A stretch of DNA of 64,000 nucleotides from Dysgonomonas sp. HDW5A (lineage in GTDB: Bacteria > Bacteroidota > Bacteroidia > Bacteroidales > Dysgonomonadaceae), in the NCBI RefSeq assembly GCF_011299555.1, contig NZ_CP049857.1:2542001-2606000 (forward strand). The letters are read 5' to 3'. The notes beneath the pieces are model-generated. The model was not told the DNA's origin. It was given only the letters and a program-made list of their open reading frames with translations, and ran no database searches. Shown piece after piece: positions 1 to 64,000 of the stretch. The translations under genes and the position numbers were made by a program. Each line of letters starts with the position of its first letter. Within the stretch, counting starts at the first letter, position 1.

Positions 1-116
1 AATTTTTATTTTTTTCATTTGTTTGAGCTTGTTGCCTTTTTTAATTAATATAATTGTTTAATACTTTATGTTGAATAGTTAGCAAATTTGTGTATTCTAG
101 CTAACTGTTTATTCTC

Positions 117-1559
117 CTAGTTACGTTTAGTCAATACCAGTCGTTGGGTTACTACTTCGGGTATCTCATCTTCATAATGTGTTACATATATCAATGCCTT
201 ATCATTGGTACAAAAATCCTCTATAATCTTTTTTATGCGATATTTATTTGCTGCATCCAGTCCATGTAAAGGCTCATCGAGAATGAGTAAATCAGGATTC
301 TTTACAAAAACACGTGCTAATAATACCAAGCGTTGCTCTCCTGTTGATATATTGAGAAATGATATGTCTTTAATGTTTTCAATTCCAAATGTTTTCATCC
401 ATTCTAATGCCACAATTTCCTGCTCTTCACTGCACTTCTTGTAAAGACCGATGGTGTCGAAGAACCCTGATCCGACAACGTCAAGGCAGCGTACATTTTT
501 TAGGTAATAGAGGTGCATTTCGGGTGAAATATATCCGATATGTTTTTTTATATCCCAAATACTTTCGCCCGAACCTCTTTTGCGGTCGAACAAAGTTATA
601 TCGTTAGCATATGCTTGAGGGTTATCTCCCGAAACTAAACTGAGTAGTGTAGATTTACCCGATCCATTTTCTCCTAATAAAGCCCATTTTTCTCCTCGCT
701 TTACCTGCCAATTAAGCTCCTTTAATATCGTACGTGTTCCGTATCGTATATTTATATTCTTAAATAAGAGAGCATTTTCGAATGAAAATTGATCCGTAGA
801 GTTATCAAGAAGAGTTGAAATATCAGCTTTATTTTCTGTATTAAACAGATTCTTCTGTAGGCTTGCATCTTTTAAAAACTCTTCGCGGCTTATAGCAGGC
901 AGTAAAGATTTGTTCTTTATGGGTAGAATATGTGTAATAATTGCAGGTAAGTCCTTTGGGTGCGAAAGGATTAATACGATTTGAAGATTTTCCAGTCGGG
1001 ATAATTTCGCCAAAACTTCATTAAGCATCTCTCTTGATTTGGCATCTAATCCAATAAAGGGATTGTCTAAAATCAAAATACGAGGCTTTGTTAGCAGCGA
1101 TCTTACAATCAAGGTTTTCCTGAGTTCTCCACTTGATAGTAGATTAATCGGTTTTTCAACAAGATCTTCAATTTTAAATGCAGTGATAAGCATCTTTACC
1201 CATTCTTCTTCTCCTTTCGAAAATAAGTCTCTTACAATGGGTACCTCATGCTCGTCACCAGCATTCCAACGTTGTTGATAGTAGCTGTTTTGTATATCGG
1301 CAAGGCTATAAATATCACGAAAGGCAACACACTTTACAATGGAGTTGATACTGATATTATTCTTACTGATTATTTCTCCTGATCTTAAGGCGTGCTTTCC
1401 TAATAGAATATCTATCAGTAAAGTCTTGCCTCCTCCATTAGGTCCGATAATAGCCCAATGTTGATTGTCTTTTACAGCCCAGTTGATAGGTTGTGAGAAT
1501 GCTAATGTATTGATGCGGGGAACCGCATTTTTTATTTCTACAAGATTATCTGTTTCCAT
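117..1559 (-). CDS. Double ATP-binding ABC protein (ModF/PhrA-like)
   Basis: Cytoplasmic protein of 480 aa made of two ABC ATPase domains in tandem. The first has Walker A GPNGGGKT (about residues 39-46), signature LSSGE and Walker B ILILDNP. The second has Walker A GENGSGKS, signature ISTGEQR and Walker B LLILDEP. No membrane segments are visible and no permease gene lies next to it. This layout matches the ModF/PhrA family, often labelled molybdenum-transport or photorepair ATPase, whose substrate is poorly known. The second half is the better conserved. It is read convergently toward the window edge and is separated from the tatD-like gene by a short hairpin. Confidence 0.85.
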   Translation of the reverse strand: METDNLVEIKNAVPRINTLAFSQPINWAVKDNQHWAIIGPNGGGKTLLIDILLGKHALRSGEIISKNNISINSIVKCVAFRDIYSLADIQNSYYQQRWNAGDEHEVPIVRDLFSKGEEEWVKMLITAFKIEDLVEKPINLLSSGELRKTLIVRSLLTKPRILILDNPFIGLDAKSREMLNEVLAKLSRLENLQIVLILSHPKDLPAIITHILPIKNKSLLPAISREEFLKDASLQKNLFNTENKADISTLLDNSTDQFSFENALLFKNINIRYGTRTILKELNWQVKRGEKWALLGENGSGKSTLLSLVSGDNPQAYANDITLFDRKRGSGESIWDIKKHIGYISPEMHLYYLKNVRCLDVVGSGFFDTIGLYKKCSEEQEIVALEWMKTFGIENIKDISFLNISTGEQRLVLLARVFVKNPDLLILDEPLHGLDAANKYRIKKIIEDFCTNDKALIYVTHYEDEIPEVVTQRLVLTKRN

Positions 1560-1614
1560 CTATTTTAATTTCCGATTGTAAAAGTAGTTATTTTGTTGGT
1601 CGCAATAAATAAAA

Positions 1615-1646
1615 AAGTATCACCCATTTTGTGGTAATACTTCTTT
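1615..1646 (-). terminator. Putative terminator downstream of the TatD gene
   Basis: AAGTAT and ATACTT arms enclose an inner CCCA/TGG pairing. On the minus strand the right arm runs into a T-rich stretch. It lies between the stop of the TatD gene and the start of the ABC gene. The stem is imperfect, so this is a moderate call. Confidence 0.4.
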
Positions 1647-1670
1647 ATTATAATCGAATTACAACTATCT

Positions 1671-2357
1671 TTAATTTGTCGATAATGTGAGTAGCGGAAA
1701 TATCTTTTTTATATTTTCCTCAATTTGTGAAGCCAATACATCTATTGGTATCTCCAATGTATTTGCCACTTCGTTGTATATATCTTCAATAGATATTTCC
1801 GAAATATCTGTTTCACAAAATAGCCTGTCTAAAGGTATTGCTCGGATAGCATCGTCATTAAAACGATCATTGACCGAGAAGTAGAATCCGTGAGACAATA
1901 ATTGTTTCGCTAGTTCTATTTTTCCTTTGTAGCCATGAATAATCCAAGGTTGGCGTGGCTTATACGTTTTTTTGATATGCAGTAATTCGTCCCATGCCTT
2001 AACACAGTGAATAATTAAGGGCTTTTGCAGTTGTTCCGATAATTCGACTTGCCGTTCGAATAAGGCCTGCTGAATAGTCAGTTCCGGACCTTTTAATTTG
2101 TCGAGGCCTGCTTCTCCGATTGCTATAATACGGGGATCGTCTGCAATTTCTTTTAAAAATTTAAGTTGGGGTTCTGCATCTTCTGAGTACCAGGGATGTA
2201 CTCCGCACGAAAACCAAGGATAGTTATCGTTGTCTTTGGCATATTCAAAACCAAGAGGATATACATTTACAATATTAGTAATGTTTTGCCTCAGACCCTC
2301 GTCATCATCCGGGTTCGGTGAAGGAGCGTCATGCGTATGTATGTCATATAAGTCCAT
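1671..2357 (-). CDS. TatD family metal-dependent hydrolase
   Basis: A 228-aa TIM-barrel amidohydrolase-fold protein of the TatD deoxyribonuclease family. The metal-binding pattern is complete: DIHTHD at the N terminus, GEAGLD in the middle, IHCVKAWDE, IHGYKG and FCETD toward the C terminus. It is somewhat shorter than the usual 255-265 aa, mainly through short loops. Family members are Mg-dependent 3'-5' DNA/RNA exonucleases; the true substrate here cannot be told from sequence. Confidence 0.85.
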   Translation of the reverse strand: MDLYDIHTHDAPSPNPDDDEGLRQNITNIVNVYPLGFEYAKDNDNYPWFSCGVHPWYSEDAEPQLKFLKEIADDPRIIAIGEAGLDKLKGPELTIQQALFERQVELSEQLQKPLIIHCVKAWDELLHIKKTYKPRQPWIIHGYKGKIELAKQLLSHGFYFSVNDRFNDDAIRAIPLDRLFCETDISEISIEDIYNEVANTLEIPIDVLASQIEENIKKIFPLLTLSTN

Positions 2358-2589
2358 AAAACAATTAAGAATTCTGAGCTTTGCAAGTTAGCCAAAACTT
2401 TCAGACTCTACCAAATAAATGACAATTTTTTTTAGAAAGTAATTTTATAAGCCCCTAAGTAGCTTCTAAAAAATTACTTTTGTAAATTCACATTCTGTTC
2501 GGATCTCACGCCTGTTTGTTGTTTCGGAAATTATAATAACAATGGCTTATTATGATTCTAAAGTACATTCATTTATTTATGTTGGTTAT

Positions 2590-3252
2590 ATGCTTACAAT
2601 TGAAATTTCGGAAAATATAAAATCTCATTGCCCCGATTTTGTTGGTGTAGCTATAATGGCTACAGTGAAAAATACAAAGTACAATCCCGACCTCTGGAAT
2701 GAGATAAACTCATGTATCGAAGAGTATAAACGTACTTATAAGATTGAAGATATAAAAAATATATCCGGAATACAAGCTACTCGCAATGCTTACAGGCGAT
2801 TGGGGAAGGATCCCAATAGATATCGCCCCTCCGCAGAAGCTCTGGGAAGGCGTGTATTACGTGATTTGCCACTTTATCAAATCGATACGTTGGTTGATCT
2901 GATTAACTTAGTCTCAATTCGTACCGGATATTCAATTGGAGGTTTTGATGCAGATAAAATAGATGGTGACAAATTAATTTTAGGAGTTGGTAAAGCTAAT
3001 GAGCCTTATGAGGCAATAGGTAGGGGACTCCTGAATATCGAAGGTTTGCCGGTGTATCGGGATCTTTCAGGAGGTATAGGTACTCCGACCAGTGATAACG
3101 AGCGGACTAAAATAGATTTGGGTACGACCCGTTTTCTGGCTATAATCAATGGATATGACGGAAAAGAAAGGTTACCCGAGACGGTCAATTATATGCAATC
3201 GTTGTTGACTCGGTTTGCGAATTCCGACGGTGGCGAAGTAATTTATTTTTAA
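2590..3252 (+). CDS. B3/4 domain-containing protein
   Basis: Stand-alone homologue of the B3/B4 domain of phenylalanyl-tRNA synthetase beta chain, which in the synthetase carries editing activity. The pattern RNAYRRLGKDPNRYRPSAEAL and the following DLINLVS...GGFD segment are typical of this small family. A longer reading from 2542 exists, but family members begin at the strand equivalent to MLTIEISENI, so I prefer the ATG at 2590. Substrate is unknown; a trans-editing role for misacylated tRNA is an inference from the domain. Confidence 0.72.
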   Translation: MLTIEISENIKSHCPDFVGVAIMATVKNTKYNPDLWNEINSCIEEYKRTYKIEDIKNISGIQATRNAYRRLGKDPNRYRPSAEALGRRVLRDLPLYQIDTLVDLINLVSIRTGYSIGGFDADKIDGDKLILGVGKANEPYEAIGRGLLNIEGLPVYRDLSGGIGTPTSDNERTKIDLGTTRFLAIINGYDGKERLPETVNYMQSLLTRFANSDGGEVIYF

Positions 3253-3295
3253 GTTTACTGACTTTTTATACTTACCATTTAATAGAATATAGAGA

Positions 3296-4351
3296 ATGAG
3301 TACATCAATTATAGCGGATCTACGTCTTCATAATCAGCTTCTGAGAGGATCGAATTTTACAACTCCTCAGGAAGTAGTGTCTTGGATGGGAGCAGTTCAA
3401 GCACAAGATTTTAATATGGCAAAATGGGCTCTTGGGGTGCGTCTACCTGTGCTGACAAATACTACGGTTGAAGATGCTTTAAATAAAGGAGAGCTTGTTA
3501 GGACACATATATTACGTCCTACATGGCATCTTGTTGCAGGTAAAGAGATTCACTGGATGTTGAGCTTATCGGCTCCCCGATTAAAAGCCATACTGAAAAC
3601 GTATGCAAAAATGCTAGAGCTGACTGATGCTGCAATTGAAAAAGGAAGCGATATCATTCAACAGGCTTTAAGTGAAGGTGAACATCTAACCAGACCTCAA
3701 TTAGGAGAAAGGTTGAAAAGTAAAGGGATGGATGTTAATCCACATCAGTTGAATCATATTATGTTTAGTGCCGAACTGCATGGCATAGTTTGTAATGGAG
3801 AAATAAACAAGAATAAGCAGACTTATTGTTTACTGGAAGAAAAAATACCCAAGACAGAAGTATTTGATAAACAGATTGCCCTTGAAAGATTGGCTCGTAA
3901 GTATTTCACCAGCCACGCACCGGCTACACTGCAAGACTTTGTATGGTGGTCGGGTTTAACGGTTGCGGATGCAAAAGCAGCTATGGAAATGATCAAGCCC
4001 GATTTTGTTGTCGAAAAAATAGATTCATTAGACTATTGGATAAATAATTCTTTTACTGAAACTAAAGAGAGCCAAGAGTCCGTCTTTTTGTTGCCTGCAT
4101 GGGATGAGTTTGTAGTTAGTTATAAAAATAGACAGCATATTGTTGCTGATGAGCATTACTCGAAAGTAATTTCCAGGAATGGGATCTTTAAGCCTGTGAT
4201 TGTTAAAAATGGGCAAATCATTGGTATGTGGAAGCGGTTGAAAAAGAAAGATACTATTTCAGCGGGTATTGAGTTATTCGGAGATGTTGATGCATCTACT
4301 GAAAATTTAATTAAGCAAGCATCCCGGTCATTTGAATTGTTTCACATCTGA
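3296..4351 (+). CDS. Winged-helix DNA-binding protein, AlkZ/YcaQ-like
   Basis: A 351-aa protein of the HTH_42 (formerly DUF1006) family made of repeated winged helices. The motif VQAQD near residues 34-38 matches the catalytic QxQ of AlkZ-type DNA glycosylases, which unhook interstrand crosslinks or remove bulky alkyl lesions. Further family marks are LVRTHILRPTWHLV and the C-terminal LPAWDEFVVSYK region. It stands alone 43 bp after the B3/4 gene on the same strand. Glycosylase activity is inferred from the family. Confidence 0.75.
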   Translation: MSTSIIADLRLHNQLLRGSNFTTPQEVVSWMGAVQAQDFNMAKWALGVRLPVLTNTTVEDALNKGELVRTHILRPTWHLVAGKEIHWMLSLSAPRLKAILKTYAKMLELTDAAIEKGSDIIQQALSEGEHLTRPQLGERLKSKGMDVNPHQLNHIMFSAELHGIVCNGEINKNKQTYCLLEEKIPKTEVFDKQIALERLARKYFTSHAPATLQDFVWWSGLTVADAKAAMEMIKPDFVVEKIDSLDYWINNSFTETKESQESVFLLPAWDEFVVSYKNRQHIVADEHYSKVISRNGIFKPVIVKNGQIIGMWKRLKKKDTISAGIELFGDVDASTENLIKQASRSFELFHI

Positions 4352-4441
4352 CTCTGTCTGCTAATCTTTAGATGATTATTCGAATGAATTATGCTTATAC
4401 AGGACTGTAGTCCAGCCAAGCAATAAAAATTCAGAGAGACT

Positions 4442-4672
4442 TTAAGGAACGGGATCATATCCATGACCTCCCCATGGATGGCAACGTGATATTCTTTTGA
4501 TTGCAAGCCATGTTCCTTTTATTGGACCATATTTTTTGACCGCAAGCACTGCATACTCCGAACAAGTAGGGGCATAGCGACAAGTGGGAGGTTTGAGCGG
4601 AGAAATACAATATCGATAAAAGTATATCGGTATAAGTACTATATAGGATAGTATTTTACGAATTGTTTTCAC
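4442..4672 (-). CDS. yidD: Membrane protein insertion efficiency factor YidD
   Basis: A 76-aa YidD protein with an N-terminal amphipathic/hydrophobic helix and the conserved Cys cluster [11 protein letters not shown], then [14 protein letters not shown] at the very end. YidD helps YidC insert proteins into the inner membrane. It overlaps the end of rnpA by 17 bp, the classic rnpA-yidD arrangement, so the two are translationally coupled. Confidence 0.92.
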
Positions 4673-5087
4673 TTTTTGATTCTAGTTGGTTCTTTCCGTT
4701 TAATGTATTTATCGTTTTCAATACAGCCTTTTCTATTTCAGAATATGTAGGCAATTCGCTTTTGAGATACAGAAAAGCTATATCAAAGGATTTGCCTGAT
4801 TGCGCTGCAAACTCAATAAATTCGTTTTTATTCAATCGGTAAGCCTCACGAATTAATCGTTTAACTCTGTTTCTTTTCACAGCTCGTTTGAAACGCTTTT
4901 TTGAAACACTGGTCAGTATTGAAACAGTTGGTAATCCGTCTTCTAAATTACATTCACGAGTTATATAAACCACTCTTAAAGGATAAGCTATAAAAGAACT
5001 GCCTCCTGCAAAAAGGGCTTCGATTCTTTTTTCGGCATAAAGCCTCTCTTCTTTACAAAGTGTATATTGATTTTCTTTTTCAGGCAT
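4656..5087 (-). CDS. rnpA: Ribonuclease P protein component
   Basis: The 143-aa protein subunit of RNase P, which helps the catalytic RNA process tRNA 5' ends. The signature [18 protein letters not shown] (the RNR motif) is intact. It overlaps the following yidD. rpmH, which often precedes rnpA, is absent immediately upstream. A TATCTTTG -7 box on the minus strand (complement of 5107-5114) lies just before the start. Confidence 0.93.
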
Positions 5088-5174
5088 TTTTTTATACTAA
5101 TAGCAACAAAGATACGTTTTTTGAATGAAGCGTATATCAGTTCAATTATATTTCTGAGAGAGTAAAAAAAACTG

Positions 5175-5182
5175 TATTTTTG
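5175..5182 (+). promoter_or_regulatory. Bacteroidetes -7 box before the ElaA-like gene
   Basis: TATTTTTG fits the TAnnTTTG consensus of the Bacteroidetes primary sigma factor. It lies 62 bp upstream of the GNAT start. A clear TTTG -33 element is not visible, so the call is modest. Confidence 0.4.
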
Positions 5183-5243
5183 TAAAACAAGTAAACAAAA
5201 CAACAATAAAGATTTAGAACACCCATTAAGTGTAAAGTAAAGG

Positions 5244-5696
5244 ATGGCTGATACAATAACATGGTACGTAGATTATTTTGACGATTTAGATATTCATAAG
5301 TTATACAACTTGCTTTATTTACGTGCTGAGATATTTGTCGTGGAACAAGAATGTCCTTATTTAGATCCGGATAATAAAGATCAGAAAGCTTTACATTTAC
5401 AAGGTTATGTGGGCGAAAAACTTGTAGCTTACTGTCGTTTATTTAAGCCGGGTGACTATTTCACTGAGGCGTCTATCGGTAGAGTTGTTGTTGCTGCTGA
5501 CTTTCGGAAGTATGGTTATGGACATCAGTTAATGACGAAGGCAATAGAACTTCAGGCATCTTTAATGAATGAAACCCAGATAACGATATCGGGTCAGTTG
5601 TACCTGAAGAAATTTTATGAAAGTCATGGTTTTATTCAGACCTCCGAAACTTATTTAGAAGATAATATTCCACATATACAAATGAAGTTGAATTAA
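5244..5696 (+). CDS. ElaA-like GNAT N-acetyltransferase
   Basis: A 150-aa acetyltransferase of the GNAT superfamily. LYNLLYLRAEIFVVEQECPYLDPDNKD is the ElaA-type N-terminal signature, followed by the acetyl-CoA binding strand and loop IGRVVVAADFRKYGYGHQL. The substrate is unknown. It sits 20 bp upstream of galE on the same strand and may be co-transcribed with it. Confidence 0.85.
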   Translation: MADTITWYVDYFDDLDIHKLYNLLYLRAEIFVVEQECPYLDPDNKDQKALHLQGYVGEKLVAYCRLFKPGDYFTEASIGRVVVAADFRKYGYGHQLMTKAIELQASLMNETQITISGQLYLKKFYESHGFIQTSETYLEDNIPHIQMKLN

Positions 5697-5716
5697 CGAA
5701 AATATATAATATCACT

Positions 5717-6751
5717 ATGAAAAAAAAGATTTTAGTAACAGGTGGAACTGGATATATAGGTTCACATACAGTTGTTGAATTACAAAATGCAGGGTATGAA
5801 GTAGTCGTTGTTGATAACTTGTGTAATTCGACTGCTGACAGTATTGATGGTATTGAGCGTATCACCGGAATTCGTCCAGCATTCGAGAAAATAGATTGTA
5901 ACGATGAGGAAGCATTACGCAAAGTATTCGCGAAATACTCTCCAATCAGTGGGGTGATCCATTTTGCAGCTAATAAAGCTGTTGGAGAATCGGTTGAGAA
6001 ACCTTTGTTATATTATAAAAATAATCTGGTGTCATTAATCAATGTTTTGGAATTGATGCCCGAATTTAATGTGAAAGGTGTTGTATTTTCTTCATCTTGT
6101 ACCGTTTATGGAGAGCCTGATGTCAATCCTATTGATGAAACAGCCGCCATTAAACCGGCTGCGTCGCCCTATGGTAATACTAAACAGATCAATGAAGAAA
6201 TTATTCAGGACTTTGTGGCTTCCGGAGCCAATATTAAGAGTATAATCTTACGCTATTTCAATCCGGTAGGTGCGCATGCTACTGCTGAGTTAGGCGAATT
6301 ACCCAATGGTGTGCCTCAAAACTTAGTTCCTTTTATTACTCAAACTGCTATGGGTATCCGTAAAGAGTTGAGTGTATTTGGAGACGATTATGATACACCT
6401 GACGGTTCATGTGTTCGTGACTTCATCAATGTGGTAGATTTAGCTAAAGCTCATGTTGTTGCAATGGATAGAATGTTGCAAGATAAATCTCCGGATAAAG
6501 TGGAAATTTTCAATTTGGGTACAGGAAACGGTGTGTCAGTATTAGAACTTATCCATATTTTCGAAAAAGTATCGGGTGTGAAAGTAAACTATAAAATAGT
6601 TGGACGTCGTGCCGGAGATATTGTTAAAATATGGGCAGAACCATCTAAAGCCAATAACGTATTGGGATGGACAGCAAAAGAAACTATTGAAGATACAATG
6701 GCATCGGCCTGGAAATGGCAGCAAAAGCTTAGAGAAAAAGGTATTATGTAA
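5717..6751 (+). CDS. galE: UDP-glucose 4-epimerase
   Basis: A 344-aa extended short-chain dehydrogenase. It has the NAD-binding TGGTGYIG near residues 8-15, SSSCTVYGEP and the catalytic YGNTK. The RYFNPVGAH segment and the C-terminal GRRAGDIVKIWAEP are specific to GalE. It interconverts UDP-glucose and UDP-galactose. The neighbourhood contains no other Leloir gene, so it may feed cell-surface glycans. Confidence 0.93.
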   Translation: MKKKILVTGGTGYIGSHTVVELQNAGYEVVVVDNLCNSTADSIDGIERITGIRPAFEKIDCNDEEALRKVFAKYSPISGVIHFAANKAVGESVEKPLLYYKNNLVSLINVLELMPEFNVKGVVFSSSCTVYGEPDVNPIDETAAIKPAASPYGNTKQINEEIIQDFVASGANIKSIILRYFNPVGAHATAELGELPNGVPQNLVPFITQTAMGIRKELSVFGDDYDTPDGSCVRDFINVVDLAKAHVVAMDRMLQDKSPDKVEIFNLGTGNGVSVLELIHIFEKVSGVKVNYKIVGRRAGDIVKIWAEPSKANNVLGWTAKETIEDTMASAWKWQQKLREKGIM

Positions 6752-6776
6752 TTCGACAGAATGATAATGTAATAAG

Positions 6777-6804
6777 GAGGGGATTTTAATGATCCCCTCT
6801 TTTT
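6777..6804 (+). terminator. Rho-independent terminator after galE
   Basis: GAGGGGAT at 6777-6784 pairs with ATCCCCTC at 6792-6799 around a 7-nt loop and is followed by five T residues. It is a good intrinsic terminator. Confidence 0.8.
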
Positions 6805-6924
6805 GTTATAAGGGTCTAAGGACTTAAAACAGAACTGTCAGGCTAAACTTTATATATTTCTCTTTGTTTTATAAATAAGTAAGATCAGGTTATAAATTTA
6901 TTTTTTTTCTAAAAACTGATAAAA

Positions 6925-7332
6925 ATGGACTCTTCAGGTTTCTTTGTATTGCTTGGTTCTATCAATTGGATCTGGTATATAATAGCCGTGATAGCCGTAT
7001 TTGTACTTGGGGGAATATGGTTTTCTTTTTTGTTTAAGAATATGTGGATTAAAGTATTTAAAATTGAGATGCCTGAAGGTAAACCCCAAGGTGTCGTATT
7101 CACAATGATAATGCAGCTTATCGTAACAGCATTGTTCGGGCTTGTATTTTTTATTTTGGTAAAACTATCCTTCTGGGTTGCCCTTTTAGCTCTGATCGGA
7201 TTTTGTGGATGGCAAAACGGCAGCCTCAAATTTCGCTATACCAAATGGAGTGAATATGTTCAAGCTGCTATCGTAGAGGCAGGATACACCTTTCTGGCTG
7301 GGATGGTTTTTATATTATTGGGGTTGCTCTAA
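6925..7332 (+). CDS. DUF1761 family membrane protein
   Basis: A small integral membrane protein of 135 aa with about four transmembrane helices (residues roughly 14-36, 57-75, 80-95 and 112-135). The N-terminal IAVFVLGGIWFSFLFKNMW pattern is typical of DUF1761. Function is unknown. It stands alone between a terminator and a decayed stretch. Confidence 0.75.
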   Translation: MDSSGFFVLLGSINWIWYIIAVIAVFVLGGIWFSFLFKNMWIKVFKIEMPEGKPQGVVFTMIMQLIVTALFGLVFFILVKLSFWVALLALIGFCGWQNGSLKFRYTKWSEYVQAAIVEAGYTFLAGMVFILLGLL

Positions 7333-7363
7333 ATTAAAGATAATGTAGATAGACTTTCTTGTA

Positions 7364-7590
7364 GAAAATTACTACTTCGGGGATACCTACATCTGGTCAG
7401 TCAGCTAAAAATATTGTAATAAATCAAACCGGATCACGTTTGTGGGTTCGCTCAACCATTTGGTTAATAAAAGATTATTTTTTTTATAGGCGATGTTACT
7501 AATTATAAAGGTTACTCGGGTGTAATTCTAACCAATGTAGATGCATTGACCGATAATAGTAGTATGATTGCTTTTCGAGTAACTTATTAG
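7364..7590 (+). pseudogene. Relic of an unidentified coding sequence
   Basis: The 489 bp between the DUF1761 gene and ansA hold no intact gene, but protein-like stretches appear in successive frames. These are ENYYFGDTYIWSVS (ends 7408), then INQTGSRLWVRSTIWLIKDY, then after an eight-T run VTNYKGYSGVILTN to SSMIAFRVTY and a stop at 7588. They could be pieces of one secreted or fimbrial-type protein broken by several indels. No start codon is present. The family is not recognised. Confidence 0.3.
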
Positions 7591-7790
7591 TAAGTAATAA
7601 CTACTGGTAAATTCAAAGTTATGCATGTATGATTTTATAACTTACTTATTAGGTAAATAGAGGTATTTAATATTATTTATTAAATTGTAATCATCTGTCA
7701 ATGTACTGTTTGACTATATGCTATATGCTACTGTGGCTTTTTAATGCATTTTTTACTGCAAAATGGTGTCTATCTTCTTCTTAAAAGTCG

Positions 7791-7799
7791 TATTTTTGC
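7791..7799 (+). promoter_or_regulatory. -7 box of the ansA promoter
   Basis: TATTTTTGC matches the TAnnTTTG consensus and lies 23 bp before the ansA ATG, the usual distance for a short Bacteroidetes leader. No convincing TTG -33 box is seen. Confidence 0.45.
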
Positions 7800-7821
7800 A
7801 TATCCCAATCCATAAGGCAAA

Positions 7822-8880
7822 ATGATAGATACAAATGCCAATATACTATTGATTTATACCGGAGGAACCATCGGTATGGTCGAGAATAATGTCACAGGCG
7901 TTCTCGAGGTGTTTGATTTTGCTCATCTGACAAGTCATATGCCCGAGTTGCAGAGGTTTAAATACCATATTAATACCATTGTATTTGATCCCCCTATTGA
8001 TTCATCGGATGTATGCCCATCTCATTGGCGAAAATTGGTACACATTATTGAGGATAATTATGCCGAGCACGATGGCTTTGTAATATTGCATGGGACAGAC
8101 ACAATGGCTTACACAGCATCCGCCCTTAGCTTTATGATTCAAAATTTGCAAAAACCAATCGTTTTGACCGGAGCGCAATTGCCAATTGGTAAATTAAGAA
8201 CAGATGCAAAGGAAAATCTGATAACTGCAATGGAAATAGCAGCTTCAAAAGACTCTATTGGCTATCCTATAGTACCAGAGGTCTGTATTTTCTTTCAGAC
8301 TAATCTAATCAGGGGAAATCGATCTACAAAAATAAATGCAGATAATTTTAATGCGTTTAAATCCTATAACTATCCAGGATTAGGAAAATCAGGAATACAA
8401 ATTCGTTACGACAGAGATAAAATTTTGACTCCTAATTATGAGAAGAAGGTAGTTTTTCATTATCTGATGGATAAAGATATTGTTATCTTGAAAATGTTTC
8501 CCGGAATTACGAAATCAGTTGTGGATGCTATATTGAATGCAAAAGGGGTAAAAGCCGTAGTTTTGGAAACATATGGTTCGGGTAATGCTCCTCGATACGA
8601 CTGGTTTATAGAGGCACTGTTGGATGCCGTAAAACGAGGGATAATTATTGTGAACATAACTCAGTGTGAGATGGGTTGTGTAGAAATGCAACGGTATGAA
8701 ACCGGTCACGAACTCTTAAAAGCCGGAGTTATTAGCGGATATGATGCTACGGTAGAAGCTACTGTGACAAAGTTGATGCACCTGTTGGGGCATAAATACT
8801 CACGTGAAGAAATAATAGTAAGAATGCGCGTGCCATTGGCAGGAGAATTAACCCGTCCCGACGATGACCGACAAATCTGA
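7822..8880 (+). CDS. ansA: Type I L-asparaginase
   Basis: A 352-aa cytoplasmic asparaginase hydrolysing L-asparagine to aspartate and ammonia. Both catalytic threonine motifs are present: YTGGTIG near residues 12-18 and HGTDTMAYT near 90-98. There is no signal peptide, consistent with the type I enzyme. The last 17 bp overlap the following YkgJ-type gene, suggesting coupled translation. Confidence 0.92.
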   Translation: MIDTNANILLIYTGGTIGMVENNVTGVLEVFDFAHLTSHMPELQRFKYHINTIVFDPPIDSSDVCPSHWRKLVHIIEDNYAEHDGFVILHGTDTMAYTASALSFMIQNLQKPIVLTGAQLPIGKLRTDAKENLITAMEIAASKDSIGYPIVPEVCIFFQTNLIRGNRSTKINADNFNAFKSYNYPGLGKSGIQIRYDRDKILTPNYEKKVVFHYLMDKDIVILKMFPGITKSVVDAILNAKGVKAVVLETYGSGNAPRYDWFIEALLDAVKRGIIIVNITQCEMGCVEMQRYETGHELLKAGVISGYDATVEATVTKLMHLLGHKYSREEIIVRMRVPLAGELTRPDDDRQI

Positions 8881-9355
8881 TAAGTATAAAAATTTGCCTA
8901 CTATGGCAGAGAAAGATACGCCTGAGTTCCTCTTGTATTTTAAGAAGAATAAAAAGAGGCTTGACAAGATGGATACAATTGTACATGAGTTGCATAATCG
9001 TTTTTCATCAGAGATCGATTGTCTACAATGTGCAAACTGTTGCCGTTCATTAGGTCCTGCTATTTACGATAAAGATATTGATCGTATGGCGAAGGCTCTT
9101 CGAATCAAGCCTTCGGATGTTGTCGCTAATTATTTAAAGATCGATGAGGATGGAGATTATGTATTTCAGTCTATGCCCTGTCCTTTTCTTATGCCTGATA
9201 ATTACTGCTCAATTTACGAAGCTCGTCCCAAAGCATGTCGGGAATACCCTCATACCGATAGAAAGAAATTTAGTCAAATATATAAACTAACTGTCAGAAA
9301 TGCACAAACTTGTCCTATTGCCTATGAGGTTTTAAAAGAACTTGTGAAAAATTAG
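8864..9355 (+). CDS. YkgJ family cysteine cluster protein
   Basis: A 163-aa protein with the Cys pattern of the YkgJ/CxxCxxCC family: CLQCANCC near residues 44-51, then CPFL, NYCSIYEARPKACREYPH and a final CP. The family is predicted to bind zinc or an iron-sulfur cluster; no reaction is established. It overlaps ansA by 17 bp. A second possible start is the ATG at 8903, which would leave a 22-bp gap instead. Confidence 0.8.
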   Translation: MTDKSDKYKNLPTMAEKDTPEFLLYFKKNKKRLDKMDTIVHELHNRFSSEIDCLQCANCCRSLGPAIYDKDIDRMAKALRIKPSDVVANYLKIDEDGDYVFQSMPCPFLMPDNYCSIYEARPKACREYPHTDRKKFSQIYKLTVRNAQTCPIAYEVLKELVKN

Positions 9356-9432
9356 ATCATCTGACTTTGTTTGCGTCATATAGATTCATAACTTTACCAG
9401 TTTAATCATACCTAGTTATTGGAACTGAAAAA

Positions 9433-10404
9433 ATGTATAACATAAATAAAACTAGTAAGATAGCTTTTTGGTTATTTTTGCTTACTGTTACTAATATCAC
9501 TGTCTTGTTGGGGCAGGAGCCACGAGACCATACGGAACCTCGAGAGTATAAAAAATATAAGTGTAAAGGCTTGTTTGCTCCAGATTCTACAGCTCAGTCA
9601 CGCTTTAATCAAAAAGCCGATCAGGTTTTGAGCTCTGTTTTTAGACCAGATCCTGAATTTGTTGCAGATAGCTTGATTAAGGTGTTTGATGATTCTCCTT
9701 CATTTGGAATCTATAAAGACAATTATGTTGTTATCGGTACTGAATTGTTTCGTAACCCCGATCGGTATAATTCGGATGCGAAATTTCAGATAAGCGTTTC
9801 TCAACGTTTGACTAATAGTATACTGCCCTTCCGAACTTATTTGTTTTTAACATATACTCAATTGGCATTTTGGGATGTATTTCAAGAGTCGTTTCCTTTC
9901 AGGGATATAAATTTCAATCCGACTATCGGTTTAGCTAAGCCTTTGGTATATAAAAACAGATACTTAGGTGAAATTGCTTTCCAGATGGAGCATGAATCAA
10001 ATGGAAAGGATGGGGACGCTTCACGCAGTTGGAATAAGGTTAGTTTTTCAGGGCAGTTCAAAATTAATCCTCACTGGTCTTATTTTACCAAGGTGTGGGT
10101 ACCTATTGTTGATGGAGAAAATAATAGGAATATTGTAAGGTACAGGGGGTGGGCAACTTCTGCACTAAGTTATAATCAGAAACAAAAATTTAATGCAAGT
10201 TTAGTTGTAAATAAACGTGGAGGAGCTCTCTTAAATGCCAATGTTACAGTTAATTTCGCATATAGACTGTTTCAAGATGAAAATCAGTATTTGTTTTTTG
10301 AATACTACGATGGCTACGGAGAAGGCTTACTGGATTTTGATCAATACCATCAGCGTTTTCGTCTGGGATTCGTAATTAAGCCTAACTTCAGATTTATATA
10401 CTAA
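9433..10404 (+). CDS. pldA: Outer-membrane phospholipase A1
   Basis: A 323-aa secreted beta-barrel with an N-terminal signal peptide. The OMPLA catalytic triad motif is visible as MEHESNGKDG (His and Ser) followed by SRSWNKV (Asn), with the YLGEIAFQ barrel strand before it. Family members hydrolyse acyl chains of phospholipids in the outer membrane, as calcium-dependent dimers. It is followed by a terminator. Confidence 0.87.
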   Translation: MYNINKTSKIAFWLFLLTVTNITVLLGQEPRDHTEPREYKKYKCKGLFAPDSTAQSRFNQKADQVLSSVFRPDPEFVADSLIKVFDDSPSFGIYKDNYVVIGTELFRNPDRYNSDAKFQISVSQRLTNSILPFRTYLFLTYTQLAFWDVFQESFPFRDINFNPTIGLAKPLVYKNRYLGEIAFQMEHESNGKDGDASRSWNKVSFSGQFKINPHWSYFTKVWVPIVDGENNRNIVRYRGWATSALSYNQKQKFNASLVVNKRGGALLNANVTVNFAYRLFQDENQYLFFEYYDGYGEGLLDFDQYHQRFRLGFVIKPNFRFIY

Positions 10405-10450
10405 GGTTAATTTTTTTTTCAGAGGTAGTAATCCTCAAATCGATATATTG

Positions 10451-10491
10451 TACAGCTATTAAAACTCAGTTTTGATAGCTGTATTTTTTTT
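10451..10491 (+). terminator. Terminator after pldA
   Basis: TACAGCTAT at 10451-10459 pairs with ATAGCTGTA at 10475-10483, with further AAAAC/GTTTT pairing inside, then eight T residues. Confidence 0.8.
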
Positions 10492-10869
10492 CATAAATGA
10501 GGTGTAATACTCATGGGAAATTTCTATAAGCCATCAATAGAAGAAATGGTAGTCTTGAACTTTCTTTATAAGTCTTTTGTTATAAAAAGAAATACTACTT
10601 TTTAGAAGGGGTTTTAGAAGATTTGTTTTTTTTGTCTTTATTTTAGAATGCTTTCTTTAACTTTTTTTATAGTAGTGTCGATTCTATTGTGTCAGTGTGG
10701 GAGTTGTATTTAGTATTATTTTTGTGTGAAAATACGTCTGGAAATAGTAGACTCAAACTTACAATAACCACTTGCTTTATCTGGTCGGTCAGACTTAGAA
10801 GCTATTATACAATAGGACGGAAAAATAGAAATAAAAATAACATTAACAACAACATTAAGAGTGACAAAG
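10492..10869. other. AT-rich intergenic leader, no gene seen
   Basis: The stretch between the pldA terminator and the secreted-protein operon contains no supported gene. A TATTTTTG box at 10717-10724 could be the -7 element of the operon promoter, which would give a 5' leader of roughly 140 nt. The A-rich tail just before 10870 is typical of Bacteroidetes translation starts. Confidence 0.3.
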
Positions 10870-11469
10870 ATGATTTTAGGTAAACGATTCTTTTATATAA
10901 TAGCTGTAATGCTATTATGTTCCTCCCCTTTGTATTCACAAGTGGGAATAAATACAATAACTCCTCATGCTAGTTCAGCTTTAGACGTACAGAGCCCCGG
11001 TAATAATCAAGGAGTATTATTACCACGAATGACTACGATTCAAAAGAATGCAATAGTGAATCCGGCTGTGGGTTTATTGGTATATGATACCGACCGCAAA
11101 TGTATCTCTCAGAACGCAGGTACTCCGGCTAGTCCGCTCTGGGTCTGTTTGATGGCTCTGGATACTCATACAAAAACTTTTTATATGCCATCAGTCGCTG
11201 TAGACGCTTCTGTTGTTGCAACCAATCAAACTTTGGATTTGTATGACGAATATAAAAAACAATTTGGAACTCCTACTGCCGTAAGTACGGGAGCTCCGGC
11301 AAGTCTGCCGTATTTTCCATCTCCCACAGATTTGTATTATTATGTTACACAGTATGATACATCTGTCTTGAATATTACGAGTATAAATGCTAGTGGAGTT
11401 ATGACTTACGATGTCATACAGGCTGCAGCTTATGATTCGTTTATGAACGTAGTATTCGCCGTTAAATAA
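10870..11469 (+). CDS. Secreted protein of unknown function (paralogue A)
   Basis: A 199-aa exported protein with signal peptide ending near SSPLYSQ, then the Bacteroidetes pattern VGINTITPHASSALDVQS and LLPRMTTIQKNAI...GLLVYDTD. This is often found at the N terminus of cell-surface or trimeric proteins. The C-terminal half (LYYYVTQYD...SGVMTYDV...SFMNVVFAVK) is shared with the third gene of this operon. I choose the ATG at 10870 over a GTG at 10861 because it places the signal peptide normally. Function is unknown. Confidence 0.72.
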   Translation: MILGKRFFYIIAVMLLCSSPLYSQVGINTITPHASSALDVQSPGNNQGVLLPRMTTIQKNAIVNPAVGLLVYDTDRKCISQNAGTPASPLWVCLMALDTHTKTFYMPSVAVDASVVATNQTLDLYDEYKKQFGTPTAVSTGAPASLPYFPSPTDLYYYVTQYDTSVLNITSINASGVMTYDVIQAAAYDSFMNVVFAVK

Positions 11470-11485
11470 TTGAAATTAGGAACAA

Positions 11486-13027
11486 ATGAAACTCAAATAT
11501 TTTATATATACTTTCTTACTTTTAAGTAGCATTAATGTTTCTGCTCAGCGCGAAGCCAGCAACTGGTTCTTTGGCTATACTGGCGGTCTTACATGGAATA
11601 CAACTAGAAGTCTGATTGGGACTCCCGTTGGAGGAACTACCGGGGGAAGTGTAGTTTTAAGTGAATTACCTACAGTAATACCATCACAAATAACTACTGT
11701 TGAAGGCTGTTTTTCATTATCTACAGATCAGGGATTATTACTTTTTTATTCCGATGGAGAACGTATCTGGGATAGATCTAACACCATTATGCCTAATGGA
11801 AGTGGGCTTCAAGGGGATTATTCTTCTGCCCAGTCGGGTATTATATTGCCTTATCCGGGACAAAATAACAGATATATTAATGTATCCATAGGTGCGGGTG
11901 TCGCATCGCATCCTCCGTATTATTCTGTGATAGATATGACTTTGCCCGGAAACGGAACGATTGCTAATCCATTAGGAGATGTTATTCCTGCTCAAAAAAA
12001 TATTCAACTTACGGGAGCTTCAGGTACAACCGGTGAAAGTGTCACATCGATACTTCATGCCAATGGTACAGACTATTGGATAGTTGCTCCCGGAAGAGGT
12101 AGTACGGTATACTTTAATGCTTGGTTGGTAAGTAGCTCGGGTCCTCAAACCTCTTCTCCGGTTGTTACATCAATGCCGGGATTTTCTATCACACCGGATA
12201 ATTCATGTGGTTACATTAAGTTTAGTGCAGACGGTAAACATTTTGCCTGGGCAGATGATGGTCAGTATGTCGTATTTGGCGATTTTAACGCTGCAACAGG
12301 ACAATTTAGCAATCTTAAATTTATTGATTATGCGACAGATGCATCTGATGAGCCTTATGGAATCGAATTTTCACCATCGATGCAATATTTATATGTTGGA
12401 GGATTCCAAAAACTTTTTGTTTATGAACTTGATGTTATATTGAATTGGCCGGGCACTAATGCGGGTGCTGCACCTGTACGACAATTTAATTTTGGAGTTG
12501 AGGTTAATGGTCTACAACTAGCTTTGGACGGACGGATCTATGTTACTGCTTTTGAAAACTCTTTTCTTTATGTAATAACTAATCCCAATACGCCTGCCGA
12601 TCTTAAAATATACCAGCTTCCGAATAGTTTTTTGCTTCCGGGTTCTTCGGCAATCGGTTTGCCCTCATTTGCCGCGTCTTGGTTTCGGTATGAGCCTGAA
12701 GTTGCAGCGTTTAGTTGTGCAGGATATCCGGCATCAATCTCCATTCAGATAGATGATACTGCGGGATTGACTGCTACGCTCGATTGGGACTTTGGCGATG
12801 GAAATACTGTAATTGGGCAGCCGGTTACAAATGGCGTTACCGATTATAACCAGCTGCATACCTATGCTAATGGAGGGGCTTATACGGTAGTCATAACTCC
12901 TCGTCGGGCAAATGGGACTGCATTGGAAACAATAACAGTAGTTGCTGATATTGTAGAATGTTCAGTGAAAACTAATCGAATGATCAGAACTAATTTGTTG
13001 AATTCGGATACGAAGTCCTTAAGATAA
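11486..13027 (+). CDS. Secreted PKD-domain protein
   Basis: A 513-aa exported protein with signal peptide ending near NVSAQ. It opens with EASNWFFGYTGGLTWNT, a pattern of Bacteroidetes surface proteins with propeller-like repeats. A PKD domain lies near residues 410-480, with the hallmark DWDFGDGN followed by HTYANGGAYTV. No obvious type IX secretion C-terminal domain is seen; the protein ends in a basic tail. It sits 16 bp after paralogue A and 22 bp before paralogue B, so the three are one operon. Likely role is surface-exposed adhesion or scaffolding, which is an inference. Confidence 0.7.
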   Translation: MKLKYFIYTFLLLSSINVSAQREASNWFFGYTGGLTWNTTRSLIGTPVGGTTGGSVVLSELPTVIPSQITTVEGCFSLSTDQGLLLFYSDGERIWDRSNTIMPNGSGLQGDYSSAQSGIILPYPGQNNRYINVSIGAGVASHPPYYSVIDMTLPGNGTIANPLGDVIPAQKNIQLTGASGTTGESVTSILHANGTDYWIVAPGRGSTVYFNAWLVSSSGPQTSSPVVTSMPGFSITPDNSCGYIKFSADGKHFAWADDGQYVVFGDFNAATGQFSNLKFIDYATDASDEPYGIEFSPSMQYLYVGGFQKLFVYELDVILNWPGTNAGAAPVRQFNFGVEVNGLQLALDGRIYVTAFENSFLYVITNPNTPADLKIYQLPNSFLLPGSSAIGLPSFAASWFRYEPEVAAFSCAGYPASISIQIDDTAGLTATLDWDFGDGNTVIGQPVTNGVTDYNQLHTYANGGAYTVVITPRRANGTALETITVVADIVECSVKTNRMIRTNLLNSDTKSLR

Positions 13028-13049
13028 TTATTCTAAAGAGTTTATTGAT

Positions 13050-13637
13050 ATGACTGCTTTATATAAGAAAATATTAAATATATTCGTTTTACTCATTATG
13101 AGTATGACATGTTACTCTCAGATTGGAATTTATAACGAGAATCCAGATCCAAGTGCGGTTTTAGATATAACATCAACCGATAAAGGCTTCTTAATGCCTA
13201 GTTTAACAACTTCTCAGAAGTTGGCAATCAGTAGTCCGGCACAAAGTCTTTTAGTCTATGATTCTGATTTGAATTGTATCTCACAGAATGTGGGAACAGA
13301 AGCAAGCCCGTTATGGACGTGTTTGACAGAATTTGGCCACTATTTCTTTTATATGCCATCTATAAATATTCCTACAACATCAGTAGGAGTAACTACCAAT
13401 CTTGATTTATTCCAGATTTATAAAGATCAGTATGCATCTCCGGGATATGCAAGTACTGGTGCACCGGCTATAATTCCTCATTATACGTCGCCCTCCAGTT
13501 TGTACTACTATGTGACATACCATGATCCCAATATAATTCGTATAAATAGTATAAATCCAAGTGGGGTTATGAATTATACTGTTCTCAGTAAGGCCAATTA
13601 TGATAGTTATATGAATGTCGTTTTTGTAACTAAATAG
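13050..13637 (+). CDS. Secreted protein of unknown function (paralogue B)
   Basis: A 195-aa exported protein clearly paralogous to the first gene of the operon. It shares the IGIYNENPDPSAVLDITS-type N terminus, the LLVYDSDLNCISQN segment and the C-terminal SLYYYVTYHD...SYMNVVFVTK. The signal peptide ends near SMTCYSQ. The duplication around a PKD protein suggests the three products work together at the surface. A strong terminator follows. Confidence 0.7.
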   Translation: MTALYKKILNIFVLLIMSMTCYSQIGIYNENPDPSAVLDITSTDKGFLMPSLTTSQKLAISSPAQSLLVYDSDLNCISQNVGTEASPLWTCLTEFGHYFFYMPSINIPTTSVGVTTNLDLFQIYKDQYASPGYASTGAPAIIPHYTSPSSLYYYVTYHDPNIIRINSINPSGVMNYTVLSKANYDSYMNVVFVTK

Positions 13638-13663
13638 AGCTTTATTCTGTAAATAAAGTATTT

Positions 13664-13700
13664 CCTGCCTTTAGATTGTATCTATGAGGCAGGTTTTTTT
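13664..13700 (+). terminator. Terminator of the secreted-protein operon
   Basis: CCTGCCT at 13664-13670 pairs with AGGCAGG at 13687-13693, with an inner TAGAT/ATCTA stem, followed by seven T residues. An ATG at 13684 lies inside the stem, which argues that it is not the start of the next gene. Confidence 0.85.
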
Positions 13701-13749
13701 GTTTAATCATGTCGATAAAGGATGTATCTTTGTTCAAAAGCTTCTAGAT

Positions 13750-16638
13750 ATGATCCCTTTTCTCTATAATGTGGCACAGGTTTATTACAAACAGTATGGA
13801 CAAGAAGTAAGTAACTTTACATTTGTGTTCCCCAATCGTCGTGCAGGATTATTTTTTCAGAAATACCTTTCGGAGATTGCTCGTAAACCGATATTTTCGC
13901 CCGAAATATTAACCATTGCTGACTTATTCAGTCGTTTAAGTGGATTAAATACAGCTGATCGTATAGAACAGCTATTTATGCTGTATAATATCTATAAGAA
14001 GGTAAGTGGTTCACTAGAAACTTTTGATGAATTTCTTTTCTGGGGAGAGATGTTGCTCAATGATTTCGATGACGTAGATAAATACCTTGTCGATGCACAA
14101 CAATTGTTTTCAAACATACAGGATTTAAAGGAGATTGATGCCGGATTTAGTTATCTCACCGAAGAGCAGATTATTGCTATCCGTCGTTTTTGGTCAAGCT
14201 TTATACCGATAGGGGAGAGCGATCGTAAAAAAGAATTTCTTGAGATGTGGCAGGTCTTATTTGCATTATATACATCGCTAAGAGACGAGTTGCGGGCAAA
14301 TGGATTGGCATATGAAGGAATGATTTTTCGGGAAGTTGCAGAAAAAGCTAAGGCCAAAGAAGAAATTACACTTCCTTTTGATCGGATTATATTTGTCGGA
14401 TTAAACGGGCATAGCAAGTCTGAAGAAGAACTGTTGAAATATTTACAGGGTAGGAGAATTGCTGATTTTTATTGGGATTACTCTTCCTCACTCGTTAAAG
14501 ACCCTGATAATAAAGCCTCTTTTTTTATTGATAAGAATAGAATGCTTTTCCCTTCCCAATTGATGTTAGAGCCGGAGATTTTGGAAATGGAAAAGCCCGT
14601 TTTAGAAGTTATAGGTATTCCCTCGGTTGTGGGGCAGGCAAAATATATACATACAATTTTAAAGAAGCTCATTGATGAGGAGCAAATAATGTCTCCTGAA
14701 AAAGCTCTGAAGACAGCACTCGTATTGCCTGACGAAAATTTGCTGCTTCCTACCTTGTATTCCATTCCCGAAGAAATAGACAAGATTAATGTTACTATGG
14801 GGTATGGTCTTGTAAATTCGTCTATTGCCGGATTGATGGATCATATATTCGAACTGCAACGAAATATACGGGTTGTTGCAGGCAATCCCGGATATTATTA
14901 TCGTTTTGTATTATCCATTCTTAATCATCGTTATATAACAAGAGTTGCAGGAGATGAGGTAAAGTCTCTGCGTAGTGATATCATAAAGTATAATAAGATA
15001 CTAGTATCTGTTGAGGAACTTAGTATTCACCCCTTGCTAAGTCTTATTTTTAAGCCTTTGGAACATTGGAGTGATACAGCAACTTACCTGAGGGATATAT
15101 TGTCGTTGTTGGAGCGATCGTTGTCTTTATCCCGATTAGATAAAAACGAAGATGATACCAGCACCCGATCTATAGATATGGAGTGTGAGTTTGTCATCGA
15201 ATATTATAAAACCATCAATAAGATGGAGGATGCTTTGAAAAATGTGGATGCAGAGATGTCTGTGGATACTTATTTCAAACTATTGAAAAAACTGATTGTG
15301 GGTATAACGGTTCCATTTAGTGGCGAACCTTTATCTGGATTACAGGTAATGGGCGTACTCGAAACGCGCGCTTTGGATTTTGATAATCTGATTATGCTGT
15401 CTATGAATGAAGGTATCTTTCCAATGAAAAAGGGAGCCAATTCGTTTATTCCTTATAATCTACGTAAAGGCTTTGGATTACCTACCTATGAGCATCAGGA
15501 TAGTATTTTTGCATACCATTTCTATCGCCTTATTAATCGTGCTAAGCGAATTTATCTTCTCTACGATACACGAACCGAAGGTTTGCAAGGAGGTGAAGTG
15601 AGTCGATATTTTTATCAACTCAAGCATTTATATCCTAATATGTTTGATATACGTGAACGTTTGGCTGTCTATGAAGTTTCGTCAAACGAAAGTGTATCTA
15701 TCTCCATTCCTAAAACACCTCAGATCATAGGCAAGCTAAGTGCTTTCCTTACAGGGGAGCGAAGTCTGTCGGCAAGTGCCATAAATATGTATTTAGACTG
15801 TCCTTTGCAATTCTACTTTTCGGTAGTGGAACGTATGCAGGAGGAGGACGAGATTGCCGAGACAATCGAAGCCAGTACATTTGGAAGTATATTTCACTCG
15901 GTAGTAGAATGGTTGTATCAGCCTTTTCAAGGTAAATTGGTAACCGCCGACTTATTGCACAAGATATCTAAAGATGATAAGCTCCTTTCTGAAACTATTG
16001 AGAGATCATTCTCTGAAAATTACTTTAAATCGGGCAAGCTCAAAAAACTTACAGGTCAAAATTTCTTGACAGGAGAGGTTATTAAACGATATGTGAAGAA
16101 GGTTTTGGCTACAGACGCAAAACTGACTCCTTTTATTTATGTAGAGTCAGAGAAGAGGATCATGGTAGATTACATCTTGCCTTCTGGTAGAACAGTTTCA
16201 CTGAAAGGCTTTATTGACCGGATAGATGAGGTGGGAGGCCATACTCGTATCATTGATTATAAAACAGGAAAAGGTATTCTTACTTTTAAGGATATGGATC
16301 ATCTTTTTGATAAGGATGCAAAAGATCGTCCAAAAGCAGTAATGCAGGTGTTTATGTATGCCCATCTGTATATGCTCGAATATCCCAATGTGATATTAGA
16401 ACCCGGAATATATTATCTGCGTAATCTATTTGATTCAAGTTTTAGTCCGGCAGTAGAGCATAGACCTACACGAATAGATAAAAATATTGTCACAGATTTT
16501 TCTGAGTTAAGAGAGGAGTTCAAAAAACATTTTGATTCATGTTTAGAAGAAATATTTTCTATAGATACTCAATTTACTCAAACTACAACAGGAAAGCCTT
16601 GTGAATGGTGTAATTTTACCAATATTTGTAAAAAATAG
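13750..16638 (+). CDS. PD-(D/E)XK nuclease, AddB-like
   Basis: A 962-aa protein of the AddB/RexB type found across Bacteroidetes. The N-terminal region (FVFPNRRAGLFFQKYL) is helicase-like. The C-terminal part holds the nuclease motif (GFIDRIDE...IIDYKTGKG) and the four cysteines that hold a 4Fe-4S cluster in AddB: one in YLDCPLQFYF and three in CEWCNFTNIC. It should act with an AddA helicase in double-strand-break repair; no addA is in the window. I place the start at 13750 because the upstream in-frame ATG at 13684 falls inside the preceding terminator. Confidence 0.85.
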   Translation: MIPFLYNVAQVYYKQYGQEVSNFTFVFPNRRAGLFFQKYLSEIARKPIFSPEILTIADLFSRLSGLNTADRIEQLFMLYNIYKKVSGSLETFDEFLFWGEMLLNDFDDVDKYLVDAQQLFSNIQDLKEIDAGFSYLTEEQIIAIRRFWSSFIPIGESDRKKEFLEMWQVLFALYTSLRDELRANGLAYEGMIFREVAEKAKAKEEITLPFDRIIFVGLNGHSKSEEELLKYLQGRRIADFYWDYSSSLVKDPDNKASFFIDKNRMLFPSQLMLEPEILEMEKPVLEVIGIPSVVGQAKYIHTILKKLIDEEQIMSPEKALKTALVLPDENLLLPTLYSIPEEIDKINVTMGYGLVNSSIAGLMDHIFELQRNIRVVAGNPGYYYRFVLSILNHRYITRVAGDEVKSLRSDIIKYNKILVSVEELSIHPLLSLIFKPLEHWSDTATYLRDILSLLERSLSLSRLDKNEDDTSTRSIDMECEFVIEYYKTINKMEDALKNVDAEMSVDTYFKLLKKLIVGITVPFSGEPLSGLQVMGVLETRALDFDNLIMLSMNEGIFPMKKGANSFIPYNLRKGFGLPTYEHQDSIFAYHFYRLINRAKRIYLLYDTRTEGLQGGEVSRYFYQLKHLYPNMFDIRERLAVYEVSSNESVSISIPKTPQIIGKLSAFLTGERSLSASAINMYLDCPLQFYFSVVERMQEEDEIAETIEASTFGSIFHSVVEWLYQPFQGKLVTADLLHKISKDDKLLSETIERSFSENYFKSGKLKKLTGQNFLTGEVIKRYVKKVLATDAKLTPFIYVESEKRIMVDYILPSGRTVSLKGFIDRIDEVGGHTRIIDYKTGKGILTFKDMDHLFDKDAKDRPKAVMQVFMYAHLYMLEYPNVILEPGIYYLRNLFDSSFSPAVEHRPTRIDKNIVTDFSELREEFKKHFDSCLEEIFSIDTQFTQTTTGKPCEWCNFTNICKK

Positions 16639-16667
16639 AGTTCGTTTAAATAAAATTGATGCAAATA

Positions 16668-16698
16668 TTTTGCAATTAGAAAAAAGTGCATATCTTTG
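16668..16698 (+). promoter_or_regulatory. Promoter of tRNA-Ser
   Basis: TTTG at 16668-16671, a 19-bp spacer and TATCTTTG at 16691-16698 form a near-perfect Bacteroidetes TTTG-N19-TAnnTTTG promoter. It lies 38 bp before the tRNA gene. Confidence 0.8.
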
Positions 16699-16736
16699 CA
16701 ACGCTTTTGAGGAAAAGTCCTCTGTTTAGAAGCACT

Positions 16737-16821
16737 GGAGAGATGGCAGAGTGGTCGATTGCGGCGGTCTTGAAAACCGTTGTACTGCGAGGTACCGGGG
16801 GTTCGAATCCCTCTCTCTCCG
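16737..16821 (+). tRNA. tRNA-Ser(UGA)
   Basis: An 85-nt class II tRNA. Acceptor arms GGAGAGA and TCTCTCC pair fully. The anticodon loop CTTGAAA carries UGA, a variable arm (TGTACTGCGAGGTACC region) is present, and the T loop is GTTCGAATC. The discriminator base is G, as in serine tRNAs, and CCA is not encoded. The gene marks the left edge of the accessory region. Confidence 0.95.
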
Positions 16822-16870
16822 CAAAAAATGTTGATTATAAAGCATTTACAATCAGCAGGGACTAAAAAAG

Positions 16871-16901
16871 GGACTAAGATTTATTTCTTAGTCCTTTTTT
16901 T
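16871..16901 (+). terminator. Terminator after tRNA-Ser
   Basis: GGACTAAG at 16871-16878 pairs with CTTAGTCC at 16887-16894 and is followed by a T run. Confidence 0.8.
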
Positions 16902-16945
16902 ATGTAATTAATTATTTATTGTAAATTGAGAGAACTGAAATTGCA

Positions 16946-17488
16946 TTAATATGCTATCCACTCTTTCCTAAGCATGGCATATATTATATCGTCTACCCAC
17001 TCTCCACGCAAATAATAACTTTCCCTAAAATGAGCTTCTTTTCTGAATCCTAGTCGTTCTATCAATTGGATAGAGGTTGTGTTTCTTGGATCTATAGATG
17101 CAATTATTCGATGCTTTCTTAAAGTTGTGAAAAGGTAATTTACCATCGCTTTCAATGCTTCTGTTGCATAACCTTTTCTTTGATAATTTTTATGTAGTGT
17201 ACATCCTATTTCAGCCTGCATCTTATCTTTATTAGTAAAAATGATTCCCATATCTCCTATTAATCGGTTTTCATCTATACAGATAATGGCAAATTGAAAA
17301 CATACATCCGCAACATCAATTGCTTGGGGCATATTGTGGATGTAATCACGGACTTCTTTTTCTGAATTTGGATGCCATCCTTGATATTTATTTTCAATAA
17401 AATCTGAGCGGTAAAAATATATAGCTTCTGCATCATCAGGTTTAGCAAGCCGTATGGCTAATCTATTAGTTTTAATATCTACTATCAT
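16946..17488 (-). CDS. GNAT N-acetyltransferase (RimJ/RimL-like)
   Basis: A 180-aa GNAT protein with the layout of the ribosomal-protein/aminoglycoside-type acetyltransferases. It has TNRLAIRLAKPDDAEAIY at the N terminus, IGDMGIIF, the CoA-binding loop YQRKGYATEALKAMVNYLF, and STSIQLIERLGFRKEAHFRES-type text near the end. Substrate is unknown. It is read toward the tRNA and is probably the first accessory gene of the island. Confidence 0.85.
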   Translation of the reverse strand: MIVDIKTNRLAIRLAKPDDAEAIYFYRSDFIENKYQGWHPNSEKEVRDYIHNMPQAIDVADVCFQFAIICIDENRLIGDMGIIFTNKDKMQAEIGCTLHKNYQRKGYATEALKAMVNYLFTTLRKHRIIASIDPRNTTSIQLIERLGFRKEAHFRESYYLRGEWVDDIIYAMLRKEWIAY

Positions 17489-17520
17489 AATTATTTATTT
17501 ATCAGTAAATTAAAAAGATT

Positions 17521-17558
17521 ACACCCAATTTTACACCATGAAATGTAAAATTGGGTGT
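17521..17558. terminator. Bidirectional terminator between RT and GNAT genes
   Basis: A perfect 15-bp stem (17521-17535 with 17544-17558) with an 8-nt loop. T-rich stretches occur on both sides. It would end transcription of the reverse transcriptase gene on the minus strand. Confidence 0.75.
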
Positions 17559-17591
17559 TTTATATTTTTTATAACTTATTTGGATAAAAAC

Positions 17592-18896
17592 TTACAATTC
17601 TGCTATTATATCTTCTGGTGCAATCTTTCTTTTAGCTTCTATAAGCTTATTACAAAAGGGAATCCCTGAACTTTTTCTTTGATCTTTGGATAAACAATAT
17701 GGACTTTCGCCTTGTATGCGAAACTTTTTAGGTACTCTTCCTAAAGAAGATGTTGTCAAACGCCATCCTAAATCTCTTAAAGAACGATATAATTGTCTAT
17801 CAATAAATACATCTATTTCTTTACTATACCTATCTACATCTGTATAATAAAATGCTGATATCCAGCCATCCAATTTATTTTTCACCTTTGTTATAATAAA
17901 GTGAACATCTGTTTTTCCAGCTTTGAAAACTTCCTTAAATAATTTTTCTTTAAGTTCTTCTACATTCTTTCTTGATGGATAAAAACTATTCTTATCAAAT
18001 GTTATTGATAAAAAGGAAAGAGGGGTAGACTCAATATTAAGTATTTGAGTTTTAATCTTGCCTTTGTCTGCTATATTTAATTTATGCATTGGCAAATTTA
18101 ATTTATTTTCCCCTAAAATATCTTGGCATTCTAAGTATGCTTCATTGCATTTTTCTTCTGTAGAACATAGGATAACAAAATCGTCAGCATATCTTACAAG
18201 GCTATACCCTTTCTCTTTCATACATTTATCGAAAGGTGCTAAATATATATTTGATAATAATGGAGATAAAGAATTCCCTTGTGGTATTCCATCATTTATG
18301 CCATAAAAATAATCATGTTTATCTTTATCTATTCGTTTGTCTAATTCTCCTACTGTTTGATTTAAAGCTGATATTATCAGATTGTTTAGCGAATTATCTG
18401 GTAATTTTTGTAATACTAGATCTATCAAAGCATTTTTGTTAACATTGCCATAAAAATTAATTAAATCAGCTTCAAGTATATAGTTATTCCCTACGTTTTT
18501 ATGACTTAATATTTTATAAACAGCATCCTTTATTCCTAAATTGGTTTGATAAGCAAAACTCACATCTCTATTTTCGTCCAATATATCTTTAAAGTGTCCT
18601 TCAATTTCTATAGCAAGAGCTTTTAAAACTAATCTGTCAGAAATTTCTGGAATCTGCAAGGGTCTATACCCTCCGTTATCTTTCGGTATCAATACAGGTC
18701 TATATGACGAAAATTTATAAGAGTGTTCTCTTAATTGAAGAGAGATAGATTTAATACGTGAATCTAAATTTTTTTGAAATGTTTCAATTGTTTCTTCATC
18801 TGTCAATCCATGGGAACTTTTACGTTTACGAAGAGTGCCCCAAACTTTATAAAGATTATCAACAGATGAGATTTTTTCTAATAAGGTTGTTTCCAT
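17592..18896 (-). CDS. Stand-alone reverse transcriptase (group II-like)
   Basis: A 434-aa RNA-directed DNA polymerase. RT motifs run in order: YRPVLIPKDNGGYRPLQIP, LEADLINFYGNV (catalytic Asp near 144, with Gly where group II enzymes have a second Asp), GIPQGNSLSPLLSNIYL, VRYADDFVILC (YADD near 236-239) and LSFLSITFDKNSFYPSR. A maturase-like thumb (KLDGWISAFYYTDV) follows, then a C-terminal CLSKDQRKSSGIP segment. QGxxxSP separates it from diversity-generating retroelement enzymes. No HNH domain and no group II domain V lie downstream, so it is not a standard mobile intron. The first ATG could be 18917; I prefer 18896. The 5' flank carries a 119-bp direct repeat. A defence or cellular RT role is possible but unproven. 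Confidence 0.85.
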   Translation of the reverse strand: METTLLEKISSVDNLYKVWGTLRKRKSSHGLTDEETIETFQKNLDSRIKSISLQLREHSYKFSSYRPVLIPKDNGGYRPLQIPEISDRLVLKALAIEIEGHFKDILDENRDVSFAYQTNLGIKDAVYKILSHKNVGNNYILEADLINFYGNVNKNALIDLVLQKLPDNSLNNLIISALNQTVGELDKRIDKDKHDYFYGINDGIPQGNSLSPLLSNIYLAPFDKCMKEKGYSLVRYADDFVILCSTEEKCNEAYLECQDILGENKLNLPMHKLNIADKGKIKTQILNIESTPLSFLSITFDKNSFYPSRKNVEELKEKLFKEVFKAGKTDVHFIITKVKNKLDGWISAFYYTDVDRYSKEIDVFIDRQLYRSLRDLGWRLTTSSLGRVPKKFRIQGESPYCLSKDQRKSSGIPFCNKLIEAKRKIAPEDIIAEL

Positions 18897-18955
18897 GATA
18901 TTTTTCTTGTGTTGCAAAGACCCTCAGAATGACAAAATGTCCGTATAACAGCACT

Positions 18956-19141
18956 TTACAATATAGACAGAGAAACGCTTAATGTTACAGCTAACAATAA
19001 TACAATCGTATTTCTTGCAATGCTGGCACTTCCGTGTTCTCGGGCAATCCTGACAATAGATTCAAGAGTTAATCTAAAGTCGAACGCAAACTTAAATTCA
19101 TATTTAAGTAACTTCTCTTCGGCGCTTGGGATTACAATTTT
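18956..19141 (-). pseudogene. Decayed small membrane-protein reading frame, copy 1
   Basis: An open frame without any ATG, GTG or TTG before the hydrophobic part. It reads IPSAEEKLLKYEFKFAFDF, then RLTLESIVRIAREHG and a transmembrane stretch NTIVLLLAVTLSVSLSI, then stops. The central part is the first copy of the 119-bp repeat. It could be the frameshifted continuation of copy 2. The family is not recognised. Confidence 0.35.
18966..19084. repeat. 119-bp direct repeat, copy 1
   Basis: Identical base for base to 19346-19464 (offset 380 bp). Homology fades just outside: at the 19085 side, the encoded EFKFAFDF resembles EIKIGFDF next to copy 2, while the 18965 side diverges at once. It lies 69 bp upstream of the chosen reverse transcriptase start. 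Confidence 0.95.
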
Positions 19142-19485
19142 TTAGATTCTTTCATTTCATCAAAATTTAGAGATTCAACAAAGGTCTTCTCACTCAAAGA
19201 TAAAGATTTTTTTGACCTGTGCAACTTTTTTAGTTTTTTAACGAATTTAACAGATTGCCTGTCCTCCCTACCATTAAAATGGCTTGCTCCCACTGTCTCC
19301 AAAGGTGTAATTATGCTGTCATACACAATGGTTTCAAACGAGATGGACAGAGAAACGCTTAATGTTACAGCTAACAATAATACAATCGTATTTCTTGCAA
19401 TGCTGGCACTTCCGTGTTCTCGGGCAATCCTGACAATAGATTCAAGAGTTAATCTAAAGTCGAATCCAATCTTTATTTCAAAGAA
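19132..19485 (-). pseudogene. Decayed small membrane-protein reading frame, copy 2
   Basis: An open frame reading FFEIKIGFDFRLTLES, the transmembrane stretch encoded by repeat copy 2, then SFETIVYDSIITPLETVG and a basic tail ending KESKKL. No ATG is available upstream of the conserved part; the only in-frame candidate is a TTG at 19377 within the membrane segment. It is probably a remnant of a small membrane protein, or a non-coding template with coding ancestry. Not recognised. Confidence 0.35.
19346..19464. repeat. 119-bp direct repeat, copy 2
   Basis: Perfect copy of 18966-19084 with no substitutions. Perfect identity argues for recent duplication, gene conversion or functional constraint. 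Confidence 0.95.
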
Positions 19486-19576
19486 CTAAATATTTATTCA
19501 CAAAATCTATGCCAATAATTTAACTGACATTATAGCAGCTTTAATAAATTCATTTTTTCTATTAATTCACATTAAA

Positions 19577-20119
19577 TTATAACCCTTCCATAAATGGAGG
19601 TGTATATTTTATCTTTGATTCATCAATAATTGAATATTTTCCAAATTCATTCTCCTTTTGTATCGTATTCTTTAGAAGATTTTTAAAGATAGTTTCCTGT
19701 TCTTTAGGTCGTATTAAATCTTCTGGTAGGGATGACATTGAATACGCACTATAGCCTTTTTTAGTAATCAGAATTTCATCCATTGAAAATATATTTAGAA
19801 GGGCTTCAAAATAACGGTATTTTCCATTTCTATAATCATAACCTTCTGTTGAAGCTAAGATTCTTCCATTGTTCTTTTTATATAAGTCTAATTTCATGGG
19901 TTTTCCTTTATGATAATCAAGTAATCTAATAGAGCCTACTTCTTTGTCGTTAAGTCCCAATAAAATAATGTCACATTCTTCGTTGGTCAAAGCCTCCGCA
20001 TTATCTCCAACTTTATTTCTAAATTTATATTCTTCAACGCCAAAACCTCTAGGAGCTGAATGAGCAAAAAGAGCTTGTATAAGAAGCCTTTTGTCTAGAT
20101 TAGTTACATCAAATTCCAT
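19577..20119 (-). CDS. Hypothetical protein of 180 aa
   Basis: No family recognised. The protein is soluble and mixed alpha/beta, with no signal peptide or membrane segment. It starts 5 bp after the stop of the next gene upstream, so the two form a pair. The middle (IILLGLNDKEVGSIRLLDYHKGKP) looks like beta strands, and the end is charged. The AT-rich composition and position beside an RT and a nucleotidyltransferase-HEPN gene suggest accessory, possibly defence-related, origin; this is inference. Confidence 0.6.
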   Translation of the reverse strand: MEFDVTNLDKRLLIQALFAHSAPRGFGVEEYKFRNKVGDNAEALTNEECDIILLGLNDKEVGSIRLLDYHKGKPMKLDLYKKNNGRILASTEGYDYRNGKYRYFEALLNIFSMDEILITKKGYSAYSMSSLPEDLIRPKEQETIFKNLLKNTIQKENEFGKYSIIDESKIKYTPPFMEGL

Positions 20120-20124
20120 TCTTG

Positions 20125-20538
20125 TTATATATTTATGTCAGTGTAGAAATTCAATATTCTTTCAATTTTATTTTGTCTCCGTTTTTGCACATCAAAATCT
20201 TTTAAATTTGAAAGTTCCTTTTTTAACGATTCTAAGCGTTCGAAACTATTCGTAAAACTAAATTTATTATCATCAAATACATCTTTTAAATCTGATGTGT
20301 TTAATTTAAAGTATAAAAAAGCTAGCCTCAAATCATTTTCACTTAAATTAATTTTATTATCACATACATGAAAACCATTTTCGATTCGGATATTTATATA
20401 ATCGAAATAAATCTTTTTGCGGGAATTTTTATTTAGTCTAAATTCCCTTTTCCCTTTATTCTTATCCCTCTCTGATGTTGTATCTATAAAACCATTCTTT
20501 AAAAGGATTGCTGCCAACTCCTCATTTGCTTCATACAT
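20125..20538 (-). CDS. Hypothetical protein of 137 aa
   Basis: No family recognised. A lysine- and asparagine-rich soluble protein with a probable helical C-terminal half (SFERLESLKKELSNLKDF). It is the first gene of the two-gene pair with the 180-aa protein. The start at 20538 has an A-rich leader. It could be an antitoxin- or adaptor-like partner, but nothing in the sequence proves that. Confidence 0.55.
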   Translation of the reverse strand: MYEANEELAAILLKNGFIDTTSERDKNKGKREFRLNKNSRKKIYFDYINIRIENGFHVCDNKINLSENDLRLAFLYFKLNTSDLKDVFDDNKFSFTNSFERLESLKKELSNLKDFDVQKRRQNKIERILNFYTDINI

Positions 20539-20571
20539 ATTTCTTATGGCATTATTCAGTTTTTAATCAAT

Positions 20572-21459
20572 TCACTCCATCCCCCCATACTCCCCAATCT
20601 TCACCTCACAAATCCTCTTAGTAATATCCCTCAACAATTCCACTTTCGGAACAAGGGCATCAATATCCTGTTTAGTAACAACAAAATCAGGATCATAACG
20701 ACCATTCACATAAGCCGCTTTGATAAGCTCAAAAAGCCGTTTCTCTTCTGCTGTATCAAGCGGAAAGACTTTGATAAACTCGTTGGAGTATTTCTTTACT
20801 GAGTTTAATAATTTTGTGAGATTATGTTGTTTTGGGTTTTCTAATGTAAAAACTAAACGAATAGCATATATATAATTTTCACAAGCTTGATGTAAATGAA
20901 ATGATGCCATTTGAAAACAATCTCTTTCATTAAATAATCCTGCTCCCAATAAAAACTCATTTCCTCTTTTAAATTTATCATCAAAGTATTCCTGAGCCTG
21001 TTGCTTTATTTCCTCAAAACTAAGTTTACGTCTTCTAGCTAACTTATGTTTACCACTATCATATAAAACAACGCCCTCTTGTTTTATCTGTGTATAAAAG
21101 TATCGCCCTTCATTCAGGTATTTATTCAGCTTCTTCATATCCTCGCTGATAAACTGAACAGGAGGCTGTCTATCAGGGTCTTTTGCCCTGTCATAATACA
21201 GATCTTCCACATTGCTGAGCGACCTGATTGCTCCTCCGTCCGATACTCCGCTTGTCACAACCAGTATATCGTAATCACTTACATAAAACTGTAGTTTGCC
21301 AAACTCATATTTTTCATCATATACCACATAGTCATTTCGGGCATAACTGCCAAAGAGGATTATCATTTCGGTTTGTTTTAGCCTCTGTAAAACAGACTCC
21401 ACAATAAAATGTAAATCCCGCTGGTTAGTTGATGGTAAATATGATATTGACTTTTTCAT
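20572..21459 (-). CDS. Nucleotidyltransferase-HEPN fusion protein
   Basis: A 295-aa protein joining a minimal nucleotidyltransferase to a HEPN domain. The first part has IILFGSYARNDY (GS near 37-38) and SDYDILVV (the Asp pair near 62-64). The second, roughly residues 160-285, has ASFHLHQACENYIYAIRLVF and KQHNLTKLL, typical of HEPN. In separate MNT-HEPN pairs the transferase modifies and silences the HEPN RNase; fused forms are common in Bacteroidetes and uncharacterised. I use the ATG at 21459, because a TAAGTTTGC -7 box (complement of 21479-21487) lies about 20 bp upstream of it, which excludes the longer reading frame. Confidence 0.82.
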   Translation of the reverse strand: MKKSISYLPSTNQRDLHFIVESVLQRLKQTEMIILFGSYARNDYVVYDEKYEFGKLQFYVSDYDILVVTSGVSDGGAIRSLSNVEDLYYDRAKDPDRQPPVQFISEDMKKLNKYLNEGRYFYTQIKQEGVVLYDSGKHKLARRRKLSFEEIKQQAQEYFDDKFKRGNEFLLGAGLFNERDCFQMASFHLHQACENYIYAIRLVFTLENPKQHNLTKLLNSVKKYSNEFIKVFPLDTAEEKRLFELIKAAYVNGRYDPDFVVTKQDIDALVPKVELLRDITKRICEVKIGEYGGME

Positions 21460-21689
21460 ACAGATATATTCGTTTAATGCAAACTTAGCTATAAAAATAA
21501 TAAAAGGGTCTGCGACCCTAAAGATATTGAAAAAAGGAAAACAAGAGTTATCTTTTTGTTTGTTAATTGTATATTTGTATTTACATCCTGCTTCTTGTCG
21601 GTTTGACATAAGATTCAGACTGACGACTCAACACCGCAGAGATATAAATTATTATAGATTATTTATATCGGCTTGATTCTCTAATCAGG

Positions 21690-21740
21690 TGGAAAAAACG
21701 GTAAAATAGACCCCTTAAAAACGGAGGAAAGTGCCCCCCT
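21690..21740. repeat. Left terminal inverted repeat of the IS21 element
   Basis: Starts TGGAAAAAACGGTAAAATAG and continues to the GGAAAGTG block. It matches the right end at about 24345-24393 in inverted orientation with few mismatches. Confidence 0.8.
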
Positions 21741-21919
21741 AAAGTTATGTGTTCAAAACAGTCAAAAGTTATCGTCGGTTTCAGGGTCTTGAAGTTGCAG
21801 ATTTTGCCCGAGTTAAACTTTTCTTTCTTTTCTTAGTTTTCCTGTTTTTAGGTCCACTTAAGTTTTTACAAACTTAGTAATAAGTCTCTATATTTAGATA
21901 GGACCTACTACTGTTTTAA

Positions 21920-22675
21920 TTATAGATAGCTATTTTCATTCTTCGATTTTCTTTTTCTGATTGATTCTCCAATTAATTCTACTCTTAGTGAGTCATGTAC
22001 CAGGCGATCGAGTATGGCATCTGCTACAGTTTTTTCTCCTATGGCATCATACCAATCTTTAACAGGTACTTGTGAGGTTATCATTGTTGATTTTTTCTGA
22101 TGCCGATCCTCTATAATATCCATCATTATACCTCTGGACTGAGAGTCAAAGGCTTGCATTGCAAAATCATCAAGGATTAGAAGATCCACCCTTTCGATAC
22201 GTTTAAATTCATTTAGTATAGTCCCTTTTACTTTGGCTATCTTTAAGCTGCTCATCAATTTAGCGGTATTGGCATAAAAGACCTTATATCCATCTTGGCA
22301 GGCTTTGTTTCCTAGTGCAGTAGCCAGATAGCTTTTTCCTGTCCCGGTGGGTCCTGTAATAAAGATATTCTTGTTGTCTTTGATAAAATCCAAGCCCGCC
22401 AAGCGTTCTACCTGATTACGATCCAAGCCTCTTTCGAAGCTATAATCAATCTCTTCCAAGAAAGCAGTGTACCGAAACGCTGCCAGCTTGGTTGCTCTTT
22501 TGATGGCACGATTGCGACGATTATCCCATTCACTGGATACCAAATGGAAGATAAATTGATCTTGTGTCATCTGCTCTTTTAAAGTGTTCTCTAAAGAAGT
22601 TTTAAAAGCATCGTGCATCCCTAAGAAACGCATCTGACGCAGTTTCTCTAATGTTTGATTGTTCATGTTGTTCAT
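21920..22675 (-). CDS. istB: IS21 helper ATPase IstB
   Basis: A 251-aa AAA+ ATPase, the transposition helper of IS21. Walker A GPTGTGKSYLA lies near residue 108, Walker B is LLILDDFAMQ, and the N terminus has RLAGLDFIKDNKN-type IstB text. It starts 26 bp after istA ends, and the gene appears intact. Confidence 0.93.
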   Translation of the reverse strand: MNNMNNQTLEKLRQMRFLGMHDAFKTSLENTLKEQMTQDQFIFHLVSSEWDNRRNRAIKRATKLAAFRYTAFLEEIDYSFERGLDRNQVERLAGLDFIKDNKNIFITGPTGTGKSYLATALGNKACQDGYKVFYANTAKLMSSLKIAKVKGTILNEFKRIERVDLLILDDFAMQAFDSQSRGIMMDIIEDRHQKKSTMITSQVPVKDWYDAIGEKTVADAILDRLVHDSLRVELIGESIRKRKSKNENSYL

Positions 22676-22701
22676 TGTTTTTTAATAATTAATTTGTTTG
22701 T

Positions 22702-24246
22702 CTATTTATAATAATCTTTGCCTCTGATATTTTCATGTTCGGGTATATCCACTGTTTCTTCAGGTACTTCTACAAACTCAGATTTAGTTTTAAGGATATC
22801 CTGGATCTCGTTATAACTGTATCTGTCATAACTCTCAGCCAATCGGCAGGCTGCCGTCAAACGAGCCGCTCCGACCTTCCTGGCCAATAAAAGGATACCC
22901 GAACAACTCTTGTTAGCCTGATCCACATAGCGTTTCTTTTCCATCACTTTACGGATGTAACGCTCCACATCCTCATGGATGTCGGCTGCTTCTTTGATAA
23001 ATACTTCAGGGGACCATTCCAATACGGCTTTATGTTTGGGATGCAGATGATCTGTATTGGTGGTATGCTTAAACTGCAAACGACTGCGGGTATGAGATGC
23101 CACAAGGCTATAGCCGTCAAAGATATGCACATCATCCGCTGAGTAAGAGAGCTTAAGCCTTTTACCGATATACGTGTGAGGTACACTGTAATAATGGATA
23201 TCCTCACTCAAGCGGATATAACCATCTTTACCTACGGTAGCCATCGCGTGTTTTTTAATCTGATAGCGGATTGGATTCAATGGTCCTAAGGATTCTTTTT
23301 CAATCTCTTCAAAATAGGAACGACGAGAGTAGTTCCGATTAGTCAACAGATTATTGTTATGCAGGTCTAAAGCAGACAGGATAGCTGCATTTAAACTCTT
23401 TAGATCAGGGCAATGAAGATGACTGGTGCGAGTGTAAATATCCTTATAGGTTAGTTTAACGGCATTCTCCACAGGAGCTTTGTCTCGGGGTTTACGAACA
23501 CGAGCGGGGAACACTGTGACTCCATAATGTTCAGCAAAACGCTCAAACTCTTCATTCAAGATAGATTCATGGCGAGAAGCTTTGGTTACAGCAGCTTTTA
23601 GATTGTCAGGAACAACAGCTTGAGGAACACCTCCATAAAAATAAAAACTGTTCTCACAGGCAGAGATAAAATCTTCTTTGCTCTGCCCTGATACTGCTTC
23701 CACATAAGTCAACAAGCTACAACCCAAGATTGCCACAAATACATCCACCTCACGAGGGGATTCACCATGAGGATAAATCCAAAGCTTATCTCCTGTATAA
23801 TCTACAAACATTTTATCCCCTGCTTTATGTTCCATACGCATAGAGGGGTTATTAATCATTCGATAACGTTGAACTGAGATGCGAAACTGAGTTAAGCCAT
23901 ACCCATCGGGGTGTTCTTTGATATACTTTTGCCATTGCTGCATCGTAGTCATCCCTTTACGACCAAGGTCCTTACTGATGCTCGGAAGAAGAGACTCCAG
24001 TGTATCCCGACGTGGGTTAGGCATACCGGGAGCATCTGTAATACAAAATAACGCGTGAAGTTCCGTATCACTCTTAGACACAAAATCATCAAAACTAATC
24101 TTTAAAGAGTTCCATTTATGGATATACTTCTTAACAGTATTGCGGGAGGTGCGAGCCATTACGGCAATAGTTTTAAGACCCATATGGTCCTCATACAAAC
24201 GGATAATCGTTCTTAATTTGGTCATTGTTATAAATTTGTTGGGCAT
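22702..24246 (-). CDS. istA: IS21 transposase IstA
   Basis: A 514-aa DDE transposase with an N-terminal helix-turn-helix (MTKLRTIIRLYEDHMGLKTIA) and the rve catalytic core: VDYTGDKLW carries the first Asp, VPDNLKAAV the second and RDKAPVENAVK the Glu. Full length and no interruption, so the element is likely still active. Confidence 0.93.
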   Translation of the reverse strand: MPNKFITMTKLRTIIRLYEDHMGLKTIAVMARTSRNTVKKYIHKWNSLKISFDDFVSKSDTELHALFCITDAPGMPNPRRDTLESLLPSISKDLGRKGMTTMQQWQKYIKEHPDGYGLTQFRISVQRYRMINNPSMRMEHKAGDKMFVDYTGDKLWIYPHGESPREVDVFVAILGCSLLTYVEAVSGQSKEDFISACENSFYFYGGVPQAVVPDNLKAAVTKASRHESILNEEFERFAEHYGVTVFPARVRKPRDKAPVENAVKLTYKDIYTRTSHLHCPDLKSLNAAILSALDLHNNNLLTNRNYSRRSYFEEIEKESLGPLNPIRYQIKKHAMATVGKDGYIRLSEDIHYYSVPHTYIGKRLKLSYSADDVHIFDGYSLVASHTRSRLQFKHTTNTDHLHPKHKAVLEWSPEVFIKEAADIHEDVERYIRKVMEKKRYVDQANKSCSGILLLARKVGAARLTAACRLAESYDRYSYNEIQDILKTKSEFVEVPEETVDIPEHENIRGKDYYK

Positions 24247-24344
24247 AATATTAGATCGCTTTTAGTTAGTCTGAACATCAAACTAACTAAATCAAAGCCC
24301 ATCAATAACAAGAACTTTAAAACTATTTTAAGAACACAATCACA

Positions 24345-24393
24345 GGGGTCACTTTCCTCTGGCTTTAAGGGGTCATTTTATCCGTTTTTTCCA
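24345..24393. repeat. Right terminal inverted repeat of the IS21 element
   Basis: Ends with CCGTTTTTTCCA at 24393, the inverted counterpart of the left end. The next base continues an open GH92 reading frame. Confidence 0.8.
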
Positions 24394-26082
24394 TATGCAA
24401 AGCTAGATAAACCTGTTGCCGAATCTAAAGTATTCTTTAGAGGACAAAGTGTATCCAACGGCAAAGAAATTAAAGGTGCGGGAGCCGTAATGGCTTTGAA
24501 GTATAAAACATCAGCCAATGAAAAGATCACCGTGAAGCTTGGACTTTCTTACACTTCGATCGAGAATGCTAAAAGCAATATGAATGTCGAAGCAAAATCA
24601 TTGAACTTTGATGCAGCTAAAGCAAATGCGCTGAAAATATGGGGAGAATATCTAGGTAGAATCAATGTTGATGGAGGTACTAAAGCCGACTTAACGAAGT
24701 TCTATACAGGACTTTTTCATGCACTTTTGGGACGTGGTCTTGCCAGTGATGTAAATGGTGCATATCCTAAAAATGATGGGCAGGCTGGGCAAATCAAATT
24801 AGATGGTAAAGGACAGCCTATTCACAATCATTATAATACTGATGCTATTTGGGGTGCATTCTGGAATCTGACTCAACTGTGGAGCCTTGCCTATCCTGAA
24901 TATTATTCGGATTGGATTCAGAGCCAATTATTGGTCTATAAAGATGCAGGATGGTTAGGTGATGGTATTGCTAACAGTAAATATGTATCGGGAGTCGGCA
25001 CAAACTTTACTAGTTTAGCTATAGCAGCGGCATATAATTGTGGTATCCGTGATTTTGATGTTGAGCTGGGTTATGAAGCTGCACTCAAAAATGAAGTAGA
25101 TGGAGCCAATCGCCCCGATGGAGCAGGTAAGTTAGATGTAGGTAGCTTTGTAAAGAATGGCTATTCTCCTTATATTCCCGAATTGGGAATGGATACCAAT
25201 ACCGAAGGTTCGGGATTTTCGGCATCACACACGATGGAATATTCTTTCAGTAGTTTTGCAGTGGGGCAGTTTGCCAAGCATTTGGGCAAAGAGAAAGACT
25301 ATCAACAGTTATCGAAACTATCAAAAGGGTGGGAGCTACTTTTTGATAACGAAACAAAACTGATCAGACCAAGAACAAAAGATGGTGAATTTATCAAAGA
25401 TTTTGATCCTCTGGCTCCATGGATAGGTTTTCAGGAAGGTAATGCGGTTCAATATACTTTCTATGTACCTCATCAAGCTGAAAAGCTCATAAGTTTGGTT
25501 GGAAAAGATGAATTTAATAACCGTCTTGATAGTATTTTTATTCTATCTCAGAAAGACATCTTTGGAGGAGGAACAACTGTTAATGCTTTCTCAGGATTGC
25601 ATGCTTTGTATAATCAAGGCAATCAACCCAATTTGCATATCTCGTGGATGTTTAATTTTTCGGGTAAACCTTATTTGTCTCAAAAATGGGTAAGAGCTAT
25701 CTGTAATGAGTTTTATGGTACAGACGGTCTTCACGGATATGGATATGGACAGGACGAAGATCAAGGACAACTGGGTGCATGGTATGTAATGTCAGCTATC
25801 GGGTTATTTGATATAAAAGGTTTGACAGAGATAGATCCTAAATTTCAGATTGGCAGCCCTATTTTCGATCGAGTTGAAATCAAGTTGAATAATAAGTATT
25901 ATAAAGGTAATGCATTTGTTATTGAGGTAGATAACAATTCAACAGATAATGTTTATCTTCAATCGGTAGATTATAATGGAAAGAAACAAGAGTCAGTATT
26001 TATTCCATTTTCGGATATTGTAAATGGAGGAAATCTTCGAGTTAAGATGGGAAATTTACCTAATTATAAATTAGATAAGTAG
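24394..26082 (+). pseudogene. 5'-truncated GH92 alpha-mannosidase
   Basis: The reading frame is open directly from the IS21 end and gives about 560 residues of a GH92 exo-mannosidase of the secreted or periplasmic type. Typical segments are TKFYTGLFHALLGRG, NHYNTDAIWGAFWNLTQLW, SHTMEYSFSSFAVGQ and YGYGQDEDQGQLGAWYVMSA. GH92 enzymes are normally about 740-760 aa with a signal peptide and an N-terminal beta-sandwich domain; both are missing. The largest ATG-initiated frame starts at 24490. Without export and the first domain it is very likely inactive. Confidence 0.85.
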
Positions 26083-26097
26083 TTGTATAAAACAGGA

Positions 26098-26135
26098 AAA
26101 AATAGGGCTAGTCTGGAGAGAATAGCCCTATTTTA
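26098..26135 (+). terminator. Terminator after the GH92 fragment
   Basis: AATAGGGCTA at 26101-26110 pairs perfectly with TAGCCCTATT at 26123-26132, flanked by A and T runs. Confidence 0.8.
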
Positions 26136-26199
26136 TGATAGGCATCTCAATGTCGTTTATTCTATGAGTCGAGTATTGTTGCAGGTTGTTTTTTTATAT

Positions 26200-26364
26200 T
26201 TATTTGATATATAGATGGTCGATGTGCCTGTGAAGGGTGACTATTTCCGACAGACGGGCTAAAAATTCAGGACGGAAGTACTGTCCCATTACTCCCATTA
26301 ACTGTCTGGTAGTTGGGTTAATACCTTGTTCCAGTTCTTTAGTAAGCCATTCGCTACCAAGATA
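26200..26364 (-). pseudogene. Fragment of a ClpB/ClpV-type AAA+ ATPase
   Basis: A short frame ending at 26200 reads GSEWLTKELEQGINPTT, then FRPEFLARLSEIVT and a stop. The spacing from LGSE to FRPEFLxRLxEIV matches the second AAA+ module of Clp ATPases (ClpB, or the TssH/ClpV of type VI secretion). Nothing before LGSE is present, because the upstream sequence is a copper ATPase fragment in another frame. It is a recombination leftover. Confidence 0.55.
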
Positions 26365-27172
26365 ACAGACCCACGATACTGAACAAAAATGCAGCTCCCG
26401 TCCCTATACCGATCAGGGTAAACATATTGAGTTTCATGGTTCGAATGGAAACCCATGCCCGTTCAAAAAACATCCATGCGGCATAAAATACTACCGGAAT
26501 GGTAAATCCTAACTGTAACCAACTTGAAAGTTTTGGATGAACAATGTCCGAAAATCCATGTATCATGCCCAACATGGCAATCAAGAATACAGGAATCGTG
26601 AAGACGATCGCAATCCAAAATTTCCGGAGCAAATCACGATACGATTTATTGTCGTCCTCGCCCTGAGTTGCTATCGTTACCAAATCCATACCGCACACAG
26701 GGAAATTCCCGGGTTTATCGTATACTTTATCGCCTTCGCAGTGCATGGGGCAGGCATACTTTGCAGAAGCCACTTACATGGTTGGCTTTTTCTCAAGGTT
26801 CATACCGCAGACAGGACAGTTACCTGATTTGTGATAGATCTTGTCTCCCTCGCAGTACATCGGGCAGTAGTATATTCCATCTGCCTGAATATCTTTGGGT
26901 ATCACGACGGGTTTCTGTGGAGCAAAGCTGCAACACGAGCTTCCCTCATTGTGCTTGTTCTCGCCGTTGTCGGGAGATATGGTATAATTACCAATGGCAG
27001 ACAAAGCCTCTTGCAGTTGCTCAGTCGCTATATGTTTCTCCATTGTGATGGTCGCAATAGGAGGGTTTAGTGTAACAACGGCATCAATACCGTTGATTCC
27101 GTTCAGTGCTTTTTCAATTCGTCCACGGCAACCGTCGCAGGTCATGCCGCCTATTTTATATGAATGTTTCAT
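26354..27172 (-). pseudogene. Broken copper-translocating P-type ATPase (5' part)
   Basis: The first half reads an HMA domain (GGMTCDGCRGRIEKALNGI) and a metal-binding CPMYCEGDKIYHKSGNCPVCGM segment. It hits an in-frame TAA at 26774-26776, right after KKPTM. The same frame continues with a second CPMHCEGDKVYDKPGNFPVCGM segment and the first transmembrane helices of a CopA-type ATPase, ending abruptly at FSIVGLLSW. The phosphorylation (DKTGT) and ATP-binding domains are absent. The gene is therefore both nonsense-mutated and 3'-truncated. The first 132 aa could still be made as a small copper-binding protein. It is the last gene of the copper operon, 53 bp after the multicopper oxidase locus start. 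Confidence 0.85.
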
Positions 27173-27224
27173 TATAATTAATATTGATTGTTTTTATCTG
27201 TAATACAAAGTTTGTCTTTGATTA

Positions 27225-29429
27225 TTAATACGTTAAGGTAATCCCTGCACCGAATTTCATATCACTGTCGTAATGGGTTGAAGCCGAAACATATTTAGTG
27301 AGTATATACCTCGCACCAAAAGCATATTCGATATTGGTATTGATCATACCCCATAGCCGCAAGCGTCTTGTAACAGGAATATCATCCCGTCTTAGTTGGG
27401 CACGAACATAACCTGTATGATCGACCTGCAATTGGGTTACAAGTAAAAAGGGTAAAGTATATTGCATTCCAACGGTAAATGCTCCCCAGTTTTTCTGATT
27501 ACTACTTTGTCCGAACAGATTCTTTTCTCTTCGTCCTCCTTCTCTATAGAACCAGTCCCAGCCTGCATAAGCCACCAGAAACTGCTTCTGATCAATAAAA
27601 CGTCCGATTCGGGCTTCTGTTTCAAAACCATGTGTTTTATTCAGCCCGATTCTCCATTCGGTAGATATTATCCATCGGGTGTTCATCAGCGACATATTTC
27701 CGTCACTACCATTACTTTCCAAGCCTACTTGTCCGCCAAGAAAGAAACGCCTATCATCACCATACACCTTTTTTATAGATTCGTCCGGATTAGGTATTTG
27801 TGGATTGGGAGGTGAATCTTCGTAAGAAAAAATACGTCCCATTCCAGCCATCATGTGATACAGGATATGACAATGAAAATACCAATCGCCGTATTCTTCG
27901 GCTGCATTGAACTCAATCGTGTCTGTTTCCATTGGCATAATATCCAGTACATTCTTAAGAGGTGAGTATTCGCCATGCTCATTCACTACCCGGAAGAAAT
28001 GTCCGTGGAGGTGCATAGGGTGGCGCATCATAGAGTTATTGTTAATTACAATACGTATATTTTCGCCTTTCTTGATTAATATTTTATCACTTTCCGAAAC
28101 CGTTTTATTGTTGATAGTCCATACATAGCGGTTCATGTTTCCTGTCAGCTCAAAATACAGTGTTCTGAAAGGAGTATCGGGTAAAGTGGTTTTTACGGGA
28201 GATTTCAACATGGCGTAATTTAGCGTAACGATATCGCCTTGTTTTTCGGAATGATGGGCATGACTCATACTATCTTGCATTGATGGCATATCAGACATTT
28301 CGCCTCCTGTTATTTCGGGATACATCACATTATTCATATCCATTTGTTGAAGGCTCATATTCATCCCCATGTCTTTCATATTACCGCCCATGGTCATCAT
28401 GTCGTTCATCATTTTCATGCCTTCGAAGTATTTCAAACGGGGTAAAGGCTTTGCGGCTTGCCTCGTTCCATCTCCAAGCCAGAGTGATGCCGAACCTGTT
28501 CTGTCTTCTGATGTGGCTAAGAGCTCGTAAGCTTTACCATCGGCAGGTATTGTGACCATGACATCATATGTTTCGGACGTTCCGACAATAAATCTATCTA
28601 CTTCTACCGGTTCTACATCCATGCCATCGCTTGCCACAACCGACATTTTACCTGCCGAATAGGTTACCCAAAAGTATGTGGAGGCACTACCGTTAATTAC
28701 CCGCAGTCTAACCTTATCGCCTGCCTTGTATTTCTTCGTTTGCTGCTCATTTACACCGTTTACTAAAAATCGCTCGTAATACACATCGCTCACGTCCATG
28801 GCATTCATACGCTTCCACTCATTGGTAAATTTCGTTTTGAAGTTCCCGCTTAGGAGTGCTTCACCATAACTTTGCACGGTGTTTTTCTTGATTGCGTACC
28901 AATCGGTAGCATAATGCAACGAGCGTTCTATTTCGTGGGGATTCTCGTCACTCCAATCGCTGAGTAAAACGACTTCTTCGTTCACGACAGGTTCGTTTGG
29001 CTTATGAATGACGATTGCTCCGTACATACCTATTTGTTCCTGCAACATGGTATGCGAATGATACCAATAAGTTCCGCTTTGGCGAAGAGCAAATTTGAAT
29101 GTATGGGTCGACATCGGTTCGATAGGAGCTGTGGTTAAATACGATACTCCGTCCTGTTCGTTGGGTAAAAGAAGCCCATGCCAGTGAATGGATGTTTCGT
29201 GCATCATATTGTTATGCACATAGACTACCGCCGTATCGCCTTCTGTAAAATAAAGTGTCGGCATTGGAATCTGCCCATTGACAGCTATTGCCTTTCTATT
29301 TTTCCCTGTATAATTTACAATGGTATCATTTACATATAAGTTATATTCCTTGATGCTTTGCGATTTGATTGTGGGAATTATAACCGACAGCACAAAAATC
29401 GAAAATAGTATTTTACTAATTTTTTTCAT
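27225..29429 (-). CDS. copA: Multicopper oxidase with C-terminal CopB-like barrel domain
   Basis: A 734-aa exported protein (signal peptide about 1-23). All multicopper oxidase copper ligands are present: HWH near 82-84, HSH near 124-126, HPMHLHGHF near 470-478 and HCHILYHMMAGM near 519-530. A methionine-rich stretch lies at about 338-388. Residues about 555-734 are beta-strand rich, end in an aromatic/Tyr, and resemble an outer-membrane CopB barrel, so this looks like a CopA-CopB fusion. Expected role is periplasmic Cu(I) oxidation and copper resistance. Copper operon neighbours agree. Confidence 0.85.
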   Translation of the reverse strand: MKKISKILFSIFVLSVIIPTIKSQSIKEYNLYVNDTIVNYTGKNRKAIAVNGQIPMPTLYFTEGDTAVVYVHNNMMHETSIHWHGLLLPNEQDGVSYLTTAPIEPMSTHTFKFALRQSGTYWYHSHTMLQEQIGMYGAIVIHKPNEPVVNEEVVLLSDWSDENPHEIERSLHYATDWYAIKKNTVQSYGEALLSGNFKTKFTNEWKRMNAMDVSDVYYERFLVNGVNEQQTKKYKAGDKVRLRVINGSASTYFWVTYSAGKMSVVASDGMDVEPVEVDRFIVGTSETYDVMVTIPADGKAYELLATSEDRTGSASLWLGDGTRQAAKPLPRLKYFEGMKMMNDMMTMGGNMKDMGMNMSLQQMDMNNVMYPEITGGEMSDMPSMQDSMSHAHHSEKQGDIVTLNYAMLKSPVKTTLPDTPFRTLYFELTGNMNRYVWTINNKTVSESDKILIKKGENIRIVINNNSMMRHPMHLHGHFFRVVNEHGEYSPLKNVLDIMPMETDTIEFNAAEEYGDWYFHCHILYHMMAGMGRIFSYEDSPPNPQIPNPDESIKKVYGDDRRFFLGGQVGLESNGSDGNMSLMNTRWIISTEWRIGLNKTHGFETEARIGRFIDQKQFLVAYAGWDWFYREGGRREKNLFGQSSNQKNWGAFTVGMQYTLPFLLVTQLQVDHTGYVRAQLRRDDIPVTRRLRLWGMINTNIEYAFGARYILTKYVSASTHYDSDMKFGAGITLTY

Positions 29430-29444
29430 ATGCGTGGTATATTG

Positions 29445-29464
29445 AGGTCTCAGACCTTTTTACG
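29445..29464. repeat. Short palindromic element, site 1
   Basis: AGGTCTCAGACCTTTTTACG: AGGTC and GACCT can pair around a TCA loop, followed by five T residues. Near-identical copies lie at 40752-40769, 42878-42897 and 60244-60265. This copy is just upstream of the multicopper oxidase start and may act as a weak terminator or regulator site. Confidence 0.5.
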
Positions 29465-29585
29465 TTAAATATGGTTGACTAGTATACAAGTATATAAGTA
29501 AACAGGAATGCAAAAACCGTGAACTTGTTTACTTATAACTTGTAAAATCATCAAACAATACTCCTATTTTATAATTAATCGGTCT

Positions 29586-30104
29586 TTATTCCAATGTTTC
29601 GGTAGTACTGCCACAGGTTAGCATTTTAGAACCGAAGTAAGGATTCTTGATAGCCTTATCGAGACTCAACCAATTTGCTCCGCCCTTTTTCTTGTTATAC
29701 ATCGGGCAATGTTGATAATATACAGTTTTTCCGTATGTAGCAACTTTCATGAGTTCATACATATTTTTAGACAACGATACGAAATGCTCTCTGTGATGCC
29801 CAATATCATTTGTACCTTTCATATGTTCGGCATCGAAACTGAGTTTCGATTGAAGATTCATCCAGACAGTGTGGCTGCTACCGAGTTTATCCATCGGTAC
29901 GGCTGCTATGTTTTTGTATAAAGACTCGGCTGCACTTTGTGCCGCTTTGCCATCACTCGCAACTAAAGCATCTTTGAGTGCAAAATACGATTGATAAACC
30001 GGTTGTAATACTACACCGGCATCCTTATTCTGAGCACTGACAGGCTGATTGTATGATACAATTGCCAAAAGTGTGACTGCTATTGCTAAAATTAACTTTT
30101 TCAT
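29586..30104 (-). CDS. DUF3347 periplasmic protein
   Basis: A 172-aa exported protein with signal peptide ending near QPVSA. The DUF3347 pattern is clear: VYQSYFALKDALVASDGKAA, HREHFVSLSKNMYELMK, YYQHCPMYNKKKGGANWLS and NPYFGSKMLTCG. Histidine, cysteine and methionine residues around HCPMY suggest metal binding. In Bacteroidetes this domain accompanies copper and cobalt efflux systems. It is 11 bp after the small HMA gene. Confidence 0.85.
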   Translation of the reverse strand: MKKLILAIAVTLLAIVSYNQPVSAQNKDAGVVLQPVYQSYFALKDALVASDGKAAQSAAESLYKNIAAVPMDKLGSSHTVWMNLQSKLSFDAEHMKGTNDIGHHREHFVSLSKNMYELMKVATYGKTVYYQHCPMYNKKKGGANWLSLDKAIKNPYFGSKMLTCGSTTETLE

Positions 30105-30115
30105 TTTGATTCAAT

Positions 30116-30406
30116 TTAGAATTTGTAATTACTTTCTGTATTTACAGCAATTAGGTAAGGCGGTATAAGTGCTATATCTGCTTCATATTTATCTGTATCG
30201 TGATCTACTTCGGCTATTGCCTTGCTAATCAAATCGACAGATGTGGCAGAATCATCGAAACTCAAGTGTAACTGCTTTGTCTTTTGATCCCAACTGGCAG
30301 ATGATACACCGCTGATCCCTTTAGCCGTATTTTCGATACGTGTCTTGCACATCGGGCAATTTCCCTGAACTTGAATTATAACTGTTTTTTGTTCTTTCGC
30401 TTCCAT
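30116..30406 (-). CDS. Small heavy-metal-associated (HMA) domain protein
   Basis: A 96-aa CopZ-like protein with the metal site GNCPMCKTRIE and the usual beta-alpha-beta-beta-alpha-beta fold length. The C-terminal 20 residues are hydrophobic and not part of the core. It probably carries Cu(I) between partners of the copper operon. It lies between the AraC-type regulator and DUF3347 on the same strand. Confidence 0.8.
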   Translation of the reverse strand: MEAKEQKTVIIQVQGNCPMCKTRIENTAKGISGVSSASWDQKTKQLHLSFDDSATSVDLISKAIAEVDHDTDKYEADIALIPPYLIAVNTESNYKF

Positions 30407-30461
30407 GATGTTTTGTTTTTATTTTTATGCTACAATAGTAAATAACCTCGTAATCTATTGA

Positions 30462-31097
30462 TTATAATGCAAAGTTGGGAAAAAAGAACCTATCGTATGT
30501 TATGTTATTTAGTGAGTGATTTATAAGATTTACACTTCGTCGAGCGACTTGCGTTTTTCGGTTCTTATATTTTTGAAGTGGGAAGGGGTGAGGGGTGAGT
30601 CCTGTTATTTTTTTAAATTGGCTGCTTAGATAGGCAACGCTCGAATAGTTGAGTTTGAATGCAATCTCGCTTAAGGTCAATTCGTCATAAACCAAAAGTT
30701 CTTTAACTCGTTCTATTTTTTGAGCAATAAAATACTTTTCAATTGTGGTGCTTTCTATTTCAGAAAACAGATTGCTCATGTAATTATAGTCAAGATGTAG
30801 TCGCTCACTGAGGAGATACGATAGATTCATTATCAATTCATTATCGTTATAATGCACCAATTCGATAATGAGCGTTTTTATCTGTCCGATCACTCTGCTT
30901 TTTTTGTCATCTATCATCGCAAATCCAAGTGATTCGAGAACAACCGTAAGTTTTACCTTGTCTGCTGGTTGTAACTCCTCTGTCAGGTCTACCTCTACCA
31001 AAGAGACCGATACGGGATGAAGCCCCAGTTTTTCCAATTCCGATTTAACCATCATCTTACAGCGATTGCAAACCATGTTTTTTATATAATATTTCAT
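30462..31097 (-). pseudogene. HMA-AraC copper regulator with a C-terminal frameshift
   Basis: The N terminus is an HMA-like metal domain (MKYYIKNMVCNRCKMMV), followed by a linker and an AraC-type helix-turn-helix (LTLSEIAFKLNYSSVAYLSSQFKKITGLTP). After GLTP the frame goes wrong: it reads HPFPLQKYKNRK and ends late. Removing one copy of a 7-bp tandem TCACCCC restores GLTPSHFKNIRTEKRKSLDEV and a stop at 30530. That ending is normal for this regulator class. It is therefore a recent frameshift of the last 19 residues, which may weaken but not abolish DNA binding. The reading frame upstream of 31097 is not part of the gene. Confidence 0.8.
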
Positions 31098-31369
31098 GAT
31101 GTATCCTTTTTGATAAAGATTTATTTTTTTCATTATGTTGGATATAATCAAAAAATGTATCTATGGCATTTCTGTTATATGAAAAAAAACTTGATTATTC
31201 AGCATTATCCAGCAACTGATAAAACTCATTTTTATTGAATAGATCGTCTCGAACAGGCTTCAAATCATTAAATAAATCAGACATTATTTTGGATATACTT
31301 GTTTGTGAACACAAATAAATATCAACCAGACATCATTTAAAAGCAAAAGGATGATTTACAAACATATAG

Positions 31370-31688
31370 TCATACTCCATTAGTCTGTTTTCTTACGATC
31401 TCAGAACTAGAACCTTTTATTTTCAGTTTCTTACCTTCTGAATCAAAGGTTACGATTATCCAATCAGCTCTTAGTAAGGCTATACTTTCAAACTCGGTGC
31501 AAAATATATTTGTTGAGGTCATTTTTTCTGCCAGTTGCAACAGTTTCTGATGGTCGCTTTTTATTTGTTTCACACCAGACAACACATTTCCTTCAACTGT
31601 TAGTTACGCTTTTGGCATTTTCTTCAAAAAGCCGGATCAGATTTTCAACTTGTCCCGAATTGTAGGAATCTGCAAAGTATAGGTTCAT
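31370..31688 (-). pseudogene. NTF2-like (SnoaL) protein, frameshifted
   Basis: ATG at 31688 starts MNLYFADSYNSGQVENLIRL, then FEENAKSVT. A tandem TAAC duplication (complement of 31599-31606) then shifts the frame to an early stop. Dropping one TAAC joins VTVEGNVLSGVKQIKSDHQ and the rest through KGSSSEIVRKQTNGV to a stop at 31370. The result is about 104 aa with the SnoaL/NTF2 pattern (acidic segment, EGNVLSG, DW repeat). It resembles the intact NTF2 gene at 33198. No function can be assigned. Confidence 0.7.
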
Positions 31689-31736
31689 CTCTTAAGGCAG
31701 AAGAGGTAATTTCAAATTATTCATATTTCAACTGTT

Positions 31737-32702
31737 TTATAATATTACTACTGTTTTCCCCATAGTACGTCCAGACTCTATCTGCAAATGAGCCCCTGCC
31801 ATCTGGTCGAATGAGAATACCTTAGATATATGCGATTTAATAATCCCTTTTTCCAACAAGTTGGCTATCTGTTTCATATCTTCTCCACTAGATTGAACTG
31901 TCATATAAAGACAGAATTTAATCCCTTTTTCGATTATTTTACTTTTAATCTCCTCCGAGAATCCTGATGGTAGATTGATTATGATTACAGTTCCTGACTG
32001 TTTTACTACCTCCAAGGATTTCTCGAGATTTTTACCACCAATCGTTTCGAGAACAAAGTCTATCTCGCTTACTGTTTTCTCAAAATCCTGCCTTTTATAA
32101 TCGATATGCTCGTCTGCTCCTAAGCTCATAACAAAGTCTTTATTGGCAGCTGATGATGTTCCGATTACGTAAGCTCCCAAATGTTTTGCTATCTGAACAG
32201 CATAATGACCTACTCCGCCTGACGCGGCATGTATAAGCACCCGATCGCCTGATTTTAGGTGTCCATCTTTGGTGAATGCCTGCCAAGCCGTTAATACAGC
32301 AAGCGTTGCTGCGGCTGCTTCTTCATACGAAATATTTTGAGGCTTTAATGCCAATTGCGAAGCTGGAACAGCTACATATTCTGCATAGGCTTTTCCATGT
32401 CCGATAAAGTTTACCATACCGAATACTTCGTCTCCAACTTTAAAATCGTGAACGGAAGTACCTGTTTCGGTTATTTCTCCCGATATGTCCCATCCTAAAA
32501 TAATAGGGTTTTCGTTTATCAGGCTATCAAGTAATGGTCCTGCAATCTGTACTCCTCCTGCTCGGACTTTTACATCTACAGGGTTTATACTGATGGCTTT
32601 TACTTTTACCAAAACTTCGTCTTCTTTGATGGTTGGTGTTGGAATATCTTGTATTATCAGATTATCTACACTTCCGAATTCTTTTAATGTTATTGCTTTC
32701 AT
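31737..32702 (-). CDS. NADP-dependent zinc-independent oxidoreductase (MDR)
   Basis: A 321-aa medium-chain dehydrogenase/reductase of the quinone-oxidoreductase type. It has KAITLKEFGSVDNL at the start, GWDISGEI, the Rossmann AASGGVGHYAVQIAKHLGA near residues 155-173 and GADEHIDYKRQDF. Zinc-binding cysteines of alcohol dehydrogenases are missing. Likely reaction is NAD(P)H-dependent reduction of quinones or enones; substrate unknown. It is downstream of the VOC gene in the same orientation. Confidence 0.85.
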   Translation of the reverse strand: MKAITLKEFGSVDNLIIQDIPTPTIKEDEVLVKVKAISINPVDVKVRAGGVQIAGPLLDSLINENPIILGWDISGEITETGTSVHDFKVGDEVFGMVNFIGHGKAYAEYVAVPASQLALKPQNISYEEAAAATLAVLTAWQAFTKDGHLKSGDRVLIHAASGGVGHYAVQIAKHLGAYVIGTSSAANKDFVMSLGADEHIDYKRQDFEKTVSEIDFVLETIGGKNLEKSLEVVKQSGTVIIINLPSGFSEEIKSKIIEKGIKFCLYMTVQSSGEDMKQIANLLEKGIIKSHISKVFSFDQMAGAHLQIESGRTMGKTVVIL

Positions 32703-32754
32703 ATTCTTTCTATTAACTTAAGATCCTCTCTATAACAGTGAGAAACTCTTGGTT

Positions 32755-33156
32755 TTACTTATCATTTTTATATTTATTTACTTTCTCAGTATGTTGTACA
32801 TATTCAAAAATAAGCCCGTCCGGATTCTGAACTCCCATATTAAACCCCGTAAGACATTCTTGTGGTCCATATAGTATGCTTAATTCTTCGTTCATAAGAA
32901 GGTCTGAATAAGTTTCATCAATAGATAGCACATAGATAGTAAGGGAAGTATTCTTAACTATAGGAAGGTTTTTCCATGTTTCATCCAGCCCGGAGAGTAT
33001 AAGTATATCACCAATTTCAACTAAGGTAACATCCAGCTGCTGATAATAGAATTTCATAAAATAAGGTCTTTCATACAATTTTTCGTAAAAAAGCACCTGA
33101 GCCTCTAGCCGATCGGGAATTGTATATATACGATAAAGTGTTTTTAGTATTTTCAT
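32755..33156 (-). CDS. VOC-fold (glyoxalase/bleomycin-resistance) protein
   Basis: A 133-aa vicinal-oxygen-chelate protein with two betaalphabetabetabeta modules, LYRIYTIPDRLEAQVLFYEKLYE at the start and GFNMGVQNPDGLIFEYVQH at the end. Substrate not deducible. It belongs to the four-gene group of small-molecule enzymes (31.7-34.5 kb). Confidence 0.75.
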   Translation of the reverse strand: MKILKTLYRIYTIPDRLEAQVLFYEKLYERPYFMKFYYQQLDVTLVEIGDILILSGLDETWKNLPIVKNTSLTIYVLSIDETYSDLLMNEELSILYGPQECLTGFNMGVQNPDGLIFEYVQHTEKVNKYKNDK

Positions 33157-33197
33157 ATTTCTATTTTGATAAGTTATTATTACTTCTGCTTTCCTCT

Positions 33198-34034
33198 TTA
33201 TCTGAATCGCTCAGCATCTTCTCCCGTAAAATCAGGATCTACATAAATATACATGCGGCTTATCAGATTATCTTTAATCGTAAAAACACTGCAAAAGCGA
33301 GTTTTGGAAAAAGCTTTTCCATTTTTTAGTATTCCACTTTCAGTTCCTTCGACTATCACCCTGTTTTCAGAAATAATATAAGAAAAGTCACTGATCTCAT
33401 GTGTCAGTGTTTCTATAAATCCCCTCGCCCATGCGATGAATCGATTGATTTCGCTCCGTCCTTTAGCTTCTCCGAATTTTGGATAGTAGATTTCTACATC
33501 TTCTGAAAACAGGGTGTTAACATCGATCTCTCTGTTATCTGTTTTTTCAAAATACAGTTTTACTAGCTCAATAGCTGATGAGTCTTTTGTTTTTTGCTCT
33601 TCAATGCTGTTCTCATTTGTTGTTAGTACTTTCACTAACTCCAAACTGTCTTCTGAAAAAAAGTAATGTGTGATCTGTTTATTTTTAACTATAAAGTGCG
33701 TCATAAAATGACTGTTAAACACTTTATTTGTTTTCAGCATACGGGATGATAAATATCCTATTGCCACTGCAATTTCACCTTCAACTACCAACTGATTAGT
33801 ATCGAAAATCAAAGATTCGAGGTGTTGTTTTTGAAGTGAAAAGAACTCTCTGATTTCTGCTTTACTTGACCTGTCGCCCAACCAGGGAGCTAAATTCGTA
33901 TCCCCGGGAATCTCCCATTTTATGTGATCTGCTATAAGGTCGATTACCCCATCGATATCATTTAATGATCTTCTCTTGTAAAACTGTTCTACGATTGCTC
34001 TGGTTTCTTCTGTTGTATTGTTATTTGTATTCAT
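33198..34034 (-). CDS. Tandem NTF2-like (SnoaL) protein
   Basis: A 278-aa protein with two NTF2-like domains. The first, about residues 8-115, reads VEQFYKRRSLNDIDGVIDLIADHIKWEIPG. The second, about 150-278, reads VKLYFEKTDNREIDVNTLFSEDVEIYYP. Such cone-shaped folds bind small hydrophobic ligands or act as isomerases or hydrolases. The tandem form is unusual but seen. It is flanked by VOC genes. Confidence 0.75.
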   Translation of the reverse strand: MNTNNNTTEETRAIVEQFYKRRSLNDIDGVIDLIADHIKWEIPGDTNLAPWLGDRSSKAEIREFFSLQKQHLESLIFDTNQLVVEGEIAVAIGYLSSRMLKTNKVFNSHFMTHFIVKNKQITHYFFSEDSLELVKVLTTNENSIEEQKTKDSSAIELVKLYFEKTDNREIDVNTLFSEDVEIYYPKFGEAKGRSEINRFIAWARGFIETLTHEISDFSYIISENRVIVEGTESGILKNGKAFSKTRFCSVFTIKDNLISRMYIYVDPDFTGEDAERFR

Positions 34035-34067
34035 AATTTGAATTTTAAGAAAATTATAAGCCGAATG

Positions 34068-34475
34068 TTACTTATCATAATTCAGATACCAGTGGATTCC
34101 GTACTTATCAATCAATGTAACCAATATCGAATCTGTTGAAGTTTCGGCAAAGTCCATTGTTACATTTCCACCCACTTTCAATTTATCAAAGACTGTTTTT
34201 TGTTCTTTCTCATTGTCGAATGATACAGTCATTGCTATAGTATCACCAACGGTTACTTCCTGTCCTTCAAAACCATCAGATGCATAGAATTTGATACCTT
34301 CTGCCATAAATTCGGCATGGGCGATTTTGTCTTTGAATTGTTCTGAGACATTGTAGTTTTCGGCTTCTGCATATCTCTGCATAAAAGATATTTCACCGTC
34401 AAAACAGTCTTTATAGAATAAGAGTGCTTCTTCGCACTTATTGTTTATAATCAAGTAAGGAGTTAAATTTTTCAT
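34068..34475 (-). CDS. VOC family protein (PhnB-like)
   Basis: A 135-aa PhnB/DUF1428-like VOC protein. LTPYLIINNKCEEALLFYKDCF opens the fold, HAEFMAEGIKFYASDGFEG is the middle strand set, and GIHWYLNYDK ends it. Members act as metal-dependent dioxygenase- or demethylase-like enzymes; no substrate is known here. First gene of the small-molecule group. Confidence 0.8.
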   Translation of the reverse strand: MKNLTPYLIINNKCEEALLFYKDCFDGEISFMQRYAEAENYNVSEQFKDKIAHAEFMAEGIKFYASDGFEGQEVTVGDTIAMTVSFDNEKEQKTVFDKLKVGGNVTMDFAETSTDSILVTLIDKYGIHWYLNYDK

Positions 34476-34784
34476 TGTTATTGGGTATTATAAATGAACT
34501 ACTTCCAACCGCATCTTTTGTGGTCGGATTATAGACTATAAAAAACGCATAATTCTGCGAAAGGTGATGTTATCCGAAAAGGATAAGGGAGTACATATAG
34601 AACAAGCCTAAGAGGGGATTGTTATCCGAAAAAATGATTCTTAACTTATATGGAAAATGAATCCATTTTGTTTTAACTATAAATCCATTCAAATGAGAAA
34701 GGATTGTTGTACCTTTTACAAAAGGCATTTTACCTGCTCATTTTTACAAACAATCGAATAATAACTAAGAAAATAAAGTAAAAG
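34476..34784. other. Intergenic stretch with a 12-bp direct repeat
   Basis: No gene is visible in this 309-bp divergent region. GTTATCCGAAAA occurs at 34569-34580 and again at 34621-34632. The pair could be binding sites for a regulator of the flanking genes, but it may be chance. Confidence 0.3.
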
Positions 34785-35183
34785 ATGGAAACTATCATAA
34801 GAATTACGGTGATTGGAATTGGGGCTACTTTACTAATGGATATGTGGTCTTACCTTTTGTCTTATTTTAATATTAAGACCTTAGATTATAGATTGGTGGG
34901 CAGGTGGATAGGCAATTTCGTTAACGGTAAATTTACCCACGAAAATATAACTCGTACACCAACTGTCCATTATGAGGCGATACTGGGTTAGACTATACAT
35001 TATCTTATCGGAATAATATTTTCATTTGTATTGATTGCCTACTTTGGAATGTATTGGCTTTATCGACCGACTTTATTGCCTGCATTAATTATAGGTATTA
35101 TTACCATTAGGTCTATTTTATATATAAGTATATTAGGTACTAAATTTCACTTCCCTCTCTCCGCCAAAAGGCTAGATAAATAA
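34785..35183 (+). pseudogene. DUF2938 membrane protein with internal stop
   Basis: The frame begins METIIRITVIGIGATLLMDMW and continues through RWIGNFVNGKF and HYEAILG. An in-frame TAG at 34989 sits where the family has Trp (TGG). It continues with HYLIGIIFSFVLIAYFG and YRPTLLPALIIGIIT. Typical DUF2938 text ends there; the last residues (FPLSAKRLDK) do not match, so the 3' end is truncated or rearranged near 35150. Not expected to be functional. Confidence 0.7.
35152..35164. other. Possible relic attachment site matching the tRNA-Ser 3' end
   Basis: TCCCTCTCTCCGC here resembles TCCCTCTCTCTCCGC at 16808-16822 in tRNA-Ser, differing by one CT unit. It lies exactly where the DUF2938 frame loses family similarity. 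It could be an old attR, but it is short and of low complexity. Confidence 0.3.
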
Positions 35184-35190
35184 GCCCCAA

Positions 35191-35231
35191 AAGAAAAGTT
35201 CCACAAATCAGTGATTTGTGGAACTTTTCTT
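35191..35231. terminator. Bidirectional terminator
   Basis: A 20-bp perfect inverted repeat (35191-35210 with 35212-35231); pairing leaves a loop of about 7 nt. Its A and T tracts on the two sides fit a bidirectional terminator. Confidence 0.75.
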
Positions 35232-35712
35232 TTGTATTCATTTAATATAGAAGTCCCCCCAAAAAAAAATAACATAGCTGAGTAGTCTATTGTCAGAAAT
35301 TGGTTTATAGCTGTCCATCATATAATTTTTATTCTTTTTTCAATTGATACCATTCTTTAAATTGGGATATACACCTATTCCTTTTTAATGATACTTTCAG
35401 AATGTCAAGAACAGGTTACTAAATGCTATTGGTTTTCCAAATGCAGCTAATCACATTAGTTCACCTGTTAAGTTATAAACTTGGCTATTGAACCTATATA
35501 TTACATTATATATTTTTATCTGAAATACTGCATACAGAACTGCCTACCTTTCCGATATCAAAACCTGCATCAAGACGTTTAGAGGTACATTATTTATGTT
35601 GTTGAAACGCCATCATATTTTTTAACAACACTGTTAAACTGTCCTCAATCCAGTCTTCTAAACTTTCTTGTATGTTTGGTTACATATATAAATAGAGTCA
35701 TTATGCAATTGT
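35232..35712. other. Intergenic region without recognisable gene
   Basis: AT-rich sequence between the terminator and ugd. Short frames exist (for example TSKRLDAGFDIGKVGSS on the minus strand), but none has a start codon, composition or length that supports a gene. Confidence 0.4.
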
Positions 35713-37020
35713 CTAACCTATTCTTATATAATTTATACCAGCAATATCTTCCTTCGAGAATACATTTCGTCCATCAATAAGTAATGGGTCTGTTGCCATG
35801 GAGCGTTTAATAGCTTCCCAACTAGCCAAACGAAATTCCTTCCATTCTGTAACATGAAATATTGTATTTGCATCTATCACGGCATCATACATATTATTTG
35901 CATATTTTACTTTATTACCCATTATTCGCTTACATTCGGGCATGGCAATGGGATCATAAACGGTTATAGAGCATCCCACATCAAGTAAACTTTTCATTAA
36001 ATTAATTGAAGGTGCCTCTCTCATGTCATCAGTTTCCGGTTTAAAAGACAATCCCCAAATTGCAACTTTTTTATCCTTAACTTTTCCGCCGAAATAATTT
36101 TGGAATTTTTTAAATAAGATGTTCTTTTGTTGTTCATTAACAGACTCTACAGCATTAAGGATTTGCATTTCAGAATCATTCAAATGTCCTATCTTTATCA
36201 AAGCCTTTACATCTTTCGGAAAGCACGATCCTCCATAACCACAGCCGGAGTAGAGAAATTTACTTCCAATACGATTATCACTTCCCATACCTTTTCGAAC
36301 CATACTCACATTCGCTCCTACCAGCTCGCATAAGTTTGCAATTTCATTCATAAAACTTATCCTTGTGGCCAACATTGAATTAGCAGCATATTTGGTCATT
36401 TCAGCAGATGCTATATCCATGAAGATAACTCGGAATGTATTCAGATGCATTGACTTGTATAGACGAGTTAAGATTTTTTTAGCCCTTTCCGACTCTATAC
36501 CGATAACAACTCTATCAGGCTTCATAAAATCGTCAATTGCGTTTCCTTCTTTTAAAAACTCTGGATTGCTGGCAACATCAAACTCAATATTTAAGTTACG
36601 TTTATCCAATTGTTCTTGAATGGTATTCTTTATCTTTATTGAAGTTCCTACCGGTACTGTGCTTTTTGTTACTACAACCAGATAGTTTTTCATATTGGCA
36701 CCAATTGCCTGGGCTACATCTATTACATATTTAAGATCAGCACTTCCGTCTTCATCCGGAGGGGTTCCTACGGCAATAAAAATTATATCTATATGATCTA
36801 TAACAGAAGCCAGGTCAGTGGAAAAATTTAGTCTCTTGGCTTCTACATTACGCTTAATCATGGCTTCTAGACCGGGTTCATAAATCGGAATGTTTCCAAG
36901 TTTTAGATTCTTTATTTTATTCTCATCAATATCAATACATGTTACATTTGCTCCGATTTCAGCAAAACAGCTTCCTGTTACTAAACCGACGTAGCCACTT
37001 CCAACGATTGCGATATTCAT
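35713..37020 (-). CDS. ugd: UDP-glucose 6-dehydrogenase
   Basis: A 435-aa enzyme oxidising UDP-glucose to UDP-glucuronate with two NAD+. It has MNIAIVGSGYVGLVTG at the N terminus, GTPPDEDGSADL, NPEFLKEGNA and the catalytic cysteine loop GCGYGGSCFPKDVKAL; the C-terminal domain has WGLSFKPETDDMREAPS. It is divergent from the UDP-glucuronate decarboxylase gene, so the pair gives UDP-xylose. Confidence 0.93.
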   Translation of the reverse strand: MNIAIVGSGYVGLVTGSCFAEIGANVTCIDIDENKIKNLKLGNIPIYEPGLEAMIKRNVEAKRLNFSTDLASVIDHIDIIFIAVGTPPDEDGSADLKYVIDVAQAIGANMKNYLVVVTKSTVPVGTSIKIKNTIQEQLDKRNLNIEFDVASNPEFLKEGNAIDDFMKPDRVVIGIESERAKKILTRLYKSMHLNTFRVIFMDIASAEMTKYAANSMLATRISFMNEIANLCELVGANVSMVRKGMGSDNRIGSKFLYSGCGYGGSCFPKDVKALIKIGHLNDSEMQILNAVESVNEQQKNILFKKFQNYFGGKVKDKKVAIWGLSFKPETDDMREAPSINLMKSLLDVGCSITVYDPIAMPECKRIMGNKVKYANNMYDAVIDANTIFHVTEWKEFRLASWEAIKRSMATDPLLIDGRNVFSKEDIAGINYIRIG

Positions 37021-37374
37021 ACGTTTTTAAATATATAATGTTATACAATAAAGTAATTTAGCTTTAGTTCGAAAAAAGGGGATTATTCTTGTAAGAATTA
37101 TAAGTTTGTGATTTTATCAACCTAAGATTGCTATTCCAAATATACAATCGTTTCACCAATAATAGATCTGAAAATTTAAAGATCGAATAATGATAACGGA
37201 TTTAATTATATTCATGTTTTTATGTAATTAGATAATAGTTACCATAAGATAGAACAATTTATGCAATAAATTGTTTATTTGTATGTTACTATTAAAATGA
37301 CCTTTAATTTATACTGCATTAGTATAGCATTGTATTAACTTTCCCACAACTCATAATTTACAAATATACACTAT
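37021..37374. other. Divergent intergenic region of ugd and UXS genes
   Basis: A 354-bp AT-rich region that must hold the promoters of both genes. No full TTTG-N19-TAnnTTTG promoter, riboswitch or repeat is obvious. Confidence 0.4.
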
Positions 37375-38310
37375 ATGAAAAAGAAGATTTTGGTTACAGG
37401 CGGAGCCGGATTCATAGGTTCGCATTTATGCAAGAAACTACTAGAATTGAATAATGAAGTAATCTGCATGGATAATTTTTTTACAGGCACAAAAGATAAT
37501 ATAGCTCAGTTGTTTGATAACCCTTCTTTTGAAGTGATGAGGCACGATGTGGTTCTACCTTACTCACTCGAAGCTGATGAGATATACAACTTGGCTTGTC
37601 CTGCATCACCTACACATTATCAGTTTGACGGTGTTCAAACTATTAAAACTTCAGTGATGGGAGCTATTAATGCACTGGATATGGCTCGCCGGACAAGGGC
37701 TAAAGTATTACAGACTTCGACTAGTGAAGTATATGGTGACCCTGCTGTGCACCCTCAAGTTGAAAGTTATTGGGGGAATGTAAATCCTATTGGTGTTCGT
37801 TCATGCTATGATGAGGGGAAACGCTGTGCCGAAACATTATTTATGGATTATCATCGGATGAATAACGTGAGAATAAAGTTAATACGTATTTTTAATACCT
37901 ATGGTCCTAATATGGATCCAGAAGATGGGCGTGTAGTATCTAACTTTATAATCCAATCTCTCAAAGGTGAGGATATCACAATATATGGAGATGGTTCCCA
38001 AACTCGCAGTTTTCAGTATATTGATGATCTGATTGATGCTATGATAAAAATGATGGCAACCAGTGATTCGTTTACAGGACCTGTTAATATAGGTAATCCA
38101 AATGAAATGTCAATGGTTGATTTGGCAAATTTGATTATTGAACTTACAAACTCAAAATCTAAAATTGTATTCAGTGATCTTCCTCTTGACGATCCAAGAA
38201 AACGTAAACCGGATATTTCATTGGCTAAGCAAGCTCTTAATTGGGAACCGAAAGTTCCTGTTCGGGAAGGACTTCTTGCAACCATTGAATATTTTAAGAA
38301 AATAATCTAA
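37375..38310 (+). CDS. UDP-glucuronate decarboxylase (UDP-xylose synthase)
   Basis: A 311-aa extended [17 protein letters not shown] binds [13 protein letters not shown] and [13 protein letters not shown] (the YxxxK pair) are diagnostic of UXS, as is [27 protein letters not shown]. It converts UDP-glucuronate to UDP-xylose. Opposite ugd, it supplies sugars for the polysaccharide genes next door. Confidence 0.9.
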
Positions 38311-38343
38311 TGCATATTGCTTAGTTTTATGTAATATATAGCA

Positions 38344-38377
38344 AAATACCTACTTTATTTATATAAAGTAGGTATTT
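38344..38377. terminator. Bidirectional terminator between UXS and receiver-kinase genes
   Basis: AAATACCTACTTTA at 38344-38357 pairs with TAAAGTAGGTATTT at 38364-38377, a 14-bp perfect stem with a 6-nt loop. It serves both converging genes. Confidence 0.85.
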
Positions 38378-38394
38378 GTCAGTAATAGATCGTT

Positions 38395-39534
38395 TTATAA
38401 TTTTAATTTTTTAGGCTGAGGTATTGGTATAAGAATATAAAATGTTGAACCAATACCTTTAATGGAATTGAAGCCGAGATGCCCTTTGTTTTTAGTAATT
38501 AATTCCTTCACGAGTAGAAGACCTAAGCCCGATCCTTCTTCTTTAGCAGTGCCATAGCTGGTATAATGAGTTTTTGGATTTAATAGTTTTTGGATTTCCT
38601 CTTCATTCATTCCACATCCAAAATCCTGGATTGCTATTCTGAAATAATCTTTCTCCTCACTAAGCGATACTACGACCTTTGAGTTTTCATAGCTGAACTT
38701 AAAAGCATTACTCATTAGATTCCGTATACAACTCTTCGTCATCTCTATATCTACGTTAACCATAGCCATAGGTATAGTATTAAACTCTACTTGTATGTTT
38801 TTTACAATCGCCACTTTCCTGAATAATTCAACTCCCCCTTTCGTGATGTCAACCAAGTCTATTTCTTGAAATATTGGAGTCATGCTCCCCGATTGATTTT
38901 TTGCCCATTTCAGTAAGTTGTCTAATAATGTGAAGAGCTCTTCGGTTATAAAGTTTGCTTCGCGAATCATTCTATATAAAGTTTCTTCTACTATGTTGTC
39001 AACCGTGTTTTCGGTCAATAAATTCATTATCATTTTTATAGTGCCAACCGGCGATCGGAGATCGTGTGCAATTACCGAATACATTCTATCTCTGGCAATA
39101 ACCGTATTGTAGAGTTCTCTGTTTTTTTCTATAATAATACTTTTAGCTACCAGCATCGATAATTGATGGTTTATTCTGGCCATTAATACATCGAAGTTAA
39201 ATGGTTTTGCCACGTAATCATCTCCACCAACTTTAAAAGATTCTATTATATCCTTAGAATCAGTAGATGTTGTTGAAAAAATTATAGGTATCCTTTTTTT
39301 ATTAGGATTTTTGCGGATGTAGCTACATATCTCAAATCCGGATATATCGGGCATTGAAATCTCTAATATAACCAAATCCGGACGCTCTTTGCGATATATT
39401 TTGATAGCTTCTTTTCCACTCTGTGATTTTAGAACTGTAAACTTTTGATCTGTCAAAACCTGCTCAAGCTCCAGAAGTTGTTCTTCAGACTCATCAACTA
39501 TCAATATCTTGTATTTTGAATTAATTACTTTCAT
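38395..39534 (-). CDS. Receiver-histidine kinase with Glu at the phospho-acceptor site
   Basis: A 379-aa soluble protein: receiver domain (about 8-125), HisKA (about 150-215) and HATPase (about 260-375). The kinase part is complete: VIAHDLRSPVG with the His, RNLMSNAFKFSY (N box), DFGCGM and GSGLGL (G boxes). The receiver has KPF, but its phospho-acceptor is Glu58 (LVILEISMP) in place of Asp, so it may be locked or sense something other than phosphate. It is the last gene of the polysaccharide operon, 6 bp after a glycosyltransferase. It may signal to the CheY-like protein at the other end of the operon. Confidence 0.85.
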   Translation of the reverse strand: MKVINSKYKILIVDESEEQLLELEQVLTDQKFTVLKSQSGKEAIKIYRKERPDLVILEISMPDISGFEICSYIRKNPNKKRIPIIFSTTSTDSKDIIESFKVGGDDYVAKPFNFDVLMARINHQLSMLVAKSIIIEKNRELYNTVIARDRMYSVIAHDLRSPVGTIKMIMNLLTENTVDNIVEETLYRMIREANFITEELFTLLDNLLKWAKNQSGSMTPIFQEIDLVDITKGGVELFRKVAIVKNIQVEFNTIPMAMVNVDIEMTKSCIRNLMSNAFKFSYENSKVVVSLSEEKDYFRIAIQDFGCGMNEEEIQKLLNPKTHYTSYGTAKEEGSGLGLLLVKELITKNKGHLGFNSIKGIGSTFYILIPIPQPKKLKL

Positions 39535-39540
39535 AATTGG

Positions 39541-40725
39541 TTATTTTTTGCGTTTTGATTTTTCCCAAGCTCCACTTTTCTTTTTGATTAAATAGGAAAC
39601 TCCTTTAAACATACTGATGTTCATAAATATAAAATAATAGGGTATAAACAGGATTTTATTCTTTATTTTTCGTTTAGATAAAAGGTATCCCCAAAATCCC
39701 AGTATATAAAATAAGGTTTGGAGTAGTAATAACAGTAAATAGAGTTCTTGCTGACTGCCTTCAGTCATTAGAACAATAAGAAGGTTTAATGGAAATAAAA
39801 GCACCAACGCAATTGGTGTTATGGTCCAACGAAGTACACGGTGTGAAACATACTGAAAAGTCAAGATTCCGTAACGGAAGATATTGAGTAATTTACGAAG
39901 CCTCCATGTTGACTGTAAGCCTCCGGCGGCAATTCGTACTTTACGCTTTTCTTCCTCCTTCATATCAGCTGACCCCGATTCAGTTGCATATGCTTTGGGG
40001 CAATACGCTATTTTGTATCCCTCAGCTGCAATTTCCATCGAAAGCATAAAGTCATCAAGCAGAGCATCGCTGGGTTGTGGCTTGAAAAGAGAAGTGCGGA
40101 TGGCATAAAGTTCGCCTGCAGCTCCTATGGTCGAGTATAGCCTCGAATCGAGAGCTTTCAATTTAGACTCGTAACGCCAGTAAAAGCCCTCGCCGCTTGA
40201 GGAAGCTGTATCTTGTGTTTCTACCGCAATACACTTTTCTCCTGCTACGCAACCTACTTTAGGATTATCAAATTTCTTTGCTATTTCTTTGATTGCCTGT
40301 TTGTTTAATAGCGTATTTGCATCTGTATAAACAGATATTGGCGATTTAACAAAAGGCATAGTCCGGTTTATGGCTTTTGTTTTTCCCCCTCGTTCGTCGA
40401 TATGATATATGTCTATATTCGAATATTCTTTTAATCGTTCCACAGTTCTATCCGTACTACCATCGGTAACCCACACAATATGTAACTTGCCTTGTGGGTA
40501 ATCGAGTTCGAGGTTATTTTTCATTTTCATGTCGATGATGTCCTCCTCATTGTAGGCTGCTATAACAAGTGTGGCTTCGGGGTAGTTGTAAGTCTCTTTT
40601 GTTTCGTTATTATATGGAAATATCAGTTCCTTTATTTTCACGAGTGCCCACAGTAAAATACCATATCCCAGATAAGTGTAGAATATAAGGAAGGCTAAAA
40701 TCCAAAACACATCGATTAGTATCAT
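39541..40725 (-). CDS. Membrane glycosyltransferase, family 2
   Basis: A 394-aa processive-type GT2 protein. An N-terminal membrane helix is followed by TLVIAAYNEEDIIDMKMKN, WVTDGSTDRTVERL, VKSPISVYTDANTLL and LDDFMLSMEIAAEGYKIAY, then about four C-terminal membrane helices. This resembles polymerising or membrane-anchored synthases. Donor and acceptor unknown. Separated by 6 bp from the receiver-kinase gene. Confidence 0.85.
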   Translation of the reverse strand: MILIDVFWILAFLIFYTYLGYGILLWALVKIKELIFPYNNETKETYNYPEATLVIAAYNEEDIIDMKMKNNLELDYPQGKLHIVWVTDGSTDRTVERLKEYSNIDIYHIDERGGKTKAINRTMPFVKSPISVYTDANTLLNKQAIKEIAKKFDNPKVGCVAGEKCIAVETQDTASSSGEGFYWRYESKLKALDSRLYSTIGAAGELYAIRTSLFKPQPSDALLDDFMLSMEIAAEGYKIAYCPKAYATESGSADMKEEEKRKVRIAAGGLQSTWRLRKLLNIFRYGILTFQYVSHRVLRWTITPIALVLLFPLNLLIVLMTEGSQQELYLLLLLLQTLFYILGFWGYLLSKRKIKNKILFIPYYFIFMNISMFKGVSYLIKKKSGAWEKSKRKK

Positions 40726-40751
40726 ATATTAATCTTTTTTTTAGAAAGTTT

Positions 40752-40769
40752 AGGTCTGAGGTTTTATTG
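40752..40769. repeat. Short palindromic element, site 2
   Basis: AGGTCTGAGGTTTTATTG, related to 29445-29464, 42878-42897 and 60244-60265. It sits in the 70-bp gap between two glycosyltransferase genes of the same operon. Confidence 0.4.
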
Positions 40770-40795
40770 TTTGTTCAAGTATAGTATTAGATTCG

Positions 40796-41641
40796 TTAGA
40801 GCATATTTGAGTCTTCGTTGGTATACTTTGTTTCTTTTGTAAAATAATTCGACAGGTTTTTAGTTGCTTTGCTGATACGTTTAACCAAACTGCTGAGGAG
40901 TGATCCGTCGGTATTTAAAGTTCCGCTAGATGTCATTATCCTTGCTTTGGGGTTTAAGATCAGTTTTACTTTACCCGATTTCTTCATTGCCAGTAATAAC
41001 GATCCGTCTTCACCTCGGCGAATATCAGTTCTGAATCCAATTTGTTTAGCCAAAGAAGTATCGAATGCAAACACCATTCCTCTTACCGATAATTCGGGTC
41101 TTTTAAAGGTCTGAATCCGGAGGTGTATATCACGTATAAACTCATATATTGTAAGTTTAAATTTCGTGTTTTTCTTATTGGGAATAAAACTCCACAACGC
41201 GAATACAGCAACCATAGACGGGTTACTAAGTTCGGATATCATGGTTCGGATATATTCCTTAGGGTATATCGAATCTGCATCTATGCATATATAGTATTTT
41301 CCTTTAGCATGATCTAAACCGCATTGACGGGCATATCCCGGTCCCGGTTTATCTTCGTAGAAATAATTTACTCCTACTGATTTGTAAACCTCCTTTGTAT
41401 TATCGGTTGAGCAATTATCAATACCTATAATTTCAATCGGATAATCATGCACGTTATCAACTAGTGACCAAATACAACTCAATAATCTGCTGCCCTCGTT
41501 ATGGGCAATAATAACAACCGAAACTAGAGGAGCATTGCTTTGCAGTCGGGTTACCTTTTCTCTTATTTTTAGTACCAGATCAGGATCAACCTCTGAAAAT
41601 GGTTTCTCAAAAACCTCTAAATATTTTGAATACCAAGTCAT
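40796..41641 (-). CDS. Glycosyltransferase family 2
   Basis: A 281-aa GT-A fold enzyme. VSVVIIAHNEGSRLLSCI begins the fold, GIDNCSTDNT binds the nucleotide sugar, and CIDADSIYP is the metal-binding DXD-like motif. It follows the GT4 gene by 4 bp, so the pair is coupled. Substrate unknown. Confidence 0.88.
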   Translation of the reverse strand: MTWYSKYLEVFEKPFSEVDPDLVLKIREKVTRLQSNAPLVSVVIIAHNEGSRLLSCIWSLVDNVHDYPIEIIGIDNCSTDNTKEVYKSVGVNYFYEDKPGPGYARQCGLDHAKGKYYICIDADSIYPKEYIRTMISELSNPSMVAVFALWSFIPNKKNTKFKLTIYEFIRDIHLRIQTFKRPELSVRGMVFAFDTSLAKQIGFRTDIRRGEDGSLLLAMKKSGKVKLILNPKARIMTSSGTLNTDGSLLSSLVKRISKATKNLSNYFTKETKYTNEDSNML

Positions 41642-41645
41642 AACA

Positions 41646-42794
41646 TTAATTTTTAGAAGTTATTAGCGACTCAAATAAGCTTTCCCATTGCTTGCCGATG
41701 GTTTCCATATCAAAACGTTTTGAACTGATGCGGGCTTGTGTTCCCATATTTTTTCTCATTTCTTCATTTTCGATCAATAAGCAAATAGACGATGCCAGTG
41801 CTTTTATATCTCCTGTTTCGACTAATAAACCGTCCGTTTCGTGTTTGATAATGTCCTTTGGTCCACAAGGGCATGCAAACGACACAGGTGGAACTCCGCA
41901 TGCCATAGCTTCGACGATAACCATACCAAAGCCTTCGAAACGAGAGCTTAGCACGAATATAGAGCTTTCGACATACTTATCTGTTATAGTTGTAACCGGT
42001 TCTTCTAAGAAGCAGCTTTTTTCGATATTTAATTTCAGAATCTGATTCATCAGAGATTCTCTGTCTCCTTCGCCATAAATAGACAACGACCACTCGGGAT
42101 GCTTTTCGTTCACCAATTTCCAGCTATCTATAAGCATATCGAACCCTTTTTGATAAGAGTAACGACCCACAGCGATCACTTTTTTATTCGTACAATCGGA
42201 AGTTGTATCGGGAAAAAAGGGTAGGGGGTTGTTTATCACCATCGTGTTTGACAGTTCGGGCCAATTGGCTTTTTCCTCCTCCGTCAACAGAACAAACCTG
42301 GAGAGCTTACTCAGATTGTCCAAAAATTGCTTGTCCCATTTCTTTTTCAGAAAGTTCTTTATCGGATTACCTCCTTCTACGAGATTTGTATGGAATGAAT
42401 AGCGAGTCACATGAAATTCTCCTATTTTCACACTACCATCGTTAATAGTATTCAGAAAATTAAGTTCCCTGCGTAATGTCGAAATAGTTATATCAGGTTT
42501 GTATTGCAGTAAAAATTGTTTGAATCTCTTTTTAAACAAATAATACTTAAATGGGTATTGGACCACCTTCAACAGGTAAGATTGATGTTTCTCAGTCCTG
42601 TCAAAACAAACGGATAAGTCAACATGGCCTACTTTGGACGAAAGTTTGTAATAAGGTTCTTTCCCGTTCTGCTCGGAAGTCAGAATAGTAATCTCATAGC
42701 CCAGATTATCCGCAAAATAATTAGCTTTAAAGGTAATTATTCGCTCCAATCCTCCCGACATATATAACGATGGTAAGTAATAGACTATTTTCAT
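41646..42794 (-). CDS. Glycosyltransferase family 4
   Basis: A 382-aa GT-B fold enzyme. MKIVYYLPSLYMSGGLERI is the N-terminal Rossmann start. AVGRYSYQKGFDMLID opens the C-terminal domain, and SRFEGFGMVIVEAMACG is the E-x7-E motif of family 4. It probably adds a hexose to the repeat unit. Confidence 0.9.
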   Translation of the reverse strand: MKIVYYLPSLYMSGGLERIITFKANYFADNLGYEITILTSEQNGKEPYYKLSSKVGHVDLSVCFDRTEKHQSYLLKVVQYPFKYYLFKKRFKQFLLQYKPDITISTLRRELNFLNTINDGSVKIGEFHVTRYSFHTNLVEGGNPIKNFLKKKWDKQFLDNLSKLSRFVLLTEEEKANWPELSNTMVINNPLPFFPDTTSDCTNKKVIAVGRYSYQKGFDMLIDSWKLVNEKHPEWSLSIYGEGDRESLMNQILKLNIEKSCFLEEPVTTITDKYVESSIFVLSSRFEGFGMVIVEAMACGVPPVSFACPCGPKDIIKHETDGLLVETGDIKALASSICLLIENEEMRKNMGTQARISSKRFDMETIGKQWESLFESLITSKN

Positions 42795-42877
42795 ATAATG
42801 CTATTTTTAAGTAGCGTTAAATATTTAATGAGACATTTTATCAACATAATTGCCTCTAGTTGTAATGCTTGCTCAAT

Positions 42878-42897
42878 CAATAAAAAGGTTTGAGACC
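42878..42897. repeat. Short palindromic element, site 3
   Basis: CAATAAAAAGGTTTGAGACC, the inverse orientation of the copy at 60244-60265 with one T/C change. It lies in the 104-bp gap within the glycosyltransferase run, just after a stop codon. Confidence 0.45.
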
Positions 42898-42898
42898 A

Positions 42899-43798
42899 TT
42901 ATTTAATGGTACAGATTATCTGATTATTATATTCTATATCACCACTGTCATCTATTTTATTTCCAGCAAAGGCCTCATTTACATATTTCGATTTTATTTT
43001 CACTTTTTTTGTTGCTTTCATCCTAAACCATTCGTACTCAATGTCTACATGCCCGGCATCTATTGCCTGATAACCAGCTTTAAAAAGATCGTACGCCAGC
43101 ACCGTAGCCGTTGGTCCAAGAGCAATAAGAAATAGTGTATCAGATTTCTGTTTCATAGCTTCCGACACAATCTCATCGTATTTATCAAAGGCATTGGTTG
43201 GCGGACAAAGAATTCGTTTTATAGACTTTGCGTTTGCAAATAAATCGTTTCCGACACCTAATCTACTTTTTTCACCTTCGATGAAAACGATGTCCCGATC
43301 GTTCCATATTTTTTTTAATAAATCGAACCAAAGACCACACTCATCTTTCGATTTAAAATCCATGTAGGGTCTTGTAATAAAGGTATTGTAATACGATTGG
43401 GGTTTTAGGTATTTATCCCATAGGTTACCATAGAGGCAAAAGTGAGTTCGCCAAAATCGGGTTGCACTGCGGGTGTAACGATTTAGGTCAGTAAAGGTAT
43501 CGGATATACAAACCAAATGCTTATCGTTTTGACTTGTTATAACTTCAATCAACTTTTTAGACAGTCGTGCATCAGCTTTCTGAAAACGGATGGGATAACC
43601 TGCTAAAACTAACATTTCTCCATCTCCAAAACGGCTTGCAGAACATTTCTCAGACTCAATTTTCTCAAGAGTCTCGACAATGGATATTACATTGGGAATA
43701 ACCTTTTGTTTGGGGTGAAAATAATATAGAAAATTATACAACTCCATAGTGAAATTGTATTGTATTTTATGTTTTAGTTGTGCAAATAGTTCTTTCAT
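42899..43798 (-). CDS. GT-D fold glycosyltransferase (DUF1792-like)
   Basis: A 299-aa protein. SASRFGDGEMLVLAGYPIRFQ is the signature of the GT-D glucosyltransferase fold (DGE motif); HLVCISDTF, IVFIEGEKSRLGVGND and TLFLIALGPTATVLAYDL follow. These enzymes are known from adhesin and teichoic/capsular glycosylation. Its presence among GT-A and GT-B enzymes suggests a decorating step on the polysaccharide. Confidence 0.82.
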   Translation of the reverse strand: MKELFAQLKHKIQYNFTMELYNFLYYFHPKQKVIPNVISIVETLEKIESEKCSASRFGDGEMLVLAGYPIRFQKADARLSKKLIEVITSQNDKHLVCISDTFTDLNRYTRSATRFWRTHFCLYGNLWDKYLKPQSYYNTFITRPYMDFKSKDECGLWFDLLKKIWNDRDIVFIEGEKSRLGVGNDLFANAKSIKRILCPPTNAFDKYDEIVSEAMKQKSDTLFLIALGPTATVLAYDLFKAGYQAIDAGHVDIEYEWFRMKATKKVKIKSKYVNEAFAGNKIDDSGDIEYNNQIICTIK

Positions 43799-43811
43799 AC
43801 TGATTTTATGT

Positions 43812-44942
43812 TTAAGGGATTACATGATATATGGCATTCACTACTTTTTGAATTTGTACTTCCCAGCTCAAAAAATGGACAGATTGCCTGATCTCGGAAG
43901 GTTTTTTTTTCACCATTCTGTAAAATTCAATCAGGCTATCTATATCTATAGGGCTTTCGTCCATCGAAGCTTTAAATACATAGGGCATTACCTCAAAATC
44001 ATCATCTATTTCAGAATATATAAAAGGAATTCCCCGTGCTGCATACTCTCTGTTTTTTAGAGCTTTAAGGTGTGTTATGTTACTTCTGTGACGGGCTAAG
44101 CTAGCTATTCCTATATCCGAATTATCGAAAAGCTTGTCGAGTTGTTCACCAAACTGTGATCCGTGAAACCTTACATATTGGCCTAAACTGTTGTTTTCGA
44201 CCATTTTTTTCAGATCTTCAATGTAGGCTGCAACCCCGTAACCAACTATGTCGTAATATACTTTATAATCTCTCTCTGTTTTGTAATAGTTGGCAAGTCC
44301 GGCGATTAGTCGGTCGAAACCATGCCAGGGGTGTATCTCCGCTACACTAATCAGATGTAATTCATGGCTTGTATCATTCACATCGCTTTTCATGCGTATT
44401 GCATTGAAATCAATGCCGTTGGAAATGTTTATAGTCTGAGTCCCGAATATTCTTTTATGATCCGAAAAAGTTACTATTGCATACAAATGCTTTGCTAACT
44501 GCTTACGAAAACACTGATCTATCATTAACTGAAATTTCATAGTTCGGGTAGCTCCTCTATATTCCTGATCATAGGGGTATGTTGGAATTTCAAGTACAAC
44601 CTTTACCTTTTTTTTCTTTAAGTGTTTGACAGCCGAAATAAGGAAAGGGTTGGCATTATGATACGATCGTATATAAACAAATTCAACTGCATTTTTTTCG
44701 ATATACTCCAAAATGGCAGAATAGTCAGTCCACTTTTTGAACTTGCCTTTCAACGAATGATCAAAACTTTCTATTACATCGTTATCTATCATTCTCCGTT
44801 GATTTCCTGCGCTGTCTATATCAATATAACACAGTTGCATGTTTACACCGCATTGCTTAAAGCCATCGACCTGATAACATATTTTTTTACTGATACCATT
44901 GTATGACTCCATTCCGTGAAATATAAGAAATAGTCCTTTCAT
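43812..44942 (-). CDS. Glycosyltransferase, GT-B fold
   Basis: A 376-aa GT-B (family 1/4-like) enzyme. FHGMESYNGISKKICYQ starts the fold; SNGIDF and SVAEIHPWHGFDRLIAGLANY mark the C-terminal domain. The usual EGFG motif is divergent (GIASLARHRSNITHLKAL). It starts at the last base of the upstream flippase stop (TAATG overlap), so translation is coupled. Confidence 0.8.
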   Translation of the reverse strand: MKGLFLIFHGMESYNGISKKICYQVDGFKQCGVNMQLCYIDIDSAGNQRRMIDNDVIESFDHSLKGKFKKWTDYSAILEYIEKNAVEFVYIRSYHNANPFLISAVKHLKKKKVKVVLEIPTYPYDQEYRGATRTMKFQLMIDQCFRKQLAKHLYAIVTFSDHKRIFGTQTINISNGIDFNAIRMKSDVNDTSHELHLISVAEIHPWHGFDRLIAGLANYYKTERDYKVYYDIVGYGVAAYIEDLKKMVENNSLGQYVRFHGSQFGEQLDKLFDNSDIGIASLARHRSNITHLKALKNREYAARGIPFIYSEIDDDFEVMPYVFKASMDESPIDIDSLIEFYRMVKKKPSEIRQSVHFLSWEVQIQKVVNAIYHVIP

Positions 44943-46387
44943 TACTTTTTCTTTAATAATTTTATTGAACTTACTATATTCAGCTCTTTAGTCAAATGTA
45001 TGTATAGCACAAATGCACTAGTATAAATAATTGCTTTTATGATGAGGCTTACTAACAAATGTAAATGGTATATGAGATGATTGATAGCCAGTGAACATCC
45101 TATCAACAATGCCGTAAGTACAATAGGTGATAAAAACTGCTTCCAAAACTGAGCCATACTTACTTTAAATACTACATGATACATGAGGGTATAGCATTGA
45201 ACAAAATTGAAGAGGAACGATATACAAATGCACATGGCCAGAATATTGAGGCTATTAAAGGCAAAAATACCTATCAGAATAGCCGCTACATTGAGTATGG
45301 CAGAAAGTAAACCGCTTATAAATAATACTTTTGTCGCATTAGCTGCTTGAAAAACAGGTCCAGAGCTAGATAATATAATTTGTATTCCTACCGACAGAGT
45401 TAAAATCTGAAAAGTAGGTACCGAAGGTTCCCATTGATTCCCGAAAACCAGCAACATAATTTCTTCAGCAGAAAACCAAAGGAAGGCAGAAAGAGGAAAT
45501 CCTATAAAAGCCAGTAAACGAATTATTTTCAGATACGATCGTTCCAACTGAGACAGGTTGTCTTGAAAGTCTGAAAGTATAGGGTGCATTACAGGGGTTA
45601 GAACGGCTGTAATATTTTGTAAAGGAAGCATCATCAATCGGTACGACTTATCATAGTACCCAAGAAGTGCCAGATTCATAAATTTGCCTATTAACAATTT
45701 ATCAAGATTCCGACTAAAGTAATTGATTACATTGAAGAAAAACTGATACAGTGAGAACGATGATATTTTTTTCATGGAATCTAATCCCAAAGTAAATAGA
45801 GGTTTTAGAGGAAAACGGTGGTAGCTGAACAAGAATATGAATATGCTCGAAAATATCGGATTGATTAATAAAGCATATATTCCTGCTCCCATAAAGGCCG
45901 CAAATACAGCTACTGTTCCACCAACCAACTGTACAATTATGCTTCTTATGGCAATAAACCTAAATTCTTTGTTCTTAAACATCAATCCGTTGGGTACGAT
46001 ATTTACAGCCGCAAAAAGAAGATTTACAGATAATAGCTGACAGACCGATATAAGTTTAGTATTATTATAATAACCGGCAATGAGCCACGAAGAGCAAAAG
46101 AACATAATAGATATAGCCAACCCTACCCATATCGTGAAAGAGAAAATCTTATCCAAATCTTCTTTCAATAAATTTTTGGTCTGAATAATTGCGGGAGCAA
46201 TACCCAACTCGGTGAATATGCCGAAAAATGTAATCAATACGGTGGCAACAGCTACAATACCAAACTCTTTTGGCGAGATTAGACGTGCCAGTATACCTGA
46301 AATAACCAGAGATATAAATATCCCCAGATACTGCGATACTGCCGTATACGACACTCCCGAGAAAAGTTGTTTAGCTACGTTGTTCAT
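44942..46387 (-). CDS. Oligosaccharide flippase (Wzx-like)
   Basis: A 481-aa MOP-superfamily exporter with about 12 to 14 predicted membrane helices. VSYTAVSQYLGIFISLVISGILARLISPKEFGIVAV is the classic N terminus of Wzx/RfbX-type flippases. It should move lipid-linked repeat units to the periplasmic side for the polymerase. It is coupled to the next gene by TAATG. Confidence 0.9.
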   Translation of the reverse strand: MNNVAKQLFSGVSYTAVSQYLGIFISLVISGILARLISPKEFGIVAVATVLITFFGIFTELGIAPAIIQTKNLLKEDLDKIFSFTIWVGLAISIMFFCSSWLIAGYYNNTKLISVCQLLSVNLLFAAVNIVPNGLMFKNKEFRFIAIRSIIVQLVGGTVAVFAAFMGAGIYALLINPIFSSIFIFLFSYHRFPLKPLFTLGLDSMKKISSFSLYQFFFNVINYFSRNLDKLLIGKFMNLALLGYYDKSYRLMMLPLQNITAVLTPVMHPILSDFQDNLSQLERSYLKIIRLLAFIGFPLSAFLWFSAEEIMLLVFGNQWEPSVPTFQILTLSVGIQIILSSSGPVFQAANATKVLFISGLLSAILNVAAILIGIFAFNSLNILAMCICISFLFNFVQCYTLMYHVVFKVSMAQFWKQFLSPIVLTALLIGCSLAINHLIYHLHLLVSLIIKAIIYTSAFVLYIHLTKELNIVSSIKLLKKK

Positions 46388-46395
46388 CCAAAGTA

Positions 46396-47349
46396 TTATT
46401 TAATAACAGATTTTACTTTTATAAGAAAAGGACATAGTAATAGTAGTTTGTTTTTAGTTGTGATGTATTTCATCAATCCGTTATTTATGCAATAGTGTAG
46501 TTGCCCCAGTCTTTCGAGAAAAGAGAAAGCTGAAGCCCTATAAATTGCAGGGTTGAGAATGTATGCACACAATTTGTCTATTATCGGTTTGTACTTGCCG
46601 TTTTCCTTATCGGCATATTTCATTAACTCCGATAGAACAACATAATAGCAAGACATATTTTTTGTCGAAAATTTGTTCGAAGTGATAGAGTTAGGTCTTA
46701 TTCTCCGTCTGAAAAAAGGTATGGGGATATATCCTACATTCTGTGCATTAATATGCAGAATGCCCGAATATAATTCGTCTTCATGAATGATTCCCGGAAA
46801 GAAACACAAACCTATGCTATCCAGATACTCACGCCGAACAAAACAAAGCCATACCGCAGATCGGTATAGATTTACATCCATTAGCAACGATAATACCTCG
46901 TCTCCCTTATAAATAGTTTCTTCTCTTAATATATCTGATCGTGTATAGTAATCATTAACCGACTCGGTAAGATCTTCTTTAAATGCAGTTGCATCAAAGA
47001 AAACAAAATCGAGCTTATTCTTTTCGCACCTCTCGTAACAAGTCCATAAAGCATCTTTTTCAAGCAAATCGTCACTATCCATGTAATATATGTACTGCCC
47101 TTTTGCTATCTTAAGTCCCATATTTCTAGCTTCGGAAGGACCTTCATTTTTTTTAGAAAATAGTTGAATCCGCTTGTCTAGGGCAGCTATCTGCGAAACA
47201 AGTTTGAGGCTGTAATCGGTCGAACCATCGTCGATGACAATGATCTCAATATCTTTTAAAGTCTGTTCTAAAATAGACTCAATAGCTGCCGTTACGTATC
47301 TTTCGGTATTATATACCGGAATGATGACGCTTACTTTTGGCAAAGTCAT
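46396..47349 (-). CDS. Glycosyltransferase family 2
   Basis: A GT-A enzyme of 317 aa. VSVIIPVYNTERYVTAAIES, VIDDGSTDYSLKLV and YYMDSDDLLEKDA carry the nucleotide-sugar and DXD sites. The best start is the ATG at 47349, overlapping the acetyltransferase stop as TAATG; a longer frame from 47370 is possible but not needed. Confidence 0.88.
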   Translation of the reverse strand: MTLPKVSVIIPVYNTERYVTAAIESILEQTLKDIEIIVIDDGSTDYSLKLVSQIAALDKRIQLFSKKNEGPSEARNMGLKIAKGQYIYYMDSDDLLEKDALWTCYERCEKNKLDFVFFDATAFKEDLTESVNDYYTRSDILREETIYKGDEVLSLLMDVNLYRSAVWLCFVRREYLDSIGLCFFPGIIHEDELYSGILHINAQNVGYIPIPFFRRRIRPNSITSNKFSTKNMSCYYVVLSELMKYADKENGKYKPIIDKLCAYILNPAIYRASAFSFLERLGQLHYCINNGLMKYITTKNKLLLLCPFLIKVKSVIK

Positions 47350-47975
47350 TACTGTAGTTTCTTTACCCATTGCTTTTTTTCAAAATCGTACTCTTTAACT
47401 ACTTGTGCCGGATTACCTACGACCACCGCATAGGATGGTATGTTGCGGGCAACAATACTGCCTGCACCTATAACCACGTGTTCTCCGATGGTTACTCCCG
47501 GCAATATCACTACATTCGCACCTATCCATACATTATTTCCTATAATTACAGGTTTAGTTGCAACCCCCTGATCTGATATTGGAGTATTTACGTCTGTAAA
47601 GTTGTGATTTAGACCCGATACCACTATGTTCTGTGCAAGATTCACTTTATCGCCTATTTGTACAGGACCTATAATTGTATTCGACATTCCGATACGTGTA
47701 TAATCACCTATAGTAACGTCCCCTACAGCATTATTTAAAGTGCAATAATCCTCTATAACCGAATATCGTCCCAGTGAAAAATTATTGAACGGAACCAGAT
47801 CTTTTCTGACGCTTCTGTATATAACCGACTTCTTCCCTCTTTTAAGATACAGGAACTGAAACAACCGTGTAGTCCAACGAGGTCGGGTTTTTACCGGATG
47901 CATTATCAGATTCAAGACCAGCCTCTTTAATTGGGGGCTATTCTTAATTTTTTCTTTTAATGATATTTGTGTCAT
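47349..47975 (-). CDS. Left-handed beta-helix acyltransferase
   Basis: A 208-aa hexapeptide-repeat acetyltransferase (WcaF/LpxA-like). Repeats such as VTIGDYTRIG and GNNVWIGANVVILPGVTIGEHVVIGAGSIVARNIP run through the C-terminal half. It probably O-acetylates a sugar of the polymer, with acetyl-CoA as donor. Second half of a tightly coupled gene pair. Confidence 0.88.
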   Translation of the reverse strand: MTQISLKEKIKNSPQLKRLVLNLIMHPVKTRPRWTTRLFQFLYLKRGKKSVIYRSVRKDLVPFNNFSLGRYSVIEDYCTLNNAVGDVTIGDYTRIGMSNTIIGPVQIGDKVNLAQNIVVSGLNHNFTDVNTPISDQGVATKPVIIGNNVWIGANVVILPGVTIGEHVVIGAGSIVARNIPSYAVVVGNPAQVVKEYDFEKKQWVKKLQ

Positions 47976-47987
47976 ATACTGTAACGG

Positions 47988-49193
47988 TTAATGGGTATGT
48001 TCTGTTCGATTAAAATTTTTATTTGCACCTTTTAGTCTGAAAAGATTCAAAACCATGAGAGTAAACAACCACGGCAACCTTACAATAGCTTTACAAAGTC
48101 GTTTGCTGATAAGATGGTCCGGTATTGCCACAAAAAAAGTCAACAACAAAAGAAACCATAGTCCCCACCATTTCAGAGAGACCGAAAAGGAAACCACTGT
48201 AGTTATTACTGCCAGCATACCAATACTTCCTAATAAGAGAATACGAGGCGGGATTATCCATTGAATTATCTTGTTACAATAATCGAAATTACGTTGACTC
48301 AAAGCCTTTGGTAAATCCTTCAAGGCCTTTGCAAGTATGGCATATTGTGCCGCAATCCATCGCTGGCGTTGGTTATAAAAAGTGTCCGAATTTTGAACTT
48401 TTTCGTCAAGAACGGTTACCTCATGTAAGTATTCAATAAATATTTTCTGCTTTAGCAGCAATGCTTCAATTTCTTTATCTTCGCCCGAAGACGAAACATC
48501 TTTAATATTGTTTGCAAACCATGTATAATCGAAGGCCATACCCGAGCCGCTTAATGCTGCCGAGAAACCTGCATTTACCTGACCTTTTCTGAATATTGAA
48601 TTGTTTATTTCCTCACTGATTGCATCCAACAGAGCTATATCGGTATCCGTGTTTTTAGCGGTTCGATGTGCCTGAATTGCTTTTCTCCCCGAACTGTATA
48701 CATCGTTTATCTTTTCTAGAAAATTAGTATCGACAATATTATCAGCATCGAAAATAACAACAATATCGTATGACGATGCGTCTAGAGAATCGATCGCAAA
48801 ATTGAGTGCTTTGGCTTTGCTGCTTTTTTCGAATTTGACCTCCAATACTTTTGCCGATATTTCTTCTAGAGAAGCATTGGTCTCCATTTGCATGTGATCC
48901 GATATAACGACCATATCATACAAGTAGCGTGGATAATTTTGCTGTAAGAATGATTCTACGGAGTGCAGTATAACTCTGTCTTCTTTGTAAGCTGGAAACA
49001 ATACTGCAAAACGGTGCTGTTTATCGGCTTTGAGGTAATGGTTCGCTTTCTTTTTTTTAGATAATAATGCAAAAGCAAACAGATATAAAATAACTAGCGT
49101 AAATAATATAAAGAGTAGATAATCTAATATAAAAAACACATAAGTTCCTATGTTCATCAGATAAATGTATTTAATAATATATGCTGGATTCAT
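47988..49193 (-). CDS. Membrane glycosyltransferase family 2
   Basis: A 401-aa GT2 protein with an N-terminal membrane helix, FAVLFPAYKEDRVILHSVES, VIFDADNIVD and QRQRWIAAQYA (the Q/RxxRW motif of processive synthases), then about three C-terminal helices. The QxxRW motif suggests a polymerase- or synthase-like enzyme. Substrate unknown. Confidence 0.85.
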   Translation of the reverse strand: MNPAYIIKYIYLMNIGTYVFFILDYLLFILFTLVILYLFAFALLSKKKKANHYLKADKQHRFAVLFPAYKEDRVILHSVESFLQQNYPRYLYDMVVISDHMQMETNASLEEISAKVLEVKFEKSSKAKALNFAIDSLDASSYDIVVIFDADNIVDTNFLEKINDVYSSGRKAIQAHRTAKNTDTDIALLDAISEEINNSIFRKGQVNAGFSAALSGSGMAFDYTWFANNIKDVSSSGEDKEIEALLLKQKIFIEYLHEVTVLDEKVQNSDTFYNQRQRWIAAQYAILAKALKDLPKALSQRNFDYCNKIIQWIIPPRILLLGSIGMLAVITTVVSFSVSLKWWGLWFLLLLTFFVAIPDHLISKRLCKAIVRLPWLFTLMVLNLFRLKGANKNFNRTEHTH

Positions 49194-49251
49194 AATAGTT
49201 TATGTTTTTTATATAAGATGTAAGCTGTTCTTTAAATATCATTATTCGGTT

Positions 49252-50166
49252 TTATGAGACTTGCTTTTTTGTCACAAAAAAGCAGCTCCAACCCTTCAAT
49301 GCAGCTTTAGCCAAATCAAATCTTCCCCTTATAAGTGACTTCACTATACTTTTTGGCAGAGCTATAGTCGTTTGATATGCAATAGCTAAATAACGATTAA
49401 ATCCGCTAGAGTTACGCCATGCAAAAAGCAATCGGTTTCGGGTCATATAAAACATTTTAAGAGAACTGTTGCTTCCTACACTCTTGCTCTCTTTATGATA
49501 TACAGTACCACCAGGTACATACCACAGTTCATAACCTGCCTCTTTGATACGTTCGCACCAATCTAATTCTTCATAGTACAAAAAGTACATATCGGGCAGT
49601 ATTCCTGCTTTTCCAATAACTTCTTTTCTGACCATCATGGCTGCACCGTGTAGAAATGCACTTCGTTTTGGTATTTCATATTGACCTTCATCTTTTTCAC
49701 CATAACCGATTATGTGATTGCGAAGTGTGATTTTAGAGAACGAGGCATATCCCGCAAACTGAATCTCGTCGGAGTAAAGAGCAAACTTTAATTTAGGAGT
49801 CACAGCTCCCACTTGCGGGTTACTATCCATAAAAGTAATAAGGTTGGACAGCGAATTGTCAGTAACAAAAGTATCGTTATTCAGCAGAAACAGATATTTA
49901 CCTTTTGCCTCGGCGATACCTATGTTATTGCCCCCTGCAAATCCTAAATTTTTTTCGCTGCGAATACATTTTACCCACGGATAAATCAGCCGGATACGCT
50001 CTGCATCGTTTACCTTAGAAGCATTATCCACAACTATAACTTCGAAAGAAAATGTAAGATGCTCCTTCAATGAGTCAATCATCTCACAAGTATCATCGAA
50101 GCCATTGTAATTGACGGAAATGATTGATAACAAAGGATCGGCTATGCCTAGGTTGTTGCTATACAT
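49252..50166 (-). CDS. Glycosyltransferase family 2 (rhamnosyl-type)
   Basis: A 304-aa GT-A enzyme with SIISVNYNGFDDTCEMIDSL, VVDNASKVND, NLGFAGGNNIGIAEAKG, FLLNNDTFV and YYEELDWCERIKEAGYELWY. The NLGFAGGNN and ELDWCERI motifs are typical of rhamnosyl- or related transferases. It overlaps the polymerase gene by 19 bp. Confidence 0.88.
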   Translation of the reverse strand: MYSNNLGIADPLLSIISVNYNGFDDTCEMIDSLKEHLTFSFEVIVVDNASKVNDAERIRLIYPWVKCIRSEKNLGFAGGNNIGIAEAKGKYLFLLNNDTFVTDNSLSNLITFMDSNPQVGAVTPKLKFALYSDEIQFAGYASFSKITLRNHIIGYGEKDEGQYEIPKRSAFLHGAAMMVRKEVIGKAGILPDMYFLYYEELDWCERIKEAGYELWYVPGGTVYHKESKSVGSNSSLKMFYMTRNRLLFAWRNSSGFNRYLAIAYQTTIALPKSIVKSLIRGRFDLAKAALKGWSCFFVTKKQVS

Positions 50167-51620
50167 TTTTGTTCTGCTATTTCTTTATCGAATTTTGGTC
50201 CCATAAAAATGAAGGCTTGTGCAAAAAATATAATGATTCCGTTGGGAAACTGCGCTATAACTTCGTTGCTGGTTGATGAGACCATTATCCCGAAAATGCC
50301 TGCAAGCAAACCACCCAATATATATTTGAGTTGCTCGTCTTTTATTTTGAAAAATACTATGTATGCCCCTCGCATTTGTAGATAAATAAATATCAGAAAG
50401 TATAACCCTAAGCCTACAACTCCCGTTTCGACCCAAAGAACAACTGCCCACGAGTCAGAGGCAATGGTGGTGGAATATTCTCCGGGCGCACTTTTTGCCG
50501 CTTTACCACCTGCCAGCCCGATACCTACGCCAAACGGTTTGTTTACTAAATAAGCTCCTAGTTTTGCTTGATTATCTTTCCTGAGATTATATGAATTATC
50601 GTGTTCCGAATTAAATGCACTTCTCATCCGCCGGATTTGGGCATTGCCCTGGCCTATGGTCGTGAAATTGAAAAATATAAACGCTATTGCAACCATCACA
50701 GTTCCTGCTATGATAACTTTCACATTTCGCGAAAAGATGATATAAAATATAAACCCCATAAAAGGAATAATCATGGCACTGCGTGTTCCCGAAAGCATCA
50801 TACCATAACCCGTAGCCAGCCCGACAATGATGTAATATATTTTCCACTTCCATTTTTTACTATGTATTCCAATAATAGTAAATGCCACCATAGACATTCC
50901 CATGCCTGATCCGAAATTGGCTGCATCGGTAAAAAACGAAAAATATCTTATCCCCGATGATAATATATGGGTGCTTGCTTTTCCTTCTATATAGAGCCAC
51001 CGCATTTCACCTGAATCAAAACCAACATTTTTTTGATACATTGCCTTTAAAAACGCTAATATGGAAAATATAGACCAGAGAAATATCACCTTTTCTAAGT
51101 CTTTATACTTGTTGAAGATAATGGGTACCAAAAATGATATAAATAAGGCATACATTGCCATAAACCTGATGTATGTTGCCCATGCAGAAACTGATGCGTG
51201 AGGATTGAAAAGCTCCAATGTGCAATATATCAGCCATATAAGTGATGCAAGCATAAACTCATTACGTCCGTTTTTCCAACAGACTTTGTTTCCTATGGAA
51301 TAGATAATCAGAGAGATAAATGTATAAATAAGCAAAGCATCAGCAATTAAGCCAATGGATGGTATGGCTACATAACGGGTAACTCCCATGATGAAGTAGC
51401 TGGCTACAAACATCAACATCAATGGTTGGTAGGGGTTGGCTACTAGACGGTAAGAAATAAATAGTGCCAAAGGTACTAACGAAAATACCATACCCCCAAG
51501 TACTCCCAGGGTGATGAATAAATATACCATTATTATTAAAAAAATAGCTAATAGGATATACACTCCTTTCGTATATATAGGAGTAAATTCAAATATGATT
51601 TTTTCGTTATCTTTCAGCAT
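50148..51620 (-). CDS. O-antigen polymerase/ligase family protein (Wzy-like)
   Basis: A 490-aa membrane protein with about 11-12 helices and a periplasmic loop holding NKPFGVGIGLAGGKAAKSAP, the family signature of Wzy/WaaL. Its place between the co-polymerase and glycosyltransferase genes fits the repeat-unit polymerase. It starts 1 bp after the co-polymerase. Confidence 0.82.
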   Translation of the reverse strand: MLKDNEKIIFEFTPIYTKGVYILLAIFLIIMVYLFITLGVLGGMVFSLVPLALFISYRLVANPYQPLMLMFVASYFIMGVTRYVAIPSIGLIADALLIYTFISLIIYSIGNKVCWKNGRNEFMLASLIWLIYCTLELFNPHASVSAWATYIRFMAMYALFISFLVPIIFNKYKDLEKVIFLWSIFSILAFLKAMYQKNVGFDSGEMRWLYIEGKASTHILSSGIRYFSFFTDAANFGSGMGMSMVAFTIIGIHSKKWKWKIYYIIVGLATGYGMMLSGTRSAMIIPFMGFIFYIIFSRNVKVIIAGTVMVAIAFIFFNFTTIGQGNAQIRRMRSAFNSEHDNSYNLRKDNQAKLGAYLVNKPFGVGIGLAGGKAAKSAPGEYSTTIASDSWAVVLWVETGVVGLGLYFLIFIYLQMRGAYIVFFKIKDEQLKYILGGLLAGIFGIMVSSTSNEVIAQFPNGIIIFFAQAFIFMGPKFDKEIAEQKCIATT

Positions 51621-51621
51621 T

Positions 51622-53781
51622 TTATGTTATTTTATCTTTGGAAGTTAAACCAAGATGCAAAAAGCGGTATCCCATCTTTCGAAGTTTCGGGTATGGAGGA
51701 AGTAGACCTGTAAATGATTCTACAACAGATAGTCTGGCATTATTCAATCCGATTACTATTTGTTTATTGACAAGGCGATCTGTTAGGTTGCTTAGTGTTA
51801 CCCGGTCTGTTTCTTTCCAAGTACGATCTGCTCTTGTAATGAGTAAATTTAGAGTCGCTTCATCTACCAAATTACTCGATATAGGTTGATTTTCGAGAGG
51901 TGCATATTCTACCAAAATAATATCATCATTCTCTAAATTGATAAGCTCTTTCAGGCTTTTTCCTAAAATAAGTTCACGGCTTTTTGTTTTAAAATCAATT
52001 TTCCAATCAACTTGTCTTACTGTTAATCCTTGTGATCTCCAGTATTCTGACAAATAATGGGATAACACCGATTTTCCTTCCTGTGGCTCTATACTCAGTA
52101 GGTTTATTATTTGAGGCGAACCTTCTTCGAAATAATAACTAATTGTGCTTCCAAGTTGTTGAGCAGCAATTTTCTTTTGCTGTTCCTCATATTCTTTATA
52201 TTTCAGGCATGTATGTGTCGGAAATGCTCCTATAACTTTAAGGCCTGTAATCTTTTCAGTGCGAAGTTTATCTCTAAGCGTTTGATCCAAAGACTCAACT
52301 ATTATGAAGAAAAACAAAACAAAGAATAATGAGCCAAAGTATGCTGCAGCAATTGTAGCCTTTCTTTTAGTGGGCATGGCCGACAGTGGAAAAATGGGTG
52401 GAGTGACAACCTTTATGGTTGCACCCATCATTTCCATATTTTTTTGTCTGAGCATAGCATCGTGTAAACTGTTTAAGATAGACAGGTAAGAGGCTTCGGT
52501 GAAATTTATTTCCCGTTCTTTACGCTTAAGAACTGCTCCTATTGGCGAATAATATGAGTATTGACTATCGAGATTTTTTCTCCAGTTATCGAGTACATTT
52601 TTTTCGGCAGTATATCCCTCTAATTTTAATAATTCAGCAAGCCATTCTTGAACAATCTCTTCATTGGGATAACCGTCTTTTGAATATTTTTCGTTGTAGT
52701 ATAAATTAACAAAGCCTTTAAAATCATTTTCTGCATTTTCCAGCTTTTTAGAATAATTTGCTATAATACCGTCTTTTTCCTTAACTGAATCTTTAGATAA
52801 AGATTCTGCTTCTGTTTTTAAAAATGTGAGGTCTGATATTTTCTGAAGTTTGTTCAAAAACTCGTTATTTGTTTTAAGTATCTTAGCATTGTCCCCAACC
52901 TGTTCCTCCAGGCTTTCAACAAGCGCTTTTGATGCATAGAATTTTAGATTATTATCTTCATACTGAAGAGTAAAATCTCTATCCATTGCTGCTATTTGCT
53001 TAGTTTGTTCACCATAGTTGATTATTTTATTTTTAATATTATATTCGGTCAATTCATCTTCCGATTTTTGGAGGTTACCCCCTTGTTTCTTTAATTCCTC
53101 GTTGAAGAACCGAATCACATCGCTTGAACCCGCAAATCTTAGGGCATTGTATTGATCAACAAATATTTCGTTTAATATTTTTAAAGTATTATAAGCAATC
53201 CCGGGATCATCTGCCGAATAATTAATTTTCAGAATCTCGCTGAATCCGATTCTTTTAGCTGTTATTTTACTCAATGCTGCATAGCTATAATGCCTGTGTT
53301 GCCAGTTAAACAATCCATAAACATAATTGTCGGGATCTTTTTGGCTGTATTCTGTAAGATTTTTTATCGTTTGATCTACAGATGATTTATCGATAAGTTT
53401 CTTCACATCTTCAGGGGTATTCATTTCTAGTTCGCGAAATGTTGAAGCTTTTATATATGTATTATCCTCATCGGGATTACCATATATCATATTCATAGCA
53501 AACAACTTAATAGATACCCTTTGTAATGTACTGGCAGAAGTAATGATTGTAATCATATTTTCCATCTTTGCATTCTGTACACTTGACATGGAAGATTCGG
53601 GATCATTAACGATCGTATTTTCTCCTGAAATAACACCTGTATAAATGGACGTTTCGACTGAATATTGTAATGTTTGATGTCGTGTAGACCAGGCAATAAG
53701 AATAGCTACAGCTATCGGTAAGCATAGTAGCCAATAGCGGAGGTGATAAATAAACCGTGCTGTGTAAAATAAAGGATTCAT
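51622..53781 (-). CDS. Polysaccharide co-polymerase (Wzz/GNVR), Wzc-like
   Basis: A 719-aa inner-membrane protein. Two membrane helices (about 17-34 and 470-495) flank a long periplasmic coiled coil; PLSAMPTKRK before the second helix is the usual proline-rich motif. The C-terminal cytoplasmic domain keeps a P-loop-like EPQEGKSVLSHYL, but has DWKIDF in place of the Walker A' and no Tyr-rich tail, so it is probably a degenerate tyrosine kinase. It controls chain length and may bridge to the outer membrane. Confidence 0.85.
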   Translation of the reverse strand: MNPLFYTARFIYHLRYWLLCLPIAVAILIAWSTRHQTLQYSVETSIYTGVISGENTIVNDPESSMSSVQNAKMENMITIITSASTLQRVSIKLFAMNMIYGNPDEDNTYIKASTFRELEMNTPEDVKKLIDKSSVDQTIKNLTEYSQKDPDNYVYGLFNWQHRHYSYAALSKITAKRIGFSEILKINYSADDPGIAYNTLKILNEIFVDQYNALRFAGSSDVIRFFNEELKKQGGNLQKSEDELTEYNIKNKIINYGEQTKQIAAMDRDFTLQYEDNNLKFYASKALVESLEEQVGDNAKILKTNNEFLNKLQKISDLTFLKTEAESLSKDSVKEKDGIIANYSKKLENAENDFKGFVNLYYNEKYSKDGYPNEEIVQEWLAELLKLEGYTAEKNVLDNWRKNLDSQYSYYSPIGAVLKRKEREINFTEASYLSILNSLHDAMLRQKNMEMMGATIKVVTPPIFPLSAMPTKRKATIAAAYFGSLFFVLFFFIIVESLDQTLRDKLRTEKITGLKVIGAFPTHTCLKYKEYEEQQKKIAAQQLGSTISYYFEEGSPQIINLLSIEPQEGKSVLSHYLSEYWRSQGLTVRQVDWKIDFKTKSRELILGKSLKELINLENDDIILVEYAPLENQPISSNLVDEATLNLLITRADRTWKETDRVTLSNLTDRLVNKQIVIGLNNARLSVVESFTGLLPPYPKLRKMGYRFLHLGLTSKDKIT

Positions 53782-53786
53782 TTAGT

Positions 53787-54551
53787 TTATTTATTAAGGA
53801 TTTCGGTCTGTGAAAGTATCTCGAGTTGCAATAAGGCCATACTTAGTTCGGCCTTTGCTTGCTCGTAATTCACCTTAGCGTCGGTCTCTACACCCTTTCG
53901 GGCACTAAGATCTGCCGGATTTATTTTCCCATTGATAAAATCAGATTCTGCAACTTTATATTGAGCTTGTGCTATTACCATTGCTTCTGCTTTAATTTTA
54001 AGCAGACTTAAAAATAGTTTAGCTTTCGAGTATGTTTCTATGATTCTGATTTTTTGTTCATCGTGCCATCTTTCCACTTCAGCCTCAGTTGCCTCCATCT
54101 CCATTTTTTGCCTTCTAACTTTATTGCCCCTGTCGAAAAGCTCGTCAAGAGGTACTGATACTCCGAATCCTATATTATAGAAGCTCTGTTTGGTATTTGC
54201 TAAGTGATTAATAGGAAGGGTTTGAGTTTGACTTGATTCTGAAATTGTAGATAGAGAACCGACTATTCCATATTGATATGCTCCGATGATTTTGAAATAT
54301 CTCAGCCATTCATTTTTTACAGTTTTGAGCATACTTTTTTCCGCTTCTTTGCGTGAATTATAATACTTTACAGTGGCACTCGATTTGGCATTTTCAAATA
54401 ATACCTCTAGCGGTGGTAATTCAACATGGTTATAATCATCTAGCTCTTGTGCCTTAGTGGATAAGGATATGAAATAACATAAAAAAACAGCTATAATCTT
54501 AAGATATAGACTTATTTTTCTTTTTTTAGTTATCATAGGATATATTGTCAT
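53787..54551 (-). CDS. Half-length TolC-family protein
   Basis: A 254-aa exported protein (signal peptide near residues 10-36; the real start may be the Met at 54536). The rest matches the N-terminal half of outer-membrane efflux proteins, with long helices (EATEAEVERWHDEQKIRIIETYSKAK and AELSMALLQLEIL). Full-length TolC relatives are about 420-450 aa. Its place in the operon, where a Wza exporter is expected, suggests an export or scaffold role. No frameshift is visible, so the short form is likely real. Confidence 0.7.
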   Translation of the reverse strand: MTIYPMITKKRKISLYLKIIAVFLCYFISLSTKAQELDDYNHVELPPLEVLFENAKSSATVKYYNSRKEAEKSMLKTVKNEWLRYFKIIGAYQYGIVGSLSTISESSQTQTLPINHLANTKQSFYNIGFGVSVPLDELFDRGNKVRRQKMEMEATEAEVERWHDEQKIRIIETYSKAKLFLSLLKIKAEAMVIAQAQYKVAESDFINGKINPADLSARKGVETDAKVNYEQAKAELSMALLQLEILSQTEILNK

Positions 54552-54572
54552 ACAAACAATAGATTAAGAGTT

Positions 54573-55724
54573 TTAAACATTCTCTTTTTGAACAAATGAA
54601 AAGAAAGTCTTGAAAATTATTTTCATATCAAACCAGAAAGAGCAATGTTGGGCATAATAGATATCTAACTGTTTTCGTTCTTCAGCTGACATTATAGCAC
54701 TGCCTCCTCTTTTCTCTACTTGCCATAATCCGGTTAATCCTGCAGGAGCTATAAACCGGTCGACATAGTTATCCGTAGTTAACAATTCGGCTTCATACAA
54801 GGGGAGGGGACGATTTCCTACAAAAGACATATCACCTTTCAAAATATTAATGAGCTGAGGCAGTTCATCTATGCTATACTTTCTAATAAACTTGCCTATC
54901 TTAATTATTCTTGGATCATTCTTATATTTTATGAATGAGTTTTCTTGCATCTGATGTCTATTTTCCAAATATCTATCTTCCGATATGGTATAGTCGTCCG
55001 CAATTAAAATGGTGCCGGATTCGGAACTTAAATCTTCATTGATCTTATCGCCTGATTGTTCTGGTAGATTTTCATCGTTATTCCGATTGTATTGATTTAA
55101 TAATAGATATTCCTTTAAACGTTTATCTGCATCGGGGTACATGGATCGGAATTTTAGAAAATCAAATATTTTGTAGTTACTTCCTACGCGTTTCGATTTA
55201 TAAATAATGGGGCCTTTGCTTTCAATCCTTATTAATATGGCTATTATAATAAATAAAGGCGATAATAGAAGCAAAGATATAGATGACATGACTATGTCGA
55301 AAATACGTTTGCCTAATGGAATATTAAAGGTTTGAAATTCTTGCTTATTTTGCTCTATCTCCGAGGAAAATGTTTCTTTTTTGCTGTAATAGTCAATTAT
55401 TTGCCTTATTGATTTGTTTGTGGCATACGGAGATAGGGTTGATCTAAGCCCTGACTCAAGGTACCTTACACGTTCTCCTTTTGGTATTGACTTGTCTGAA
55501 ACTAGAATTATATGAGCCTTTGGAAATATTTTTTTTAGAGAACCGAAGACATCTATATTGTAAGATATATCCATACTCTCAAGTAGTATATATTCTATAT
55601 CAGCATAGGATCCTATTTCTGATTCCAGAGGTATATATCCTTCCAAAACAACTAATTCACTCCAGTATTTTCTGAAATGAGATATGTAATCTGGTGTCTT
55701 TCCGATATAAAGGACAGGTGTCAT
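54573..55724 (-). CDS. Undecaprenyl-phosphate sugar transferase with N-terminal pseudo-receiver
   Basis: A 383-aa polyprenyl-glycosylphosphotransferase that starts repeat-unit synthesis. C-terminal domain: FDIVMSSISLLLLSPLFIIIAILIR (membrane), YKSKRVGSNYKIFDFLKFRSM, YSIDELPQLINILKGDMSFVGNRP and APAGLTGLWQVEKRGG. Residues 1-125 read like a receiver fold (VLYIG...YILLESMDI...HIILVSDK) without the acidic pocket and conserved Lys. It overlaps the CheY-like gene by 4 bp (ATGA), linking the regulator and the initiating enzyme. Confidence 0.88.
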   Translation of the reverse strand: MTPVLYIGKTPDYISHFRKYWSELVVLEGYIPLESEIGSYADIEYILLESMDISYNIDVFGSLKKIFPKAHIILVSDKSIPKGERVRYLESGLRSTLSPYATNKSIRQIIDYYSKKETFSSEIEQNKQEFQTFNIPLGKRIFDIVMSSISLLLLSPLFIIIAILIRIESKGPIIYKSKRVGSNYKIFDFLKFRSMYPDADKRLKEYLLLNQYNRNNDENLPEQSGDKINEDLSSESGTILIADDYTISEDRYLENRHQMQENSFIKYKNDPRIIKIGKFIRKYSIDELPQLINILKGDMSFVGNRPLPLYEAELLTTDNYVDRFIAPAGLTGLWQVEKRGGSAIMSAEERKQLDIYYAQHCSFWFDMKIIFKTFFSFVQKENV

Positions 55725-56086
55725 TTGAGTACTTTTTTTATTCTAACTTTCAACTCTGTGGGATTAAATGGCTTAAGAATATAGTCTTCGGCTCCTGATT
55801 CTAATAATCTTATTCTTTCAGAACTGGAATCCTCACTAGAAAGTATTACAAACGGTATTTCTTTGAAGAGTTCATTGTTCTTGAGATACATTAAAAATTC
55901 ATCTCCTCTCATCAGCGGCATACGAATATCAGAGAGTATGAGATCCGGAATATGTCCTTCTTCGAGCCAAGCTATTGCTTTCAGCGGATTTTCGAAATAA
56001 GTAACGTCATATTCTTCAGTAAAATAAATGGATATGATCTTAGCTATAGACTCTTTGTCATCGACAATTATAATTTGTTTTTTCAT
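55721..56086 (-). CDS. Single-domain response regulator (CheY-like)
   Basis: A 121-aa receiver with intact Asp-Asp pair (IIIVDDKES), phospho-acceptor LSDIRMP and Lys in LKPFNP. It has no output domain, so it should act by protein contact. First gene of the polysaccharide operon, coupled by ATGA to the sugar transferase, which suggests it regulates initiation. Confidence 0.9.
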   Translation of the reverse strand: MKKQIIIVDDKESIAKIISIYFTEEYDVTYFENPLKAIAWLEEGHIPDLILSDIRMPLMRGDEFLMYLKNNELFKEIPFVILSSEDSSSERIRLLESGAEDYILKPFNPTELKVRIKKVLK

Positions 56087-57155
56087 ATTTAAAACTTAGG
56101 TTCTATATTTTATTAATAGAGTTTTGTTTTCTTTTCTTTATTAGAATTTTGTGCTATGTATTTGTCTCGATAATAGATCATTGAATTTTTCGACTTTATC
56201 TGTTGTTTGAAAAAGTAAAAAAAAAGGTTATTTCATAAATGAAATTTATATGAAATTCATGCTGACTATATAGGTATCTAAACAATCTATAAGTAAAATA
56301 GTTTATTTGATCGATAGATTTAAACATGTCTAAAGTTGAGATTAATTCTCTTCTTTGGGCTTATAATATATTTTGTGTCTGATTTAAGTGTACACTAATG
56401 TGTGCTATTGTATCCATCTGTCTGTAATGTGAGATTTCAAGTGCTTAGTATTGAGGTTTTTGTTCGTTTTTTTGTGTTGTTATCTTAACGAAATATAGAA
56501 TAAGCAATTATTATATTTCTCTGTTTGATTGTTTGAAAGGTACCGTTAATAAATGGGGAATTCACAAAAGCTTTTTGTTGCAAAATGATGAGTTTTGCTA
56601 TTCTCTATAATCAAGACCGTAATAAATCTGGTCATAAAGAATTTTTTTTCGATAAATTTTTAGCAAATAAATAATATTTTCATGAGGCCTATTTAACAGT
56701 TAATAAAAGCATTGTTGTCTTGGCAACCTTTTTGTGGAGAAATAAGAGCTAGCTTGATTTGCATTCAGCATTTAAACCATTAAAAAAATATTACTTTTAC
56801 ACAATTCCCAATTTTCGAATAGAGTTTAATTTATTAAGATGGACTGTTGGCCACAAATGGACTAGTTGGTGTAATATTTTTTATAGTATTGATGGTTAAT
56901 ATTTATCAAATATTTGAGCGGATTTTAATAATGCTGTCCTTTCTACGATCAAATAATACATACCGGATGGTGAACAGATAGTTTCATTTCTAGAGATCTG
57001 CTTTTTTCTTTAGCGTCCATAAAATATATATTCTCATCATTTTATAATCTGAAGCAGAAAGCGTATTTTTATCCGTTAATGGCTATGTCATATAACAAAG
57101 AGATACTCAATAGAATAAAGCACATCAAATAATAACTATCCTAAACCCTAATATT
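56087..57155. other. 1.07-kb AT-rich intergenic leader of the polysaccharide operon
   Basis: No gene is supported in either direction. The region must hold the promoter of the polysaccharide operon on the minus strand and that of the ASCH-like gene on the plus strand. A full TTTG-N19-TAnnTTTG promoter is not obvious. GTTGTCTTGGCAAC near 56713-56726 is a weak hairpin. The length is unusual for the window. Confidence 0.4.
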
Positions 57156-57611
57156 ATGGTACATTTGGTTTATTGCGATGACAAAGAAAAAGTATTAGAA
57201 AAGATTCTTTCAGGAGAAAAAACAATGGTTGTAAGAGGAGCAGCCGGCAGGAAAATACCACACAGCAGAGTCTTTGCCGATGAAGTACTTTATTTTATGA
57301 AAAAAGGCTCTAAGAAAATAACAGCTAAAGCAAATGTTACCAATGTAGAGAATCTCACTAAACTATCAGAAGAAGAAATAATATCTACCCTGAAGGAGAA
57401 TCAGCCCAAACTGAATCTTTCCGACAAACAAAAAGCCCGTTGGCATAAAAAATGCCTTTGCCTGATTGAATTTGGAAGCGTTGAAGAAATAGCACCCCTT
57501 GATTTTGATCATCAGGGTAATATGGATGACTGGCTGATCATCGAAAAAATAGAAGATGTAGTGGTAGGAACCAGCATACCCTATAACTATGATAACAGCA
57601 AGTTTAAATAA
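57156..57611 (+). CDS. ASCH/PUA-like domain protein
   Basis: A 151-aa protein with an ASCH-like beta-barrel pattern: LEKILSGEKTMVVRGAAGRKIPHSRVF, LYFMKKGSKKITAKANVTNVEN and LCLIEFGSVEEI. ASCH proteins are predicted RNA-binding or nucleoside-modifying proteins. It is the first gene of a three-gene cluster with DUF3788 and an exonuclease. The family call is moderate. Confidence 0.5.
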   Translation: MVHLVYCDDKEKVLEKILSGEKTMVVRGAAGRKIPHSRVFADEVLYFMKKGSKKITAKANVTNVENLTKLSEEEIISTLKENQPKLNLSDKQKARWHKKCLCLIEFGSVEEIAPLDFDHQGNMDDWLIIEKIEDVVVGTSIPYNYDNSKFK

Positions 57612-57630
57612 TACAAAAACATTCCATAGT

Positions 57631-58065
57631 ATGAAAACCCAAGACTCAATTCAACTTTTGCGGGACGAAGAAATAATACCAACAGAAACAGTATTAGAAG
57701 AAGCATTAGGAAAAGACGTTTTTTCAGTCTATACCAAGCTAAATGAAATTATCCGTACCGAGTTTCAGATAGAACCCGAATGGAGATATTACAAAGACGG
57801 TAAATCATGGCTTTACAAAGCAGTATATAAAAAGAAGACAATATTCTGGCTTTCTATATGGGAAAAGTTCATAAAAATCAGCTTGCTTTTTACTGAAAAA
57901 ACACGTGGCGGAATTTATGATCTGGAGATCAGTAACGAAATTAAAGAAAGCTTCAAAAATGCACATGCTACCGGCAAATTGATCCCGTTGCTACTCGATA
58001 TTGATAAAGAACAACAATTGGCAGATTTGAGCCAGCTTATAAAATACAAGAAAACACTGAAATAA
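57631..58065 (+). CDS. DUF3788 family protein
   Basis: A 144-aa soluble protein with the DUF3788 pattern PEWRYYKDGKSWLYKAVYKKKTIFWLSIW. The ATG at 57631 fits the family start; the longer frame from 57589 overlaps the upstream gene. It ends directly at the exonuclease start codon. Function unknown. Confidence 0.7.
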   Translation: MKTQDSIQLLRDEEIIPTETVLEEALGKDVFSVYTKLNEIIRTEFQIEPEWRYYKDGKSWLYKAVYKKKTIFWLSIWEKFIKISLLFTEKTRGGIYDLEISNEIKESFKNAHATGKLIPLLLDIDKEQQLADLSQLIKYKKTLK

Positions 58066-58560
58066 ATGTTACGTGATTTTGCAGCCATAGACTTTGAAAC
58101 AGCCAACCAGCAACTATCCAGTGTTTGCAGTGTCGGAATCGTTATTGTCAGAAACGGTATAATCACAGACCGTTTCTATAGTCTCATTCAGCCCGAACCC
58201 AATTATTACTGCTATGGTAATACTACTGTTCATGGATTGACGGCTGCAGACACAGATACAGCACAGGTTTTTTCTAAAGTATGGAAAGAGATCGAACCAC
58301 TCCTTGGAAATCTTCCGTTAGTTGCTCATAACAAGGGATTCGATGAAGGTTGCCTCAAGGCCGCATTTAAAACGTACGGAATGGACTATCCCGATTACCG
58401 CTTCTATTGTACATTAGCCGAATCACGTCGTCAACTAAAACACTTACCCAATCATCAACTGCATACCGTAGCCGAAGATTGTGGCTACATTCTCGTCAAT
58501 CACCATCATGCTTTGGCTGATGCGGAAGCTTGTGCCGAGATAGCATTGCAATTGCTGTAA
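58066..58560 (+). CDS. DEDDh-type 3'-5' exonuclease
   Basis: A 164-aa exonuclease of the DnaQ superfamily. The acidic residues are in AAIDFETAN (D and E), AHNKGFDEG (D) and HHHALADAEA (the His and last D). TVHGLTAADT is the family loop. It may act in repair or RNA/DNA trimming. The start codon touches the stop of the DUF3788 gene. Confidence 0.85.
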   Translation: MLRDFAAIDFETANQQLSSVCSVGIVIVRNGIITDRFYSLIQPEPNYYCYGNTTVHGLTAADTDTAQVFSKVWKEIEPLLGNLPLVAHNKGFDEGCLKAAFKTYGMDYPDYRFYCTLAESRRQLKHLPNHQLHTVAEDCGYILVNHHHALADAEACAEIALQLL

Positions 58561-58574
58561 TAATCCGTATACAA

Positions 58575-58611
58575 AAACAGGCTACACGAAATTATTCCAT
58601 ATAGCCTGTTT
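58575..58611. terminator. Bidirectional terminator between exonuclease and gap genes
   Basis: AAACAGGCTA at 58575-58584 pairs with TAGCCTGTTT at 58602-58611; converging genes flank it. Confidence 0.8.
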
Positions 58612-58631
58612 ACTTACTGATATCGTTACGT

Positions 58632-60120
<1,489 letters not shown>

Positions 60121-60243
60121 TGTTCTTACTTTTTAGTTTTTGATTGTATTACAAAGATATACTATAATACAATTGTCTGTAATGACAAAAAATGTACAAT
60201 TTCTGCCATATCTGATTTCTTCTACCAAATAATACTTACTTTT

Positions 60244-60265
60244 AAAGTCTCAGACCTTTTTATTG
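60244..60265. repeat. Short palindromic element, site 4
   Basis: AAAGTCTCAGACCTTTTTATTG, between the cupin and GlxA-like genes; same element as 29445-29464, 40752-40769 and 42878-42897. Confidence 0.5.
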
Positions 60266-60355
60266 CTTTGGTAAGTGCAATAACAATAGCCTGTTACAAT
60301 TCGAAAGTATATTATTAAAAACTTTCATTTACTTAAATATTGAAATACGAAACAT

Positions 60356-61363
60356 ATGAATAAGCAATTAAAAATAAGACATATTGTAATACTGGTAGCT
60401 CCAGACTCAACATTGCTTACAACAGTAGGTCCTTTAGAAGTGTTCGCCAAAACCGTCGATCAATTTAACCTGATTCAGGATAAAGTTGATTTCAATTACA
60501 AGACCCATGTCGTATCAATGGAGAATACAAAGTTGATAAATACATCCTGCGGATTGCCAATACTAACTGAAGGTTGTTATGATGAGATAGATTATCCCAT
60601 AGATACATTGATGATAACAGGATTGGCGAGACATCTTGAAGAATTTTCCATGAATAAAATGTTGGAATGGTTGAAGCAACAGTCAAAAACAATCCGTCGG
60701 ATATGTTCGGTCTGTTCCGGAGCGTTTATTCTAGCTGAAGCAGGATTACTTGATGGGAAAAAAGCTACAGCTCACTGGTCGAAGAACGAAGAGCTGGCAC
60801 AATCATATCCCTTGATAGATGTTCAGATAGCCCGTATATTTATTAAAGACGGCAATGTGTATACAGCAGCAGGAATAACTTCGGGTATGGATTTGGCATT
60901 AGCCTTGATAGAAGAAGACCTCGGACAATCTTTTGCCTTGCATATTGCCCGATGGTTGGTTTTATACCTGAAACGTCCCGGAAACCAATCGCAGTTCAGT
61001 GCTTATTTGGATTATAAGAGTATCGGAAATCCGTCTATGAGAAAAGTTTGCGAATGGATATTGGAGCATCTGAGAGAAGACCTTACTGTAGAGGCACTCG
61101 CAGAACACGTTGCGATGAGTCCCCGTAATTTTGCACGGGTTTTTGTCCGTGAACTGAGGATTACGCCAGCCAAGTTTATCAATAAGTTGAGGATTGAGAA
61201 TGCCTGCCAGCATCTCATTGATACACAGTTTTCGTTAGATGAAATAGCTTCATATTGCGGACTAAAGACCGCAGAAAACCTGCGTCGTCAATTTATTAGT
61301 TTTATGGAGGTAACACCTGCTCAGTACAGGAAGAGTTTCCAATCGTCTTTAGTTGATGCTTAA
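60356..61363 (+). CDS. GlxA-family transcriptional regulator
   Basis: A 335-aa AraC-type regulator with an N-terminal DJ-1/PfpI-like domain: RICSVCSGAFILAEAGLLDGKKATAHW (the Cys is the DJ-1 nucleophile position) and AAGITSGMDLALALIEEDLG. Two HTH motifs follow (LTVEALAEHVAMSPRNFARVF and FSLDEIASYCGL). It is divergent from the cupin-gap pair and may regulate it. Ligand unknown. Confidence 0.88.
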   Translation: MNKQLKIRHIVILVAPDSTLLTTVGPLEVFAKTVDQFNLIQDKVDFNYKTHVVSMENTKLINTSCGLPILTEGCYDEIDYPIDTLMITGLARHLEEFSMNKMLEWLKQQSKTIRRICSVCSGAFILAEAGLLDGKKATAHWSKNEELAQSYPLIDVQIARIFIKDGNVYTAAGITSGMDLALALIEEDLGQSFALHIARWLVLYLKRPGNQSQFSAYLDYKSIGNPSMRKVCEWILEHLREDLTVEALAEHVAMSPRNFARVFVRELRITPAKFINKLRIENACQHLIDTQFSLDEIASYCGLKTAENLRRQFISFMEVTPAQYRKSFQSSLVDA

Positions 61364-61412
61364 TAGAAAGAGGAGGGATTGTTTTTTATTTTGGCGTGTA
61401 TTTTATACATGC

Positions 61413-62831
61413 TTATTTAATCACCTTGCTCAATATTTTAATACCTTTTTCCAACTGACTTTCAGACAATGAAGCGTACCCTAAACGGATTCCGTCAACT
61501 TCACTGTCAAAAGAATAATTTGTCCAAGGAATTATGCTGACACCCGTAAGTTTCAATGCTTCATTTAGCTTGTTTATATCTTGTTTGTTTTTCAATTTCA
61601 GCCAGAAAGCTAAACCTCCTTCGGGAACTTTGTAAGTAACCTTATCGGAGAGGTATTTATCAATCAAAGAAGCAAAGTAGTTCCGCTTATTCAGATAATA
61701 TTTAGATGCTTTGCGAATATGTTTCTTGATAACACCCGATTCGATAAGTTCTAAAATAGCCTGCTCCATAATGTTATCTCCCTGCAAGTCGATTATACGC
61801 CTAAGATTGCCTACTTTTTGTATAATATCTTTATTCGCAACGAGATAACCCACACGCAAGCTTTCGGAAATCATCTTACTGAAAGTTCCTATATATATTG
61901 TATCATTAGCACCATCCAAGGACGACAATGGAGCTATCGGACGGATGCCGAAGTGAAAATCGCAATCGTAGTCATCCTCTATGATTGTGAATCCATAACG
62001 ATTAGATAATTCGATCAATCGCAAACGTCTATCTAAGCTCAGAATGACGGTAGTAGGGTACTGATGGTGTGGAGTTATATATATAGCTTTTACTTGTTGT
62101 GTGGAAGCAATCCGTTCAACCTCTTCTACGCTAATGCCTTTTTCATCTATTGCAATCGGTATTAGTTCTGCACCGGCATGTCTGAAAGTTTCCCATGCAG
62201 GTCCGTAACCCGGATTTTCTACCAGAATTAAATCGCGTTCATTCAATAAAGCATGTGCTATCAAGAACAACGCCATCTGGCTACCTCGGGTAATACATAT
62301 CTGCGAATAGTCGGTATGCATTCCTCTTGTCTGATTCAGCATTCTGGAGACAGACTCTCTGAATCGAAGTGTGCCAAACTCACTTCTGTTTATCATGGGA
62401 TTTATTCTGGCTTTGCGGTTGAATATTTGTCTGTAACCACTGGCTAGTTCACGCATAGGTGCTATTTGGGTATCGGGTAGTCCACTGTCGAAAATGGCAA
62501 TAGATTCCTTTCCTCGGTCTGACAAATTTTCTTTTTGGACACCTCGCCTGTTCTCATGTCTTGCCCCAGCAGGTAGATTGGCAGATACAAACAAGCCTTT
62601 ACGCTCTTCGCTATACAACCACCCCTCCGAGATCAGAATATCCAAAGCCTTGATAACCGTGTTTCGATTGATTCCCAACTCGGATGCCAGCAGCCTGCTT
62701 CCGGGTAGAGCATCTCCCGATTTGAGCGTTCCATTCTTTATCATATCGATGATGTGATCGGCAATTTGTACATAAATTGCTTTCTTCGAATCTTTTTCGA
62801 ATTGTATTTGAATAATCCAAGGGCGGAGCAT
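61413..62831 (-). CDS. MocR-family regulator (PdxR-like)
   Basis: A 472-aa protein: GntR winged helix (IYVQIADHIIDMIKNGTLKSGDALPGSRLLASELGINRNTVIKAL) joined to an aminotransferase-like domain with the PLP-binding Lys in YIGTFSKMISESLRVGYLV. Such proteins sense PLP and control B6 genes. It is divergent from a YggS gene, also a PLP protein, and the TGGTATA repeat at 62833 and 62857 lies in the shared promoter region. Confidence 0.88.
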   Translation of the reverse strand: MLRPWIIQIQFEKDSKKAIYVQIADHIIDMIKNGTLKSGDALPGSRLLASELGINRNTVIKALDILISEGWLYSEERKGLFVSANLPAGARHENRRGVQKENLSDRGKESIAIFDSGLPDTQIAPMRELASGYRQIFNRKARINPMINRSEFGTLRFRESVSRMLNQTRGMHTDYSQICITRGSQMALFLIAHALLNERDLILVENPGYGPAWETFRHAGAELIPIAIDEKGISVEEVERIASTQQVKAIYITPHHQYPTTVILSLDRRLRLIELSNRYGFTIIEDDYDCDFHFGIRPIAPLSSLDGANDTIYIGTFSKMISESLRVGYLVANKDIIQKVGNLRRIIDLQGDNIMEQAILELIESGVIKKHIRKASKYYLNKRNYFASLIDKYLSDKVTYKVPEGGLAFWLKLKNKQDINKLNEALKLTGVSIIPWTNYSFDSEVDGIRLGYASLSESQLEKGIKILSKVIK

Positions 62832-62832
62832 C

Positions 62833-62863
62833 TGGTATATCTTATTTAATAATAATTGGTATA
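62833..62863. promoter_or_regulatory. Candidate MocR operator: TGGTATA direct repeat
   Basis: TGGTATA occurs at 62833-62839 and 62857-62863, spaced 24 bp start to start. A minus-strand -7 box TATATTTG (complement of 62864-62871) is next to the second copy. Direct repeats in this position are typical for MocR/PdxR regulators. Confidence 0.4.
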
Positions 62864-62910
62864 CAAATATAGTCCATATAGTATGTATTTTAGCAGGAAA
62901 AAAGAGCGAT

Positions 62911-63642
62911 ATGAATACTATAGTAGAAAATTTAGCCTATATCCACAAACGTATAAAGATGGTATGTGAATCATCCGGCAGGGCAGAAAGTGATGTCAGG
63001 CTATTGCTTGCCACCAAAACCGTTGCCCCTGAAAGGATAAAAATAGCTTTAGACTGTGGAGAAACATTAATCGGCGAAAATAAAATTCAGGAACTAAGGG
63101 ATAAAGACTCTGAATTGAAAGACTATCCGGTTGAACGTCACTTTATAGGACATTTGCAAACCAATAAAATAAAAGATGTCCTTAAATATGCTTCCTGCAT
63201 TCAATCTGTCGACAGGCTCGATTTAGCTCAAAAACTCGATCAGCGTTTACAGTATGAAGGTCGGTCAATCGATATTCTGGTTCAAGTAAACACTTCATTC
63301 GAGGACAGTAAATTTGGTGTTGCACCTGACGAAGCTATAAACTTAATCAAACATATAGCGCTGTATGATACATTGAATATAAAAGGTTTGATGACTATTG
63401 GTATTCTAAGTTCCGATAATGAATCGGTACGGAAATGTTTTCGCTTACTAAAGAAAATACAGCAAAAAGTAATTGCGGAACATATTGACAGAGTTGATAT
63501 GAACGTATTATCCATGGGTATGAGTGGTGATTTTGAGGCTGCCATCGAAGAAGGTTCAACGATGCTTCGAGTCGGCACATCTGTCTTTGGGTCACGTATA
63601 TATCCTGATAGTTTTTATTGGAATGAGCAGATCGGTAAATAG
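62911..63642 (+). CDS. YggS-family PLP homeostasis protein
   Basis: A 243-aa fold-type III PLP-binding protein. LLLATKTVAPERI holds the PLP lysine near residue 36; GENKIQELRDK, HFIGHLQTNKIK and SMGMSGDFEAAIEEGSTMLRVGT are family motifs. It is not an enzyme in the usual sense but buffers PLP. Divergent from the MocR gene, 79 bp away. Confidence 0.9.
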   Translation: MNTIVENLAYIHKRIKMVCESSGRAESDVRLLLATKTVAPERIKIALDCGETLIGENKIQELRDKDSELKDYPVERHFIGHLQTNKIKDVLKYASCIQSVDRLDLAQKLDQRLQYEGRSIDILVQVNTSFEDSKFGVAPDEAINLIKHIALYDTLNIKGLMTIGILSSDNESVRKCFRLLKKIQQKVIAEHIDRVDMNVLSMGMSGDFEAAIEEGSTMLRVGTSVFGSRIYPDSFYWNEQIGK

Positions 63643-63663
63643 ATCAGACATTTATAAAAAGTA

Positions 63664-63701
63664 AAAGAAAGTGATAAGAAAAATAATTTATCACTTTCTT
63701 T
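63664..63701. terminator. Bidirectional terminator between YggS and GNAT genes
   Basis: AAAGAAAGTGATAA at 63664-63677 pairs with TTATCACTTTCTTT at 63688-63701 (14-bp stem); genes converge on it. Confidence 0.8.
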
Positions 63702-63710
63702 GGTTTATAA

Positions 63711-64000
63711 CTACTTCCACCAATTGTAATAATTGTGTTCAGTATCTAATTCAAAACCACATTTGGGATACAAATTATTACCTATTTTGTTTGTCTTTTG
63801 TGTTTCGAGCAATAGCCCGCAAGCATCTGTTTCGTCGCAATATTGCTTGCAGCGATCAATGAGTGTTATTGCCAAGCCAGATCCACGATAAGTTGGGTCT
63901 ATAAATAAATCGCTCAACAACCATTGACGCTTCAAGGCTTTGTAATGGTATAGAGGGTATAATTGTGCAAAACCGACATATTTATCATTTTTCTTTATCA
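63711..64000 (-). CDS. GNAT N-acetyltransferase, cut by the window edge
   Basis: The open frame runs from the right edge of the window: KYVGFAQLYPLYHYKALKRQW, then LLSDLFIDPTYRGSGLAITLID (acetyl-CoA loop) and KTNKIGNNLYPKCGFELDTEHNYYNWW at the end. At least 95 aa are present and the N terminus lies outside. Substrate unknown. Confidence 0.8.
   Translation of the reverse strand, partial: IKKNDKYVGFAQLYPLYHYKALKRQWLLSDLFIDPTYRGSGLAITLIDRCKQYCDETDACGLLLETQKTNKIGNNLYPKCGFELDTEHNYYNWWK

Follow-up and report, generated by a model that had tools for sequence, protein, structure and literature searches.

A bacterial reverse transcriptase downstream of long perfect repeats that may hide a membrane-protein gene split into reversed halves

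The genome of Dysgonomonas sp. HDW5A contains a reverse transcriptase (RT) gene preceded by two identical copies of a long direct repeat, and the DNA between these copies extends one reading frame from both of its ends. We analyzed this locus within a stretch of 64,000 nucleotides, referred to here as the window. The RT system is real, recurring, and unusual. We tentatively favor, at somewhat less than even probability, a two-part system of RT and RNA, probably anti-phage, that would rebuild a small membrane-protein gene in tandem cDNA. A little more cautiously still, we propose that a defense RT may keep a toxic membrane-protein gene as reversed halves between the ends of its template RNA, such that the gene would be whole only in cDNA made by strand transfer. 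Taken separately, a template role of the repeats is likely and the hidden gene is plausible. Our search of the open-license PMC literature found no paper describing such a system.

Along the RT strand, the order of elements is R1-b-a-R2-tail-RT, in which R1 and R2 are the repeats and b and a lie in the segment U between them (Table 1). An earlier sequence-only reading of this DNA had reported perfect 119-bp repeats 380 bp apart, and the two copies are indeed identical at 119 of 119 positions, with a start-to-start distance of 380 bp. That reading had also set aside a diversity-generating retroelement, and we agree: R1 and R2 carry no adenine-directed differences, and there are likewise zero differences within the 106- and 88-nt repeat pairs of two related loci described below. 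The open frames around the repeats were said to lack an ATG and to lie on the RT strand; both statements are correct, and GTG and TTG are missing before R as well. In the window, b would encode the remainder of a hydrophobic segment followed by a lysine-rich stretch. The flank occurs at a single place in the 4.3-Mb genome at an E value of 0.001; matches in the genome at E values up to 1 were short and were read as chance. No DNA match to the flank was found in plasmid records, and the R1-b peptide was unmatched in phages and plasmids. We also considered an island at the tRNA-Ser gene (positions 16737-16822) and found no second copy of at least 14 nt of this gene within the window.

Table 1. 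Positions of the features discussed, numbered along the window.
Feature	Position	Strand	Remarks
Reverse transcriptase, group II-like fold, YADD	17592..18896	minus	434 aa from ATG
Strong hairpin followed by a T run, 3' of the RT gene; likely terminator	17521..17558	minus	
Tail 3' of R2, TATTGTAAAGTGCTGTTATA	18944..18963	minus	partly similar among aligned loci
R2, 119-nt repeat identical to R1, copy adjoining the RT gene	18966..19084	minus	
Frame a-R2, 61 codons	18959-19141 (18956..19141 with stop)	minus	without ATG, GTG, or TTG before R
Candidate three-way junction across the U-R2 border	19035..19140	minus	RNAalifold prediction from 3 sequences only
Hairpin at the start of R2, same as at R1	19052..19081	minus	
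U, 261 nt separating the repeats: b and stop, promoter-like site, then a	19085..19345	minus	
8-bp hairpin immediately before R2	19090..19109	minus	hairpin predicted at the same place in L131
Frame R1-b, 117 codons	19135-19485 (19132..19485 with stop)	minus	without ATG, GTG, or TTG before R
Promoter-like TTG-N19-TATCTTTG, end of b, before a	19195..19224	minus	aligns with the L193 site
R1, 119-nt repeat, upstream copy	19346..19464	minus	
Hairpin at the start of R1	19432..19461	minus	

The layout recurs in relatives of the RT. In an IQ-TREE phylogeny of 62 RTs, chosen from the available loci with seven fragments or near-copies left out, the window RT grouped with those of three other loci in a clade with support of 94/94 (clade A): L131 from Muricauda okinawensis, L193 from genome G698, and L143 from a Crocinitomicaceae metagenome-assembled genome. 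The repeat layout is present in three of these four members found, that is, in two of the three relatives with the same RT type when the flanks are compared as had been proposed. The RT of L131 is 44% identical to the window RT and is preceded by perfect 106-nt repeats with a spacing of 361 nt; that of L193 is 40% identical and follows perfect 88-nt repeats with a spacing of 381 nt. The sequence of R has diverged between genomes, where it is only partly alike, yet it is perfect inside each genome, and we therefore conclude that the identity of the two copies is kept within each genome. L143 carries a single copy of R; together with L131, it has the C-terminal RT block and the upstream element in common with the window. 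As controls, we scanned 1.5 kb upstream of 158 RT loci with at least 600 nt of upstream sequence, a set that includes some near-copies and omits 11 loci (the window, its own clade, and duplicates) along with all loci having <600 nt upstream. A perfect upstream repeat of at least 50 nt was found in only 3 of the 158, with a spacing of 72 to 115 nt, compared to 361 to 381 nt in clade A. Two of the three repeat-bearing control loci appear to be copies of a single case. In the sister clade B (L132 to L136), no repeat of at least 13 nt was found within 1 kb of the RT, except that L135 and L136 each have one 14-nt pair.

The protein itself was described in the sequence-only reading as a 434-aa RT with QGxxxSP and YADD motifs, and both are present, the former as QGNSLSP. 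Pfam matched RVT_1 alone, with no maturase domain. When the RT was compared to curated models, as had been suggested, it scored below the NCBIfam cut-offs of the matching DRT, retron, and group II models: 60.8 bits for Drt2 (cut-off, 390), 70.4 bits for retron St85 (cut-off, 235), and 201 bits for the group II RT model TIGR04416 (cut-off, 300). Among the best 25 of 86 PADLOC families, the best named DRT classes were UG17 (145 bits) and UG21 (141 bits); a true UG17 member from the same phylum reached 440 bits with the UG17 model, compared to 145 for the window RT. In the tree, clade A joined clade B (five RTs; support, 100/100) in a nine-member clade with support of 100/100. A C-terminal block, K.R...L...QR..SG, is present in all four clade A rows and missing in the five clade B rows. 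The four UG17 rows formed a separate clade (100/98), and the nine-member clade was also apart from the 47 other rows, including L204 and L205, which are annotated group II RTs; the window RT was not found in a group II maturase clade. An AlphaFold model of the RT (pLDDT, 82.7) aligned over 390 residues with the GsI-IIC group II intron RT (7k9y; Z, 30.4; rmsd, 4.3) and, nearly level, over 371 residues with the G2L4 RT (9d4s; Z, 29.4; rmsd, 4.6). Weaker matches were obtained with a diversity-generating retroelement RT (Z, 27.7), DRT9 (21.2), and DRT2 (19.6). Thus, as judged from the predicted model, the closest folds are those of group II intron RTs and G2L4. We nevertheless rejected a group II intron, given the score below the TIGR04416 cut-off and the lack of any Rfam intron RNA at the gathering score near the RTs of the window, L131, L143, and L193; a tRNA was the sole Rfam match in the window. 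By the tests applied, the RT is neither Drt2 nor UG17. Membership of DRT2 was discarded on the Drt2 score and on a joined frame that ends in a stop (see below), and membership of UG17/DRT10 on the position outside the UG17 clade and on the neighboring genes.

Those neighbors were scanned for the SLATT families of Pfam, which, according to the myRT report (PMC8934634), appear as SLATT_5 beside 82% of UG17 RTs. No SLATT match was found among four neighbors in the window, four in L131, three in L193, and four in L143, RT-adjacent genes included. A SLATT gene is present at both UG17 loci, L201 and L202, and the neighbor in L201, which served as a control for the scan, matched SLATT_5 with 75 bits. 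One relative lies in a defense island: L193 is flanked by the Zorya II genes ZorA2, ZorB2, and ZorE2 and by a type I restriction gene; the gene adjoining its RT is YgjP-like. Near L131, there are a weak match to Abi_alpha (23.2 bits; cut-off, 29), a HerA_C match, and a tyrosine integrase, and the scanned neighbors of L143 included no defense family. In clade B, L134 lies beside JetA, L133 beside an HEC-08/PDC-S64-like gene, and L132 between TraQ and ArdA.

Searches for further members returned few close relatives. Among 101 genomes of the family and 393 of the order, strong RT matches were confined to the own genome and Dysgonomonas mossii, and 395 genomes of the phylum added G698 (L189 and L193). 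Weaker matches in the phylum set (L190 to L192; E values of 1e-53 to 1e-57) were placed elsewhere in the tree. When the searches were centered on the relatives, 395 genomes of the L131 order, 92 of the G698 family, and 22 of the L131 genus yielded the centers themselves alone at E values of 1e-60 to 1e-70. Named genomes scanned with the window RT alone gave zero loci, and a profile of the window RT and L003 (the L132 protein, from D. mossii) gave 13, seven of them at 38 to 46% identity; these scans use short peptide patterns, so misses are likely. RT matches were found in at least 5,000 plasmid records and in 44 phage records, all at <60% identity, with the best among the matches listed at 29% and 30%, respectively. 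The L131 RT had no plasmid match at 1e-40, and the L193 RT had nine phage matches at 1e-15. Five RT scans of viral contigs returned no segment with >33% identity, and two of them returned no match at all. The sole viral-contig match to an R pattern, L144, lies inside a phage-terminase-like gene and was taken as chance. The R pattern GTCAGGATTGCC is absent from L193 and is therefore no test for the element.

The reading frame of R connects the repeats to the DNA between them. Followed upstream from R1, this frame meets a stop after 7, 5, and 2 codons in the window, L131, and L193, respectively, whereas in the downstream direction it continues without a stop for 71, 49, and 46 codons. From R2, the open stretch extends upstream over 19 (the whole of a in the window), 67, and 42 codons; downstream of R2 the frame closes after 3 codons in the window and 12 in L131 and enters the RT frame in L193. 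It follows from these open lengths that U holds both halves of one frame, with their order reversed. If the unit were copied in tandem or as a circle, a, R, and b would be joined into one open frame of 129, 151, and 117 codons, respectively, encoding a small protein with a hydrophobic segment, whereas in the genome the frame is split. Dinucleotide shuffles equaled these lengths in 2, 1, and 61 of 2,000 cases, and when U was randomized with its dinucleotide steps retained, 4, 6, and 45 of 5,000 sequences attained both open lengths; the three loci are homologous, so these frame statistics are not independent tests. The sequence-only reading had offered an RNA template or a decayed partner gene as the explanation of the repeat region. 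The template has gained from the recurrence of the layout in relatives and from a hairpin at both repeats, and the decayed partner has given way to a permuted gene, which we prefer because, in three loci, U continues the frame of R at both ends. In each of these loci a stop closes the joined frame, which rules out an endless frame of the DRT2 type; of the unit lengths, 381 nt is a multiple of 3, and 380 and 361 nt are not.

We compared the joined peptides and their codon patterns among the loci. Those of the window and L131 align with a score of 132 over 105 residues (shuffled mean, 29; SD, 5), with internal gaps of 6 and 3 nt in the DNA alignment. The L193 peptide scored 45 and 56 against the other two, compared to 46 and 57 for the best of 500 shuffles. 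In all three peptides, the most hydrophobic 19 residues start at residues 46 to 48 and span the joint of R and b, with means of 1.95 (window), 1.66 (L131), and 2.74 (L193). The hydrophobic segment noted earlier in the window is thus real, although shuffling of residues reached this peak in 148 of 2,000 cases (969 for L131 and 12 for L193). As possible starts before R, the joined frame has five codons of the ATG, GTG, or TTG type in L131 and a single GTG in L193; in the window it has none. L131 and L143, the closest pair, differ in R at 8, 6, and 18 of 35 sites of codon positions 1, 2, and 3, respectively (one-sided P = 0.006). Between the window and L131, the identities by codon position (54, 67, and 60 of 104) do not follow the coding order, and column shuffles with stops treated as neutral gave a z of ~2.2 for the right frame, 2.3 and 2.4 for two other frames, and ~7 for the RT. 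The antisense strand of the unit is open as well, for 137, 110, and 118 codons in the window, L131, and L193. As judged from these sequence comparisons, the joined frame is likely coding, least so for the window.

The start of R is predicted to form an RNA hairpin. It folds in all five distinct copies, with z scores of -2.2 to -3.5. In L193, the repeats begin inside the hairpin, such that R1 and R2 differ in the 5' strand, and each of these 5' strands pairs with the same 3' strand. Across four rows, 84% of cells pair, compared to 25 to 50% when the alignment is slid, and both sides have changed in 3 of 11 pairs; the pairing was equaled in 22 of 500 shuffles and the covariation score in 45 of 500. 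Relative to shuffles, folding of the whole region gave z scores of -2.95 for L131, -3.56 for L193, and -1.53 for the window, the last hardly better than its shuffles. A small hairpin in b (19271-19282) was dropped as a covarying element, since it is not stable alone and was equaled in 143 of 200 shuffles. Bacteroidetes-type promoters have the pattern TTG-N18-21-TAnnTTT(G/T). This pattern has one match each in the window and L193 regions, at an aligned place, where 0.16 and 0.10 matches are expected; the L131 and L143 regions contain no match. The site is whole in the genome, ahead of a-R2 and the RT gene, and may simply be the RT promoter.

On the reading that we favor, an RNA would start near R1 and run through R1-b-a-R2 and the tail, and the RT would bind it and copy it toward the RNA 5' end. 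The end of the cDNA that is complementary to R1 would then be released and re-anneal to the identical R2, either on the same RNA or on another, and a further round of copying would give a tandem 380-nt product. The notion that the ~120-nt repeat is itself the reverse-transcribed template unit does not hold up on this scheme: the 119 bp would be the repeat used for the jump, and the unit would be 380 nt. After second-strand synthesis, the promoter-like site, located where b ends, would precede a joined a-R-b. The translated protein would have roughly 100 to 130 aa, including a single likely membrane segment followed by a lysine-rich stretch; produced on infection, it would harm the cell or cause its arrest.

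A different product of the same jumps is unlikely but deserves serious weight. In such a DRT10-like system, the tandem cDNA made by jumping between R1 and R2 would itself be the product, acting as a signal or ligand, and the open frame would be a by-product of constraint on the RNA. According to PMC12632851, DRT10 cDNA re-anneals from A to A' in an A-B-A' template, and a stem-loop precedes the template; the R1-U-R2 order in three of the four members and the hairpin bordering the repeat on its 5' side resemble this, a likeness of anatomy only. The weak codon signal between distant loci fits a noncoding product too. Against it, long matching frames extend from both ends of U in three loci, the hydrophobic segment falls on the R-b joint, and position 3 is in excess among the L131-L143 differences. 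Moreover, DRT10 requires SLATT, which was not among the scanned neighbors. The systems differ further in the RT motif (YADD in the window, YVDD in UG17) and in the length of A (88 to 119 nt here versus a few nucleotides in DRT10).

We consider it improbable that a-R2 and R1-b are two ordinary, overlapping genes for small membrane proteins that are kept alike by gene conversion, with the RT working otherwise. Before R, the R1-b frame offers a TTG as its only start codon in L131 and none in the window or L193; the a-R2 frame stops just past R2 in the window and enters the RT frame in L193. The hairpin, furthermore, is kept at both L193 repeats despite their different 5' strands. Close direct repeats do convert often, and two genes would agree with the codon-like change of R between L131 and L143 and with the frame of L143, which is complete, has 62 codons from an ATG, and ends 2 nt before the RT start.

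L143 also bears on a recombination switch, in which exchange between R1 and R2 would excise a circle carrying the joined gene and the RT would play no part in the joining. Perfect direct repeats would allow this, and L143 resembles what such an exchange leaves over: its upstream 100 nt are similar to the R1 side of L131 (P = 0.03) and to no R2 side (P = 0.40 to 0.95). The likeness is faint, however, with P values of 0.18 and 0.31 at 100 nt for the R1 sides of the window and L193, neither of them significant, and the single R would fit a collapsed metagenome assembly as well as an R1 × R2 deletion. A switch would have no need of the RT, yet repeats and RT co-occur, and we regard it as very improbable. 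That a gene fragment next to an unrelated RT, on its upstream side, was duplicated in tandem by chance and then decayed would explain the lack of usual starts in the window frames, but this is scarcely credible given a layout repeated in three loci with RTs 40 to 44% identical to that of the window and the 3 of 158 control loci with upstream repeats.

The favored reading, reconstruction of a gene in cDNA, shares features with several known elements. In LTR retroelements, terminal repeats enable the first cDNA to be transferred from the 5' end of its template to the 3' end. The repeats here are likewise terminal and would allow such a transfer of the first cDNA; unlike those elements, the unit has only 380 nt and shows no sign of mobility. 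Group II introns and G2L4 provide the best fold matches, and the YADD motif differs from the YIDD given for the G2L4 RT in PMC4244168. In DRT2, as described in PMC12039810, tandem cDNA restores a promoter along with the neo frame. The comparison with DRT2 drawn in the sequence-only reading survives in principle, that of a gene rebuilt in repetitive cDNA, but not as a family assignment, the RT not being Drt2. As in DRT2, an upstream RNA is proposed here; tandem cDNA would complete a frame downstream of a putative promoter, and a toxic protein is proposed. The unit of DRT2 is 120 nt, compared to 361 to 381 nt here, where there are also repeats of 88 to 119 nt. The DRT2 frame is near-endless, whereas the joined frame here ends in a stop, and the DRT2 promoter is rebuilt by joining, whereas the promoter-like site here is already intact in the genome.

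The known precedent for a gene confined to cDNA is DRT2. If our reading is true, a second RT lineage would complete a gene by another joint, with long terminal repeats and a frame that ends in a stop. R1-U-R2 would combine re-annealing of the DRT10 type, over 88 to 119 nt, with gene rebuilding of the DRT2 type, for a frame with an end. A simple signature to search for would then be perfect direct repeats with a single frame continuing from them in opposite directions, and hidden genes would be suggested to be a general trick of bacterial RTs.

The reverse transcriptase (RT) element lies in a low-GC stretch (17.0-20.5 kb of the window, GC mostly 26-35%) that adjoins a tRNA-Ser gene, no part of which (at 14 nt or more) was found a second time within the window. 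Between the upstream 119-nt repeat, R1, and a gene for a HEPN-domain protein are two frames, both oriented towards the RT element. The frame nearer R1 found no family match in the family scans, and the only match of the other was a weak one to type I specificity (18.9 bits). The HEPN frame, upstream of both, also gave a nucleotidyltransferase match below the cut-off, and upstream of it in turn is an IS21-type pair, whose IstB-like protein matched at 220.7 bits.

Features around the RT element
Feature	Position in window	Strand	Remark
tRNA-Ser (tga)	16737-16822	+	adjoins low-GC stretch
Two frames in tandem	19577-20119 and 20125-20538	-	directly upstream of R1, same strand
HEPN-domain frame	20572-21609	-	HEPN match 51 bits
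IS21-type pair	21920-24246	-	IstB-like ATP-binding protein and transposase with rve core

Among the sister-clade loci, a Dysgonomonas mossii RT (L132:3472-5905) is flanked by TraQ, of a conjugative element, and an ArdA antirestriction gene. At L135:3044-5200, the family scan showed that the RT is immediately preceded by an HTH_3 gene and one for an IrrE-like peptidase; the gene order before the RT is the same at L136:3053-5209, and one stretch 3' of the RT is also similar in appearance at the two loci. The control locus L139 is cyanobacterial, with Cas1 following the RT; a search of 1.5 kb upstream of that RT returned a perfect 96-nt match at a spacing of 72 nt, which is therefore a tandem array.

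With the window's unit (18966-19345) in tandem, the antisense strand is open for 137 codons, and in the relatives L131 and L193 it is open for 110 and 118 codons, respectively. In L193 (reverse complement, 5281-6726), from genome G698, the frame that runs through a and the second repeat (R2) continues into the RT frame with no intervening stop, and a form of the RT carrying a hydrophobic N-terminal extension is therefore possible in G698.
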